The notes beneath the pieces are model-generated. The model searched no databases. It was not told where the DNA came from and was given only the letters and a program-made list of their open reading frames with translations. A program made the position numbers and the translations under genes. Positions 1 through 64,000 of a DNA stretch of 64,000 nucleotides are shown in pieces. Numbering within the stretch: position 1 is the stretch's first letter; the number at the start of each line of letters is the position of its first letter. Source of the DNA: Nitriliruptoraceae bacterium (lineage in GTDB: Bacteria; Actinomycetota; Nitriliruptoria; Nitriliruptorales; Nitriliruptoraceae). Location: NCBI GenBank assembly GCA_003561535.1, contig PWWI01000184.1, positions 1-64,000 on the forward strand, in the 5' to 3' direction.

Positions 1-151
1 GCTGCTTGGAGGTCAGCGACAGGTCGATCAGGTCGACCAGCAAGGGCTGCAGGCGTTCGCGCACGGTGGCCTGGGACGCCTCGTCCAGCGTGGAGCGGAC
101 GACGTCGGCGGCTGCGACATCGGGGGTGCGGGGGGTCTCGGTGGTGGACAT
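1..151 (-). CDS. dps: Dps/ferritin-like DNA-binding stress protein, N-terminal part only (runs off left edge)
   Basis: Reverse-strand translation from ATG at 151: MSTTETPRTPDVAAADVVRSTLDEASQATVRERLQPLLVDLIDLSLTSKQ; 'LLVDLIDLSLTSKQ' is typical of the Dps N-terminus. Confidence 0.65.
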   Translation of the reverse strand, partial: MSTTETPRTPDVAAADVVRSTLDEASQATVRERLQPLLVDLIDLSLTSKQ

Positions 152-440
152 GTGGAGCGCTCCTGACTTGACCACGGTGTACCGGCGGTTCGGAGCCGGA
201 GGCGCGGTTGGCGCACCCGGCGGGGAGCGCCGGACGCTCGAACACCGACCGGTTCGGCTCCATCCCCTACCGTAGAGGGGCCGCCTGACCCGTGCAGGGC
301 CAGGTGGACCCGAGCAGCATCTCGACGCCGGTCGGCTCCCACGGCACCACCGGCGTGCGATGCGGGGCTCGGCGGGTGCGCCCAGGCGCGAGAGGGGTTG
401 GCGCACGGCACCGCTCCGGCGCGCCCACACGCGACCACAG

Positions 441-503
441 CCACGACCCGCACCAGCCACGACCCCGCACCAGCCACGACCCGCACCAGCCACGACCCCG
501 CAC
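441..503. repeat. Short tandem repeat, alternating 16/17-bp units (CACGACC(C)CGCACCAGC)
   Basis: About four near-identical consecutive copies read directly. Confidence 0.85.
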
Positions 504-529
504 CCAGACCGAACGAGGGAGACCCCGAG

Positions 530-1552
530 GTGGCACCGAGTCCCCTGGACGGCACGCACCTGCGCGCCGCACGCGACGAGGACAGCGACAGCCTCATCGC
601 CCTGGTCGCGGCCGCGTACGCCGAGCAACCGGGGTGCGTGATGGACCTCCCCGGCGTCGACGAGGACCTCACCGCTCCCGCGACCGTGGCCGCGGCCCGG
701 GGCGGGCGTTGGTGGGTACTGGAGCGTGACGGACGGATCGTCGGCTCGATCGGCACCGGGCCCCTGAGCGCCGACGGGGTGCTGGAGCTCAAGCGGTGCT
801 ACCTCGATGTCGGGCTACGCGGCAGGGGGCTGGCGACCCGGCTGATCACCCGGGTCGAGACCCACGCCAGAGGGCTGGGCGCCACGGCGGTCGAGCTGTG
901 GAGCGACAGCCGCTTCACCGGCGCCCACCACCGCTACACGACCCTCGGCTACCACGACACCGGCCGGACCCGAGAGCTGCACGACCCCTCCGACACCACC
1001 GAGCACCACTTCCGCAAGGAGCTCGAGCCCGACGACGAGGTCGAGCCCGTCCACCTCGACGGCCCCTACGGCCAGGAGGAGGTCGTCGCCCGGCCGCTGC
1101 CCGACGGCAACACCCTGCGCGGGCGGGCGGACAACGCCACCTACTCACTCGAGGTCGACCACGCCTGGCGCCCACGGCGGGTCACGGTCTGGTCCAACGG
1201 CACCAGCGTCAACCTCACCTCCGACGGCCACGGGCGCTGGTGGATCGACGGGACCCCGGTGGAGGCGCTGACCGGCTGCACCGATGCCGCGCTCGCCCTC
1301 TCGCCGGCCGCGGTGCAGTTCCCGATCCGCCGGCTCGGGCTGCAGACCGGAGAGACGGTCGAGGTCAGGCTCGCGATGCTGCCCCACCCCCTTGGCCCCG
1401 CGCTGGACACCCCGGCGCGCTTCGGCCGCACGGGCGTGCGCAGCTACCGCCAGCACCTCGACGGCGTCGAGATCGACATCGAGGTGGACGAGCACGGTCT
1501 GCCCATCATCGTGGGTGACGCCTGGCGCCGCCGCGAGCTGCCCGAGGCCTGA
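530..1552 (+). CDS. GNAT N-acetyltransferase fused to a putative glycolipid-binding domain (PF06475-like)
   Basis: GTG start at 530 inside ORF 398..1552; N-terminal GNAT motifs (LKRCYLDVGLRGRGLATRLI); C-terminal half has 'YSLEVDHAWRPRRVTVWSNG...GRWWIDG...LTGCTDAALALSPAAVQFPIRRLGLQTGETVEVRLA' typical of the DUF1089/glycolipid-binding family. Confidence 0.8.
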   Translation: MAPSPLDGTHLRAARDEDSDSLIALVAAAYAEQPGCVMDLPGVDEDLTAPATVAAARGGRWWVLERDGRIVGSIGTGPLSADGVLELKRCYLDVGLRGRGLATRLITRVETHARGLGATAVELWSDSRFTGAHHRYTTLGYHDTGRTRELHDPSDTTEHHFRKELEPDDEVEPVHLDGPYGQEEVVARPLPDGNTLRGRADNATYSLEVDHAWRPRRVTVWSNGTSVNLTSDGHGRWWIDGTPVEALTGCTDAALALSPAAVQFPIRRLGLQTGETVEVRLAMLPHPLGPALDTPARFGRTGVRSYRQHLDGVEIDIEVDEHGLPIIVGDAWRRRELPEA

Positions 1553-1605
1553 CCCAGGGCGCACCGAGCCGCAGTAGCCCTGACGCACCTAGGCCTGACG
1601 CGCGC

Positions 1606-1631
1606 GGACGGCGGGGTCTCCCCCGCCGTCC
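1606..1631. terminator. Perfect 11-bp stem hairpin between convergent genes
   Basis: GGACGGCGGGG-TCTC-CCCCGCCGTCC between GNAT stop (1552) and fba stop (1660). Confidence 0.55.
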
Positions 1632-1659
1632 GGTCGTACGTGTGCTCGCTGCTCTCGTC

Positions 1660-2682
<1,023 letters not shown>

Positions 2683-2695
2683 CGCGCTGTCTCCT

Positions 2696-2759
2696 CAGAC
2701 GTGGTGTGGGAACTACGTGGTGTCGGTACTGCGTGGTCTGGGTGCTGCGTGGTCTGGTG
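2696..2759. repeat. Degenerate 16-bp tandem repeat, about 4 units
   Basis: CAGACGTGGTGTGGGA / ACTACGTGGTGTCGGT / ACTGCGTGGTCTGGGT / GCTGCGTGGTCTGGTG. Confidence 0.7.
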
Positions 2760-2769
2760 GTGGCACAGG

Positions 2770-4479
2770 TCACGTGAGCCCGACGTGGGCCGCCAGCGCG
2801 TCAGCCACCTCGGTGGCCTCGAGCTGGAGCGCGGCGGTGCGCTCGTCCAGATCCTCGTCCGGCGCGAGCTCGCCTCGCAGGTCGATGTAGATCTTGCACT
2901 TCGGTTCCGTGCCGGAGGGCCGGATCATGGCGCGACCGTCGGCCAGCTCCAGGGCGACAAGGTCCTGGACAGCCAACCACGGCGGGCGCTGGTCCGCACC
3001 GGTGCGGAAGTCGGTACTGCCCACCACCGCATGGCCGGCGAGGTGGTCGGGCACCGAACGGTCGAAGGTGGCCATCGCGGTGGCGATCTCCCGGGCGCCG
3101 GCGGCACCGGGCCGGGTGATGCCGAGCTGGTGGGAGACCCACAGCCCGTGGCTCGCGCACAGCTCGGCCCAGCGGTCGGCGACGGTCCGGCCCTCGGCGA
3201 CCAGCCCGCGGGTCAGGTCCGCGAAGGCCAGTCCCGCGCCGATCCCGTCCTTGTCCCGCACGACCGAGCCGACCGAGCTGCCGAGCGCCTCCTCGAAGCC
3301 GTAGACCGCGGTGCGCTGGTCGGAGCGCTCCAGGTGCCTGGCGGCGGCCCAGATCCACTTGAAACCGGTGAGCGTGACCTCGGAGCGGGCGCCATGGGCC
3401 GCGGCCACCGAGTGGACCATCGGCGTCGAGACGATGCTGGAGACGATCAGGGGCCGGTTGGCGGTCGAGCCACGCAGGAGGTGGTCGGCCAGCAGGACCC
3501 CGATCTGGTTGCCGGTCAGCGGCCGGTGGCCACCGGCGCCGTCGGGGATCGCGACGGCCAGGCGGTCGCCGTCGGGGTCGTTGGCCAGCACCAGGTCGGC
3601 ACCGATCCGGCCCGCCAGCGCCAGCACCGCGTCCATCGCCCCCGGCTCCTCGGGGTTGGGGAAGGCGACGGTCGGGAAGTCACCGTCGGGCTCGGCCTGG
3701 CTCGGCTCCACGTGCACGTCGTGGTAGCCGGCCTCGGCCAGCGCGCGGAGCACGTGCGGCGTCGCCACGCCATGGAGCGGGGTGTAGGCGATCGTGAGGT
3801 CGGGGCCGTCGACGTGCGGGCGGGCGGCGTCGAGCTCGGCGAAGTAGCGGTCGATCACCTCGCCGGGCACGGGCGCCACGAGGTCGCTCGTGACGGGATC
3901 GACCCGGGGCACCTCGATGGCCGGTCCGACCTGGTCGATGGCGGCGGCGATCGCCAGGTCCACCGGCGGGGCGATCTGGGCCGCGCCGTCGCCGTAGACC
4001 TTGTAGCCGTTGTCCCGCCGAGGGTTGTGGGAGGCGGTGACGACCACGGCGGCCGCGGCGTCCAGCGCCTTCTGGGCGTAGGCGACCAGCGGCGTGGGCT
4101 GGGGCATCGGGAACCAGCGCACCGGCAGCCCAGCGCCGCCGAAGATGGCGACCACGTCGCGGGCGAAGCGCTCCGAGTCGTGACGCGCGTCGAAGCCGAC
4201 GACCACGCCGCGCGCACTGGCCCCGGGAACGGTGGCCAGCAGGTGCTCGGCCAGCCCCCGGGTGGTGCGGATCACGACCGCGCGGTTCATGCGGTTCGGC
4301 CCGGCCGCCACCTCGCCCCTGAGCCCGGCGGTCCCGAAGGCCAGGGCGCTGCCGACCTGCTCGGTGAGCGCATCGAGGTCGCGCGCATCCAGCAGGGCCT
4401 GGAGCTCCTCGCGGGTGGCGGGGTCGGGGTCGCCGTCGATCCACGCGCGGGTGGCGGCGAGCAGCTCGTCGGGGGTCAT
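2770..4479 (-). CDS. Phospho-sugar mutase (phosphoglucomutase/phosphomannomutase family)
   Basis: GTAGLRG, TASHNPRRDNGYKVYG, DPDGDRLAVA, FEEALGSSVG, RPSGTEPKCKIYID motifs. Confidence 0.92.
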   Translation of the reverse strand: MTPDELLAATRAWIDGDPDPATREELQALLDARDLDALTEQVGSALAFGTAGLRGEVAAGPNRMNRAVVIRTTRGLAEHLLATVPGASARGVVVGFDARHDSERFARDVVAIFGGAGLPVRWFPMPQPTPLVAYAQKALDAAAAVVVTASHNPRRDNGYKVYGDGAAQIAPPVDLAIAAAIDQVGPAIEVPRVDPVTSDLVAPVPGEVIDRYFAELDAARPHVDGPDLTIAYTPLHGVATPHVLRALAEAGYHDVHVEPSQAEPDGDFPTVAFPNPEEPGAMDAVLALAGRIGADLVLANDPDGDRLAVAIPDGAGGHRPLTGNQIGVLLADHLLRGSTANRPLIVSSIVSTPMVHSVAAAHGARSEVTLTGFKWIWAAARHLERSDQRTAVYGFEEALGSSVGSVVRDKDGIGAGLAFADLTRGLVAEGRTVADRWAELCASHGLWVSHQLGITRPGAAGAREIATAMATFDRSVPDHLAGHAVVGSTDFRTGADQRPPWLAVQDLVALELADGRAMIRPSGTEPKCKIYIDLRGELAPDEDLDERTAALQLEATEVADALAAHVGLT

Positions 4480-4591
4480 CGGCCCTCGGCTCAGGGTCGC
4501 GGGAGGTCGTCAGCTGCAGCGTAGGTGGCCGGCGCTCGCCGTGGCCGGAGCGCCGCAGCAGCGGTCGCCGGGGGCCGGCGCGCCGCGGCGA

Positions 4592-5200
4592 TCAGCCCTC
4601 GGCGGCCAGGACCCGGCGCGCCGCGGCCTCGAGCAGCCGTCGGTGCTCCTCGGCCGTGACCCCCCGCGCCGGCAGCCGGCCGCTGAGCGTGGTCGAGTCG
4701 AGCAGCCCGTGGACGGCCAGCGCCAGTAGCCGGGCCTCGTCCGCGTCGAGGTCGGGCCGCAGCTCGCCGATCGCGCGGGCCCAGGCAGCGACGTAGCGGC
4801 GGTGGTTGCGCCTCGCGAGCTCCCGGTAGTCGGCCGGCAGGTGCACCAACTCACGCAGCAGCAGCTCCAGTGCCGCGGGGCGTTGGAGGGCCAGGTCGAG
4901 GTGGGCGGTCAGCAGCAGCTCCAGCGCGGTCGCCGGTGCGGCCGTCTCGGCGGCGACCACCGCCGGGGCGAGCCGCTCCCAGATCCGGTCCAGCACGGCG
5001 GTGAGCACCGCGTCCTTGGAGGCGAAGTGGCGGTAGACGCCCGGGCCGGAGATGCCCGCCGCGCTGCCCAGGTCGTCGACCGAGACGGCGTGGAAGCCGT
5101 GCTCGAGGAACAGCGCCTCGGCGGCGTCCAACACCGCGGTCCGGCGACGTCGCCCCCGGTCGGTGGACGACGAGGTGGTCGACGCGCCGGCTGCGGTCAC
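4592..5200 (-). CDS. TetR/AcrR family transcriptional regulator
   Basis: GRRRRTAVLDAAEALFLEHGFHAVSVDDLGSAAGISGPGVYRHFASKDAVLTAVLDRI; GTG start at 5200 overlaps the stop of the upstream acyl-CoA dehydrogenase. Confidence 0.9.
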   Translation of the reverse strand: MTAAGASTTSSSTDRGRRRRTAVLDAAEALFLEHGFHAVSVDDLGSAAGISGPGVYRHFASKDAVLTAVLDRIWERLAPAVVAAETAAPATALELLLTAHLDLALQRPAALELLLRELVHLPADYRELARRNHRRYVAAWARAIGELRPDLDADEARLLALAVHGLLDSTTLSGRLPARGVTAEEHRRLLEAAARRVLAAEG

Positions 5201-6348
5201 AGCGCGAGCAGCTCCCCGAGCAGCGCGCGGTGGTGCTTGGGGTCGCCGAGCAGCAGCTTGGTCGACTTCGCGCGCTTGAGGTAGAGGTGCTGGTCGTGCT
5301 CCCACGTGAAACCGATCCCACCGAACAGCTGGATGCCGTCGGCGGCCGAGCGCTCGTACACCTCGGAGCAGTAGGACTTGGCCAGCGGCGCGGCGATCGC
5401 GAGCTCCTCGCGCTCCCCCGCCGCCAGCACCCGTGCCGCGTGGATCGCCGCGGAGCGGGCGGACTCGAGCTCGACCAGCAGCTCCGCCAGCCGGTGCTTG
5501 ACCGCCTGGAACGACCCGATGGCCCGGCCGAACTGGATGCGGTCCCGGGCGTAGGCGGTGCAGGCCTCGAGGGTGTGGGCGGTCCCGCCCACCTGCTCGA
5601 CCGCGATCGCGACCACGCCCGCGGTCAGGGCCCGGTGCAGGGCCGCCATGGCCGGCCCGCCGGCGAGCCGGTCCTCCTCGGCCACCTCGACGCCTGCGAA
5701 CTCGACCGTGGCCAGGGGCCGGGTCAGGTCGAGGACCTCCACGGGCGTGCGCGACACCCCCGGGGCGTCACCGGGCACCACGAACAGCTCGAGGTCGTCG
5801 CCGGCGCGCGCCGCCACGACCAGGTGGGTCGCCGAGGCCCCGTCGATCACGTAGGCCGCCGTGCCGTCGAGGTGCCACGTGGCACCGTCGCGGCTGGCGA
5901 CCACGCCGGGGGCCGCCAGCAGGTCACCGCCGAGGTCGAGGTGGGCCAGGGCCAGCCTGGTCGTGCCGGCCGCGACCCCGGGCAGCAGCGCGGCAGCCTG
6001 CGCCTCGGTCGCGCCGCCGAGCACCGCCTCGGTGCCGAGCACCGCCGAGGACAGCAGCGGGACGGGGGCCAGGCGGCGTCCGGCCTCCTCGAGCACGATC
6101 GCCAGCTCCGCGAAGCTCGCGCCGGAGCCGCCGTGTGCCTCGGGGATGGTGAGGCCCAGCAGGCCGTAGTTCGCCAGCTCCTGCCACAGCGCGTCGTCGT
6201 AGCCGGGGGTCTCGGCGAGCATGACCTCGCGCACCCGGTCGGGTGCGGCGCGCTGGGCGAAGAGGTCGCGCACCATCTCCTGCAGTTGGCGCTGTTCGTC
6301 GGTGAGCACGTAGCTGACCGTGGGCGGGGCGGCGGCGTGGGCGCTCAT
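5197..6348 (-). CDS. Acyl-CoA dehydrogenase family protein
   Basis: QLQEMVRDLFAQRAAP..., AYARDRIQFGRAIGSFQAVKHRLAEL, QLFGGIGFTWEHDQHLYLKRAK. Confidence 0.93.
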   Translation of the reverse strand: MSAHAAAPPTVSYVLTDEQRQLQEMVRDLFAQRAAPDRVREVMLAETPGYDDALWQELANYGLLGLTIPEAHGGSGASFAELAIVLEEAGRRLAPVPLLSSAVLGTEAVLGGATEAQAAALLPGVAAGTTRLALAHLDLGGDLLAAPGVVASRDGATWHLDGTAAYVIDGASATHLVVAARAGDDLELFVVPGDAPGVSRTPVEVLDLTRPLATVEFAGVEVAEEDRLAGGPAMAALHRALTAGVVAIAVEQVGGTAHTLEACTAYARDRIQFGRAIGSFQAVKHRLAELLVELESARSAAIHAARVLAAGEREELAIAAPLAKSYCSEVYERSAADGIQLFGGIGFTWEHDQHLYLKRAKSTKLLLGDPKHHRALLGELLAL

Positions 6349-6474
6349 GGGGGGGACCTCCGGGTGCTCGGTGCTGGGTGCTGGCCTGGCTGGATCGGTG
6401 GCGGGCGGGTCGGTGGCGGTCGGATCGCTGACGGGCGGGCGGCACGGTGAAGGACGGCGCGCGGGGGTCGCCGC

Positions 6475-7671
6475 TCAGCTGCGGGGCACCTCGCGCCAGG
6501 GCACGTCCTTGTCGACCCGGGGCTCGCCCGGCAGCCCGAGCACCCGCTCACCGAGGATGTTCTTCATGATCTCGCTGGTGCCGCCCTCGATGGAGTTCGC
6601 CCGGGCGCGCAGGAACCGCTTGTGGGGCGCGCCGTCGACGTCCGCGGAGCCGTCGGGCCGGGTGAAGGAGTAGCCACCCGGGTAGGTCAGCCCCTCCGGA
6701 CCGAGCAGGTCGACGGTGAAGCTCGTGATCCGCTTGTTGAGCTCGGCCCACTGGAGCTTGGCGGTGGAGCCCTCGGGTCCGGGGGTGCCGGAGGTCGCCG
6801 CCTCCTTGGCGCGGACCGTGGTCAGCCGCATCGCCTCGGCGGCGGCCCACAGCTGCAGGAGCTGGTCCCGGGCGACGGGGTCGCCGTCCTCACCGTGGCG
6901 CTCACGCCAGACCTGGACGGCCTCACCGATCGCCCCCGACTCCCGGGGCTGGACGGTGCCGCCGATCGCCACCCGCTCGTTCATCAGCGTGGTCATCGCC
7001 ACGCCCCAGCCCTGGCCCACCTCGCCGACCCTGAGCTCGTCACCGATCACCACGTCGGTGAAGTACACCTCGTTGAACTCGGCCTCACCGGTGATCTGGT
7101 AGAGCGGACGGACGTCGACGCCGTCGGCCTCCATGTCCACGATGAAGTAGGTCATGCCGGCGTGCTTGGGCTGGTCGGGGTCGGTGCGGGTGACCAACAG
7201 GCCCCACTTGGCGAGGTGGCCGAGGGTGGTCCACACCTTCTGCCCGTTGACGATCCAGTGGTCGTCCTCACGCACCGCGGAGGTGGACAGGGCGGCCAGG
7301 TCCGAGCCGGCGCCAGGTTCGGAGAACAGCTGGCACCAGATCTCCTCCATGGTGAACATCGGCCGCAGGAACCGTGCCCGGTGCTCGTCGGTGCCGTGGG
7401 CGATGATCGTGCCCGCGCCCATCCCGATCCCGAGCACGTTGTTGATCCGGTTGCGGGTCGAGCCACCGGCGTCGTTGATGCGCTGGTCGACCACGGCCTG
7501 CCAACGCGGGCTCACCCCCGAGCCGCCGAGCCCCTCGGGGAACTGGACCCAGGCGAGCCCATGGTCGAACTGGGCCCCCCAGAAGCTGCGTTCGTCGGTG
7601 TCAGCGGGCGGATGGGAGGCGAACAGGGCCTCGATCCGCTCCACGATCAACCCACGCTCGTCGACACCCAC
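6475..7671 (-). CDS. Acyl-CoA dehydrogenase family protein
   Basis: EIWCQLFSEPGAGSDLAALSTSAVREDDHWIVNGQKVWTTLGHLAKWGLLVTRTD; EGGTSEIMKNILGERVLGLP; likely GTG start at 7671. Confidence 0.92.
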   Translation of the reverse strand: MGVDERGLIVERIEALFASHPPADTDERSFWGAQFDHGLAWVQFPEGLGGSGVSPRWQAVVDQRINDAGGSTRNRINNVLGIGMGAGTIIAHGTDEHRARFLRPMFTMEEIWCQLFSEPGAGSDLAALSTSAVREDDHWIVNGQKVWTTLGHLAKWGLLVTRTDPDQPKHAGMTYFIVDMEADGVDVRPLYQITGEAEFNEVYFTDVVIGDELRVGEVGQGWGVAMTTLMNERVAIGGTVQPRESGAIGEAVQVWRERHGEDGDPVARDQLLQLWAAAEAMRLTTVRAKEAATSGTPGPEGSTAKLQWAELNKRITSFTVDLLGPEGLTYPGGYSFTRPDGSADVDGAPHKRFLRARANSIEGGTSEIMKNILGERVLGLPGEPRVDKDVPWREVPRS

Positions 7672-7777
7672 CGCGTCCTCCTCGTCATGGTCCGCACGCG
7701 CCGCTCGGGCCGTGCGGTGCTCCCGCTGCTGTGCGTCGGCGCTCCTGCACGGCGTCCGCCCTCCCGGCGGCGACCGT

Positions 7778-7797
7778 GTTAGTGAACGCTCACTCAC
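7778..7797. promoter_or_regulatory. Candidate TetR-family operator upstream of the acyl-CoA dehydrogenase operon
   Basis: GTTAGTGAACGCTCACTCAC; core AGTGA-acgc-TCACT perfect inverted repeat in an otherwise GC-rich region. Confidence 0.55.
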
Positions 7798-7887
7798 AAA
7801 ATAGCAGGCGCGATCGGGCGACGTCACGTGCGACCGTCGATGGTCCAGGCACGGCCGCTACCCATCCGTCCCCAGTTCCCTGCGAAA

Positions 7888-7905
7888 AGTCTCAGATACG
7901 AGACT
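7888..7905. promoter_or_regulatory. Second perfect inverted repeat in the same intergenic region
   Basis: AGTCTC-agatac-GAGACT within an AT-rich island (AAAAGTCTC...GAGACTATTTT). Confidence 0.5.
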
Positions 7906-8031
7906 ATTTTCAGGCAGCCGCAGCGTGGGGTGTGCCACCGCGACCCCGTCCGCCCAGCCTCGTGCGCGCGCCCTCGTGCACGCGCCGTCGGGTGCGGTGG
8001 GCTGGCGACGGCGCCAGCGCACGTCGCCTCG

Positions 8032-8697
8032 TCAGACGGAGGGTTGGGCGGCGGCCTCGATGCGGCGGCGCAGGCGCTGCAGCTGCACCACCTCCATCAC
8101 CAGGTGGCCCGTCTCCAGCAGGGGCAGCAGCGGCCGGACCCGACCGTCCCGGGCGCCCGTGCGGCAGCGCACGACCAACCGGGTGGCCACCGGCCCGTCG
8201 TCGCCGCCCGGCGGGGGGACGGCGTGGAGGGTGAAGGACCACACCCAGGCCAGCGGGCCGCTCGGCAGCACCAGCACCAGGGCCCGGGGGGCGTCGAGGT
8301 GGGCGACGACGAGGTAGGCGCGGTCGTTCAGCGCGACCCGGTCCCCCACCGCGAGGTCCTGCAGTTCCGGCACGACCCGGTCCGCGGAGCCACCGGTGAG
8401 GAAGTCACCGGCGCCGATCAACCGCTCGAGGGCGTCGATGGCGTACCAGCCGCCCCGCTGGTAGCCCATCTGCACCAGCCACGGCCACACCTGCGCGGGT
8501 GGGACGTCGATCCTGACCGCCCGGGTGGTGACCGCGGTGGCCTCGGGGTCGACCTCGTCACCCGGGAGCGCGGCGACCACCTCGGTGGGCAGGGCGCCGA
8601 GCGTGCGGCCCGCCCGCACGAGGCCGACCATCGCTGCCGCGGCGGCACCGATGCGCAGGAGCGACGAGCCGTTGCGCTGCTGTCGGTCGCCTGCCAC
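8032..8697 (-). CDS. SRPBCC-like protein of unknown function
   Basis: TRAVRIDVPPAQVWPWLVQMGYQRGGWYAIDALERL; likely GTG start 8697. Confidence 0.65.
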   Translation of the reverse strand: MAGDRQQRNGSSLLRIGAAAAAMVGLVRAGRTLGALPTEVVAALPGDEVDPEATAVTTRAVRIDVPPAQVWPWLVQMGYQRGGWYAIDALERLIGAGDFLTGGSADRVVPELQDLAVGDRVALNDRAYLVVAHLDAPRALVLVLPSGPLAWVWSFTLHAVPPPGGDDGPVATRLVVRCRTGARDGRVRPLLPLLETGHLVMEVVQLQRLRRRIEAAAQPSV

Positions 8698-8824
8698 CTC
8701 GGTGCTCCTCGGTCCGTCCGCCGGTCGCTGGTGCTCACCGCCCGCCCACGGCTCGCGCTCACCGCCCGCTGCCTGCCACGCTAGGCCATCGGTCCAGCGC
8801 CCGGCCGCGGACCGAAGGCCGAAC

Positions 8825-10123
8825 ATGGAGACCGCAGTACCCGACCGTCCAGGGACCCGGCTGGACCTGCCGACCGCCCGCGACGTCGCCGCCGCGGAGG
8901 CCTTCGTGCGTCGCCACCTCGGTGACCTCGTGGACGGCGAGGTGGTCGCCAGCCCCCGGTTCCGTGGCGGCCAGATGGCGGCGGATGCGGCGCTGGCCAC
9001 CCTGGACATCACCGGCTACGCCGCCGCCCGCAACGAGGTCTGGCCCCAGGAGCGCCGTGGCGCCAGCGCGGTCTCCCCCTACGTCCGGCACGGGCTGCTC
9101 CAGCTGCCGCTGCTGTGGGAGGCGGTCGCCGACGCCCCGGGCCGCGACCGGGCGAAGTACCGCGACGAGCTGCTCTGGCAGGAGTACGCCCGGCACCTCT
9201 ACGCCCGGGTGGGCACGGGGCTGGCTGAGGGGTTGCGCCACCGGCTCGTCGGCACCCCGACGCCCGGCGACGCCCACGATCGGGACCGTCAGCCCGGTGC
9301 CGGCGCGCCGAGCGTCTGGGACCCGGACATGGCCTGCCTGGCGACGACCGCCCGGGAGCTCGTGGAGGACGGCTACCTCGTCAACCAGACGCGGATGTGG
9401 CTGGCCTCGCACTGGGCCGTGAGGGAGGGCGCCGACTGGCGCGACGGTGAGGAGGTGTTCTTCCGCCACCTGCTCGACGGCTCGCGGGCTGCGAACCGGG
9501 CCGGCTGGCAGTGGACCGTGGGCACCGCGACCGGCCGGCCCTACGGCTTCTCCCGCTGGCAGGTCACCAAGCGGGCCCCGGGGCTGTGCGACACCTGCTC
9601 TCTGGCTGACGACTGCCCGATCGAGGACTGGCCCGAGGACCCGCCCCTGACCGCAGCCGACGAACCGCCGGGACTGCGCCGTGACCTCGACCCCGAGCGA
9701 ACCGGCGGTCCCTGCCGCCCGGAGGTCGCCGGCACGCCGGAGCTCGTGTGGGTGACCGCGGAGTCCCTCGGCGACGACGATCCGGCGCTGATGGCCCACC
9801 CCGACCTGCCCGCGGTTTTTGTGTTCGACGCGCCCCTGCTCGCACGGCTGCGGTTGTCGGGCAAGCGGCTGGTGTTCCTGACCGAGACCCTGGCCGACCT
9901 GGCCGAGCGGCGGGAGGTGCAGGTCCACCTCGGCGACCCCGTCGATGTGCTCGCCGGCCGGGCGCTGGCGACCACCTTCGCGCCCGTCCCGGGGTGGCGA
10001 CGCCGCTCGGCAGCGCTGAGCGTCGTCGCGCTGCATCCGTGGCCGTGGTTGCGTCGGCCCCACGGCCGGTCCGCGGCGTCGTTCAGCGCCTGGAGGAAGG
10101 CGGTCGAGCGCAGCGGCCGGTGA
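8825..10123 (+). CDS. Cryptochrome/photolyase-family flavoprotein with FAD-binding domain N-terminal and alpha/beta antenna-like domain C-terminal
   Basis: FAD domain: GASAVSPYVRHGLLQL...LLWQEYARHLYAR...WDPDMACLATTARELVEDGYLVNQTRMWLASHWAV...FFRHLLDGSRAANRAGWQWTVGTATGRPY; C-terminal: ELVWVTAESLGDDDPALMAHPDLPAVFVFDAPLLARLRLSGKRLVFLTETLADLAERREVQVHLGDPVDVL. Confidence 0.85.
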   Translation: METAVPDRPGTRLDLPTARDVAAAEAFVRRHLGDLVDGEVVASPRFRGGQMAADAALATLDITGYAAARNEVWPQERRGASAVSPYVRHGLLQLPLLWEAVADAPGRDRAKYRDELLWQEYARHLYARVGTGLAEGLRHRLVGTPTPGDAHDRDRQPGAGAPSVWDPDMACLATTARELVEDGYLVNQTRMWLASHWAVREGADWRDGEEVFFRHLLDGSRAANRAGWQWTVGTATGRPYGFSRWQVTKRAPGLCDTCSLADDCPIEDWPEDPPLTAADEPPGLRRDLDPERTGGPCRPEVAGTPELVWVTAESLGDDDPALMAHPDLPAVFVFDAPLLARLRLSGKRLVFLTETLADLAERREVQVHLGDPVDVLAGRALATTFAPVPGWRRRSAALSVVALHPWPWLRRPHGRSAASFSAWRKAVERSGR

Positions 10124-10335
10124 CGGCCCATGGCCCGCTGACCGCACCGGACGCGGCGCTCGCGCCTACTGGGCCGTAACCTCAGTGTCCACATCGGCCG
10201 TCCCAGTCCGGCGGCCACTCACGCAGCCACTCACACGGGCAGCCCCACCCCGGCGACCGCCCAGAACGGCAGCCGTCCACGGTCGCGTCGGCCCCGGATC
10301 TTCGCCGACAGCTCCCTCCCCGCAGCGAGGTTGAC

Positions 10336-11361
10336 ATGCAGGGCAACACGACCTTCCGCCACCAGGGCACGGTGATCCTGTCCGTCGAGGCCGCCGACGC
10401 TCCCATCGTCGTCCCGTCCTCGCAGTTCGACGAGGCGCTGTCGGCGACCTACGAGCGTCTCGGCCTGCGCCCCGGGCTCCTCGAGGAGGTGGCCGGGGTC
10501 ATCGAGCGGCGCTGGTGGCCCGAGGACGTCAGCTACGCGGATGCGGCGGCCCTGGCCGGTGAGCGCGCGATCCAGGTGGCCGGCATCGACCGCTCCGAGA
10601 TCGGGCTGCTCATCGACACCTCGGTGTGCCGGTCCCACCTCGAGCCCTCGGCGGCCGTCGACGTGCACCGTCAGCTGTCCCTGGCGAGCTCGTGCCTGAA
10701 CTTCGACCTCGCCAACGCCTGCCTCGGGTTCGTCAACGCCATGCACCTCGCCGCCACGATGATCGACGGCGGGCAGATCCGCTACGCGCTGATCGTCGAC
10801 GGGGAGGGCTCTCGGGCGCTGCAGGAGGCGACGCTGGCCCGCCTCGCACGCCCGGAGACCACGGTCGCCGACGTGTTCGCCGAGTTCGCCTCCCTGACGC
10901 TGGGCTCGGGCGGGGCCGCGATGGTGCTGGGGCCGGCTGATGCCCACCCCGATGGGCACCGGCTGGTGGGCGGGGAGTCCCGCGCCGGGACCGAGTTCAA
11001 CGACCTGTGCGTCGGCTCGATCGACCACATGCGCACCGACACCAAGGCCCTGCTCGAGGCCGGGCTGCAGGTCGCGGATGCCACCTGGATCGCCGCCCGG
11101 GACAACGGCTGGGACTGGGGCACCGCCGACCACTACATCCTGCACCAGATCTCCTCGGTGCACACCCAGCTGATGTGCAAGCAGATCGGCATCGACCCCG
11201 AGCGGGCGCCCCTCACCTTCCCCCCCCGCGGCAACATCGGCCCGGCGTCGATCCCGACCACCCTGGCCCTGCACCAGGACCAGATCCGCCCCGGCGACAC
11301 CGTGGTCATCGGCGGCATCGGCTCGGGGATCAACACCCTGGGCAGCGAGATCCGGTGGTGA
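10336..11361 (+). CDS. oleA: OleA-type thiolase (head-to-head acyl condensation; FabH-like)
   Basis: SSCLNFDLANACLGFVNAMHLAA (active-site Cys), ILHQISSVHTQLMCKQIGI, IGGIGSGINTLGSEI; followed by oleBC and oleD homologs. Confidence 0.88.
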   Translation: MQGNTTFRHQGTVILSVEAADAPIVVPSSQFDEALSATYERLGLRPGLLEEVAGVIERRWWPEDVSYADAAALAGERAIQVAGIDRSEIGLLIDTSVCRSHLEPSAAVDVHRQLSLASSCLNFDLANACLGFVNAMHLAATMIDGGQIRYALIVDGEGSRALQEATLARLARPETTVADVFAEFASLTLGSGGAAMVLGPADAHPDGHRLVGGESRAGTEFNDLCVGSIDHMRTDTKALLEAGLQVADATWIAARDNGWDWGTADHYILHQISSVHTQLMCKQIGIDPERAPLTFPPRGNIGPASIPTTLALHQDQIRPGDTVVIGGIGSGINTLGSEIRW

Positions 11362-14216
11362 CGACCGCCACCCTGCCGCCCCCGGGCATCGTGGGGCTGG
11401 ACCCCGCCTGGTCCCGACTCGTGACCGCGGTGGACGCCGACGGCGTCGAGCGCACCTGGCACGTCCTGGACACCGAGGTGGCCGCGGGCGGCACCGTGCT
11501 CTGCGTCCACGGCAACCCGACCTGGTCCTACGCCTTCCGCGCGGTCCTGGCCACTCCCCCGGCCGGTTGGCGCGTGGTCGCCATCGACCACCTCGACATG
11601 GGCTACTCCGAGCGCACCGGCACCCACCGGCCGCTGGCGCGCCGGATCGACGACCTCGGCCGCCTGACCGCCGCGCTCGGCCTCACGGGCCCGGTGGTGC
11701 TGCTGGCCCACGACTGGGGCGGACCGATCGCGCTGGGGTGGGCGCTCGAACACCGCGACCACCTCGCCGGGGTGGTCCTGACCAACACCGCCGTGCACCA
11801 ACCCGAGGACGCCCCCGCACCGGGCCTGATCCGCAGCGCCCGGCTACCGGCGATGCTCGAGACCGTCACGGTGCGCACCCCCACCTTCCTGCGCGGCGCG
11901 ACCGCCCTGTCCCGCCCCCAGCTGCCCCCCGCCGTGCGCGACGCCTACGCCGCCCCCTACGCCAGCGCCGAGCGACGGGCGGCGATCGGCGGCTTCGTCC
12001 GTGACATCCCGCTCGAGCCCGACCACCCGAGCGCGGTCGTCCTCGACGGCATCGCGGACCGGCTGGGCGAACTGGCCGAGGTGCCGGCCCTGCTGCTGTG
12101 GGGCCCCAAGGACCCGGTGTTCTCCGACCGGTACCTGCACGACCTCGAGGCGCGGCTGCCCCAGGCGGACGTCCACCGTGTCGAGGGGGCGAGCCACCTC
12201 ACCCCCGAGGACGCCGACCTGGCCGAGGCGCTGCGCCGCTGGATCCCGGCCCGGGTGTCGACGGGACCCACCGCGGTGCCGACGGAGCCGGACGCGGTGC
12301 CGGCGGAACCGGACGCGGGGCCGGCGGAACCGGACGCGGTGCCGGCGGCTGCCGCCGACGAGCCGCGCACCCCACTGTGGGCCGCGCTGGCCGAGCCCCA
12401 CCGCGCCGACACCGACGCCATCGTCGAGCCCCCGGCACCCGGCGACGAGCTCCGCCGACCCCGCCGCTGGACCTTCCGCGAGCTGTCCGGCGACGTCCAC
12501 GCCCTGGCCGCCGGCCTCCACGCCCACGGGGTCCAGCCCGGTGACCGGGTGGCCTGCATGGTCACCCCCGGACGGGAGCTCGCCGTCCTGCTCTACGCCT
12601 GCTGGCGGCTCGGTGCCGTGGTGGTGGTGGCCGACGCCGGCCTCGGCCCCAAGGGGCTCAGCCGTGCGCTGCGCAGCGCCGCGCCGGGGTACCTCGTCGG
12701 CATCCCCCGGGCCCTGGCGGCGGCCACGGCCCTGCGCTGGCCCGGCCGCCGCATCGCCGCGGGGGACCCACCTGCCGCCCTGCGCCGCAGCGCGAACGTC
12801 GAGGTGACCCTCGACCAGTTGATCGCGCGCGGGTACCGCCTGATCGACCGCGGCCCGGGCCCCCTCGCCCACGGCCAGGAGCTGATCGCTGCCCGTCGCA
12901 GCCCCCGCGCCACCCACGAGCCCGACACCGTGCTGCCACCCCCACCGGCCGCCGACGCCGAGGCGGCGATCGCCTTCACCTCCGGCTCCACGGGGCCCGC
13001 CAAGGGGGTCGTCTACCGGCACCGCCAGCTCGAGGCGCAGCGCGACGCGCTCCGCCGGGCCTACGCGATCGGCGACGACGACCGGCTGGTGGCCGCCTTC
13101 GCGCCCTTCGCGCTCTACGGCCCGGCGCTCGGCATCACCTCGATGGTGCCCGACATGGACGTGACCGCACCGGCGTCGCTGACGGCCGCGGCGCTGGCCG
13201 ATGCGGTCGCCGCCACCGAGGCGACCCTGGTGTTCGCCTCCCCCGCCGCGCTGACCAACGTGGCCCGCACCGCCAACGAACTGCGCGGCGATCAGCGCAC
13301 CGCGCTCGCCGGGGTCCGCACCCTGATGTCGGCGGGCGCGCCGGTGCCCGCGGCGCTGCTCCGCCGGCTCGCCGCCGTGGTGCCGAACGCCGCGGCCCAC
13401 ACCCCCTACGGCATGACCGAGTGCCTCCCCGTGGCCGACATCGACCTCACCACCATCGAAGCGGTCGGTCCCGGCAACGGGGTCTGCGTCGGCCATCCCG
13501 TCCCCGGCGTCGAGGTGGCGATCAGCCCGCTGGACGCCAACGGTGCCGCGACCGGGCCGCTGGTCCGCGAGCCCGGGGTCACCGGCGAGGTCTGCGTAGC
13601 CGCGCCCCACGTCAAGGACCGCTACGACCGGCTGGCGATCACCGAGCTCACGAGCTCCCGCGACCCCGGCTGGCACCGCTCGGGGGACGTCGGCCACCTC
13701 GATGCGCACGGGCGGCTGTGGGTCGAGGGCCGGCTCGCGCACCTGATCACCAGCGCCGCAGGCCCGGTCACCCCGGTCGGGATCGAGCAACGCGTCGAGG
13801 CCATCGAGCACGTCGCGATGGCTGCAGCCGTCGGCGTCGGCCCCGCCGGCACCGAGCAGGTGGTCGTGGTCGTGGCGACCGACCCGGCCCCGGGCGCCCG
13901 GCAGCTGGCCCCGCTGACGCTGGTCGACCGCGTCCGCGCGGCGGTGCCGGAGGTCGACATCGCAGCGGTGCTGGTCGTGCCGGAGCTGCCGGTGGACATC
14001 CGCCACCAGTCCAAGATCGACCGGGCCCGCCTCAGCCGGGAGGCGGCCGAGATGCTCGCGGGCCGGGGGCTCGATCGCCGCCGGCGGCGCGGCGAGGCAT
14101 CGGGCGCCGACGGCACCGGCGATGGCACCAGCGCCAGCGACGGCGACGGCACCAGCGCCAGCGACGGCGATGGCGTCAGCGTCAGCGACGGCGACGGCGA
14201 CGGGGGTGGGTCGTGA
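11358..14216 (+). CDS. oleBC: Fused OleB (alpha/beta hydrolase, beta-lactone decarboxylase-like) - OleC (AMP-dependent ligase, beta-lactone synthetase-like)
   Basis: N-term: VLCVHGNPTWSYAFRAVL...VVLLAHDWGGPIALGWAL; C-term: AIAFTSGSTGPAKGVVYRH...TPYGMTECLPV...WHRSGDVGHLDAHGRLWVEGR; GTG start overlaps oleA stop. Confidence 0.88.
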   Translation: MTTATLPPPGIVGLDPAWSRLVTAVDADGVERTWHVLDTEVAAGGTVLCVHGNPTWSYAFRAVLATPPAGWRVVAIDHLDMGYSERTGTHRPLARRIDDLGRLTAALGLTGPVVLLAHDWGGPIALGWALEHRDHLAGVVLTNTAVHQPEDAPAPGLIRSARLPAMLETVTVRTPTFLRGATALSRPQLPPAVRDAYAAPYASAERRAAIGGFVRDIPLEPDHPSAVVLDGIADRLGELAEVPALLLWGPKDPVFSDRYLHDLEARLPQADVHRVEGASHLTPEDADLAEALRRWIPARVSTGPTAVPTEPDAVPAEPDAGPAEPDAVPAAAADEPRTPLWAALAEPHRADTDAIVEPPAPGDELRRPRRWTFRELSGDVHALAAGLHAHGVQPGDRVACMVTPGRELAVLLYACWRLGAVVVVADAGLGPKGLSRALRSAAPGYLVGIPRALAAATALRWPGRRIAAGDPPAALRRSANVEVTLDQLIARGYRLIDRGPGPLAHGQELIAARRSPRATHEPDTVLPPPPAADAEAAIAFTSGSTGPAKGVVYRHRQLEAQRDALRRAYAIGDDDRLVAAFAPFALYGPALGITSMVPDMDVTAPASLTAAALADAVAATEATLVFASPAALTNVARTANELRGDQRTALAGVRTLMSAGAPVPAALLRRLAAVVPNAAAHTPYGMTECLPVADIDLTTIEAVGPGNGVCVGHPVPGVEVAISPLDANGAATGPLVREPGVTGEVCVAAPHVKDRYDRLAITELTSSRDPGWHRSGDVGHLDAHGRLWVEGRLAHLITSAAGPVTPVGIEQRVEAIEHVAMAAAVGVGPAGTEQVVVVVATDPAPGARQLAPLTLVDRVRAAVPEVDIAAVLVVPELPVDIRHQSKIDRARLSREAAEMLAGRGLDRRRRRGEASGADGTGDGTSASDGDGTSASDGDGVSVSDGDGDGGGS
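12273..12347. repeat. 21-bp in-frame tandem repeat (AVPTEPD/AVPAEPD/AGPAEPD) in OleB-OleC linker
   Basis: Three consecutive 21-bp units plus a partial fourth. Confidence 0.9.
14118..14207. repeat. 24-bp in-frame tandem repeat encoding a GDGTSASD-type C-terminal tail of OleBC
   Basis: GGCGA(T/C)GGCACCAGCGCCAGCGAC units, three plus a partial. Confidence 0.9.
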
Positions 14217-15220
14217 AGGTGCTCGTGACCGGCGCCAGCGGCCTGCTCGGCCGCGGCACCGCGTTGGCGCTCGCGTCCCGCGGGAACGAGGTCACCGTGC
14301 TGCAGCGGCGCCCGTCGGGGTTGGCCGGCACCGAGGCCGGGGCGGGCCCGCCGATCCGCGAGGTGCTCGGTGACATCGCCGACGCCGAGGTGGTGCGGCG
14401 GGCGATGACCGGACAGGACGGCGTGGTCCACCTCGCCGCCCGGGTCGGGGTGGTGGGCACGGAGGAGGAGTTCCACCGCGCGAACGTGGACGGCACCCTG
14501 CAGGTCGTCGCCGCCGCCCGCGCGCTGCACGTGCCCCGGCTGGTCCACGTGTCGACCCCGTCGGTGGCCCACGCCGGCGAGCCCCTGGTCGGCGCCGGGG
14601 CGGACCCGGCCGACACCGTCCACACGATCGGCCACTACGCGCGCTCCAAGGCCCGCGCCGAGCAGCTCGCCCTCGGCGCCGCCGACGCGCTCGGCGTGGT
14701 CGCGATCCGCCCGCACCTGGTGTGGGGGCCGGGTGACCCCCAGCTGGTCGGCAGGATCGTCGAGCGGGCCCGGGCCGGCCGCCTGGCGCTGATCGACGAC
14801 GGCGCGGCCCTGATCGACACGACCTACATCGACAACGCCGTCGACGCGCTCGTCGCCGCCCTCGACCACGCCGAGGACGACGCCGTGCGGGGACGGGCCT
14901 TCGTGATCTCCAACGGCCAGCCCCGAACGGTCGCCGAGCTGCTCGCCCGGATCTGCCGCGCGGCGGGGTTGCCGGCACCCCACCGACGCGTTCCCCTTCC
15001 TGTCGCCTACGCGGGCGGGGCCGCCGCCGAGCGCCTGTGGGCCCGCCTGGGCCGCACCGACGACCCGCCGATGACCTCCTTCCTCGCGGAGCAGCTGGCC
15101 ACGGCCCACTGGTTCGATCAGCGCGAGGTCCGCACCGCGCTGCACTGGGAGCCGCGCGTCGGACTCGAGGAGGGCTTCGAGCGGCTGGCCGCGTGGTTCG
15201 CCGCCGGTGCGCACGCCTGA
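14213..15220 (+). CDS. oleD: OleD-like NAD(P)-dependent epimerase/dehydrogenase (3-beta-HSD type)
   Basis: VKVLVTGASGLLGRGTALAL, YARSKARAEQLAL (YxxxK), RPHLVWGPGDPQLVGRIVERA; GTG start overlaps oleBC TGA. Confidence 0.85.
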   Translation: MKVLVTGASGLLGRGTALALASRGNEVTVLQRRPSGLAGTEAGAGPPIREVLGDIADAEVVRRAMTGQDGVVHLAARVGVVGTEEEFHRANVDGTLQVVAAARALHVPRLVHVSTPSVAHAGEPLVGAGADPADTVHTIGHYARSKARAEQLALGAADALGVVAIRPHLVWGPGDPQLVGRIVERARAGRLALIDDGAALIDTTYIDNAVDALVAALDHAEDDAVRGRAFVISNGQPRTVAELLARICRAAGLPAPHRRVPLPVAYAGGAAAERLWARLGRTDDPPMTSFLAEQLATAHWFDQREVRTALHWEPRVGLEEGFERLAAWFAAGAHA

Positions 15221-15221
15221 G

Positions 15222-16052
15222 ATGGACGCTGACGACCGGGAGCTCAACCTCGCCAACTGGGAGGCTCGGGTCCCGCTGCACGCCGCGTCCTCGGAGTACG
15301 CGCTGGAGCGCTACGCCGCCGACCCTTTGCACCTGTCCGACGTCGTCGCGGCCGACGCGCACCACCTCGGCGACCTGACGGGGCTGGACGTCGTGCACCT
15401 GCAGTGCCACATCGGGACCGACACGGTGTCGTTGGCGCGACTCGGTGGGCGGGTCACGGGCGTGGACTTCTCCCCCGCCGCCCTCGAGGTGGCCCGGGAG
15501 CTGAGCGCACGGTCGGGGACGCCGGCCACCTTCGTGGAGTCGGACGTCGAGGGCGCCGACGCCCTGCTCGGGCCGCGCTTCGATCTGGTCTACACCTCGG
15601 TCGGCGCCATCACCTGGCTGCCCTCGATCGCACGCTGGGCGCGGGTCGTCGCAGGGCTGCTGCGTCCCGGTGGGCGGCTGTACCTGCGCGACGCCCACCC
15701 GATGCTGATGACCGTCGACGAGGCCCGCGCCGACGGCGAGCTCGTGATCACCCACCCCTACTTCGAGCGGGCCGGTGGCCAGCGCTGGAGCGACCCCGCG
15801 ACCTACGCCGGCGACGGCGAGGTGGCCGCCCCCGACACGGTCGACTTCCCCCACGGCCTCGGCGAGACGGTGCAGGCCGTGCTGGACGCGGGGCTGCAGC
15901 TGACGAGGTTGCACGAGGGCGACACCCTCGACTGGTGCTTCGCGCCGTGGATGGAGCAGCTCGACGACGGCACGCTGCGCTGGCGGTTGCCGGCCGAGCG
16001 ACGGGACCTCGTGCCGACCGAGTTCACCCTCGAGGCGGTGCGGCCGGGCTGA
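15222..16052 (+). CDS. Class I SAM-dependent methyltransferase
   Basis: LTGLDVVHLQCHIGTDTVSLARLGGRVTGVDFSPAALEVARELSA. Confidence 0.88.
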   Translation: MDADDRELNLANWEARVPLHAASSEYALERYAADPLHLSDVVAADAHHLGDLTGLDVVHLQCHIGTDTVSLARLGGRVTGVDFSPAALEVARELSARSGTPATFVESDVEGADALLGPRFDLVYTSVGAITWLPSIARWARVVAGLLRPGGRLYLRDAHPMLMTVDEARADGELVITHPYFERAGGQRWSDPATYAGDGEVAAPDTVDFPHGLGETVQAVLDAGLQLTRLHEGDTLDWCFAPWMEQLDDGTLRWRLPAERRDLVPTEFTLEAVRPG

Positions 16053-16140
16053 GGGGTGGGCAACCGGGCTGCGGGGTCGGCGGCCGCGCTGAGGGGCCGG
16101 CGGCCGCGCTGCGGGGTCGGCGGCCGGCCTGCGGGGTAGA
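16046..16140. repeat. 20-bp tandem repeat, about 4.75 units, overlapping the stop codon of the preceding methyltransferase
   Basis: gggctgaggggtgggcaacc / gggctgcggggtcggcggcc / gcgctgaggggccggcggcc / gcgctgcggggtcggcggcc / ggcctgcggggtaga. Confidence 0.9.
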
Positions 16141-16375
16141 TCTCCGGCCACGGGCGGCCGGTTCCGAGCCCCGCAACCACCACCTGGCCGCCGTGGGGCC
16201 AGAAACCGGCCACCGCTGGCCGCCTCACGGCCCCACTCGTCAGCGGGCCGACCGGCCGACGACGGCTATCGGTCACGGACTACGCTGAGAGGGGTTCGCA
16301 CCACGCGGGATCTCGCAGTCCGCCGGTTCGGCCGGAGCCCCGCGGTCACCCGGGTCCACGAGCGGAGGCACCGGC

Positions 16376-17161
16376 ATGACGAGCAGCGCAGCTGAGCGGT
16401 GGGCCGCAGCGCTGGCCCGCTGGCGCATCCCCGACGAGGTCGCGACCGCACCGGCAGCCACCGGCTTCCCGGTCCAGCGTTTCGCGGACATCGCCGATCT
16501 GTCCGTGACCCTCGATTCGCCCTCGCGGCGGATCGCGACCGCGGCGCTACCCATCGGTGGCAGCGTGCTGGATGTCGGCTGCGGCGCGGGCGCCGGGAGC
16601 CTGGCGCTGGCACCGCCGGCGGCCCGGCTGATCGGTGTCGACATCCAGGCGAGCATGCTGGAGGCCTTCCGCGAGCGGGCACTGGCCCGAGGGGCCACCG
16701 CGACCGGCGTGCTCGGACCGTGGCAGGAGGTGCTGGACGACCTCGCCGGCGCCGACGTGGTGGTCAGCCACCACACCGCCTACGGCACCCCCGAGCTCGA
16801 CCAGTTCGGCCACGCGCTGGCCGCCAAGGCACGTCGCCGGGTGGTGCTCGAGCTCAGCGCCGAGCACCCCACCGCCTGGACGCGCCCCTACTGGCAGGCG
16901 ATCCACGGCATCGAGGCTCCCAGCGGACCGACCAGCGACGACGCGGCCGAGGTCCTGCGCGAGGCCGGTATCGACGTCGAGGTGGAGCACTGGGAGCAGG
17001 CGGCGCCGCTACCGCCGGAGTCCGAGGAGGACCAGTTGCGGTTCCTCCGGACTCGGCTGCGGGTCGGTGAGGAGCGGGACGAGGAGCTGCTCGACCTGCT
17101 GCGCGACCATCCCCGTCCGGCCTGGCGACACGTGACCACCCTGTGGTGGGCGGTCACCTGA
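16376..17161 (+). CDS. Class I SAM-dependent methyltransferase
   Basis: GGSVLDVGCGAGAGSLALAPPAARLIGVDIQASMLEAFRERA. Confidence 0.88.
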   Translation: MTSSAAERWAAALARWRIPDEVATAPAATGFPVQRFADIADLSVTLDSPSRRIATAALPIGGSVLDVGCGAGAGSLALAPPAARLIGVDIQASMLEAFRERALARGATATGVLGPWQEVLDDLAGADVVVSHHTAYGTPELDQFGHALAAKARRRVVLELSAEHPTAWTRPYWQAIHGIEAPSGPTSDDAAEVLREAGIDVEVEHWEQAAPLPPESEEDQLRFLRTRLRVGEERDEELLDLLRDHPRPAWRHVTTLWWAVT

Positions 17162-17245
17162 GTGCCGGGCGCGCCGTCGCCGGTGGATGGCGGTGGGTGG
17201 CACTGGGTGGCGCCCGCCGGTGAGGGGAGGTGGGCAGTGGTGCGC

Positions 17246-17785
17246 TCAGTCGGCCTGCTGCGAGCGCCAGACAGCCTGGGCCCGCGACTCCAGCCGCAGC
17301 CACGGGTACACCGGACCGCACACCACCGGGATGAGGAACAACGGGCTGATCGGCGGCACGCCGAAGGTCACCGCCAGCACGGCCCCGACCAGCACCGCGA
17401 GCACCAGCGTCGTCAGCAGGGGCGCTCGGGCCGACCACCGCAGGACCAGACCCGGGCCGCCATCGCGGGTCATGGTCGCGGCACGGACCTCGATGTAGCG
17501 CTCGATCAGACGCGCCGAGGTGGAACGCTGGTCGCCGGTGGCGCCCTCGCCTGCCGCTGCCCCACCGGCGGCTGTTGCCGATGGCTCGACGTCCTGTCGG
17601 GACGGATGGGCGGGGCCGATGTCGCCCTCCGGCGACGCCGGTCCGAGCAGGTCTGAGAGGTCGTCCGGGATGTCGTCGGGGGTCAGGTCGGAGAGGTCAT
17701 CGGGCACCCCGCCGGGCGAACCGCCGCTCGACGGCTCATCGGGTCCGTCGTCGCCACGATCATCGTTCCAGGGGTCCTTCGGCAC
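17246..17785 (-). CDS. Hypothetical membrane protein with acidic N-terminus
   Basis: MPKDPWNDDRGDDGPDEPSSGG... followed by two hydrophobic segments (LLTTLVLAVLVGAVLAVTFGV; LFLIPVVCGPVY). Confidence 0.65.
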   Translation of the reverse strand: MPKDPWNDDRGDDGPDEPSSGGSPGGVPDDLSDLTPDDIPDDLSDLLGPASPEGDIGPAHPSRQDVEPSATAAGGAAAGEGATGDQRSTSARLIERYIEVRAATMTRDGGPGLVLRWSARAPLLTTLVLAVLVGAVLAVTFGVPPISPLFLIPVVCGPVYPWLRLESRAQAVWRSQQAD

Positions 17786-18096
17786 CTCGGCTCCAACACG
17801 TGGGCAGCGCCTTCGGGGACCTTCCAGGGTACGCGACCCGCCTGCCGCCGGTCATGGTCGGAATGCGGTACGAGCGGCCGGGTCCACGACCTCGACGCCC
17901 GGCAGCGCAGCGGGGGCAGGGCGCCCCGCAACCATGCCGCGACCCCGCGGCAACCTGGCGCACGGCCGTCGTTCCACACGACACCACGCGGCCGGGTTAC
18001 GGTGCACTGACCCGCGCCCGGGACGGCCCACCACCTCGATGGCCCGGGCGGTTCCCACCCTCCCAGGGAGCGCGGTACCGGCAGCAGGGAGCGAGC

Positions 18097-19383
18097 ATGG
18101 CCGACACGCAGTCAGCGACCACGCAGGAGGAATCGTTCTCCTTCGCCCAGATCTGGTGGATCGGCACGGGCTTCCTCGGCGTGATGCTGACCTTCAGCGC
18201 CTACAACGCCTTCGTCCCGATCATGTACTCGGAGTTCATCGACAGCCGGGCGTTGATCGGGCTCTTGATGAGCACCGACAACCTCATCGGGCTGCTGCTG
18301 ATCCCGGTGGTCGGCGCCTGGTCGGACCGGATGAACCACCGCCTCGGTCGGCGGCTGCCGTTCATCGTGGTCGCGGTCCCCGTCGCGGCCCTGACCTTCT
18401 TCGCGATCCCCTACGCGGCGGTGGCGCTGTGGACGCTGATCATCGTGGAGATCCTCTTCACGATCGCGATGCACACCTACCGCGGGCCCGTGATCAGCCT
18501 GATGCCGGACCACACCCCGCCGGAGAAGCGCTCCACGGGCAACGGCATCATCAACGTCATGGGCGGCATCGGCACCCTGGCGACCTTCGCCGGGCTCAGC
18601 CTGCTCTACGACATCGATCCGCGGCTGACCTTCGGCATCGGCGCCGCGGTGCTGGTGCTCACGGGCTACCTCGTCTACCGCAAGGCCGACCGGCACCCGC
18701 CGTACGTCGACAACGTCGATGACCGGCGTCCAGCGCCGCTGGCCGATGCCGTCGGGGGCTTCAAGATCCTGCTCCAGCGCCCCAACCGCGGCCAGTTCTA
18801 CCTCCTGGCGGCGATGTTCGCCTACTACATCGGGTTCGCCGGGCTCGACGCGATGTTCCCGCTCTACGGCGTGAACGTGCTCGGCCTGACCCCGGGGCGC
18901 GCCGCGTTCATCCTCACCGCGTTCGCCGGCGCGTTCCTGGTCGCCGCGTTCTTCGCCGGGCTGATCGGCACCAAGCTCGGCAAGATCCCGACGATGCTCA
19001 TCGGGCTCGGCTCGATCCCCGTGCTGTTCGTGCTCGCGGCCCCGATCCGCGACGTGAACCTGCTGATGGGGGTGTTCGTCATCGGCGGGCTCGCCTGGGC
19101 GCTGGTCAACGTGCAGGCGATGCCGCTGATCGCCGACCTGGGTGGCCGCAACCGCATCGGGTTCTACATCGGGATGTACTACCTGTTCACCATGGTCGGG
19201 CAGATGCTCGGCTCCCCGGTGATCGGCACGGTGATGGACGTGTTCGGCGACGGCGCGATGTTCTACGGCGCTGCCGGGGCCTACGCGCTGGGGTTCGTGC
19301 TGCTGCGTCGAGGGCAGGCACTGCTCCCCGCCAGCCCCGAGGAACTCGCTCGGCGCGAGGTGGAACTCGGCCGGGAGGCGTGA
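18097..19383 (+). CDS. MFS transporter
   Basis: GAWSDRMNHRLGRRLPFIVVAVPVAALTFF; multiple TM segments; ATG 18097. Confidence 0.9.
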   Translation: MADTQSATTQEESFSFAQIWWIGTGFLGVMLTFSAYNAFVPIMYSEFIDSRALIGLLMSTDNLIGLLLIPVVGAWSDRMNHRLGRRLPFIVVAVPVAALTFFAIPYAAVALWTLIIVEILFTIAMHTYRGPVISLMPDHTPPEKRSTGNGIINVMGGIGTLATFAGLSLLYDIDPRLTFGIGAAVLVLTGYLVYRKADRHPPYVDNVDDRRPAPLADAVGGFKILLQRPNRGQFYLLAAMFAYYIGFAGLDAMFPLYGVNVLGLTPGRAAFILTAFAGAFLVAAFFAGLIGTKLGKIPTMLIGLGSIPVLFVLAAPIRDVNLLMGVFVIGGLAWALVNVQAMPLIADLGGRNRIGFYIGMYYLFTMVGQMLGSPVIGTVMDVFGDGAMFYGAAGAYALGFVLLRRGQALLPASPEELARREVELGREA

Positions 19384-19386
19384 CCG

Positions 19387-19450
19387 GCGCGGCGGTCGCA
19401 TGGCGCACCGGTCGGATGGAGCAGCGGTCGCATAGCGCAGCGGTCGCCGG
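19387..19450. repeat. 16-bp tandem repeat, 4 degenerate units, starting 3 nt after the MFS stop codon
   Basis: gcgcggcggtcgcatg / gcgcaccggtcggatg / gagcagcggtcgcata / gcgcagcggtcgccgg. Confidence 0.85.
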
Positions 19451-19483
19451 TCAGACCGGCCCGAGGTGCCGGGGAGGGGTGCT

Positions 19484-20845
19484 ATGAACGGGGGACGCAA
19501 GTGGCTGCTGGGCGTGACGGTCGTGCTGGCGCTGCTGGGCGGTGCGATCGCCTGGTACCTCGGTCCCATCGCCCCGATCGCGACCGGCTACGCCGCCAAG
19601 GTCGCCTGCAGCGGGGTGTTCGTCGGCGAACGGGACCTCGATGACGTGACCGGCGACCTGCCCGACAACCCGCTGGTGCCCTTCCTGCGGCTCTCGGTCG
19701 ACGAGGAGGAGGCCACGCTGCGCGCGACGCTGCTCGGGCTGTGGCCCACCACCGCCTACCACGGTGACGGCACCGGTTGCACCCTGGCGGACGAGCGGCC
19801 CGCGCTGGCGAGCCTGCCGGCGCTCAGCCACGCCGAACCCGGTGCACCCTGGCCCGTCGGCGAGGGCCCCGCGGTCGATCCGCCACCCGGGTCCGACCTC
19901 GAGGCCATCGAGGCAGCGATCGCGACGGCGTTCACCGAGGACGACGCCGAGGGGCGACGGCGCAACACCCGCGCGGTGGTCGTGGTCCGCGACGGCCAGC
20001 TGATCGCCGAGCGGTACGGGGACGGCTTCGACGCCGACACCCCGCTGCTCGGGTGGTCGATGGCGAAGTCCGTCGCCAACACCCTCGCCGGCCACGCCGT
20101 CGGGGAGGGTGCCCTCGCGCTCGACGAGCCGGTGGTGCGGCCCGGCTGGGAGGCCGACGACCGCGGCGCGATCACGCTCGAGCACCTGCTCACGATGACC
20201 AGCGGGCTGCAGTTCGAGGAGCTCTACGACCCGGATACCGATGCGACCCAGATGCTGTTCCGCCCCGGTGACGCCGGCGCCTTCGGAGCCGCCAAACCCC
20301 TGCTCCACCCGCCGGGCCAGGTCTGGTCCTACTCCTCCGGCACGACCAACATCCTCTGCGACGTGGTGCAGGAGGCCACCGGGTCGGGAGCGGAACTGGC
20401 CCACGAGGTCGTGTTCACGCCGCTCGGCATGACCAGTGCGGTGCTGGAGCCGGACCAGACCGGCGGCCTGGTGTGCTCGTCGTTCCTGTACGCCACGGCC
20501 CGGGACTGGGCGCGCTTCGGTCAGCTCTACCTCGACGACGGGGTGTGGGACGGTGAACGGCTGCTCCCCGAGGGCTGGGTGGCAGCGTCCACGACCCCGG
20601 TGCCCAGCGCGATCGAGACCCCCTATGGCTACCAGTGGTGGTTGAACGAGGGGCCCGACGGGCAGCTGCGGATGCCGAGCGTCCCCGCCGGCGCGTACTG
20701 GGCGTCGGGCAACGAGGGGCAGCAGGTGGTCGTGGTGCCCTCCGAGGAGCTGGTCGTCGTCCGGCTCGGCTTCAGCGGCGCGTTCTCCGGGGTGGAGTGG
20801 GGGCTGGAGCCGATGCTCGCCGGCATCGTCGCCGCGCTCGGATGA
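19484..20845 (+). CDS. Serine hydrolase of the beta-lactamase class C / 6-aminohexanoate-dimer hydrolase type
   Basis: LLGWSMAKSVANTLAG (SxxK), HPPGQVWSYSSGTTNILCDV, YGYQWWLNEG; single N-terminal TM. Confidence 0.87.
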   Translation: MNGGRKWLLGVTVVLALLGGAIAWYLGPIAPIATGYAAKVACSGVFVGERDLDDVTGDLPDNPLVPFLRLSVDEEEATLRATLLGLWPTTAYHGDGTGCTLADERPALASLPALSHAEPGAPWPVGEGPAVDPPPGSDLEAIEAAIATAFTEDDAEGRRRNTRAVVVVRDGQLIAERYGDGFDADTPLLGWSMAKSVANTLAGHAVGEGALALDEPVVRPGWEADDRGAITLEHLLTMTSGLQFEELYDPDTDATQMLFRPGDAGAFGAAKPLLHPPGQVWSYSSGTTNILCDVVQEATGSGAELAHEVVFTPLGMTSAVLEPDQTGGLVCSSFLYATARDWARFGQLYLDDGVWDGERLLPEGWVAASTTPVPSAIETPYGYQWWLNEGPDGQLRMPSVPAGAYWASGNEGQQVVVVPSEELVVVRLGFSGAFSGVEWGLEPMLAGIVAALG

Positions 20846-20861
20846 TCGCGCGGCGCTGCCG

Positions 20862-22013
20862 TCAGCCGCCGGGTGACGGCGGCGGTGGGGGCGGGGTCGG
20901 CGGCTGCGGCCGGTCGTCCGGGGGCGGGCTGGGTGGCGCCGGAGGCGCACTCGCCGGGGGCGCGCTCGGCGGGGGCGCGCTCGGCGGGGGCTGCGGTGTC
21001 CCCTGCGGCGTCGGACCGAGCGGCTGGGTCTGGTCCCACTGGCTGGCGGGCGGAGCCGAGCCCTCCAACTGCTGGGTCGGTGCCTGGCTCTGGTCCCACG
21101 CGCCGGCAGCCGCCGCCGTGCCGACCGGGGTGCCGGCCGCCGCGGCAGCGGCCTCAGGATCCTTGCCACGGCCACGCAGGACGACGAGCAGCAGCACGAG
21201 CGCCAGCAGCAGCAGCGCACCACCGATGATGGCGGCGAGGAGCAGCCCGGACAGCGCCATGCCGCCCTCGTCCTCGATGTCGATGACGGCGACGGGGGCC
21301 TCCTCCTCGGACTCCTCGGCCGGCTCCTCCACCTCGTCGGTGGGCTCCTCTTCCACCTCGTCGACCGGCTCCTCGGGCTCCTCGGCCGGTTCCTCCACCT
21401 CGTCGTCAACAGCGGCCGGTGGGCTGGCACCCGAGAGGTCCATGACCACCTCGAGGTCGTCGGCGCCGTAGGGGTCCCAGACCACCACGTTCCCACCCTC
21501 GCCGATCCCACCGGTCATGGACACCTGCGAGCCGGCGTGGTCGATGCGGACCTCACCGCTGATGAAGTCGAGACCGAACTCGTCGAGGGGGAACTCCTCG
21601 CCGAAGTCCTCGGTGACGTCGGTGTCGGGGGTGAGAGCGAGGGTCCAGGTGGCGCCGTCGTCGCTGGTGAACGAGGAGTTCGGGAACAGGTCGTCGACCA
21701 GGCGGTCGAAGGCCTCGCCGTCGCGCGCCTCGAACACCGCGGTGACCCGCTGGTTCTCCGGATCGGAGCTGTCGGCTTCGGCGGACACCAGGGTGACCCC
21801 GTCGATATCCGAGCCGAGGTCGCCCTCGATCTCGTCCTCGAGGAAGGACTCGGCGGGCCCGAAGAGCTGCGCGGCCTCCGCGTCGTAGGAGATCTCGAAG
21901 GCCAGCGTCGCGGAGGTGTCGTCCGCGATCGCCACGTCGTAGTTGGTGCGGATCTCGCAAGCGGCGACCACGAGTGCGGCGGCGGCGAGCAGCAGGACGG
22001 TCGAGCGGCGCAT
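20862..22013 (-). CDS. LppM-like lipoprotein with acidic juxtamembrane region, C-terminal TM and Pro-rich tail
   Basis: MRRSTVLLLAAAALVVAACEIRTNYDVAIADDTSATLAFEISYD (lipobox); EEPAEEPEEPVDEVEEEPTDEVEEPAEE; TM LSGLLLAAIIGGALLLLALVLLLVVL; PPPSAPPPSAPPASAPPAPPSPPP. Confidence 0.75.
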   Translation of the reverse strand: MRRSTVLLLAAAALVVAACEIRTNYDVAIADDTSATLAFEISYDAEAAQLFGPAESFLEDEIEGDLGSDIDGVTLVSAEADSSDPENQRVTAVFEARDGEAFDRLVDDLFPNSSFTSDDGATWTLALTPDTDVTEDFGEEFPLDEFGLDFISGEVRIDHAGSQVSMTGGIGEGGNVVVWDPYGADDLEVVMDLSGASPPAAVDDEVEEPAEEPEEPVDEVEEEPTDEVEEPAEESEEEAPVAVIDIEDEGGMALSGLLLAAIIGGALLLLALVLLLVVLRGRGKDPEAAAAAAGTPVGTAAAAGAWDQSQAPTQQLEGSAPPASQWDQTQPLGPTPQGTPQPPPSAPPPSAPPASAPPAPPSPPPDDRPQPPTPPPPPPSPGG

Positions 22014-22205
22014 GGTCTCCCCCTCACCTTCGGTGGCCAGGCCTGACCACGGCGTGCCCTCACGCTGACCGTAGCCTCCCCCGCACCTCGGCAACAGGCT
22101 CGACCCCCTACCGCGGCCGTAGGGCCTACGGTGGCGACCGGGAGCGGGCAGCGGAAGCCGGGAGCCGGGAGCCGGGACCGGGGCGGGCACGGGAGAGGTG
22201 GAGCG

Positions 22206-23891
22206 ATGATCGAAGAGCTGACCACGGTCAGCGGCGGCGATCTGCCGACCGGGCTGATGCTCATGGGGTTCGCCGGCGGGCTGGCCCTGTTCCTCCACGG
22301 CATGAACGGGGTGACCTCCGGGCTGAGGGGGCTGGCGGGGACCTCGCTGAGCACCGTGCTCGGCCGCGTGTCCGGCAACCGCTTCACCGGGGTGGCCACG
22401 GGCATGCTGGTGACCGCGACGATCCAGTCGTCGACCGTGACGATGGTGCTGGTGATCGGCTTCCTGTCCGCCGGGCTGCTGACGCTGGTGCAGTCGGTCG
22501 GGGTGATCATCGGCGCCAACGTCGGCACCACGATCACCGCGCAGATCATCGCCTTCGACGTCGTCCGCTACTCCCTGGCGATGATCGCCGGCGGCGTCCT
22601 GGCGGAGTTCGTCGGCCGACGGGAACAGGTCCGCCAGCTCGGGACCGCCGTCGCCGGGCTCGGGATCCTGTTCCTCGGCATGGGGGTCATGCAGGGCGCG
22701 ATGGCACCGCTGCAGGACTACGAGCCCTTCCTCGCGCTGATGTCGGTCGAGCGCGGCCCGCTGCCCGGGGTGCTGATCGGCGCCGGCTTCACGGCGCTCA
22801 TCCAGTCCTCGTCGGCGACCATCGGCATCATCATCGTCATGGCCAGCCAGGGCCTGGTGCCGCTGGAGACCGGGATCGCGATCGCGCTCGGGGCCTCGCT
22901 GGGCACCGCCGTGACCACGATGCTCGCCACGATCGGCCGCCCACCGGTGGCGCTCAGGGCAGGGCTCGTGCACGTGCTGTTCAACGTCATCGGGGTCACG
23001 ATCATGCTGCTGCTGATCGACCCGATCGCGCAGCTGGCCACCACCATCTCCCCGAGCGCCGAGCAGCTGAGCGGCCAGCAACGCCTCTCCGCCGAAGCAC
23101 CCCGACAGATCGCGAACGCCTACACGATCGCCAAGACCGGCATGCTGCTGCTGTTCCTGCCCTTCACCCACCAGCTGGCGGCGCTGGTCGAGCGGCTCGT
23201 CCCCCCCCGCCCCTCGGAGATCGGGGCCGAGCCGAAGTACCTCGACGAAGGGGTGCTCAACGCCCCGAGCATCGCCCTCGACCTCGCCCGCAAGGAGGTC
23301 GGCCGGCTCGGACAACGCGTCCTGGACCAGGTCGAGCGGGTGATGCCCACCGTCCTCACGGGCAGCACCACGGAGTTGACCGCGCTCGCCGACGCGGATG
23401 ACGACATCGACCACCTCCACACCGCGATCCTCGCCTACCTGCGGCGGATCGACGACGACCCCCTGACCGAGGACCAGGGCGACGAACTCCTCGCGCTGAT
23501 GGAGGTCACCAGCTCCCTCGAACTGGTCGGCGACATCGTCAAGCACGAGTTCGTCCGGATCGGGCTGCGGCGGATCGAGGAGGGGGTCCCGGTCAGCGAC
23601 GAATCGATGAAGGTGGTCGGCGACTTCCACGCCAAGATGGTCTCCCTGCTCCGCGATGCCCTGAACGCCTTCGCTGAGGAGGACCCGGCGCTGGCCCGGT
23701 CGGTCCTGGACGCCAAGCCCGTGGTCAACGAGCTGCTGTCGGCCGCGGCGCAGCACCACGCCACCCGGATCACCGCCGACGCACCCCAGCGGGTGGCGGC
23801 CTACTCCCGGGGACAGGAGACCATCGAGCACCTCCGGCGGCTCTACACCTTCGCCAAGCGCATCGCCCGGACGGTGCCCGACGCCGAGTAG
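22206..23891 (+). CDS. Na/Pi cotransporter family protein with C-terminal PhoU-like domain
   Basis: GGLALFLHGMNGVTSGLRGLAG, TATIQSSTVTMVLVIGF, GANVGTTITAQIIA, QSSSATIGIIIVMA. Confidence 0.92.
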   Translation: MIEELTTVSGGDLPTGLMLMGFAGGLALFLHGMNGVTSGLRGLAGTSLSTVLGRVSGNRFTGVATGMLVTATIQSSTVTMVLVIGFLSAGLLTLVQSVGVIIGANVGTTITAQIIAFDVVRYSLAMIAGGVLAEFVGRREQVRQLGTAVAGLGILFLGMGVMQGAMAPLQDYEPFLALMSVERGPLPGVLIGAGFTALIQSSSATIGIIIVMASQGLVPLETGIAIALGASLGTAVTTMLATIGRPPVALRAGLVHVLFNVIGVTIMLLLIDPIAQLATTISPSAEQLSGQQRLSAEAPRQIANAYTIAKTGMLLLFLPFTHQLAALVERLVPPRPSEIGAEPKYLDEGVLNAPSIALDLARKEVGRLGQRVLDQVERVMPTVLTGSTTELTALADADDDIDHLHTAILAYLRRIDDDPLTEDQGDELLALMEVTSSLELVGDIVKHEFVRIGLRRIEEGVPVSDESMKVVGDFHAKMVSLLRDALNAFAEEDPALARSVLDAKPVVNELLSAAAQHHATRITADAPQRVAAYSRGQETIEHLRRLYTFAKRIARTVPDAE

Positions 23892-23923
23892 CGAGGTGGC
23901 ACCGGGCCGGCGCGCGCACGCGG

Positions 23924-23975
23924 CGGTCCCGCCGGGGCCGGCACTCGGACACGCCGGTCCCGCCGGGGCCGGCAC
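23924..23975. repeat. 21-bp direct repeat (CGGTCCCGCCGGGGCCGGCAC) at 31-bp period
   Basis: Copies at 23924-23944 and 23955-23975. Confidence 0.8.
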
Positions 23976-23980
23976 ACCTC

Positions 23981-24298
23981 TCAGCTCCTCGCGCTGCGGG
24001 CGCCGCAGGAGCCACCACCGACGATGAAGCCGAGACCGAGCACGAAGCCGAGGTCGTACCAGGCACCGTTGTTGTGCACCTCGTAGATCCCGACAGCATC
24101 GCTGAACAGGGAGACGACGAAGGTCACCGGCCCGATCACCCCGTGCCACAGCCCGAGCCAGAAGCCGGCGAGGGTGCCGTCCTCGGCGGCGACCTGGGCG
24201 GTCGGGTTCGCGCCTGCGGTACAGGCGGCCAGGACCACGACCAGCACGAGCAGGGCCAGCAGACTGGCCCGCGACCCACGAGGATCTCGCCGTGCCAT
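23981..24298 (-). CDS. Small membrane lipoprotein of unknown function
   Basis: MARRDPRGSRASLLALLVLVVVLAACTAGANPTAQVAAEDGTLAGFWLGLWHGVIGPVTFVVSLFSDAVGIYEVHNNGAWYDLGFVLGLGF. Confidence 0.72.
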   Translation of the reverse strand: MARRDPRGSRASLLALLVLVVVLAACTAGANPTAQVAAEDGTLAGFWLGLWHGVIGPVTFVVSLFSDAVGIYEVHNNGAWYDLGFVLGLGFIVGGGSCGARSARS

Positions 24299-24392
24299 CT
24301 GGGTCTCCTCCCGCTGCCCGGCCCCGCTCCCCCACAGCCTCGCACGTCGACGACCCCACGGCACTGGCGGTGCGCTGTGGCAGACTCCCGCG

Positions 24393-25421
24393 ATGGGCAC
24401 CCTCATCGTCGCCATCCTCGTCGTCCTGATCGGTTCCGGTATGTGCTCCGGGACCGAGACCGCGCTGCTCTCGGTCCCCGAGGTCCGGGCGCGGCAGCTG
24501 GCCGAAGAGGGGGGGCGCGCGGCCAAGGCGCTGCACGGCATCAAGCAGCGGATCGCCCGGCCCATCTCCGCGATCGTCGTGCTCAACAACATCTTCAACA
24601 TCGTGGGCAGCATCGCGGTCGGCACGATCGCCGTGTCGGTGTTCGGCGAGCGCTGGGTCGGCGTGGTGTCCGGTGTCCTGACCTTCCTGGTGATCCTGTT
24701 CGCGGAGATCATGCCCAAGACCCTCGGCGAGCGGTACGCCGAGCGGGTGTCGGTCGCGGTCGCGCTGCCCGTGCGGTGGCTCACGACGCTGCTGACCCCG
24801 CTCGTGGTGGTGTTCGAGGTCCTGATGCGTCCCTTGACCAAGGGCGAGCGGTCCCCGTCGATCAGCGAGGCGGAGATCCGCATCCTCGCCCGCATCGGTC
24901 GGTCCGAGGGGATGATCGAGGACGACGAGATGGAGATGATCCAGCGGGGGTTCCAGCTCAACGACCGCACCGCCCGCGACCTGATGACGCCACGGACCGC
25001 CCTGACCTGGCTGGACGCCGACCGATCCCTGGCCGACGCCCGGGAGGAGATCCTCGCCTCGCCCCACACCCGCATCGTGGTGGCCCCGGGTGACCTCGAC
25101 CAGGCCGAGGGGGTCGCCCACAAGCAGGACCTGATGGCCGCGCTCCTCGACGGTGCCGACACGAAGGTGGGCGACCACGTCCGCCCGGTGGCTGCGGTCC
25201 CGTGGATCGCCAGGGCCGACGACCTGTTGCAGCAGTTCCTCGAGCAGCGCGACCACCTGGCGCTGGTGATCGACGAGTACGGGGGCCTGATCGGCGTGGT
25301 CACCCTGGAGGACGTCATCGAGGTCCTGACCGGCCCCATCGTCGACGAGACGGACCACCGCCCCGACCTCCGTGACTACGCCCGCAGCCGGGGCCGCAGC
25401 CGACTCATGCGCCGGCAGTGA
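24393..25421 (+). CDS. Hemolysin/CNNM-family transporter (DUF21 + CBS domains)
   Basis: GSGMCSGTETALLSVPEVRARQLAEEGGRAAKAL, VLNNIFNIVGSIAVG, RDLMTPRTALTWLD, LVIDEYGGLIGVVTLEDVIEVLTGPI. Confidence 0.92.
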   Translation: MGTLIVAILVVLIGSGMCSGTETALLSVPEVRARQLAEEGGRAAKALHGIKQRIARPISAIVVLNNIFNIVGSIAVGTIAVSVFGERWVGVVSGVLTFLVILFAEIMPKTLGERYAERVSVAVALPVRWLTTLLTPLVVVFEVLMRPLTKGERSPSISEAEIRILARIGRSEGMIEDDEMEMIQRGFQLNDRTARDLMTPRTALTWLDADRSLADAREEILASPHTRIVVAPGDLDQAEGVAHKQDLMAALLDGADTKVGDHVRPVAAVPWIARADDLLQQFLEQRDHLALVIDEYGGLIGVVTLEDVIEVLTGPIVDETDHRPDLRDYARSRGRSRLMRRQ

Positions 25422-26907
25422 CGGCGGCGACCGCCAGCCTGGCGATCCTCGCGCCGTCGAGATCGAGCCGCAGCCCGGTCGCACCCGGCAGCGGGAAGGC
25501 GAGGACGCTGAGCACGACCGCACCGCCGTCGGCGAACACCTCGATGGAGGTGGTGTCCACGAGCACCCTGAGCTCGACCGCTGCGCGGCGGCCGAGCGGT
25601 GGGGAGCGGTGGCGGCTCGGCGCGACCGGATCGAGCGCACCGCCCGGCGCGACCGGATCGAGCGCACCGCCCGGCGCGACCGGATCGAGCGCACCGCCCG
25701 ACCTGCTGCGGTCCACCACCACCTCGCCCGAGACCGGGTCGTAGCCGACGCGCGTCGCGCCGGCCGGACCGTGGTGGACGGCCAGCTCCAGATGCCCCTC
25801 CCCTTCGCTGGCGAACTCGACCTCGAGCGTCACGTCGAGACCGGCGCCACGGACCCGGGCCAGCTGCTGCTGGGCGGTCTCGAGGTCGGGCTCGCGTAGG
25901 TCGAGCAGCGGCTGCTGGGCGCGCGTCAGCTCATCGACGGGTCGCTGGGTCAGCCGGAGCTGCCCGACGGTGTCACGGGCGAGCCCGAGCTCGCGGGGGA
26001 TCGACAGCACCCCGCGCCAGGTCGTCGCCGGGATCCGTTCGGCGTAGGCCCAGTTGTTCATCCAGGCGACCCAGATCCGCCGACCATCGGGGCTGTCGGT
26101 CCATGACTGCGCCGCGTAGAAGTCGGCGCCGTGGTCGGCCCAGCGCACCTCGGCGTCCCCGTCCGAAGGGGTGAACCGCTCGCCGTCGAAGCCACCGACC
26201 ACGTAGCGGGCGCCCGATCCGCCCTGGGGGCCGCCGGTGGTCTGCCCGAACACCAGCACCCAGGCCCGCTCTGCGCCGTCATCGATGGGAAGCTCGAACA
26301 GCTCCGGTGTCTCCAGCACGGCGAGGTCGTCCCCGGCCGGGTCGGCGAAGGTGCCCGTGGGCGTCCAGACCAGGAGGTCGTCGGAGCGGTAGAACCGCAG
26401 GACGCGGCCCGCCGCCACCACCATCACCCACCAGACCGGACCAGCCGGGTCCTGGTAGCGGAGGACCCTCGGGTCACGGAAGTCCACGTCGCCGACGGGT
26501 GGCAGCAGGATCGGGTTGCCGGCGTGCTTGGTCCAGGTCCGGCCGGCATCGAGGCTGACGGCAAGACCCTGGCCCCGGTCACGCTCGCGGTGGTAGGTGA
26601 AGAAGGCCAGCATCGCCCCCGGGCCGTAGCCGGCCACGCCGTCGCGATCGACCACCGCGGAGCCGGAGAAGATCGTGCCGTGCTCGTCGGGGGCCAGCGC
26701 GATCGGCAGGTGCTCCCAGGTCAGCAGGTCCCGGCTGACCGCGTGACCCCAGTGCATCGGCCCCCACACGAGCGAATCGGGGTGGTGCTGGTAGTACAGA
26801 TGCCACTCCCCGGCGTGGTGGACCAGGCCGTTGGGGTCGTTCATCCAGCCGACGGGCGGGGTGAAGTGACAGACCGGACGGTCCGGCGGTGGCGCGGCGT
26901 CGGTCAC
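25405..26907 (-). CDS. Glycoside hydrolase family 32 (beta-fructosidase/sucrose hydrolase)
   Basis: CHFTPPVGWMNDPNGLVHHAGEWHLYYQHHP, GTIFSGSAVVDRDGVAG, VDFRDPRVLRYQ, WETPELFELP-like region (AVLETPELFELP). Confidence 0.93.
   Translation of the reverse strand: MTDAAPPPDRPVCHFTPPVGWMNDPNGLVHHAGEWHLYYQHHPDSLVWGPMHWGHAVSRDLLTWEHLPIALAPDEHGTIFSGSAVVDRDGVAGYGPGAMLAFFTYHRERDRGQGLAVSLDAGRTWTKHAGNPILLPPVGDVDFRDPRVLRYQDPAGPVWWVMVVAAGRVLRFYRSDDLLVWTPTGTFADPAGDDLAVLETPELFELPIDDGAERAWVLVFGQTTGGPQGGSGARYVVGGFDGERFTPSDGDAEVRWADHGADFYAAQSWTDSPDGRRIWVAWMNNWAYAERIPATTWRGVLSIPRELGLARDTVGQLRLTQRPVDELTRAQQPLLDLREPDLETAQQQLARVRGAGLDVTLEVEFASEGEGHLELAVHHGPAGATRVGYDPVSGEVVVDRSRSGGALDPVAPGGALDPVAPGGALDPVAPSRHRSPPLGRRAAVELRVLVDTTSIEVFADGGAVVLSVLAFPLPGATGLRLDLDGARIARLAVAAVTAGA
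25619..25699. repeat. 27-bp tandem repeat, 3 identical copies inside GH32 gene (9-aa GGALDPVAP repeat)
   Basis: ggcgcgaccggatcgagcgcaccgccc x3. Confidence 0.95.
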
Positions 26908-27057
26908 GGGGGCAGCTCGCTGGAGAGGCGCAGGCGCCCAAGGTGGCACGGACCGTGCGCCGCTGTCGAATGGCCGGCGCCTGCTCCGGGGCGCGGGGAC
27001 CCGTACGCTGGCGAACCGCGCGCAACGAGCAAGCACGCAGGCACCCCCGGGGGACAC

Positions 27058-27426
27058 ATGGCGCTGCGACGATCCGTCCTCGCGCTCGGCGCGGCAGCGC
27101 TGCTGCTGGCCTGCGAGGTCGATGCCGCACCGGGGGCGTTGCCGCCCGAGCAGGCCGTGGTGTGCCGCGAGCTCGGAGCCGACATCGTCCACATCCGCTA
27201 CGAGACCGAGGACGGGCTCGAGGTCCGCAACCAGCACGGCCTCGACCACCAGCGGGCACAGGGCGCCGAGGGCATCTCCGAGCAGGCGCGCCGCGTGCTC
27301 GAGTCGCGCGGCTGGTCCGAGGAGGCCCTCGCGGAGCTGAGCGGCCGCCAGCAGCTCAGCCCCGAGGTCGCCGCGCTGCTGGAGGAGATGCCGTCCTGCC
27401 TCGAGGAGCTCCGCGCAAGGTCCTGA
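27058..27426 (+). CDS. Small secreted/lipoprotein of unknown function
   Basis: MALRRSVLALGAAALLLACEVDAAPGALPPEQAVVCRELGADIVHIRYETEDGLEVRNQHGLDHQRAQ. Confidence 0.65.
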   Translation: MALRRSVLALGAAALLLACEVDAAPGALPPEQAVVCRELGADIVHIRYETEDGLEVRNQHGLDHQRAQGAEGISEQARRVLESRGWSEEALAELSGRQQLSPEVAALLEEMPSCLEELRARS

Positions 27427-27533
27427 CGGGCCCGGTCGGGCGATGGTGGCCTCGTTCCCTTGCGGCGCACAGCGACCTCACGCACGCTGGAGGTTCCTCT
27501 CGGGCAGCGTTCCCCGCGACCCCAGGACCGACC

Positions 27534-28448
27534 ATGGCCACCCAGGCGCCCGTCGTCCGGTTCGCCGAGGCATCGAAACGCTTCGGTGACACCCTCGCCC
27601 TCGACCGACTGACGCTGGAGGTGCACGAGGGCGAGATCGTCGGCCTGCTCGGCCCCAACGGCGCGGGCAAGACCACCACCCTGCGGCTGCTGCTCGGGCT
27701 GATCGCCCCGACCGGCGGCCACGCCGAGGTGTTCGGCATCGACGCGTGGCAGCAACCGGTCCGGGCCCACCAACAGCTCGCCTTCATCCCCGGTGAGTTC
27801 CAGGTGTGGCCGCAGCTGACCGGTGGCCAGATCCTTGACCTGCTCGGCACCGTCGCCGGCGGCTACGACCCGGCCTTCCGTGACGAGCTGATCGAGCGGT
27901 TCGCCTTCGACCCCGCGAAGAAGGGCCGCTCCTACTCCAAGGGCAACCGTCAGAAGATCGCGGTCATCGCGGCGCTGATGACCCGGGCGCCGTTGCTGGT
28001 GATGGACGAGCCGTCCTCGGGGTTGGACCCGCTGATGGAGGCCACCTTCCAGGACTGCCTGCGCGAGGCCAAAGCGGCCGGGCAGACCGTCTTCCTGTCC
28101 AGCCACATCCTCTCCGAGGTGGAGGCGGTGTGCGACCGGGTGGCGGTGCTGCGCGAGGGGGTGCTGGTGGAGCAGGGCACCCTCGACGAGCTCCGGCACC
28201 TGCACGCCAGCACCGTGGAGGCCACCTACGTCGGCGACCCGCCCGCGCTCGACGGCGTCGAAGGGGTCGAGGACGTCCGCGTGGCCGACGGGGTCATCCG
28301 GCTCCAGGTCTCCGGCTCGACCGACCCGCTGCTCAAGGCGCTCGCGCAGGCCGACGTGCCCTCGATCCAGGTCAGCGAGCCCACCCTGGAGGAGCTGTTC
28401 CACGCCTTCTACGACGCATCGGAGGATCTGGCGGGCAGCACCGCCTGA
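27534..28448 (+). CDS. ABC transporter ATP-binding protein
   Basis: [56 protein letters not shown]. Confidence 0.93.
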   Translation: MATQAPVVRFAEASKRFGDTLALDRLTLEVHEGEIVGLLGPNGAGKTTTLRLLLGLIAPTGGHAEVFGIDAWQQPVRAHQQLAFIPGEFQVWPQLTGGQILDLLGTVAGGYDPAFRDELIERFAFDPAKKGRSYSKGNRQKIAVIAALMTRAPLLVMDEPSSGLDPLMEATFQDCLREAKAAGQTVFLSSHILSEVEAVCDRVAVLREGVLVEQGTLDELRHLHASTVEATYVGDPPALDGVEGVEDVRVADGVIRLQVSGSTDPLLKALAQADVPSIQVSEPTLEELFHAFYDASEDLAGSTA

Positions 28449-28470
28449 CACCTGGCGACAGGAGTCGACC

Positions 28471-30195
28471 ATGGCGATCACGGGCCGCGAGCAGCGCCGG
28501 GCGGCCAGCGCCGATGCCAGCGCCGACGCTGGCCACGGCGCCGAGGTCAACGCCGGAACCGTTGACGCACGGTCGGCCTCAGGGGTCGTGCGACGCTCAC
28601 CACGCGCAGTGTGGTGGCGCACCTACCTCCACCACCTGCGGTTGCTGCGCGCCGCCGCGGTCGCGTGGATCGCGGGACTGGCCGGCATCACCTGGGGGGT
28701 GGCCGCCACCTTCGACCTCCGGCACGGCAGCGAGGAGGAGTTGGCGGCGCTGGCCGAGATGGAGGGCATCCCCGCCTTCGAGGCCCTGGTCGGCCGCTAC
28801 GTCGAGCCGGCGACCGTCGAGGGCCTCACCCTGTCACGGTGGGGCTGGTTCGGCATCCTGGCGGCGGTGTGGGGGATGCTTGCCGGCGCCCGGCTGCTGC
28901 GCGGGGCGGAGGAGGCCGGCCACGTCGAGCCCCTGCGCGCCGGCCCGATCGGTCCGCGCGGGCACCTGACCACCGCGCTCGCCGCGCTCTACACCACCCA
29001 CCTCGTCTTCCTCGTCGCCATCGGGGTGGGCCACACCGCCGGTGGGATGGACCCGGCCACCTCCTGGGCCACGGGTGGGGCGATGGCCCTGCTGACCGCC
29101 TGCTTCGCCACCGCCTCGGCGCTCACCTCCCAGCTCGTCACCTCTCGGCGCCGGGCGGTGGGCATCGTCGGGATCGCCATGGGGGCGAGCCTCGGGATCA
29201 GGGTGCTGGCGGCCGGCAGCGCCACCCCGGACTGGGTCTGGTGGGCCACCCCCTTCGGCTGGATCGGCTTCCTCCACGAGATCGACCAGGCCCGGGGCCG
29301 GGTGTTCCTGGCCTTCGGCCTGCTGCTCGCGGTGCTGCTCGTGGCCGCCGTCGTCACCGCCGACCGGGATCTGCACGGCGCGGTGCTGACCACCGACGAC
29401 GAGGGAGTCGGTCGCCGCACGGCGCGACCGGTCGGCGGGCAGCTGGGGCTGGCGGTGCGGCTCACCGCCGGTCCGGCCCGCACCTGGGGCCTGATCGTGG
29501 CTGTCGTCGCCCTGACCTTCGGGCTGATGGCCCGCGACTTCGCCGAGGTCGCCGCGGAGCTCCCCGCCACCGTGGCGGTCGCGGAGCAGATGGGCATCGT
29601 CGGCCTCGACACCCCAGCCGGCATCATCGCCTGGACCCTGTCGCTGTTCGTCGGGCTGCTGGTGGCGGTGTTCGTCGCCGGCCAGGTGGCGGCGATCCGT
29701 GAGGAGGAGGCCAGCTGGCGGATCGAGCACCTGCTGGCCCGTCCCGTGGGGCGGGTGCGGTGGCTGGTCACCCGCCTGGTGGTCGTCGCCGTCGCCGCGG
29801 CCGCGATCGCCGTGACGGGCGGCATCATCGCCTGGTTCGCCACGGTGATGGTCGACGTGCCGATCACCTTCGTCGACGGGGTGCTGGCCGGGGTCAACCT
29901 GATCCCGCTGGCCTGGCTGATCCTGGGCATCGGCGTCGCGCTGTTCGCCTTCGTGCCCCGGTTGGCCGGACCGGTGACCTACGGCCTGGTGGTGGTGGCG
30001 TTCGCCCTCGACTTCGTCGGCGGTCTGCTGGACCTGCCCGAGTGGGTCCTCGAGCTGTCCCCCTTCCGCCACCTCGCCTCCGTGCCGGCCGTCGACCTCG
30101 ACGTCCCGGCGGCGCTGATCATGTTGGCCATCGGGCTCGTCGGCGCTGCGCTCGGCACGCTGGTGTTCCGACGTCGCGACCTGCAGGAGGCGTGA
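28471..30195 (+). CDS. ABC-2 type permease (polyketide-antibiotic exporter-like)
   Basis: Polytopic; adjacent to ATPase gene; EASWRIEHLLARPVGRVRWLVTRLV. Confidence 0.88.
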   Translation: MAITGREQRRAASADASADAGHGAEVNAGTVDARSASGVVRRSPRAVWWRTYLHHLRLLRAAAVAWIAGLAGITWGVAATFDLRHGSEEELAALAEMEGIPAFEALVGRYVEPATVEGLTLSRWGWFGILAAVWGMLAGARLLRGAEEAGHVEPLRAGPIGPRGHLTTALAALYTTHLVFLVAIGVGHTAGGMDPATSWATGGAMALLTACFATASALTSQLVTSRRRAVGIVGIAMGASLGIRVLAAGSATPDWVWWATPFGWIGFLHEIDQARGRVFLAFGLLLAVLLVAAVVTADRDLHGAVLTTDDEGVGRRTARPVGGQLGLAVRLTAGPARTWGLIVAVVALTFGLMARDFAEVAAELPATVAVAEQMGIVGLDTPAGIIAWTLSLFVGLLVAVFVAGQVAAIREEEASWRIEHLLARPVGRVRWLVTRLVVVAVAAAAIAVTGGIIAWFATVMVDVPITFVDGVLAGVNLIPLAWLILGIGVALFAFVPRLAGPVTYGLVVVAFALDFVGGLLDLPEWVLELSPFRHLASVPAVDLDVPAALIMLAIGLVGAALGTLVFRRRDLQEA

Positions 30196-30226
30196 GCCTC
30201 CCGAGGCCTCGGGCTGCTCCCCACCG

Positions 30227-30796
30227 TCATCGCGGCGCGTCCCCTTCCCCCTGCCCTGCCCCCGGGGCCGGAGGGTCGGGCACGAGCACGGTCGTGAGGA
30301 CCCGACGGCGGCGGCCCGGCCCCGGCTGCTGGGCGGCGGCCTGCGACAGCAGATCGCGCAGCTGCCCGAGGAACGCCTGGAGCTCCTGCTCGTCGGCCCA
30401 CAGCGCCGCCTGCCGGTAGCCGAACCCGTCGCGGGCCGGCTCGGCACCCGGCGCCGAGAGGTAGTCGGTGGCCGACCGCAGGACCCCACCCAGGAAGGCG
30501 GTCATGCCGTCGAGGTGGTCCGTGGCCGACAGCTCGGCGACCTCCTCGGGCCCGAGGTGAGCGGTCGGCAACGCCACCCGCAGCGTGCGCTCCGTTGCCC
30601 CACGCACCGCCCGCTCGGAGGCCACCTCGAGTACGCCGCCGTCGACGAGCGCAGCGACGTGCCGGTACAGGGTCGCCGTCGGGACGTCCGCGAGCACCGC
30701 GGCCAGCTGCGCGGTGGTGACCTCGCGCCCGAGGGCCGCCTGCAGGATCCGCAGACGCACCGGGTGCAGCACCAGTGACGCGCGCGTATCGCTCAT
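30227..30796 (-). CDS. Winged-helix (ArsR-like) transcriptional regulator
   Basis: LVLHPVRLRILQAALGREVTTAQLAAVLADVPTATLYRHVAALVDGGVLEV. Confidence 0.82.
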   Translation of the reverse strand: MSDTRASLVLHPVRLRILQAALGREVTTAQLAAVLADVPTATLYRHVAALVDGGVLEVASERAVRGATERTLRVALPTAHLGPEEVAELSATDHLDGMTAFLGGVLRSATDYLSAPGAEPARDGFGYRQAALWADEQELQAFLGQLRDLLSQAAAQQPGPGRRRRVLTTVLVPDPPAPGAGQGEGDAPR

Positions 30797-30832
30797 CGAG
30801 CACCCGATCGTGGAAGGTCGCGGGGTCGCAAC

Positions 30833-30860
30833 CTATCGTTCTCAATAGTGAGAATGGTAG
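30833..30860. promoter_or_regulatory. 28-bp near-palindrome operator candidate between divergent regulator and hydrolase
   Basis: CTATCGTTCTCA-atag-TGAGAATGGTAG; arms match 10 of 12. Confidence 0.65.
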
Positions 30861-30935
30861 TGCCCGGAGCGCCCCGTTGCACGACGGCAACTCACGACGG
30901 CAACTCACGACGGCCACCACGGAGACGAGACCGCC

Positions 30936-31874
30936 ATGACGACCGCGCTGGACGTGACGTTCCTGGCAGCCGACGGCCACGAGCTGTCGGGAACGCTGGA
31001 GCTCCCCACCGGCCAGGCCCCCCACCCCGCCGCCCTGCTGATCGTCGGCTCCGGCGAGGTCGACCGCAACAGCGACCACCCTCGGCTCGCACTCGGGGTC
31101 ACCCGCGAGCTGGCCGGCGCGCTGGCGGAGACCGGCATCGCCTCCCTGCGCTACGACAAGCGCGGCGTGGGTGCCAGCGGTGGCGACCACCTCGCGACGA
31201 CCTTCGATGACGCCCGTGCCGACGCCGTCGCAGCGCTGGCCGCCCTGCGCGCCCATCCGGCCATCGATCACGACCGGGTGCTGGTCATCGGCCACAGCGA
31301 GGGCGCCCTGCACGCCGCCTCGGTGGCCGCCGATGATCCGACGGTGGCCGGGGTCGGCCTGCTGGCCTGCCCGGCGACCACGGGTGAGGCCACCATGCGG
31401 TGGCAGGCCGAGCGGATCGTGCCGACGCTGCCGGCCGTCGTCCGGCTGCTGCTGCGGGTGCTCCGGCAGTCGCCGGAGCGCGCCCAGACCAAGCTGTTCG
31501 CCCGGGTCCGGGCCACCGACGGCGCCGTCCAGCGGATCCAGGGCCGCAAGCTGAACGTCGGCTGGCTCCGTGGCTTCCTCGACCACGACCCCGCACCGGA
31601 CCTGGCCCGGATGCGGGTCCCGGTCCTCGCTCTCACCGGGGCGCTCGACCTGCAGGTCGACCCCGATGACCTCGAGCGCATCGCCGACCTGGTCGCCCCC
31701 GCACCGGTGCAGACCCACCGGATCCCTGAGGTCAACCACACGCTGCGCCACTCCAGCGGGACCGGGGCACCGTCGGAGTACAAGCGACAGGTCAAGACCG
31801 GTCAACCCCTCGACCCGCGGGTGCTGCACACGATCACCGGATGGGCCGGGGACCGGGTGTCGGTGCCCGCCTGA
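30936..31874 (+). CDS. Alpha/beta hydrolase
   Basis: HPAALLIVGSGEVDRNSDHPRL, GIASLRYDKRGVGASGG, VLVIGHSEGALHAASVA. Confidence 0.88.
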   Translation: MTTALDVTFLAADGHELSGTLELPTGQAPHPAALLIVGSGEVDRNSDHPRLALGVTRELAGALAETGIASLRYDKRGVGASGGDHLATTFDDARADAVAALAALRAHPAIDHDRVLVIGHSEGALHAASVAADDPTVAGVGLLACPATTGEATMRWQAERIVPTLPAVVRLLLRVLRQSPERAQTKLFARVRATDGAVQRIQGRKLNVGWLRGFLDHDPAPDLARMRVPVLALTGALDLQVDPDDLERIADLVAPAPVQTHRIPEVNHTLRHSSGTGAPSEYKRQVKTGQPLDPRVLHTITGWAGDRVSVPA

Positions 31875-31967
31875 CCCGGCGCGGGCACCTGGGGCTCTTC
31901 GGTCCTCGCGGTCGACCCCGACGCCACCGTTGACGGTGCCCCGGGCAGCGACCAGCATGGTGCCACG

Positions 31968-32198
31968 ATGGCCACCGACAGCGTCAAGCCCTCCCTCGGC
32001 GACCCGATCGCCCCGGCGATCGGCGCCCCGGCCCTGTGGGCACTCCGGGAGGTCGGCATCGCGACCTACGGCCACCTGACGGAGTGGTCGGTCGACGAGC
32101 TCGTCCGGTTGCACGGCATCGGGCCGACGGCGCTGGAGATCCTCGAGGAGCAGCTCGCCGAGCGCGACGCGACCTTCGCGCCGCCGAGCTCGGCCTGA
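31968..32198 (+). CDS. Small helix-hairpin-helix-like protein
   Basis: [46 protein letters not shown]. Confidence 0.7.
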
Positions 32199-32430
32199 GC
32201 ACCGGCTCGGCGCGGACCGGGTCCTCGCCGCGGTGGTCGGGGTGCCCGCCCTGCCGGGGCTCGCGGGGCTGGTGCCGCTGGCGGTCGCTGCCGACCTGAC
32301 CACACGCGGCCGGACCGGTGACGCAGGTCACCCGCGAGTCCGACTACGCTCCGCACCGCTGAGGTGGGTCAACGGCGCCCCGCATGCAAGCTGCGCAGCA
32401 CCCGGTTCACCGTCGACCCTTGGGGGCGCC

Positions 32431-35400
32431 ATGTCCGAGCCTGTCCTGCCCACGTCCGCGCCGGTCCTGCCCGGGTCGGTGTCCGCCGCCGCTCCTGCGG
32501 CCGCCTCGGGGCTCTACGACCCCCGGTTCGAGCATGACGCCTGCGGGGTCGCGTTCGTCGTCGACCTCGAGGGGCGCGCGTCCCACGGGATGGTGGTCAA
32601 GGGCCTGACCGCCCTGCGCAACCTCGATCACCGCGGGGCCACGGGCGCGGAGGACAACGTCGGCGACGGCGCCGGCATCCTGCTGCAGGTCCCTGACGGC
32701 TTCTTCCGGGCGGTGTGCGACTTCGAGCTGCCGCCCGCCGGGACCTACGCCGTCGGTCTGGCCTTCCTGCCCCGGGATCCTGCTGCTGCGGACCGCGCCG
32801 CCGAGGCGATCGAGCGGCTCGTGGTCGAGGAGGAGCTACGCGTCGTGGGGTGGCGGGACACGCCGGTGGACAACTCCGCGATCGGGTCGATGGCCCAGGA
32901 CGTGGAGCCGACCTTCCGGCACCTGTTCATCGCCGCAGCCGAGGACCAGCCGGCCCTGTCGGGCCTCGAGCTCGAGCGTCGGGCCTTCGTCGTGCGCAAG
33001 CGCATCGAGCACGAGGTGGGTCGCGGCGACCCAGAGCGCGACGCGGACGCCACGCAGACGGCCGACGCCGTCTACTTCCCGAGCCTGTCGGGGCGCACCC
33101 TGGTCTACAAGGGGATGCTGACGAGCCTGCAGCTCGGCGACTTCTTCCTCGACCTCGCCGACGAGCGGCTCGAGAGCGCGCTGGCGCTGGTCCACTCCCG
33201 CTTCTCCACCAACACCTTCCCGTCCTGGCCGTTGGCCCACCCCTACCGGGTCATCGCCCACAACGGTGAGATCAACACGGTGATGGGCAACCGCAACTGG
33301 ATGCGGGCGCGGGAGGGGATGTTCGCCAGCGAGTTGTTCGGCGACCGGCTGTCCCGTGCGCTGCCGATCATGACCGACGATGCCAGCGACACCGCCAGCT
33401 TCGACGAGTGCCTGGAACTCCTCCACCTCGGTGGCCGCAGCCTGCCCCACGCCGTGCTGATGATGATCCCGGAGGCGTGGGAGAACCACACCTCCATGTC
33501 GGACACCCGGCGCGACTTCTACGCCTTCCACGCCGCGCTCATGGAGCCCTGGGACGGGCCGGCCTCGATCGCGTTCACCGACGGCACCGTGATCGGCGCC
33601 GTCCTGGACCGCAACGGGCTGCGGCCGTCGAGGTACTGGGTGACCGAGGACGGGCTGGTCGTGATGGCCAGCGAGGTGGGCGTGCTCGACATCGACCCGT
33701 CCACGGTCGTGACCAAGGGGCGGCTCCAGCCGGGACGGATGTTCCTGGTCGACACCGAGCAGGGCCGCATCGTCGCCGACGAGGAGATCAAGGCCGAGCT
33801 CGCCGCCGCCGAGCCCTACGGCCAGTGGCTCGAGGACGGGCTCCTCCACCTCGACGACCTCCCGGATCGCGCGCTGCTGACCCCACGCCACGCCTCGGTC
33901 GTCCGGCGCCAGCGGACCTTCGGCTACACCACCGAGGAGCTCAAGATCATCCTGGCCCCGATGGCCCGCCTCGGCGCGGAACCGATCGGCTCGATGGGCA
34001 CCGACACCCCCATCGCGGTGCTCTCGGAGCGCCCGCGGCTGCTGTTCGACTACTTCTCCCAGCTCTTCGCCCAGGTCACCAACCCCCCGCTGGACGCGAT
34101 CCGCGAGGAGCTGGTGACCTCGATGGCGGGCACGATCGGCCCGGAGGGCAACCTGCTGGCGCCGGGACCGGGCTCCTGCCGGCAGATCGTGCTCCCCCGG
34201 CCGATCCTGTCCAACGAGGAGCTGGCCAAGATCCTCTACGTCAACGAGGACGGTGATGCGCCCGGCTTCCAGCCCTTCGCGATCGACGGGCTCTATCCCG
34301 TGGCCGAGGGCGCCGAGGGGCTGGAGCGGGCTCTCGACGAGGTGTGCACCAAGGTCAGCGCCGCGATCGCCGACGGCGCCAAGATCATCGTGCTCTCCGA
34401 CCGCTACTCCAACGCCGAGCTCGCCCCGATCCCCTCGCTGCTGCTCACCGGCGCCGTCCACCACCACCTGATCCGGGAGCGCACCCGGACCAAGGTCGGC
34501 CTGGTCGTGGAGTCCGGCGACGCCCGTGAGGTCCACCACATGGCCCTGCTGATCGGGTTCGGCGCCGCGGCCATCAACCCCTACATGGCGTTCGAGACGA
34601 TCGACGACCTGGTGGACGAGGGGCTCCTCCCCGGGCTGTCCAAGGCCGAGGCGAGCCGCAACTACCGCACCGCCTGCGCCAAGGGTGTGATCAAGATCAT
34701 GTCCAAGATGGGCATCTCGACGGTCGCGTCCTACACCGGCGCGCAGGTCTTCGAGGCGATCGGGCTGTCGCAGGACCTCGTCGAGCGGTACTTCACCGGC
34801 ACCACCACCAAGCTCGGCGGGATCGGGCTGGAGGCGGGCGCCCGTGAGGTCAGCGAGCGGCACCGTTTCGCCCACCTCGACCGCCCCGAGGGGGCCGCGC
34901 ACCGCGACCTGTGGGCCGGCGGGGAGTACCAGTGGCGCCGCGAGGGGGAGCTCCACCTGTTCAACCCGGAGACGGTGTTCAAGCTGCAGCACAGCACCCG
35001 CACCAAGCGCTACGAGATCTTCCAGGAGTACACCTCGCTGGTGGACGACCAGTCAGAACGGCTGATGACCCTGCGGGGGATGTTCCGGTTCGCGACCGGC
35101 CAGCGGCCCCCGGTCCCGATCGAGGAGGTCGAACCGGCCAGCGCCATCGTCACGCGCTTCTCCACGGGAGCGATGTCCTACGGCTCGATCTCCGCCGAGG
35201 CGCACGAGACGCTGGCGATCGCCATGAACCGCCTCGGCGCCAAGTCGAACACCGGCGAGGGGGGCGAGGACGCCGAGCGTTTCACTGCCGACGCCAACGG
35301 GGATCTGCGCCGCTCGGCGATCAAGCAGGTCGCCTCCGGGCGCTTCGGGGTGACCTCGGAGTACCTGACCAACGCCGACGACATCCAGATCAAGATGGCC

Positions 35401-37080
35401 CAGGGCGCCAAGCCCGGCGAGGGCGGGCAACTGCCGGGGCAGAAGGTGTGGCCCTGGATCGCCAAGACCCGCTACTCGACCCCCGGGGTGGGGCTGATCA
35501 GCCCGCCCCCGCACCACGACATCTACTCGATCGAGGATCTCAAGCAGCTGATCCACGACCTCAAGAACGCGAACCCCTCGGCACGGATCCACGTCAAGCT
35601 GGTCGCCGAGGTGGGGGTGGGCACCGTCGCCGCGGGGGTCTCCAAGGCCAAAGCGGACGTGGTCCTGATCTCCGGGCACGACGGCGGGACCGGTGCCTCG
35701 CCGCTCAACTCGCTCAAGCACGCCGGTGGCCCCTGGGAGCTCGGGTTGGCCGAGACCCAGCAGACGCTCCTCAAGAACGGGCTCCGGGATCGCATCAGCG
35801 TCCAGGTCGACGGGCAACTCAAGACCGGGCGTGACGTGATCATCGCCGCGCTGCTCGGCGCGGAGGAGTTCGGCTTCTCCACCGCCCCGCTGATCGTCTC
35901 CGGCTGCATCATGATGCGGGTGTGTCACCTCGACACCTGCCCGGTGGGGGTCGCCACCCAGAAACCGGAGCTCAGGGCCAAGTACACGGGCAAGCCGGAG
36001 TTCGTGGAGACGTTCTTCACCTACATCGCCGAGGAGGTCCGCGAACACCTCGCCGCGCTCGGTTTCCGCACCCTCGATGAGGCGATCGGCGCGGTCGACG
36101 CCCTCGACATCACGCCTGCGGTCGAGCACTACAAGGCACGTGGGCTGGACCTGACCCCGATCCTGCACGTGCCGACGTCCCCCTGGGAGCAGGACCGGCA
36201 CTGCACCAAGCCCCAGGACCACGGGCTCGAGAAGGCGCTGGACAACGAGCTGCTCCGGCTGTCGGCAGCGGCGCTGGAACGCCAGGAGCCGGTCAAGATC
36301 GACCTCAAGATCACCAACGGCAACCGCACGGTCGGCACGCTGCTCGGCCACGAGCTCACCAAGCGCTACGGCGGGCTCGGCCTGCCCGACGACACGATCG
36401 ACATCACGCTGACCGGATCCGCCGGGCAGAGCTTCGGGGCCTTCGTGCCACGCGGCATCACGCTGCGGCTGTTCGGCGACGCCAACGACTTCGTGGGCAA
36501 GGGGCTGTCCGGTGGACGGCTGATCGTGCGCCCGCCCGAGCAGGTCCACCCCGACTTCGTCGCCGAGGAGAGCATCGTCGCCGGCAACGTGATGCTCTAC
36601 GGCGCGACCGGCGGGGCCGCCTACGTCCGTGGGGTGGTCGGCGAGCGGTTCTGCGTGCGCAACTCCGGCGCGGTCGCGGTGGTCGAGGGCGTGGGCGACC
36701 ACGGCTGCGAGTACATGACCGGTGGCCGGGCGGTGGTGCTCGGCCAGACCGGACGCAACTTCGGCGCCGGGATGTCCGGCGGTATCGCCTACGTCTACGA
36801 CCCCGACAACACCTTCAACACCCGCCTCAACGCCGAGATGGTCGACCTCGACCCCCTCGACGAGGACGACCAGCGCTGGCTGCGCGACGAGATCCGCGCC
36901 CACCTCGAGCACACCGGCTCAGCGGTCGCCGAACGCCTGCTCGGCGCGTGGCACACCGAGGTACGCCGGTTCCGCAAGGTCATGCCGCGCGACTACAAGC
37001 GGGTGCTGGAGGCCAGCCGGCTGGCCGAGGAGGAGGGCCGCGACGTGGACGAGGCGATCATGGCCTCCGCGCGCGGCTGA
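32431..37080 (+). CDS. gltB: Glutamate synthase large subunit
   Basis: Amidotransferase N-term ([28 protein letters not shown]), [72 protein letters not shown]. Confidence 0.97.
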
Positions 37081-37161
37081 GCACCAGCTCCGCAGGCAGC
37101 AGCGCCGGGTTGGCGCCCGGCCAGGACCGCGCCGACACGAGCGCACACGACAGGGATCACG

Positions 37162-38619
<1,458 letters not shown>

Positions 38620-38671
38620 CCGGCGGCGGTGTCGGTGCCGGAGCAGCCGGATCGGCCCGTTCTGCGTTCGG

Positions 38672-39355
38672 CTACCCGTGGAGGGTGCAGCGGATCGCCA
38701 GGACGACCTGGTGGTCGTCGGCGACCAACTCGAGGTCCGCCGGGTTCCTGGCGACGTGGTCCGCCCCCGCGAGCTCCCCGGCGGGGTGCGAGGTGGTGAC
38801 CGCGATGGTCGCGCAGCCGGCCGCACGTCCCGCGGCGAGCCCCGCCGGCGCGTCCTCGATGACCACGCAGTCCTCTGGCGGTACCCCGAGCCGCTGGGCG
38901 GCGAGCAGGTACGGCGCCGGGTCGGGCTTGCCGGACGCCACCTCCTCACCGGTCACCAGCGCGAGCGGTGACGGCAGTCCCACCGCCTCGATCCGCGCCA
39001 GCGCCACCGGCACGGTGCCGGAGGTGACGATCGCCCACGGCCGGCCGCCGAGCGCCGCGGTCAGCTCGTGGGCGCCGGGCTGCGGCAGCGTGCCCTCCCG
39101 CGCCCCATCCACCTCGGCCTGCTCCAACCTCGCTCCCTCCTCGGCGAGTCGCGCTGGAGAGAGGTCGGGCAGGACGGCGGCCATGGTGTCCATCATGCGA
39201 CGTCCGTGCAGGCTGGCCAGCAGCGCTTCCGCGTCCAGGTCGTGACGGGCCGCGAACGCGCGCCAGTGACCCTCCACCGCCACCGTCGAGTCGACCAGCA
39301 CCCCGTCGAGATCGAACAACACCGCCGCGGCCCTCACCGTGCACCGCTGGCCCAC
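38672..39355 (-). CDS. HAD-superfamily phosphatase (beta-phosphoglucomutase/phosphoglycolate phosphatase-like)
   Basis: AAVLFDLDGVLVDSTVAVEGHW, AIVTSGTVPVA, EDCVVIEDAPAGLAAGRAAGCATIAVTTSH. Confidence 0.9.
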   Translation of the reverse strand: MGQRCTVRAAAVLFDLDGVLVDSTVAVEGHWRAFAARHDLDAEALLASLHGRRMMDTMAAVLPDLSPARLAEEGARLEQAEVDGAREGTLPQPGAHELTAALGGRPWAIVTSGTVPVALARIEAVGLPSPLALVTGEEVASGKPDPAPYLLAAQRLGVPPEDCVVIEDAPAGLAAGRAAGCATIAVTTSHPAGELAGADHVARNPADLELVADDHQVVLAIRCTLHG

Positions 39356-39468
39356 TGTGCCCCCTTCGCCGCCGGTTGCCGCTGGTCGCCGCTGGTCGCA
39401 ACCTACCCGTCGCAGGTGGACGGGCCGACCCCTCGAGCCGCGCGGCCGCCGGGCTGACGGCCGGGCCG

Positions 39469-39528
39469 AGCGTCGTGCTGAGGGTCGTGCTGAGGGTCGT
39501 GCTGAGCGTCGTGCTGAGGGTCGTGCTG
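39469..39528. repeat. 12-bp tandem repeat, 5 units (AG[C/G]GTCGTGCTG)
   Basis: Five consecutive units, two variants; ends 8 nt from the stop of the flanking permease gene. Confidence 0.95.
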
Positions 39529-39536
39529 ACGGCCGG

Positions 39537-41216
39537 TCAGGTCACCAGGTCGCGGCGCCGCAAGGCCACCAGGCCGATGGTGGTCAGGCCGGCCGCGACC
39601 GCCAGCAGCACCAGCAGCGGCAGCCACTCGAGCTGCTCGGCCGGGACCGCCGGGACATGGGTGAAGGGCGAGACGTTCAGTACCCACTGCGGCAGCTCGA
39701 ACAGCGCGCCCAGCTGCCCCATCACCAGGCTGACACCCAGCGCGCCCCAGCCGATCGCCGTCGCCCACCGTGGGAGCAGCCCGACCGCGGCGACCACCAG
39801 CCCCGCCAGCACCCACACGGCCGCGACCCCGACCACCGCGGCGAGGACCCAGTCGGTGAACCGGCTGCCCCACTCCCCCGTCACCAGCCCGTAGGCGGTC
39901 CCGGCGGCCAGGCCGACCGCCAGCAGCATGCCGACGCTGCCCGCCACCACGACCGTGAGATGACTGGCCATCCAGCGGGTGCGGGCCACCGCGGTCGACA
40001 GCAGCGGTTCGGCCCGACCGGCCAGCTCCTCGTTGCGCAGCCGGAGCACACCCTGGACGGCGAAGGCAGCCACGGCCACCGCCAGCAGCCCCATCAGGAA
40101 CACGATGAACAGGTCGACCAGGACCTCGCTGCCACCGAGCTGGGCGAACAGCTCCACCAGCTCGTCGCTGGTCTCCAGGAACGCGTCGACCTCGTCACCG
40201 ATCGCGCCGAACACCGCCGCGGCGATCACCAGCCCCACCGACCAGCCGAGCACCGATCCGCGCTGCAGCCGCCACGCGAGCCCGACGGGCGAGCGCAGCG
40301 CCGCCGAAGCGTGCGCGGGTCCGGGACGGACGGGGCGCATCCCGACGCCGACGTCCCGGTGCCGCGTCAGAGCGAAGGCAACGGCGACCGTGGCCACGGC
40401 CAGCACAGCGAACAGCGCCAGCACCCACCACCGGTCGCCCGCGAAGGCCCGGCCCTGCTGGCCCCAGCCGATCGGGGACAACCAGGACGGCCAGGCGCTG
40501 CTGACCTCCACACCGCTGGCTGCCACCTCGCCCAGCCCGTCGCCGACCGCCCGCAGGAAGTAGGCCAGCCCGACGACCGAGCCGGCCAGCCCGTTGGCGC
40601 CGCGGGCGCTGGCCGAGACCTGGGCGGTGATCGCGGCGATGCCCGCGAAGCTCCAGCCGACACCCATCAGCAGCAGGCCCGCGAGCAGCGAACCGGCCAC
40701 CGGCAGGTCGTAGGCGAGCAGGATCACGACCGTCAGGGCCCCGACGGCGAGGTTGGCGGCGAAGGTCAGCAGCAGCGCGGCGGTCAGCGGGGCGTGCCGG
40801 CCCACCACCGCGGAGCCGACCAGCTCAGCCCGACCGGTCTCCTCCTCCAGCCGCGTGTGGCGGACGATGGCCTGGAGGCTCATGATCGCCACCAGCACCC
40901 CGAACATGCCGAAGGTCTCGGTCATGAGGATCGCCCCCAGCGAGGTGCCGAAGATCGGGCCCTCGAAGGCGCGCGCGATCACGCTGGGCGCGACGGTCAC
41001 CGCGTACTGGACCCGGTCCGCTTCCGAGCCGTAGAGGCCGGCGATGCTGGCCACGCTCGCGAGCCACAGCACGCCGAGCGAGACGACCCACACCGGCAGC
41101 AGGATCCGATCACGCCGCGCGGCCAGCCGCAGCAGCCGAACCGTCCCCGTCAACTCCGAGCTGCCGGCGGTGGCCGGCAAGGTCGTCTCCGGAGGCGCCA
41201 GCGTGTCGGTGGTCAT
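39537..41216 (-). CDS. ABC-2 type permease (polyketide-antibiotic exporter-like)
   Basis: Polytopic; [28 protein letters not shown]; overlaps the ATPase gene stop. Confidence 0.88.
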
Positions 41217-42142
41217 CGTGCCGCCTCGGCGACGTCGGCCACCTCGTCCTCGGTCAACCGCTCGCCGTAGTGGCGGAGGAACAGCTGCTGCAGCGTCGGG
41301 GGCGAGCTCGTGAGGGCAAGCACCTCGCGGTCGGCGAGCCAGCGTTGCACCGCGCCGAGCGCGTCGGGTTCGACCTCGAAGCGCGCGTGGGTCCCCTCCA
41401 CCTCGACGTCGTGGAGCCCCGCCAGGGCGGCCAGGCCCTCCAGCGGGCGCACCGTCGCCACGCTGATCGAGGTGCGGGTGAGGTGGCGCAGCTCGGTGAG
41501 GGTGCCCGACTCGACCCGCCGGCCGTCGCGGATGATCGTGATCCGGTCGCCCAGCGCCTCCACCTCGGCGAGGATGTGGCTGGAGAGCAGCACGGTGCTG
41601 CCCTCGGCGGTCACGTCCCGCACGCAGGCCTGGAACACGGTGTCCATCAGCGGGTCCAGCCCGGAGGTCGGCTCGTCGAGGAGGTAGAGCTCGACGCGTG
41701 AGGAGAAGGCGGAGATGATCGCGACCTTCTGCCGGTTCCCCTTCGAGTAGGTGGAGCAGCGCTTGGTCGGGTCGAGCCGGAACCGCTCGATCAGCTCTGC
41801 CCGGCGCCGCTGATCGAGCCCGCCCCGCAGCTCACCGAGCAGGTCGATCGCCTCTCCCCCGGTCAGGCTCGGCCACAGGTGAACGTCGCCGGGCACGTAG
41901 GCGAGCCGCCGGTGCAACGCGACGGCGTCGTGCCAGGGGTCCCCACCGAGCAGGACCACCTCGCCGCGGTCGCGGCGCAGCAGCCCGAGCAGGATGCGGA
42001 TCGTGGTGGACTTGCCGGCACCGTTGGGACCGAGGAAGCCGTGGACCTCGCCGGTGGCGACGTCGAGGTCGAAGCGGTCGAGGGCGGTGACCGGCCCGAA
42101 GGTCTTGGTCAGGCCAGCGACGTGGATGGCAGCATCGGTCAT
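41213..42142 (-). CDS. ABC transporter ATP-binding protein
   Basis: [60 protein letters not shown]. Confidence 0.93.
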
Positions 42143-42485
42143 GGACGGATCCTCGAGAGCAACGGCACGGGCCGGTGGAGGAAGCCGGCACAGGCCGAGG
42201 GGGCGCCGGCCAGCCGTGTGCTGGGAGCCGGCTCGGAGCCGCTCGGGCGGCTTCCCGTGAGGTCCATCCTCCACACAGCCGAACCGACCGGGTAGGGCCT
42301 GTCAGCCCGTCGCCGGAAGGCCCGACTCGATGCTGATGAGGTGGCCGCACGTCGCGTCGAACACGGCCGTCGTCACCGGAACGATCCGGGGTGGGCGGCT
42401 GCGTGAAGGTCACGTCGAGGTCCACAAGACGTTCCGGTTCCGACCGTGCATCGTCATCCTCGCCCCGGAGGGCGCCTCACCCCGC

Positions 42486-43313
42486 TCACTGCTCGAGCGT
42501 GATGGCTGAGAGCAGGTAGGTGTTCTCGACGACGGCCGTGCCGTCCGTCGCCCGGTTGTAGCGCTGGAAGACCTGCTCCAGGTCTCTGCGCAGGGTCCGG
42601 CGCCCATCGTCATCGAGATCCTCGGCTGCGCGGATGGTCGGGCCGAAGCTGCCTGAGAACACGTCCACCGCGTGGTCGGTCGAGTGCCAGTACTGGAAGG
42701 CCGGTCGGGGCTCGCTGACGATCTCGGCCGCAACAGGCCCGAACAGGTGCGCCAGTCCATCCTCGGGGCCCCACCGCAGCGGTGAGTCCAGCCCAGGTGG
42801 AGGTGGGTTGTACCGCGCATGGACGGCGAAGAAGTCGCCGCTCCAGCCGTGCGGCGCGGGGCTGGCCAGGATGATGCGTCCTCCGGGCCGGGTGACGCGG
42901 ACCAGTTCCCGGGCCGCCCGCTGCTGGTCCGGCGCGAACTGCACCCCGTAGACCGACAGCACCGCGTCGAAGCTGTCACCCTCGAACGGCAGGTCCTGCG
43001 CGTCAGCCTCCAGGAAGTCCACGTCGAAGCCTTCGGCGCTGGCTCGCATCCGGGCGCGCTCCAGCAGTGTCGGCACGAAGTCGATGCCGGTGACCTCGCA
43101 GTAGCGGCGGGCCGCGACCAGGGCGGCGGGACCGCTGCCGCAGGCAACGTCGAGCACCCGCTCCCCGGCACGGAGGTCGCCTACATCGCAGATCGCCTCG
43201 GCCATCACGATGTTGAGGCGGGCGATCTCGTGGAAGTCTCCCTGCGACCAGGTCTGGCGCTGGTTGTTCGTGATCGACTGGTAGTCGATGGGCGGGTTCG
43301 CAACGGAGATCAT
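42486..43313 (-). CDS. Class I SAM-dependent methyltransferase
   Basis: MISVANPPIDYQSITNNQRQTWSQGDFHEIARLNIVMAEAICDVGDLRAGERVLDVACGSGPAALVAARRYCEVTGIDFVPTLLERAR. Confidence 0.9.
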   Translation of the reverse strand: MISVANPPIDYQSITNNQRQTWSQGDFHEIARLNIVMAEAICDVGDLRAGERVLDVACGSGPAALVAARRYCEVTGIDFVPTLLERARMRASAEGFDVDFLEADAQDLPFEGDSFDAVLSVYGVQFAPDQQRAARELVRVTRPGGRIILASPAPHGWSGDFFAVHARYNPPPPGLDSPLRWGPEDGLAHLFGPVAAEIVSEPRPAFQYWHSTDHAVDVFSGSFGPTIRAAEDLDDDGRRTLRRDLEQVFQRYNRATDGTAVVENTYLLSAITLEQ

Positions 43314-43667
43314 GGTGCGCTCCTGGCTGCTCCGACCGGTTCTGACGGTGTCATGAGGTTCTGGGCGATCCGTTCGGCGACCATCACGGTGGGCAGGTCG
43401 GTGTCCGCCCGTGGGATCCGCGGCAAGATCGAGGCATCCGCGACCACGACTCCCTCGACGCCGTGAACACGGCCCGTCGCGCCAGCCGTACACCGCTCGC
43501 TTGAGCACCTGCCAGAGCGACACGGTCCACCTCGGTGTCGGCCGGATGGTGAGGTTGCGACGTGGTCGAGCCGGCTCCAGGTGGGCGAGAACGGCACGCA
43601 TCCGGAGGCGGGCCGCCAGCACACAGCCGGCGGACCCCGCCCCCACCACGACGACGTCGTAGCTCAT
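43310..43667 (-). pseudogene. GMC oxidoreductase remnant: N-terminal FAD motif and C-terminal signature with the middle deleted and a frame change
   Basis: MSYDVVVVGAGSAGCVLAARL...RRNLTIRPT (frame of ORF 42486..44066) and GVEGVVVADASILPRIPRADTDLPTVMVAERIAQNLM (ORF 43310..43624). Confidence 0.85.
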
Positions 43668-43930
43668 GTCAGCTGGCTGACGGGGAGGCCGACCGCCCGC
43701 TGCTCGTAGACCTGGAAGTAGGCCTGCGTGCTGGCCGCCTCGAGTGCCGGATCGATGTAGTCGCGTAGCTCCTCGATGGAGGGTGCCTCCCACAGGCAAG
43801 CGGCTTCGGTGGTGTCGGTGGCGGGGAGGAACTGGTGGCGACGGAGGCTGTCCGGCGGCGGCGCCATCAGGTTGACCTCCTCCTTCCACAGCTTCTGGTC
43901 GTGGATCTGGTGGTGGACGGACACGAACAT
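43664..43930 (-). CDS. Small conserved-looking protein of unknown function
   Basis: MFVSVHHQIHDQKLWKEEVNLMAPPPDSLRRHQFLPATDTTEAACLWEAPSIEELRDYIDPALEAASTQAYFQVYEQ; stop overlaps the ATG of the GMC remnant. Confidence 0.7.
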   Translation of the reverse strand: MFVSVHHQIHDQKLWKEEVNLMAPPPDSLRRHQFLPATDTTEAACLWEAPSIEELRDYIDPALEAASTQAYFQVYEQRAVGLPVSQLT

Positions 43931-43979
43931 CGCGAGCTCCTTCTCGACGTGTCCGTTCAAAGCTGACAGCCTGGCCCCC

Positions 43980-44005
43980 AGGGTCCAGTCTGATTTCTGG
44001 ACCCT
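43980..44005. promoter_or_regulatory. Perfect 9-bp inverted repeat (operator candidate) 28 nt upstream of HxlR-type regulator
   Basis: AGGGTCCAG-tctgattt-CTGGACCCT. Confidence 0.7.
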
Positions 44006-44032
44006 CGGACCGGGCGAGGGAGGGGCGGGGTC

Positions 44033-44719
44033 GTGAAGAGCTACCACCAGTACTGTCCGATCGCACGGGGGGCCGAGGTGTTCGCCACGCGCTGGACGCC
44101 CGTCATCGTCCGCAACCTCCTGCTGGGCTGTCGCACCTTCACCGAGCTGCGTGACGGTGCGCCCGGGATCTCACGTTCCCTGTTGTCCGAGCGGCTGCGG
44201 CAGCTCGAGCACGTCGGCGTCGTCGAGAGACGTCCGCATCCGAGCGGACGTGGATGGCTCTACGAGCCCACGCAGGCGGGCAGGGACCTGCAGGCGGTCT
44301 GCGACGCGATGGGGGCCTGGGGGTCGACGTGGGTGGAGCTCGGCCCCCAGCATCTCGACCCGTACTACTCGCTGTGGGCCATCGCACGTGGCCTGCGCAG
44401 CGTGCAACTGCCAGAACAGCGGCTGAACACCCGCTTCGAGTTCCCGTCGATGCCAGCCGACAAACGGCGTTTCTGGCTGCTCGTCCACGAGCCCGAGCCG
44501 GAGGTCTGCGTGAAGAACCCCGGACACCACGAGGACCTGATCGTCACCACGGAGCCGGAGTGGCTGGCCCGCTGGGTGCTCGGCGAGTTCTCACTCGCGC
44601 AGGGACTGAAAGCCGGCGTGGTCGAGGTGACCGGTCCGCGCAGTCTCGCCCGAACCCTCGGCCATCTCGGCGAGGCCAGCGCACGGGCCCTGGCCAACTG
44701 GGGCGAGGTCCCAGCCTGA
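44033..44719 (+). CDS. HxlR-family transcriptional regulator
   Basis: YCPIARGAEVFATRWTPVIVRNLLLGCRTFTELRDGAPGISRSLLSERLRQLEHVGVVERRPHPSGRGWLYEPT. Confidence 0.92.
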   Translation: MKSYHQYCPIARGAEVFATRWTPVIVRNLLLGCRTFTELRDGAPGISRSLLSERLRQLEHVGVVERRPHPSGRGWLYEPTQAGRDLQAVCDAMGAWGSTWVELGPQHLDPYYSLWAIARGLRSVQLPEQRLNTRFEFPSMPADKRRFWLLVHEPEPEVCVKNPGHHEDLIVTTEPEWLARWVLGEFSLAQGLKAGVVEVTGPRSLARTLGHLGEASARALANWGEVPA

Positions 44720-45070
44720 GCCCGACGGCGACAGCAGCCGCGATCCCGGGCGGCTCCAACCCTGGAAGCCACCCACTCGCAACGGGACGCTCGAGCAGGT
44801 GAGGCGTGCCGCCCTTGCCCGCAGGAGCGCAGGAGACGACGGCCCCCGGATGCACGGCGGGGTTGGCTGCCGGTCAGGCGATGTGGGCGAAGGCATCGGG
44901 GTCGCCGGTCGGCTCGGCGATGCGGGCCTTGAACCTCGCGTACCAGTCGGGCCGCCGGTCGCCGTACTCGGCGGGAACGGCCTCGACCGCCGCCTTGGCG
45001 GGGTGATCGGCACCGGTGGGAAAGCTGCTGGCCAGGACGGGTGCCTGCGGTCGTACCGGGTGCGCGCGAC

Positions 45071-45883
45071 TCAGGCGCGCCGGCCGGTGACCAGGAGGTA
45101 CTCGGCGGGAACGACCACACGACCGTCGGCGCGCTCCTGGCGGGCGAACAGGTCCGTGAGCGCCGCGTGCAGGTCGGGCCAGCGGCCATCGGCCGTGGCG
45201 AGCTCGCGTGCCTGGGTCACGGGGCCGAGGTTGTCCGCATAGCAGGCAACGGCCGCATCGACCGAGGCGTGGACGACCTCGAAGGTGGCGCGTTCGAAGG
45301 CCAGCGTGAGCCCGGCGCCCTCGAACAGCTCGCGGACGCGGAACTCGTCACCCAAGGCAAGCGGCGGGTCGACGAACTCCGGATCCTCGGGGAGGTGGCC
45401 AGCGACGATGCGGAAGAACTCACCGAACACACCGTCGGGTGTCCAGGCGCACAGCCCGAGGCGACCATCGGCGGCGAGTACCCGGACCAGCTCGTCGGCG
45501 ACGACCTCGTGACGCGGGGCGAACATGCAACCGAACGTCGACAGCACGAGGTCGGCGTAGCCGTCGGGCAGTGGCAGCTCCTCGGCGTCGCCCACGACCC
45601 AATCGACCCTGACACCGGCATCGTCGGCGCGGCGGCGGGCGACCTCGAGCATCTGTGGGGTGAGATCCACCGCGGTCACCTGGGCACCCGCGGCAGCCGC
45701 GGGGATGGCGGCGTTGCCCGTCCCGCAGGCGACGTCGACCACCTGCTCGCCTTCGGCGACGTCGAGTCGGTGGACCAGCTCCTCACCCACGGCGTACAGC
45801 CCCTCGGTGCGGAGCATCGCGTCGTAGTCGCCCCGTGCCCACACGGAGCGGGCGGCATCCTTCACGTCGATCAGCTGCTGCAT
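45071..45883 (-). CDS. Class I SAM-dependent methyltransferase
   Basis: LDVAEGEQVVDVACGTGNAAIPAAAAGAQVTAVDLTPQMLEVARRRA. Confidence 0.9.
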   Translation of the reverse strand: MQQLIDVKDAARSVWARGDYDAMLRTEGLYAVGEELVHRLDVAEGEQVVDVACGTGNAAIPAAAAGAQVTAVDLTPQMLEVARRRADDAGVRVDWVVGDAEELPLPDGYADLVLSTFGCMFAPRHEVVADELVRVLAADGRLGLCAWTPDGVFGEFFRIVAGHLPEDPEFVDPPLALGDEFRVRELFEGAGLTLAFERATFEVVHASVDAAVACYADNLGPVTQARELATADGRWPDLHAALTDLFARQERADGRVVVPAEYLLVTGRRA

Positions 45884-46001
45884 CGCATCTTCCTCGCTTG
45901 ACGGGAACGACACGAGTGTCGACGAGGTGCCGCCCGGTGACGTCGCCCGAACGGGCCAACATCGCCAGGTGACGGCCATGGCCCGATCGGGCCACGGCCG
46001 G

Positions 46002-47657
46002 CTACAACAGGTCGAGGCGCCCTGCCTGCGCCACCGCGGCCGACCGGGAGGAGCAGCTCAACCGTGTGTAGATGTTGGCCAGGGGGCGGTGGACGGTGTG
46101 CTCGCTCAGCACCAGACGCTGAGCGATCTGTCGCTCGGTCAGCCCCTCGGCCGCCAACTGCAGGACCTCGATCTGCCGCGGGGTCAGCGGGCACGGCGCC
46201 GGAGTCTCGTCATCGCCAGCCAGCTCAACGATCAGCTCCGCGGCCCGTTCGGCATCGGGTCCGGCTCCCAGTTCGGCCAGCGCCGCCCGTGCCTGACGCG
46301 CCTCGGCGGCCGCGATCTGCGAGCGGGAGGTCGCCGCGAGCGCCCGCGCCAGTTCGAGGCGCGTCAACGCGGCCTCCAACGGTGTCCCGGCGCGCTCGAA
46401 CAGGGCGACGGCATCCGCGTAGTGTCGCGCCGCCGACTCCGCGTCATCATCGGCGGCCGCCAACCTCGCCTCGCACAGCCACCTCGCCGCCTGCAGCGAG
46501 CTCGTGCCCACCGTCGTCGCTAACCCGCGCAACTCTTCGACGTGGTCGGCCGCCGCTTCCCGGTCGCCCAGCGCGAGCCGGCCTCGCACGCCGACCTCCA
46601 GCGCCTCGGCACGCTGCGGGCTGTCCCGGGGCAGCTGCAGCAGTGACCGTTCCGCCAGTTCGACCGCACCAGCTGCGTCGCCGGCGTCGAGGTGCAGCGC
46701 CGCCCGCCCGGCCTGGGCCAGCCACTGCTCGCCGGCCTGCTCGAAGGCGCGCCGCGCCTCGTCCCCGCGGCCTTGGCGGCGCCGCAGGTCACCGAGCCGA
46801 GCGAGCACGTCCCGATACCACAGCTGCGGACCATCAGCGAGCCGCTCGGCCACGGTGACCAGCTCCCGCTCCGCCTCGGACCACCGGCCGCAACGCGTGA
46901 GGATCCACCCCTGATGAGAGCGGCAGTTGCCGACCACGAACCGGGCGCCGATGCGCTCACTGAACGCGGTGACCTGCTGACACCACTGCGCTCCGCGCTC
47001 GTCGTCTCGCAGCTCCTCGCAGGCCGACAGCAACAGGCAGCACGCCCAAGCCGCCGGTGCGAGCTCCTCGTACTCCCCGGCAAGCGCGGCCGTCGCCGCC
47101 TCTTCCAGGGAGAGCAAGGCCGCAGCGATCTCGCCCTGCTGCAACAGCACCACCCCCTCCATGGCGATGCCGAACATCTGCAGACCGACCACCTCCTGGG
47201 ACCGGCCGACCCGCTGGGCCTCGACCACCAGCCGCCGCGCCGCCTCCAGGTCCCCGGCCCCGAGCGCCACAGAGGCGTCGAACACCGCCTGCCAGCCGTG
47301 CTCGGGGCACTCGTCCAGCCCGTCGAGCAGGCGCCGCGCGCGAGCGAACCACCCGTCGGCCAGCGCGGGCGCGCCCGCATACCACAGGTGGTCGTCGCCG
47401 ATCCACTGTGCCATGCGGGCGGCCCCACGCCGATCACCCGCGGCGCGATAGCCGTGGTAGGCACGCTCCCGCGCCGCGAGACAGGCCGTGAGGTCCTCCT
47501 GCCACCAGTGGGTCCAGCTCAGCCCCTCGTGCGCAGCCGCCTCGTCCGACTGCTCCAACGCCGACGCGAACCACGAGCGCGCCTCGCCCCACGCGCCACG
47601 GGCGAGCGCACGCTCACCCGCGGCCACCGCCTCCGACACCGTCACCGACTCGGGCAT
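46002..47657 (-). CDS. LuxR-family regulator with long TPR-like repeat region and C-terminal HTH
   Basis: C-term PLTPRQIEVLQLAAEGLTERQIAQRLVLSEHTVHRPLANIYTRLSCSSRSAAVAQAGRL; alpha-helical repeats upstream. Confidence 0.88.
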   Translation of the reverse strand: MPESVTVSEAVAAGERALARGAWGEARSWFASALEQSDEAAAHEGLSWTHWWQEDLTACLAARERAYHGYRAAGDRRGAARMAQWIGDDHLWYAGAPALADGWFARARRLLDGLDECPEHGWQAVFDASVALGAGDLEAARRLVVEAQRVGRSQEVVGLQMFGIAMEGVVLLQQGEIAAALLSLEEAATAALAGEYEELAPAAWACCLLLSACEELRDDERGAQWCQQVTAFSERIGARFVVGNCRSHQGWILTRCGRWSEAERELVTVAERLADGPQLWYRDVLARLGDLRRRQGRGDEARRAFEQAGEQWLAQAGRAALHLDAGDAAGAVELAERSLLQLPRDSPQRAEALEVGVRGRLALGDREAAADHVEELRGLATTVGTSSLQAARWLCEARLAAADDDAESAARHYADAVALFERAGTPLEAALTRLELARALAATSRSQIAAAEARQARAALAELGAGPDAERAAELIVELAGDDETPAPCPLTPRQIEVLQLAAEGLTERQIAQRLVLSEHTVHRPLANIYTRLSCSSRSAAVAQAGRLDLL

Positions 47658-47687
47658 ACACCCGAACCTACTCCCCTCGCCACCCCG

Positions 47688-47753
47688 CTCGCCGGGGTGC
47701 TCCCCGCCCGACGGGCCGCCGACCTCGACGTCCTCGAGGCCCTGCACAGTGGG
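47688..47753 (+). pseudogene. Relic of the C-terminus of an FtsX/MacB-type ABC permease
   Basis: 66 bp encoding LAGVLPARRAADLDVLEALHSG; nearly identical to 61374-61439 (LAGVLPARRAANLDVLEALHSE) with 6 mismatches counted by eye. Confidence 0.8.
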
Positions 47754-47873
47754 TCAGGTGCACCCGCTGCGGGCGGCGATGTCCTTCGCCTCTGCCCCGC
47801 GGTGCCACCGGTGCGTAGCGTCGGCCAGCGCGGGCAGCACGTCGCTGCCGCGTCTCCCCGGAGACAGCCGTCC

Positions 47874-48362
47874 ATGACCCCCACCGCCACCCCCATCGCC
47901 GAGGCTGCCAGCAGCTTCCTCGCCAGCCAGCGGATCGCCGTGGCCGGCGCATCCGGCACGCCGGGCGGCAACGCCGGCAACATCGTCTACCAGCGACTCC
48001 GCGAACGCGGCTACCAGGTCTTCGCCGTCAACCCCAACGCCGAGGTGGTCGAGGGCGACCCGTGCTTCCGCGACCTCGGGGACATCCCCGGCGGGGTCGA
48101 GGCCGTGGTGATCGCGACGCCCCCCGACGCCGCCGAGACCGCCATGCGCGCCTGCATCGAACACGGCATCACGCAGGTCTGGATGCACCGCTCCTTCGGC
48201 GCCGGCAGCGTGTCCACCTCCGCAGCAGAGCTCGGTCGCGAGCACGGCGTCACCGTGATCGAGGGCGGCTGTCCCCTGATGTTCGCACCGACCTCCGACG
48301 GCCCACACCGGTTCCTGAAGCACGTGTGCACCTGGATGGGCAAGGTGCCGCGCACCGTGTGA
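47874..48362 (+). CDS. CoA-binding domain protein
   Basis: IAVAGASGTPGGNAGNIVYQRLRERGYQVFAVNPNAEVVEGDPCFRDLGDIPGGVEAVVIATPPDAAE. Confidence 0.92.
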   Translation: MTPTATPIAEAASSFLASQRIAVAGASGTPGGNAGNIVYQRLRERGYQVFAVNPNAEVVEGDPCFRDLGDIPGGVEAVVIATPPDAAETAMRACIEHGITQVWMHRSFGAGSVSTSAAELGREHGVTVIEGGCPLMFAPTSDGPHRFLKHVCTWMGKVPRTV

Positions 48363-48423
48363 CGCTCGGCTGCGACGATCACTGCGCCGCGCGACCGGCA
48401 GAGATTCACGGCAGCCGCCTCGC

Positions 48424-49668
48424 TCACCGACGCGGATGCAGCCTGACCGGCAGCTCGAGGAGCCCGTAGACGCCTGAGGGGGTGTCGAAGACCGGCTCAC
48501 CCGCGAGCTCGATGTGCGCGAACCTGTGCGCGAGCGCCGACAACGCCTCCTCGAGCTCCGCGCGGGCCAAGGCGTGACCGATGCAGAAGTGGGCACCCGC
48601 GCCGAAGGTGAAGTGGCCCGCGTCACCGCGGTCGGCGGTGATGTCGAAGACCTCTGGACGGTCGTAGGTCCCAGGGTCGCGGTTGGCCGTCGCGGTGCAG
48701 GCGATCAGCAGCGTGCCTTGGGGCACGGCGATGCCGTCGAGGTCGAGTTCGGCGGTCGTCAGTCGCGCAGTGAAGGGGGTGATCGGCTCGAAGCGCAGAA
48801 CCTCGGCCACCGCCGCGGGGATCCACGCCGGATCGTCGACGAGCAGCTCCCACTGACCCGGGTGCGTCGCGAAGAGGCGGACCGCGTGGGCGAGCTGCGC
48901 CTGAGTGGTGTCGACGCCGCCGACGAGCACGGAGCTGATCAGTGAGGCGGCGTCGGCGGCGTCGAGGTCACCGGCCGCCACCTCGGGGAGCAGGTCGGCG
49001 AGCAGCCCCGTCGCCGCCGACGGCTCGATGGTGAACAGCTCCTCGCGGACGTAGACGTCGAAGCTGGCAGCCGCTGTCTGGATCTCATCGAGGTGGACGG
49101 CGAGCTGCAGCGGGTCGAGGGCGGCCTGGATCCAGTAGGCCCACTCCCCGAGACGCCCCGCATCGCTCACCGGCGCCCCGACGATCTCCGCGATCATCCT
49201 GGCCGGGTAGGGCTTGGCCACGGCCGAGACGAACTCGACCTCAGGGCTGGTGACGGCCTCCAGCAGGTCCTCGAGGTGGCGACGCATCGTCGGCCGCAAC
49301 GCTTGCGCGCGGGCGGGACCGAGCGCACCGGACACCCGTCGTCGCTGTGCCCGGTGCTCCTCGCCGGACAGGCTCAGGAGGTTGCCAGCGAGGTAGTGGT
49401 GCACCGGCCCCTCGGTGACCCCCTGGAGCTCGAGCAGGGCAAGGGCCGGCATCGAGGTGTCCCGTGCCCTGAGAGCCGCGTCCACGGCGCGGCGCGCCAG
49501 CAGGAGGTAGCCGAGACCCTCGATGCGCACCACCGGGTGATCGCGTGCCAGCGGGTCGAGCACCTCGTGGTGCGACCCGGCGCGGCCGTCGAGAGCGTCC
49601 AGCCCGACCACGGGCAGATCGAGCGTGTCGATGCGTGGCAAGAGAGCGACCCTCCCATGGGTGGTGAC
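48424..49668 (-). CDS. Cytochrome P450
   Basis: LVGGVDTTQAQLAHAV (I-helix), EVLRFEPI (ExxR), HFTFGAGAHFCIGHALARAELEEAL (heme Cys). Confidence 0.95.
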   Translation of the reverse strand, partial: VTTHGRVALLPRIDTLDLPVVGLDALDGRAGSHHEVLDPLARDHPVVRIEGLGYLLLARRAVDAALRARDTSMPALALLELQGVTEGPVHHYLAGNLLSLSGEEHRAQRRRVSGALGPARAQALRPTMRRHLEDLLEAVTSPEVEFVSAVAKPYPARMIAEIVGAPVSDAGRLGEWAYWIQAALDPLQLAVHLDEIQTAAASFDVYVREELFTIEPSAATGLLADLLPEVAAGDLDAADAASLISSVLVGGVDTTQAQLAHAVRLFATHPGQWELLVDDPAWIPAAVAEVLRFEPITPFTARLTTAELDLDGIAVPQGTLLIACTATANRDPGTYDRPEVFDITADRGDAGHFTFGAGAHFCIGHALARAELEEALSALAHRFAHIELAGEPVFDTPSGVYGLLELPVRLHPRR

Positions 49669-49892
49669 CTGACGCCCCTCCCGCGGGACACCAGGTGACC
49701 TCTCCCACTGGTCACTGACGACGGTAGCGACACCCTGATCGCAGGCTCGCACTGCCGCGACCACGCGCCGGCCTCGGGGCCACCCACATCGTCGGCTGGC
49801 ACTGCCGCTGCCGAAGCTCCGGGTGTAGTGTCGGTCGCTCGGGAGCCGGGGGCATCAGTCGCCGCCGAGTGCGGCGGGAGGGAGGCGTCGGG

Positions 49893-51053
49893 ATGGACGT
49901 GCGCATGGGTTCGGGGATCGAAGGAGCACGGACCGGCCGGTGGTGGCGGATGCTCGCCTTCGCACTGGCGGCGGCGCTGACGCTCGGGACAGTCGGGATG
50001 GCCGAGGCCACCCCGGGCCGCGGTGCTGGGCCACCGCCAGGCGTGCCGGCTGGTGCCGGGCAGGCGCAGGGCGGACCCCCGGTCACCGTGATGACCCGCA
50101 ACCTCTACCTCGGCTCCGAGCTGGGTGACCTGTTCGCCGCCGGCAGCCCGGAGGAACTGGTCGCAGCGACGAGCGAGGTGTGGGCCAACGTGCTGGCCTC
50201 CGACTTCCCCGGCCGCGCCGAGGTGCTGGCCCGGGAGGTCGCCGCGGACCGACCGCTGCTGATCGGGCTGCAGGAGGTGAGCCGGTTCGAGGCCGTCAAC
50301 GAGCAAGGCGGCAGCATCACGATCGACTTCCTGGAGATCCTGCTCGACGCGCTGGCGGACGCCGGGCTGTCCTACGAGGCGGTGGCGATCGCGCCGGCGT
50401 TCGAAGGCACGCTGCCGGCGATCGACCCGACGCTCGGGTTCGTGGCGGCGACCCTGCTCGACCGGGACGTGATCCTCGTGCGGACCGACGTGCCGTCCGC
50501 ACAGCTGACGGTCCTCGACGAGCAGGTCGGGCTGTTCGACGCGGCGCTCGCGCTGCCGCTCCTGGGTGCTCCTCTGCGGATCGACCGCGGGTGGGGCTAC
50601 ATCGATGTGCGGGTCCGCAACCGGGAGTTCCGGTTCCTCAACAGCCACTTCGAGGCCTTCGACCCCGGCGAGGTCATCCGCATGCAGCAGGCCCGGGAGC
50701 TGCTCGCCGGCCCGCTCGACACCGACCTGCCGGTGGTGCTGCTCGGCGACTTCAACTCCAACGCCAACGCCGGCGGGCTGGCCTACGGCATCCTCATCGA
50801 CGAAGGCGGGTTCGAGGACGTCTGGTCGCTGACCAACCCGGATGACCCAGGCCTCACCTGCTGCCACGACGCCGACCTGCGCAACGAGGAGGTGGACCTG
50901 CGCAGCCGCATAGACCTGATCCTGATCCGCGACGGCGTGCGGGCCCTCGAGTCCCGCGTCATCGGGATCGACCCGGCGCTACGGACACCGGACGGACTGT
51001 GGCCGTCGGACCACGCCGGGGTCGTCGCACGGGTGATGATCACGGCCCGCTGA
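49893..51053 (+). CDS. Secreted endonuclease/exonuclease/phosphatase-family protein
   Basis: Signal peptide; PVTVMTRNLYLGSELGDL, LIGLQEVSRFEAV, VVLLGDFNSNANAGG, DHAGVVARV. Confidence 0.9.
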   Translation: MDVRMGSGIEGARTGRWWRMLAFALAAALTLGTVGMAEATPGRGAGPPPGVPAGAGQAQGGPPVTVMTRNLYLGSELGDLFAAGSPEELVAATSEVWANVLASDFPGRAEVLAREVAADRPLLIGLQEVSRFEAVNEQGGSITIDFLEILLDALADAGLSYEAVAIAPAFEGTLPAIDPTLGFVAATLLDRDVILVRTDVPSAQLTVLDEQVGLFDAALALPLLGAPLRIDRGWGYIDVRVRNREFRFLNSHFEAFDPGEVIRMQQARELLAGPLDTDLPVVLLGDFNSNANAGGLAYGILIDEGGFEDVWSLTNPDDPGLTCCHDADLRNEEVDLRSRIDLILIRDGVRALESRVIGIDPALRTPDGLWPSDHAGVVARVMITAR

Positions 51054-51115
51054 GCACCGCGACGGGCCGTCCGGACGGGTCGCGCAGCGACGATCACCGC
51101 TATCCTTCCGCCGCG

Positions 51116-51335
51116 GCAGGGCCCCTCGGTACGGGGCCCTGCTGTCTGAACGGGTGTCTGACCCGGTCGGACCGATGCCACCGACCGTGTGGCAGCACCC
51201 GCACATCCCAGGAGGTGAGCGCACTGGACGCCAGTAGTCATGCCAGTCCGAAGCGCCGCCCGGCGGTCGCCCTTCCCTGACGGACCACGGGGGGCGCCGT
51301 AGGTCCGGCGCACCCCGTCGCGGCTGCGAGCCGCG
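51116..51335 (+). promoter_or_regulatory. Highly structured 5' leader of mgtE (candidate Mg-responsive riboregulator)
   Basis: Hairpins: GCAGGGCCCC-tcggtac-GGGGCCCTGC (51116-51142); GGGTG...CGGTCGG...CCGACCG...CACCC (51152-51200); GCGCACTGG...CCAGTCCGAAGCGC (51219-51256); CGCGGCT-gcg-AGCCGCG (51319-51335). Confidence 0.5.
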
Positions 51336-51356
51336 TCCACCCGTCAGGAGTACGCC

Positions 51357-52694
51357 ATGACCCAGGAGACCCTCACCCTCATCGACCTCGTCACCGACCG
51401 TGACCTCGATGGCATGAACGACTGGCTCGCCGATCACGGTGCGCTGGACATCGCCGAGGAACTGACCCGCCTCGACCCCACCGAGCAGGCGATGGTGTTC
51501 CGTCTGCTGGCCAAGGACCGGGCCCTGGCCGTGTTCGAAGCGCTCGACCCGGTCAACCAGCAGCAGCTGATCGACGCGCTGGCTGACGAGTCGGTCAACG
51601 ACCTCTTCCGCCACCTCGACGCCGACGACCGGGCGCGGCTGCTCGACGAGATGCCCGCGATGGTGGCGAGGCGGCTCCTGGCGAGCCTGCCCACGGATGC
51701 GCGGGAGAACACCAACCTGCTGTTGGGGTACCCCGAGGACTCGGTCGGCCGCACGATGAGCCCGCGGTACGTCAGTGTCCGTGCCGGCCAGACCGCCGCC
51801 GACGCGCTGACCAAGATCCGCCGGGCCGGGCTGCGACCCCGGGAGGTGCTGGTGGTCCCGGTCACCGACGACCAGCGTGGACTGGTCGGGGTGGTGGACC
51901 TGCCCGACCTCGTGACCGCCGAGAAGGGCACCCGTGTCGGGGACCTGACCCGTCCTGAGACCTACGCCGCCCGGGTCGACGAGGACCAGGAGGTGGCCGC
52001 GCGGCTGATCGGTGAGGCCGACCTCGTCGCCCTGCCCGTGGTCGACACCGAGGACCGGCTCGTCGGCGTCCTGACCGTCGACGACGCCATGGAGATCATC
52101 GAGGAGGAGGAGACCGAGGACATCCAGCGTGCGGGTGGTGTCGAGCCGCTCGGGGTGCCGTACCTGCAGGCCGGGGGGCTGCACCTCGCCCGCAAGCGCG
52201 CCACCTGGCTACTGGTGCTGATCCTCGCGGCGGTGGCCACCGTCAACGTGCTCGAGTTCTTCGAGGACACCCTCGAGGCCGTCGTCGCCCTGGCGCTGTT
52301 CATCCCGCTGCTGATCGACACCGGCGGGAACTCAGGCTCCCAGGCCGCCACCGTCGTGATCCGGGCCATGGCCGTCGGCGAGGTCCAGTTCCGTGATCTC
52401 CCACGCATCCTGCACCGCGAGCTACGCGTCGGCGTGCTGCTCGGGCTGATGCTCGGCGCGGTCGGCTTCCCGATCGTCTGGTTCTTCTACGGCGTCGAGT
52501 TCGCGATCGTCATCTCCTCCACGCTGCTGGTGATCTGCACCTGGGCCTCCTTCGCCGGCGGGCTGCTCCCCCTCCTCGCCAAGCGGCTCGGCATCGATCC
52601 GGCCGTGGTGTCCGCCCCGATCATCACCACCCTGGTCGACGCCACGGGCCTGATCATCTACTTCCTCATCGCTCGCGCCGTCCTCGGCATCTGA
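51357..52694 (+). CDS. mgtE: Magnesium transporter MgtE
   Basis: MgtE_N repeats, CBS pair (GRTMSPRYVSVRAGQTAADAL), IPLLIDTGGNSGSQAATVVIRAMAVGEV. Confidence 0.95.
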   Translation: MTQETLTLIDLVTDRDLDGMNDWLADHGALDIAEELTRLDPTEQAMVFRLLAKDRALAVFEALDPVNQQQLIDALADESVNDLFRHLDADDRARLLDEMPAMVARRLLASLPTDARENTNLLLGYPEDSVGRTMSPRYVSVRAGQTAADALTKIRRAGLRPREVLVVPVTDDQRGLVGVVDLPDLVTAEKGTRVGDLTRPETYAARVDEDQEVAARLIGEADLVALPVVDTEDRLVGVLTVDDAMEIIEEEETEDIQRAGGVEPLGVPYLQAGGLHLARKRATWLLVLILAAVATVNVLEFFEDTLEAVVALALFIPLLIDTGGNSGSQAATVVIRAMAVGEVQFRDLPRILHRELRVGVLLGLMLGAVGFPIVWFFYGVEFAIVISSTLLVICTWASFAGGLLPLLAKRLGIDPAVVSAPIITTLVDATGLIIYFLIARAVLGI

Positions 52695-52813
52695 CGGGGC
52701 CGTCTGCCTGGGCCGGTGACAACGGCCCAGGCGCATGGGCCCTTGGGACCTGGGTGGCGCGGCGTCGCAGCGGCATGCTGCTCGGGTGCCGCTGCCCGAA
52801 CCTGGAGCGAGCT

Positions 52814-53488
52814 ATGTCCGACACCATCAGACACCAACCGATCACCGTGCGGCCGCTGACGCCCGACCACCTCGATGCCGCGGCGGAGGTTCTGGCGCTC
52901 GCCTTCAGCGAGGAACCCGGCAACCGGGTGCTCCTCCCCGACCCCGACGACCGACTGCGCCTGCTCAGGACCGCTGCGCGCAACCAGCTCCGTGCCGGGC
53001 TGCCGCTCGGCACCGTCCACGTCGCGACCCTGGAGGACCGCCTCGGCGGCGTGGCGATCTGGCACCCACCCGGGCCGCGCGGCACCTCATTGCCCACCAC
53101 GCTCCGGGCGGCCAGGGACACCCTGACCGGCGTGCCCGTCCTGGCGCGACAACTGCCCACCGTGGCGACGGTGCTGGCGAGGAACCTATCGGGGACGGCA
53201 TCGATGGTGCTGCGTCGCCGGCGCGGGGTCGCGCGGGCGAGCGCCGAGGCGAGCTGGCACCTCGCCTTCCTGGCGACCGACCCTGAGCTGCGGGGTCGTG
53301 GCCTGGCCCGGGCCCTGCTGGACCGGCAGCTGACCCGTTGCGACGAGGACCACGCACCGGCCTGGTTGGAGACCACCGACCCGGTCAACCCGCCGCTGTA
53401 CGAGCGGTTCGGGTTCGTGGTGACCACCCACCTCGACCGGGCCGGCTGGCTCCCGGGGCTGTGGATCATGCGACGCGAGCCACGGTGA
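52814..53488 (+). CDS. GNAT family N-acetyltransferase
   Basis: WHLAFLATDPELRGRGLARALLDRQLTRCDEDHAPAWLETTDPVNPPLYERFGFVV. Confidence 0.9.
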   Translation: MSDTIRHQPITVRPLTPDHLDAAAEVLALAFSEEPGNRVLLPDPDDRLRLLRTAARNQLRAGLPLGTVHVATLEDRLGGVAIWHPPGPRGTSLPTTLRAARDTLTGVPVLARQLPTVATVLARNLSGTASMVLRRRRGVARASAEASWHLAFLATDPELRGRGLARALLDRQLTRCDEDHAPAWLETTDPVNPPLYERFGFVVTTHLDRAGWLPGLWIMRREPR

Positions 53489-54594
53489 GCGGGGCCGAGC
53501 CGGCGCCGGACGGCCTCCAGCACGACCATCCGGCCTCTGAGGACAGCCACCCGGACCGCCCGGCAGCCCGCCACTGCCCCCTGACGCTGACGATCGCCGC
53601 ACCGGTCCGCATGCTGAACCTCGAGCTGCCCTCCCACCCCGTCTACGACGCCGCGGAGCTGGTGTGGTTCGACGACGCCGAGCGTGGCACCGGCATGCTC
53701 GCCTTCCTGACCCGCCGTCCCGATCGGGTCGTGGACCACTACGTCCAGCCGGGGCTGCGACTCACGCCCGAGGACTTCCACCTCGGCGGGGGCAGCCGCT
53801 CCTGGAACGTCACCGACATCGACCCCGCGCGGCTGGAGATCGGGCCCGACGGGGTGGTGGCCGCCGCGAGCTTCGTCGACGTCGACGGTCGCAGGATCGA
53901 GCTGGACATCGACGACCGTGACGGCCGGGAGCGGAAGCGAAGCAGCCTGCTGGCGCCGGTCAGCGCCGACATCGAGCTCCCACAGAGCCTGCTGGTCATC
54001 TGGATGCCGACCTTCGATCTGGTGCGCGTCACCGATCCTCCGGCGACGATCCGCATCGACGGGGAGCCGGTGGAGACCAACCGCATCCCCCTCGAGCGGC
54101 TCCACCGTCAGCGGATCATCAAGTACACCAGCGACCTGCTGGCCGTCGAGGTGAACCGCGACGGCACGCGGGAGCTTGGCGCCGGTCCCGGCGAGGTGGT
54201 CCTCACCCCGGACGGCCGCGCGATCCGCGCCGTGGTCGCGGCCCGCGACGGGCACCGTGCTCAGCTGCTGCTGTGGCCACCGCTGCCCGACCCCACGACC
54301 CTGCGGGACGGCGAGCTCGTGACCGGCCGCTGGGGCCTGCAGGTGGACGACGCTCGGCTGGTCGCCGGACCGTGGTCGGCCCGGCGATCCGCCGACCGGG
54401 TCGAGCTCGACCTCGACACCGACACGCCCTGGCGGCCACGCGGCCTGCCATGGCTGCTGCGGGGGCTGACCCGGGTCGTGCCGGCCTTCCGTCGGTGGCC
54501 GACCACCTACCGGTGGCGGGCGACCGTGGACCTGGCCGGACCGCTCACCGTGGCCGGCCGCTGGGAGCGGACGGCTGTGACCCGGCGTCGGTGA
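53485..54594 (+). CDS. Hypothetical protein, beta-rich (lipocalin-like repeats suspected)
   Basis: GTG start overlaps GNAT stop (GTGA); ORF with strong GC3 bias; no family recognised. Confidence 0.65.
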   Translation: MSGAEPAPDGLQHDHPASEDSHPDRPAARHCPLTLTIAAPVRMLNLELPSHPVYDAAELVWFDDAERGTGMLAFLTRRPDRVVDHYVQPGLRLTPEDFHLGGGSRSWNVTDIDPARLEIGPDGVVAAASFVDVDGRRIELDIDDRDGRERKRSSLLAPVSADIELPQSLLVIWMPTFDLVRVTDPPATIRIDGEPVETNRIPLERLHRQRIIKYTSDLLAVEVNRDGTRELGAGPGEVVLTPDGRAIRAVVAARDGHRAQLLLWPPLPDPTTLRDGELVTGRWGLQVDDARLVAGPWSARRSADRVELDLDTDTPWRPRGLPWLLRGLTRVVPAFRRWPTTYRWRATVDLAGPLTVAGRWERTAVTRRR

Positions 54595-54827
54595 AACAGC
54601 GGGCCGTCCGCCCGGCCGCTGCGGTCCGGGCGATGTCGGTGACGAGAGGTCGCTGCACCGCGAGGCAGACGGTCGCTGACGCGCGTGCGGGTCCTGCGGC
54701 TGGAGGCTCGAGGTGGGGTAGCCCGCACCACGGACACGCTGGTTGGCCCCCTGGCCGCTCGGGGCCAGGGCGGTGAGGATCACCACCAGTTGCTCCGTCC
54801 GAACGGCGGTGATCGAGGAGGCTGGCG

Positions 54828-55208
54828 GTGCTCGTGCTCCATGCTGCGTGGGTGCTGGTCGTCGCGATGGTGATCTCGCTGGTGTACGAGATCTGGCGGG
54901 CGACGAGCAAGGCCGGGACCTCCCGGCACGACTCCCTGCAGAACCTGTGGGGCGGACTGGCGCTGTACGGCATCGCAGCGGCGGTGATCGCGGTCCTCTT
55001 CGTCGGCCCCGCCTGGGCGGCTTGGCTCGGCCTCCTGTTCTGTGTCGCGTGGATCGCCTATGGGATCTTCGTCTTCAACCCGGTCGTCATGTGCGAACGC
55101 AAGCCGGGGATCATCGACTGGGTCGAGGACCTGGTGTTCATGGGCCTGCTGTTCGTCGCTGCCGCCCTGCTGCTGTACGAGGTCCTGGGCTGGGAACTGC
55201 AGCGCTGA
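54828..55208 (+). CDS. Small integral membrane protein
   Basis: Four predicted hydrophobic segments: LVLHAAWVLVVAMVISLVYEIW; LALYGIAAAVIAVLFVG; AWLGLLFCVAWIAYGIFVF; VFMGLLFVAAALLLYEV. Confidence 0.72.
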   Translation: MLVLHAAWVLVVAMVISLVYEIWRATSKAGTSRHDSLQNLWGGLALYGIAAAVIAVLFVGPAWAAWLGLLFCVAWIAYGIFVFNPVVMCERKPGIIDWVEDLVFMGLLFVAAALLLYEVLGWELQR

Positions 55209-55396
55209 CGCCATGGCGTCGGCAACCCGACCGTTGGCGAGGAACACCTCTGGCAAGCAACACCTCCAGGCGCGCGACCGACCTCGGCGGGGGCGCACCG
55301 TCGGTAGCAGCACGACGACCCACCACGGCGGGAGATGGTCAGAGCGATGTGCCGCGGCCGGCGGTGCGGTGAACGGCGCCTGGCGAGGAGGGGTCG

Positions 55397-55933
55397 TTGG
55401 ACCCTGCGCAGGGCACCGATCCGGCACAGATGATGAGCGGCAGCGCCCCGACCCAGGGAGGTCACGCGATGCCCGCCGTCAGCTCCAACCGTCGCACCAT
55501 GCGCCGTATCGCGGCGGGGATCTGCGTCGTCGTCGCCGCCATCTACCTCGCCATCGCGGCCGAACTGACCAGCATCGGGCCCTCCGACGAGATGGATCTC
55601 GTGGTCTTCGGCGTCGGTGCCGCTGCGATCTTCCTGGTCGGCGCCGCGCTGCTCTTGACACAGGACAGGCGACCGCTGTGGGCGGCCGGCGCGGCGCTGC
55701 AGCTCATGATCGGTGCCATGTACCTCGCGGTGAGCGGCGACCGCGTCCCCGCCTTCGAGGTGTGGGGTCTCGGGCTACGGGTGCTGCAGGTCCCGCTGCT
55801 GGTGCTGTTGGTGCTGCTGGCGATGCGGCCGGTTGAGCCGGTGGAGGACGCCGCAGAGCGGGGAGCGTCGACCGGTCCGGCGGTGGACCCCGAAGCGCCG
55901 TCCGCGAGGACACCGACGTCGGGCATCACGTAG
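55397..55933 (+). CDS. Integral membrane protein of unknown function (start uncertain)
   Basis: Four hydrophobic segments; IAAGICVVVAAIYLAIAAELTSIGPSDEMDLVVFGVGAAAIFLVGAALLL. Confidence 0.65.
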   Translation: MDPAQGTDPAQMMSGSAPTQGGHAMPAVSSNRRTMRRIAAGICVVVAAIYLAIAAELTSIGPSDEMDLVVFGVGAAAIFLVGAALLLTQDRRPLWAAGAALQLMIGAMYLAVSGDRVPAFEVWGLGLRVLQVPLLVLLVLLAMRPVEPVEDAAERGASTGPAVDPEAPSARTPTSGIT

Positions 55934-56082
55934 CCACCGCTGCCCCGACCGCTCCGGTCCCGCAACCGGGCACGGGGTGAGCATCAACGCCCGGTGTGAG
56001 CATCAACGCCGGACGATGGTGGGACGGCCTGCTGATGGAGCTGCTGGTCGACGTGACCACGTGGCCGACGATCCTCTCGGCG

Positions 56083-56754
56083 TCACCGGCTCGACGCCGC
56101 CCCTGCGACGCCAGCGAAGGTGGCGACCAGCGCCGCCTGGGTGTCACGGATCACGGCACGGGCCGCCGCCGCGACCGGGAAGGACTCCGCGAGCTCCTTG
56201 GCCCGCTCCCTGGCGGCACCGCGCTCGCCTCGCGGCACGAGCCGGTCGAGGACCGAGGTCGCACCGACCAGTGCCACGAGCACCGTGGCCCGGTCACCGG
56301 ACGGGCGGCCGCCGGTCAGCACACGACGGACCTCACTCGCGAGCCGCTCCACCTCGGCGGGGTCGGTCAGCCGGTGCCTCGTGCTCGGGAACACCCCGAG
56401 GACCTTCCGTTCCTCAGGGGCCAGCAACCCCCGTGCGACCAGTCGGTCGCGGATCTGATCCCGTCGGGCGGTGGTGCCGACCTTGCTCACCCAGCCCTTG
56501 AGCTTGCGGCGCCGCGGCCCGTCCCTGATCTGCCGGGCGACCTCGTCGAGCAGCTCGTCCCCGGTCGGCCGAGTACTGGCCCGGGGCTGGTCCACCTCCA
56601 GGCGCAGCCGATCACGTAGCGCCAGGTCCAGCAGCAGTGCCCCGCCGATCGCCGGGTTGAGCTGCACGGCCAGCGACCCGTGCGGTCGGCCCGAGTCGTC
56701 GTTCCAGCCCAGCAGCAGCAGGTCCTCCGCCAGGAGCCGGACGTCGGAGGTCAT
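56083..56754 (-). CDS. GPP34 (GOLPH3/Vps74-like) family phosphoprotein
   Basis: LLAEDLLLLGWNDDSGRPHGSLAVQLNPAIGGALLLDLALRDRLRLE...LLDEVARQI. Confidence 0.9.
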   Translation of the reverse strand: MTSDVRLLAEDLLLLGWNDDSGRPHGSLAVQLNPAIGGALLLDLALRDRLRLEVDQPRASTRPTGDELLDEVARQIRDGPRRRKLKGWVSKVGTTARRDQIRDRLVARGLLAPEERKVLGVFPSTRHRLTDPAEVERLASEVRRVLTGGRPSGDRATVLVALVGATSVLDRLVPRGERGAARERAKELAESFPVAAAARAVIRDTQAALVATFAGVAGAASSR

Positions 56755-56790
56755 GGCTGGTTCCTTCCTCTGGTCTGCCGGGATGTCGGC

Positions 56791-56994
56791 TCAGCCGGGA
56801 GGCTCCCCGCCTGCCTCGCCATCGGAGCTGGCAGCGGGCCGGCGACGCAGCCGGCCGGCCCGCCGAGCGGCGTCGACGAGCACCGCCTCGATCTGGGCGT
56901 TGACCGAGCGGAACTCGTCCGCCGCCCAGGCCTCGTACACCTCGTACAGCTCCGGTGAGATCCGGAGCGGGAACTGCTTGCGCTCGCGAGCCAT
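56791..56994 (-). CDS. Arc-like ribbon-helix-helix protein
   Basis: MARERKQFPLRISPELYEVYEAWAADEFRSVNAQIEAVLVDAARRAGR. Confidence 0.85.
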   Translation of the reverse strand: MARERKQFPLRISPELYEVYEAWAADEFRSVNAQIEAVLVDAARRAGRLRRRPAASSDGEAGGEPPG

Positions 56995-56996
56995 CG

Positions 56997-57917
56997 TCAG
57001 CGCGACAGGGTGCCGACGTTGACGACCGGACTGGTGGGGGTGTCGCTGGCGATCACCGTCATCAGGTTGGAGGCGAAGGTGGCCTTGCGGTCCGCGTCCA
57101 GCGGGATGGCATCCACGTCGGTGGTGCCCTCCTCGAGTTGCGCAACGGCCTCGCGAACCATCAGCACGGCACCTTCGACGATCTTCGCCCGCGCCGCAAC
57201 GATCGCGGAGGCCTGCTGGCGGCGCAGCATCGCCTCGGCGACCTCCGAGGCGTAGGACAGATCGGTGATCCGGGCCTCGAGAACCGTGACCCCGGCGTCG
57301 TCGGCCCGTTCCTGCAGCTCGGTCAGTGGATCACGGTTCACGTCGATCGGGTCGCCGATCAGGGTCGTGACCTGGGTGTCGTCCCACGCGTCGTAGGGGT
57401 AGGAGCGGGCCAGCTGGCGCACCGCGGACTCGGACTGGATGCGCACGTAGTCGACGAAGTCGTCCACCCCGAACACCGCCCGGGCGGTGTCGGTCACCTG
57501 CCACACCACGACCGCAGCGATCATGATCGGGTTGCCGTTGGCGTCGTTGACCTTGGAGGCCTCGGTGGTGAAGTCACGCACCCGCAAGCTGACCTTCTCC
57601 TTCATCATCAGCGGGTTCGCCCACCTGAGCCCCGGGGTGCGGTCGCTGCCCCGGTAGTCGCCGAACAGGGTCAGCACCCGGGCCTGGTTCGGCTGGATCG
57701 TGTAGAGCCCGACCCCGACGAAGACGGTCGCGAGCAGCACGAGGACACCGGCGACGATCCCACTGACCCCCACTGCGACGGACCCACCCAGCACCAGCGA
57801 GCGGACGGACAGCACGATGCCCGCGACACTGGCTACCCCGACCACGAGCACCCCGACCAGGATCGGGATCCCACCCCGCGACCGCGCCGCGCGCTCCGCC
57901 AACACCTCTGCCGCCAT
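56997..57917 (-). CDS. SPFH/band 7 domain protein
   Basis: VGLYTIQPNQARVLTLFGDYRGSDRTPGLRWANPLMMKEKVSLRVRDFTTEASKVNDANGNPIMIAAVVVWQVTDTARAVFGVDDFVDYV. Confidence 0.93.
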   Translation of the reverse strand: MAAEVLAERAARSRGGIPILVGVLVVGVASVAGIVLSVRSLVLGGSVAVGVSGIVAGVLVLLATVFVGVGLYTIQPNQARVLTLFGDYRGSDRTPGLRWANPLMMKEKVSLRVRDFTTEASKVNDANGNPIMIAAVVVWQVTDTARAVFGVDDFVDYVRIQSESAVRQLARSYPYDAWDDTQVTTLIGDPIDVNRDPLTELQERADDAGVTVLEARITDLSYASEVAEAMLRRQQASAIVAARAKIVEGAVLMVREAVAQLEEGTTDVDAIPLDADRKATFASNLMTVIASDTPTSPVVNVGTLSR

Positions 57918-57936
57918 CAGGACCACCTCATCTCAT

Positions 57937-57948
57937 AGTGATATCACT
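57937..57948. promoter_or_regulatory. Perfect 12-bp AT-rich palindrome upstream of SPFH operon
   Basis: AGTGATATCACT, 20 nt upstream of SPFH start codon. Confidence 0.55.
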
Positions 57949-58149
57949 CTGGTATATGTTCGGTACTCGTCGGTCACTGCAGCGTGCAGCTATCGCGCGC
58001 GTCGCCCCGACGCCGCATTCCTGGCCGTCAGGCGTCCACGCTCGCCCGTCGCACGCGCGGACCGGACGTAGCGTCGGTCCGCGACGACACCTAGGTTGCA
58101 GAGGCTGGCGCCGCGTTCGGGGTGGTCGCGATGCCCTGGGAGGACCACC

Positions 58150-58905
58150 ATGTCAGCTTCGTCCGCTGGAACCGACGATCCCTCGCTTGCAGCGGAGACG
58201 GTCGAGCTGACCAAGGTGTACGGCGAGGCGCAGGCCGAGGTCCGCGCCGTGGACGGGGTCACGCTCACGGTCCCCACGGGCAGCTACACCGCCGTCATGG
58301 GCCCGAGCGGATCGGGCAAGTCCCCCCTGCTGCACTGCCTGGCCGGTCTCGACCGCCCCACCAGCGGGACCGTGCGGATCGGTGGGACCGACCTCGCGGC
58401 GCTGAAGGACAAGCAGCTCACCGAACTGCGACGCGAGCGGGTCGGGTTCGTGTTCCAGGCCTTCAACCTGGTGCCGACCCTGACCGCCCGGGAGAACATC
58501 GTCCTGCCGCTCAGGTTGGGGCGACGTGCCCCCGATCCCGACTGGTTCGATGCCGTGATCACCTCGCTCGCGCTGGGCGATCGCCTGGCTCACAAGCCGG
58601 CGGAGCTCTCCGGCGGCCAGCAGCAGCGGGTCGCCGTCGCCCGGGCGCTGGTGACCCGACCGCAGTTGGTGTTCGGTGACGAGCCGACGGGCAACCTCGA
58701 CCGCACCAGCGGGCAGGAGCTGCTCGCCCTGCTGCGCCGCAGTGTCGACGAGCTCGGGCAGACCATCGTGATGGTCACCCACGACCCGATCGCAGCGGCG
58801 ACCGCCGACCGGGTGTGGTTCCTGGCCGACGGCCGCGTCGTCGACGAGCTCGCCGGCCCCACCGTCGACGGCGTGCTGGATCGCATCCGCGCGCTCGAGA
58901 GCTGA
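58150..58905 (+). CDS. ABC transporter ATP-binding protein (MacB/LolD type)
   Basis: MGPSGSGKSPLLHCLAGLD, GFVFQAFNLVPTLTARENI, LSGGQQQRVAVARAL, GDEPTGNLD. Confidence 0.93.
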   Translation: MSASSAGTDDPSLAAETVELTKVYGEAQAEVRAVDGVTLTVPTGSYTAVMGPSGSGKSPLLHCLAGLDRPTSGTVRIGGTDLAALKDKQLTELRRERVGFVFQAFNLVPTLTARENIVLPLRLGRRAPDPDWFDAVITSLALGDRLAHKPAELSGGQQQRVAVARALVTRPQLVFGDEPTGNLDRTSGQELLALLRRSVDELGQTIVMVTHDPIAAATADRVWFLADGRVVDELAGPTVDGVLDRIRALES

Positions 58906-58910
58906 CCGCG

Positions 58911-61442
58911 ATGTGGACCCTGACCTGGAAGGGTCTGCTGGCGGCCAAGGCCCGGTTCGTCATGACCGCGCTGGCGGTGATCATCGGCACCGGCTTCGTC
59001 GCCGGTGCGCTGACCTTCGGTGACACCCTCGAGGAGGGGTTCGAGAACCTCTTCATCTCGATCGTCGGGACCGCGGACGCCGTGGTCCGTGCCGAGGACC
59101 CGGACGACACCCGTGCCGATGACCCCTTCGACACCGCCGTGCCGACCTTCCCCACCGAGGTGGTCGACCGGCTGGTGGCCCTCGACGAGGTCGCCGTGGC
59201 CGAGGGCGAGGTGGAGGGCGTCGCCATCCTGATCGGGGACGACGGCGAGCCGACGGGGCAGTTCGGGCCGCCCACCATCGGCTACAACGCCTACATCAAC
59301 CAGGAGCTCGATCCGGCGGAGCTGCGGACCGGCCGGTGGCCCGAGACCGCGGATGAGATCGCGATCGACGCCGGCACCGCGAGCGCGCAGGGGTGGGGGG
59401 TCGGCGACCGGGTCGGGCTCGTGCTGGACGGCCCGGTTGAGCGTCCCGAGGTGGTTGGCACCTTCGGCCTAGGTGACCTCGACAACCTCGCCGGCGCGTC
59501 GGTGGTGGTCCTCGACCGCGCCACGGCGCTGGCCCGGCTGGGCACCGACGGGGAGCTCACCGCCGCCTACGCCGTGGCTGCCGCCGGTGTCGACGAGGCC
59601 CAACTGATCGCCGCCATCGAGACCGAGCTCGGCGAGGGTTTCACCGTCCAGACCGCCGCCGAGGTGGTGGCGGAGCAGCAGGAGGCCTTCGGGCCTATCA
59701 TCGAGGTATTCTCCATCGCGTTGCTGGTCTTCGCGGTGATCGCGCTGCTGGTGGGCAGCTTCCTGATCTTCAACACCTTCACGATCGTGCTGGCGGGCCG
59801 CCTGCGCGAGCTGGCGCTGCTGCGCGCGGTCGGCGCGAGCCGCGGACAGCTGTTCGGCTCGGTGCTGGGGGAGGCCGCCCTGGTCGGCGCGGTCGGTGGG
59901 GCGCTCGGCGCCGCCTTCGGCCTGCTGGTCGCCCGCGGGCTCCAGGTCATCCTCGGCACCATCGGCATCGAGCTGCCCGGTGACCTCGTGGTCCTGCCCC
60001 GCACCATCGGGGTCGCCATCGCCGTCGGGGTCGTGATCACCGTGCTGGCGGCGATCGTGCCCGCCCGCCGCGCCGTGGCGATCCCGCCCGTGGCCGCGCT
60101 GACCGAGGTCGCCGTCGCGGCGCCGGCCGGACGCGGGCTCGTGCGGACCGTGCTCGGTGCCGTCCTGCTGACCGGCGGGGTGGCAGCCCTGGCCACGACG
60201 CTGCTCACCGACGCCGGAGCCGTCACCCTCGGGGTCGGAGCGGTCGCGCTGTTCCTCGGTGTCGCTGCCCTGTCCGCGCTGATCGTCCGTCCCCTCGCAC
60301 GGCTGCTCGGCGGCCCCAGTGCCGCGCTGGGGATCAGCGGTGAACTCGCCCGCGCGAACGCCACCCGCAACCCGCGCCGCACGGCGGCGACCGCGTCGGC
60401 GCTCATGATCGGGTTGGCGCTGGTCAGCTTCGTCTCGATCTTCGCCGCCTCGCTCCAGGGGAGCGTCAGGGACACCATCGAGGGCAGCTTCCTCTCCGAT
60501 GCCATCGTGCAGTCGGGCACGCTCGCCGGTGTCCCGGACCCCGCGCTGGACGCGGTCGCGGCCGTCGACGACGTCGAGGTCGTCGCCGCGGCTGCCGCCG
60601 GCCAGGTGGAGCTCGGGGACCGCACCGTCACGGTCGGGGTGATGGACCTCGACCAACTGCGGGCCGTCCTCGACCTCGACATCACCGACGGTTCGCTCGA
60701 CGGCCTGGCCACCGGTGGGATCGCGCTGACCGAGTCGATCGCCGACGACCTGGACCTCGTGGCGGGCGACGAGGTGGCCGCGACGATGCCCGACGGGGAG
60801 ACGACCCTGCCCGTCGCAGCGGTGTTCGACGGCGGGGGCATCGACGTGGGCGCCTTCCTGGACACCCGGACCTGGGGCGGGCCCGGTGGCAGCGCCTCGA
60901 CGGTGTTCAACGCCTACGTGCTCTTCGATGCCGAGGCGGACGCCTCCCGCGTCTTCGCGGCGGTCGAGGAGGCCCTCGTCGCCTACCCCCAGGTCCGGGT
61001 GCTCGATCAGGCCGGGTTCGCCGACGCCATCGCCTCCCAACTCGACCAGTTCGTCGGCGTCGTGCTCGCCCTGCTGGCGCTCAGCGTGCTGGTCGCCCTG
61101 CTGGGCATCGTCAACACCCTCGCGCTCAGCGTCGTGGAGCGCACCCGGGAGATCGGGCTGCTGCGGGCGGTGGGGATGACCCGGCCCCAGGTCCGCCGCA
61201 TGGTGCGCACCGAGGCGATCAGCGTCGCGCTGATCGGTGCGGCCCTCGGCCTGTTGCTCGGGGTCCCACTCGGCGCGGTGTTCGTCCGGATCGAGCAGTT
61301 CAACATCACCCAACTGGTCCTGCCCTGGGCCCAGATCGCGATCGGCGTCGTCCTCGCGGCGCTCGCCGGCCTGCTCGCCGGGGTGCTCCCCGCCCGACGA
61401 GCCGCCAACCTCGACGTCCTCGAGGCACTCCACAGCGAGTGA
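58911..61442 (+). CDS. FtsX-like ABC permease (MacB type)
   Basis: Two FtsX core regions (GSFLIFNTFTIVLAGRLRELALLRAVGASRGQL; LLGIVNTLALSVVERTREIGLLRAVGMTRPQVRRMVRTEA). Confidence 0.94.
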   Translation: MWTLTWKGLLAAKARFVMTALAVIIGTGFVAGALTFGDTLEEGFENLFISIVGTADAVVRAEDPDDTRADDPFDTAVPTFPTEVVDRLVALDEVAVAEGEVEGVAILIGDDGEPTGQFGPPTIGYNAYINQELDPAELRTGRWPETADEIAIDAGTASAQGWGVGDRVGLVLDGPVERPEVVGTFGLGDLDNLAGASVVVLDRATALARLGTDGELTAAYAVAAAGVDEAQLIAAIETELGEGFTVQTAAEVVAEQQEAFGPIIEVFSIALLVFAVIALLVGSFLIFNTFTIVLAGRLRELALLRAVGASRGQLFGSVLGEAALVGAVGGALGAAFGLLVARGLQVILGTIGIELPGDLVVLPRTIGVAIAVGVVITVLAAIVPARRAVAIPPVAALTEVAVAAPAGRGLVRTVLGAVLLTGGVAALATTLLTDAGAVTLGVGAVALFLGVAALSALIVRPLARLLGGPSAALGISGELARANATRNPRRTAATASALMIGLALVSFVSIFAASLQGSVRDTIEGSFLSDAIVQSGTLAGVPDPALDAVAAVDDVEVVAAAAAGQVELGDRTVTVGVMDLDQLRAVLDLDITDGSLDGLATGGIALTESIADDLDLVAGDEVAATMPDGETTLPVAAVFDGGGIDVGAFLDTRTWGGPGGSASTVFNAYVLFDAEADASRVFAAVEEALVAYPQVRVLDQAGFADAIASQLDQFVGVVLALLALSVLVALLGIVNTLALSVVERTREIGLLRAVGMTRPQVRRMVRTEAISVALIGAALGLLLGVPLGAVFVRIEQFNITQLVLPWAQIAIGVVLAALAGLLAGVLPARRAANLDVLEALHSE

Positions 61443-61686
61443 CGCCCACGAACGAACGACCGACCAGCTGGGGGGAGGCATCGCAGGGACCCGGTGGCCC
61501 TCAGTGGACACAGCCGGTCCTGGACCATCAGACCGGTCGCTGGGGACCAGTGACCCTTGCAGCGCGCAGGCATCCCGTCGAGGGTCGATGGTGAGGAACC
61601 GGTCCGCGTGGCGGCGCGACCTGGCTCCTGTCCGAGCGTGTGCTCGTCGACGGGAGCGCCGCGCCGACACGCCTCGAGGAGGAGCT

Positions 61687-62607
61687 GTGCGCGTGAGCAT
61701 CGTCGTGGTGGAGGAGCTGCACAAGCGGTACGGGGAGAACCACGCGGTCAGAGGCCTGAGCCTGTCCATCGATGAGGGTGAGGTCTTCGCGATCGTCGGA
61801 CCGAACGGTGCCGGCAAGACCTCGACGGTGGAGATCCTGGAGGGCCACCGCACCCGCACCAGCGGCCGGGTCGAGGTGCTCGGCTTCGACCCGGAGACCG
61901 GCGGTCGTGCGTACCGGGAGCGCATCGGCATCGTCCTGCAGGAAGCCGGGATGGACGAGCGGTTCACCGTCCGGGAGCTGGTGTCGCTGTACGCCGGGTT
62001 CTACCCGGCCCCACGCGCGGTCGACGAGGTGATCGAGGTGGTCGGGCTCACGGGCAAGGCCGACGAGCGCACCAAGACCCTCTCGGGTGGCCAGCGCCGC
62101 CGGGTGGACCTGGCGCTCGGGTTGATCGGCGACCCGGAGCTGCTCTACCTCGACGAGCCGACCACCGGCTTCGACCCCTCGGCCCGCCGACAGGCCTGGG
62201 ACGTCGTCGCCGGGCTGTGCGAGATCGGCAAGACCGTCGTGCTGACCACCCACTACATGGAGGAGGCCTACCGCCTCGCCGACCGGGTCGCGGTCGTCGC
62301 CGGGGGTCAGCTGGTGGCGCTGGGTACCCCTGAGGAGCTGGTCGCCCGCACCTCGGCCGGCCGGTCGGTGCTGACCTTCCTGCTTCCCGCCGGGGTGAGC
62401 GGTGCCGACCTCCCCCCGCTGGACGGCGAGGTGGAGGTCGCGGAGTCGCGCGTGGTGGTCCGTTCGCTCTCGCTGACCGCCGACCTGCACACCGTCACCG
62501 GGTGGGCGGGTGCCCGCGGGGTGGAGCTCGACGGGCTGGCCCTGGAGCGGGGCAGCTTCGAGGACACCTACCTCGAGCTGATCGGGGCCGGTGAGCCCCG
62601 TGGCTGA
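61687..62607 (+). CDS. ABC transporter ATP-binding protein
   Basis: FAIVGPNGAGKTSTVEILEGHR, TLSGGQRRRVDLALGLIGDPELLYLDEPTTGFDPSARR. Confidence 0.94.
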   Translation: MRVSIVVVEELHKRYGENHAVRGLSLSIDEGEVFAIVGPNGAGKTSTVEILEGHRTRTSGRVEVLGFDPETGGRAYRERIGIVLQEAGMDERFTVRELVSLYAGFYPAPRAVDEVIEVVGLTGKADERTKTLSGGQRRRVDLALGLIGDPELLYLDEPTTGFDPSARRQAWDVVAGLCEIGKTVVLTTHYMEEAYRLADRVAVVAGGQLVALGTPEELVARTSAGRSVLTFLLPAGVSGADLPPLDGEVEVAESRVVVRSLSLTADLHTVTGWAGARGVELDGLALERGSFEDTYLELIGAGEPRG

Positions 62608-64000
62608 CGTGCTCGAGCCACCCACCACAGCACCGACCCCGAGCACCCGGCGCGACGGGCGCCGGCCCGGCCCCTGGCAGCTGATCAGCGCCCAGGTCGT
62701 GCACGCCTCCCGCGAGGCGGTCCGAACGCCCGCCTCCCTGTTGGTCAGCCTGGTGCTGCCGGTGCTGTTCCTGGTCATGTCCGGGCTGGTGGTGGGCGCG
62801 AGCCCGCTGGACGACGGCGCCGCAGACCCCACGATCCAGCGCCTGGTCCCCGGCGCGGCGGTGTTCGCAGTGGCCATGGCCGCCTTCGTGATGCTCGCCT
62901 TCGGTGTGGCCGTCGCCGCCGAGCAGGGGGTCCTCAAGCGCCTGCGTGGGACCCCGCTGCCGATGTGGGCCCACCTGGCGGGCCGCGCCGGGGCCGCCGC
63001 ATGGGTGGCGGTGCTCGGCACCACGGTGATGCTGCTCGTCGGCGTCCTGGTCTACGGGCTGGAGCTCGACCCGCTGCGGCTGCCGTCGCTGCTGCTGGCC
63101 CTGGTCGTGGTGATCGCCACCTTCGCCGCGCTCGGCTTCGCCGTGGCGGCGGTGTCCCGTTCCAGCCAGGCCGTGCTGAGCACGACCATGGGTGCCGTGG
63201 TGCTGCTCAGCTTCGTCTCCGAGGTGTTCGCCTTCGAGGGTGAGCTGCCCCGGTGGGCCGAGGTGACCGGGCTGGTCTTCCCGCTCCGTCACGCCGTCGA
63301 GGCGCTGGCGCTCCCGCTCGCGCTGGACGTGACCGGTCCCGGGCTGGCGTGGGGCAACCTCGGCGCGCTGGTGGCCTGGGGGGTGCTCGGCGGGCTCGTC
63401 GCCACCCAGCTGCTCGGGCGCGAGCGGGCCGTGGCCGCCGGCCGGATGCGCCGCGGGCCCGGCGCCACCGGTGCCGGCCAGGACCGCAGCGTGCTGCGCT
63501 TCGGTGGGCCGAGCGCTCTCGGGATGGTGTGGGGGCAGCTGCGCCACGCCAACCGCTCGGTGTGGCGCGAACCGGTCTACGCCTTCTTCGCCCTGGCCTT
63601 CCCGTCGCTGTTCGTGGTGCTGCTGCCGCTGGTGATCGGCGACCCCGAGGTCGACGGGTTCGCGTTCTCGGTGTGGATGACCACCGGGATGCCCGTGTTC
63701 GGACTGGCCCTGATCGCCTACGTGACCCTGCCCGAGACCGTGGCCACCGCCCGCGACCAGGGCGTCCTCAAGCGCCTGCGCGGCACACCGGTGCCGGCCT
63801 GGGCCTACCTCGCCGGCCGGATCGTCTCGACGTTCTGGATCGTGGCACTCGCGGTCACCATCGTGCTGCTGCTCGGCTGGCTCGTCCACGACGTGACCCC
63901 CGTCGCAGCCGGTTGGCTGCCGCTGGTGGTCACCTTGGCGCTGGGCACCGCCTGCCTGGGTGCGCTCGGGCTGGCTGTCGCGTCCCTGATCCCCGACGCG
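62591..64000 (+). CDS. ABC-2 type permease, tandem duplicated halves (truncated at right edge; start 62591 or 62600)
   Basis: Direct translation from GTG 62600: VADVLEPPTTAPTPSTRRDGRRPGPWQLISAQVVHASREAV...; two copies of GVLKRLRGTPxPxWAxLAGR. Confidence 0.88.
   Translation, partial: MSPVADVLEPPTTAPTPSTRRDGRRPGPWQLISAQVVHASREAVRTPASLLVSLVLPVLFLVMSGLVVGASPLDDGAADPTIQRLVPGAAVFAVAMAAFVMLAFGVAVAAEQGVLKRLRGTPLPMWAHLAGRAGAAAWVAVLGTTVMLLVGVLVYGLELDPLRLPSLLLALVVVIATFAALGFAVAAVSRSSQAVLSTTMGAVVLLSFVSEVFAFEGELPRWAEVTGLVFPLRHAVEALALPLALDVTGPGLAWGNLGALVAWGVLGGLVATQLLGRERAVAAGRMRRGPGATGAGQDRSVLRFGGPSALGMVWGQLRHANRSVWREPVYAFFALAFPSLFVVLLPLVIGDPEVDGFAFSVWMTTGMPVFGLALIAYVTLPETVATARDQGVLKRLRGTPVPAWAYLAGRIVSTFWIVALAVTIVLLLGWLVHDVTPVAAGWLPLVVTLALGTACLGALGLAVASLIPDA

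Follow-up and report, generated by a model that had tools for sequence, protein, structure and literature searches.

A reverse-order photolyase-family gene with four conserved FeS-BCP-type cysteines in Nitriliruptoraceae and other Actinomycetota

The gene and its surroundings

The window analyzed here is a 64,000-nucleotide stretch of DNA from a Nitriliruptoraceae bacterium. An open reading frame on its forward strand (8825-10123; ATG at 8825, stop at 10121-10123) encodes a photolyase-family protein of 432 amino acids. These coordinates, and peptides quoted from the frame, had been given by a sequence-only reading, and both are present. The protein was compared with its homologues in two alignments, A1 (25 full-length homologues, end to end) and A2 (97 homologues). 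The features of the gene are as follows.

8825..10123, + strand: whole gene, reverse-order (circularly permuted) photolyase, 432 aa; full-length AlphaFold2 model confident (pLDDT 94.3, pTM 0.92)
8915..9544, + strand: FAD-binding helical domain, residues ~31-240 (canonical ~193-400); Pfam, NCBIfam, hhalign, HMM
9335..9337, + strand: C171, candidate Fe-S ligand, equivalent to the first FeS-BCP cysteine (PhrB C350); invariant in 108/108; alignments
9383..9397, + strand: N187-Q-T-R-M191, CPD-type lesion-site residues (E. coli N341, M345); alignments, PhrB mutants (PMC4619345)
9587..9616, + strand: C255-x2-C258-x5-C264, the other three candidate Fe-S ligands; invariant in 108/108; FeS-BCP alignments
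9632..9721, + strand: linker from the FAD/Fe-S domain to the antenna domain, residues ~270-299; variable region in A1
9722..10120, + strand: C-terminal alpha/beta antenna domain, class I-like, residues ~300-432; BLASTP, hhalign, HMM, AlphaFold2/Foldseek

Acyl-CoA dehydrogenase genes and an antisense ORF lie upstream of the gene and an Ole-like cluster lies downstream. A conserved repair operon was considered and is absent, as the neighbors are not repair genes. The antisense ORF (8035-8760, - strand) has no Pfam match and visibly resembles an ORF beside the photolyase gene of locus L103, which belongs to a cluster of nine loci. By its Pfam domains, the downstream cluster (10336-15217, + strand) resembles an olefin biosynthesis cluster of OleA, a fused OleB-OleC with alpha/beta hydrolase and AMP-binding domains in one ORF, and an OleD-like protein.

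The window contains no DUF2256 gene. Among the 72 homologous loci with at least 1.2 kb of upstream sequence, a DUF2256-DUF3253 gene is found nearby in 22. In 18 loci (L120:5672-6031 and 17 others) it is the immediate upstream neighbor and shares the strand of the photolyase gene; at the junction of its stop with the photolyase start, the two genes overlap by 4 bases in 8 of the 17 loci measured. Its product is a possible partner of the reverse-order photolyase. A FeS-BCP gene is near the reverse-order gene in 5 loci. In L058, L060, L065, L067, L076, L077, and L081, a gene for an amine-oxidase/renalase-like flavoprotein precedes the photolyase gene by 370-460 bases in the same orientation.

Reversed domain order

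Three kinds of models place the FAD-binding domain first in the protein, as the sequence-only reading had proposed. The Pfam model FAD_binding_7 aligns with residues 176-236 (E 1.5e-10), NCBIfam photolyase models cover residues 31-237, and a class I FAD-domain HMM matches 108/109 homologues near residues 38-218. The Pfam scan found PF03441 in all 97 homologues. In phmmer, residues 62-234 pair with positions 224-395 in class I photolyases. The FAD part aligns with the class I FAD domain in hhalign (E 1.5e-26), and the top PDB match of the domain is to class I photolyases (E 3e-23).

The C-terminal third lies outside all curated models and called for further tests. Its 132 amino acids searched alone matched zero Pfam or NCBIfam models, and a C-terminal profile searched against the PDB with hmmsearch reached only E ~1, with chains of Drosophila (6-4) photolyase and cryptochrome. 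Pfam scans of the 97 homologues listed no antenna match, which would be expected if the C-terminus were an unrelated Rossmann-like domain and the protein a truncated photolyase. That reading is highly improbable, however, because profile, HMM, and fold comparisons indicate a photolyase antenna. In BLASTP, the C-terminus pairs with N-terminal sequence from canonical photolyases (best E 5e-6), and the C-terminal alignment matches the class I antenna alignment in hhalign (probability 95.6, E 1.3e-8). A class I antenna HMM matched 95 of 109 homologues with a median start at residue 301 (5-95% range 284-325) and matched 0/545 shuffled C-termini that served as a control. An AlphaFold2 model of the C-terminus alone has a pLDDT of 89. 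Its best Foldseek matches are mostly antenna domains of cryptochromes and photolyases, including class II photolyases (probability up to 1.00, TMq 0.5-0.6); E-values are modest (best 5e-3) and unrelated folds are interspersed among the best matches. The C-terminal part is a photolyase antenna domain that lies below the reach of the Pfam antenna model. A FeS-BCP origin of this domain was also considered and is unsupported (hhalign probability 3.5). Thus, the earlier suggestion that the last ~130 residues read like an antenna holds by BLASTP, hhalign, the class I antenna HMM, and AlphaFold2/Foldseek. Of the separate HMM alignments that were proposed for the two parts, the one for the FAD part succeeded with Pfam, while the one for the C-terminus failed with Pfam and NCBIfam and succeeded with the class I antenna HMM.

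BLASTP shows the order of the two domains directly, as many canonical photolyases from the same phylum give two crossing matches. The canonical N-termini match query residues ~300-376, and canonical residues ~200-400 match query residues ~31-240. In genome G043, the crossing pattern lies inside a single open frame. The cut point is the interdomain linker: the FAD part begins at about canonical residue 193 and can be aligned to about 400, and it is followed by a Cys-rich segment, the linker, and then the antenna domain.

The sequence-only reading had named a separate in-frame N-terminal domain upstream as the observation that would speak against a swapped order. The in-frame open sequence 5' of the ATG overlaps the antisense ORF 8035-8760, and the class I antenna HMM finds no antenna domain in it, which rules out a concealed upstream copy. 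The only antenna match that begins before a protein start is in L023, a contig fragment that holds the C-terminus alone. The swap within one ORF is borne out by crossing BLASTP matches, hhalign, HMM, and Foldseek, and the survey of homologues recovers it through the 95 antenna matches near residue 301. A FAD-first, antenna-last order, opposite to that of canonical photolyases, is therefore confirmed at the level of sequence. The window protein lacks the N-terminal antenna domain that marks class I CPD photolyases.

Iron-sulfur cysteines and relatives

The most informative feature of the protein was overlooked by the sequence-only reading. C171, C255, C258, and C264 show no variation across the 108 sequences spanning these positions. 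In an unconstrained hhalign comparison with FeS-BCP photolyases all four fall on FeS-BCP cysteines (E 8e-10), and a MAFFT multiple alignment matches them to the cysteines of 19/19 FeS-BCP. Because four invariant cysteines align with the FeS-BCP ligands, they likely bind a [4Fe-4S] cluster.

Cyanobacterial and proteobacterial photolyases closely similar to this one are already on record, a point not known to the sequence-only reading. In marine Synechococcus/Cyanobium, Phr4/Phr5 and Phr6 have an N-terminal FAD domain and a C-terminal photolyase domain (Haney et al., mBio 2022, PMC9426592). The cysteines of RS9916 Phr4 (C169, C254, C257, and C263) have nearly the same spacing as those of the window protein (PMC9426592), and the likeness of Phr6 rests on its published description (PMC9426592). 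These proteins are cyanobacterial and are encoded by two ORFs in most strains, whereas the window protein is a single ORF from Actinomycetota. NewPHL/Phr7 (Emmerich et al., 2020, NAR) also has an inverted domain topology according to the accounts in PMC13274461 and PMC9426592. In these accounts, it shares the N-x-x-R-M lesion motif with the window protein and differs by lacking the Fe-S Cys triad and by a divergent C-terminal Z-domain. The FAD domain of the window protein is related (hhalign E 7e-27) to those of L153-L155, which were taken as putative NewPHLs from their annotation, length, and sequence features. FeS-BCP (6-4) photolyases such as PhrB and CryB (PF04244) carry the four Fe-S cysteines at equal places of a FAD domain that is just distantly related. 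Unlike the window protein, they have the canonical order, a PF04244 N-terminal domain, and His/Leu lesion-site residues. Class I CPD photolyases (E. coli, A. nidulans) have the same antenna type and CPD-pocket residues, but their order is canonical and the Fe-S cysteines are absent. Outside the phylum, a likeness is seen on Deinococcus plasmids (WP_151845379.1 and WP_124875266.1), whose proteins are FAD-first with the four cysteines and match over nearly full length (hhalign E 3e-41, 370 columns), yet are just ~33% identical to the window protein. The sequence-only reading had guessed that relatives would be labeled "FAD-binding domain-containing protein," and this is correct for the Deinococcus proteins.

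Full-length homologues are present in 20 of 297 sampled Actinomycetota genomes. One genome scan gave 431 relatives, from which 80 loci with full-length homologues were retrieved. In the named scan, a Nitriliruptoraceae MAG supplies the nearest relative (85%). Two of 141 genomes in the phylum of G336, a genome with a locus titled Myxococcota, have full-length homologues as well. The MAG contigs of L074, L076, and L077, which carry the gene, are titled Bifidobacterium breve; in the tree, L076 falls with a Microthrix MAG, so the label looks wrong. Carriage by phages was considered and set aside, as phage records give just partial matches to the FAD part, and a scan of IMG/VR found no viral carriage.

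A FAD-domain tree of 65 rows unites the actinobacterial proteins (100/98). A wider cluster that takes in the Deinococcus proteins and the putative NewPHLs stands beside class I with moderate support (88/80). FeS-BCP are far from the permuted proteins in this tree, where long branches call for caution. AU tests did not reject a clade of permuted and Deinococcus proteins (p 0.37), nor a grouping of these with FeS-BCP (p 0.43); hence, the origin of the Fe-S site is compatible with both. FeS-BCP genes are found in 18 of the 20 carrier genomes vs. 19 of 277 other genomes (Fisher p 1e-16, ignoring relatedness), and class I photolyases likewise co-occur with the reverse-order photolyase in carriers.

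Within the incomplete literature covered, no paper on the actinobacterial branch was found. What the present sequences appear to add is this large branch, often coupled to DUF2256-DUF3253, and a lesion pocket that would argue for CPD over (6-4) repair.

Lesion pocket and putative function

By alignment, E. coli E274, W277, N341, and M345 correspond to E115, W118, N187, and M191 of the window protein, and W359, D372, N378, W382, and W384 correspond to W205, D218, N224, W228, and W230. E115, W118, and N187 are invariant among homologues (97/97 for both E115 and N187), and M191 is found in 89/97. Residues N187, E115, and M191 agree with most class I and all NewPHL-like rows, and FeS-BCP rows carry H, Q, and L at these positions. 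In our reading, N187 would be equivalent to PhrB H366 and M191 to PhrB L370, at a site adjoined by a one-column gap in the hhalign alignment with FeS-BCP. In PhrB, H366N abolishes repair and L370M lowers (6-4) repair (PMC4619345).

These residues bear on whether the protein is a (6-4) photolyase whose Fe-S cluster marks its specificity. Haney et al. suggested (6-4) repair for Phr4/5 and Phr6 from the Fe-S cysteines, and from a phr4 mutant that is sensitive to UV-C and not to UV-B (PMC9426592); the four FeS-BCP-type cysteines of the window protein speak for the same function. Against this, the catalytic His of FeS-BCP is Asn in 97/97 homologues, the very change that inactivates PhrB, and a second (6-4) enzyme would appear redundant because nearly all carriers already have a FeS-BCP. 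We regard a (6-4) function as quite unlikely.

The protein also departs from class I. The FAD-site aspartate E. coli D374 is Ser220 in 97/97 homologues. In the Trp chain of class I (W306, W359, and W382), the counterparts W205 and W228 are invariant, and a clear equivalent of the outer Trp, W306, was not seen in what is a variable loop. Photoreduction or FAD binding may thus differ from class I. These departures, together with the DUF2256-DUF3253 gene set closely upstream in many genomes and with the two other photolyases usual in carrier genomes, would suit a cryptochrome-like protein that senses light or redox state and does not repair DNA, perhaps partnered with the DUF2256-DUF3253 protein. 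Against this, E115, W118, and N187, which bind the CPD, are invariant, and a sensor has no obvious need of them; we consider this role rather unlikely.

The protein is probably a cryptochrome/photolyase-family flavoprotein that was permuted at the interdomain linker, with an FeS-BCP-type four-Cys site at the end of its FAD domain and a putative CPD-type photorepair function. We infer that it would bind a cluster, FAD, and an antenna chromophore. As a CPD photolyase, its C-terminal antenna chromophore would pass blue or near-UV energy to reduced FAD, which would donate an electron to the pyrimidine dimer, and the Fe-S cluster would stabilize the fold beside the lesion pocket. Given a CPD-type pocket (E115, W118, N187, and M191), repair of CPDs and not of (6-4) lesions would be expected, perhaps on DNA that is single-stranded or unwound, as with the related NewPHLs.

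With these sequences, a barely studied architecture known from picocyanobacteria now takes in much of Actinomycetota as well as Deinococcus, where the reverse-order protein is annotated only as FAD-binding. A CPD-type pocket combined with FeS-BCP-type cysteines makes two questions directly testable: whether the Fe-S cluster is tied to (6-4) specificity, and whether photolyases had the cluster ancestrally. We propose only tentatively, and with the odds somewhat against it, that proteins of the permuted Fe-S branch are CPD-type photolyases carrying a (6-4)-type iron-sulfur cluster. If true, the cluster would be uncoupled from (6-4) specificity, which would suggest that it predates the known photolyase classes and disappeared from class I and NewPHL.
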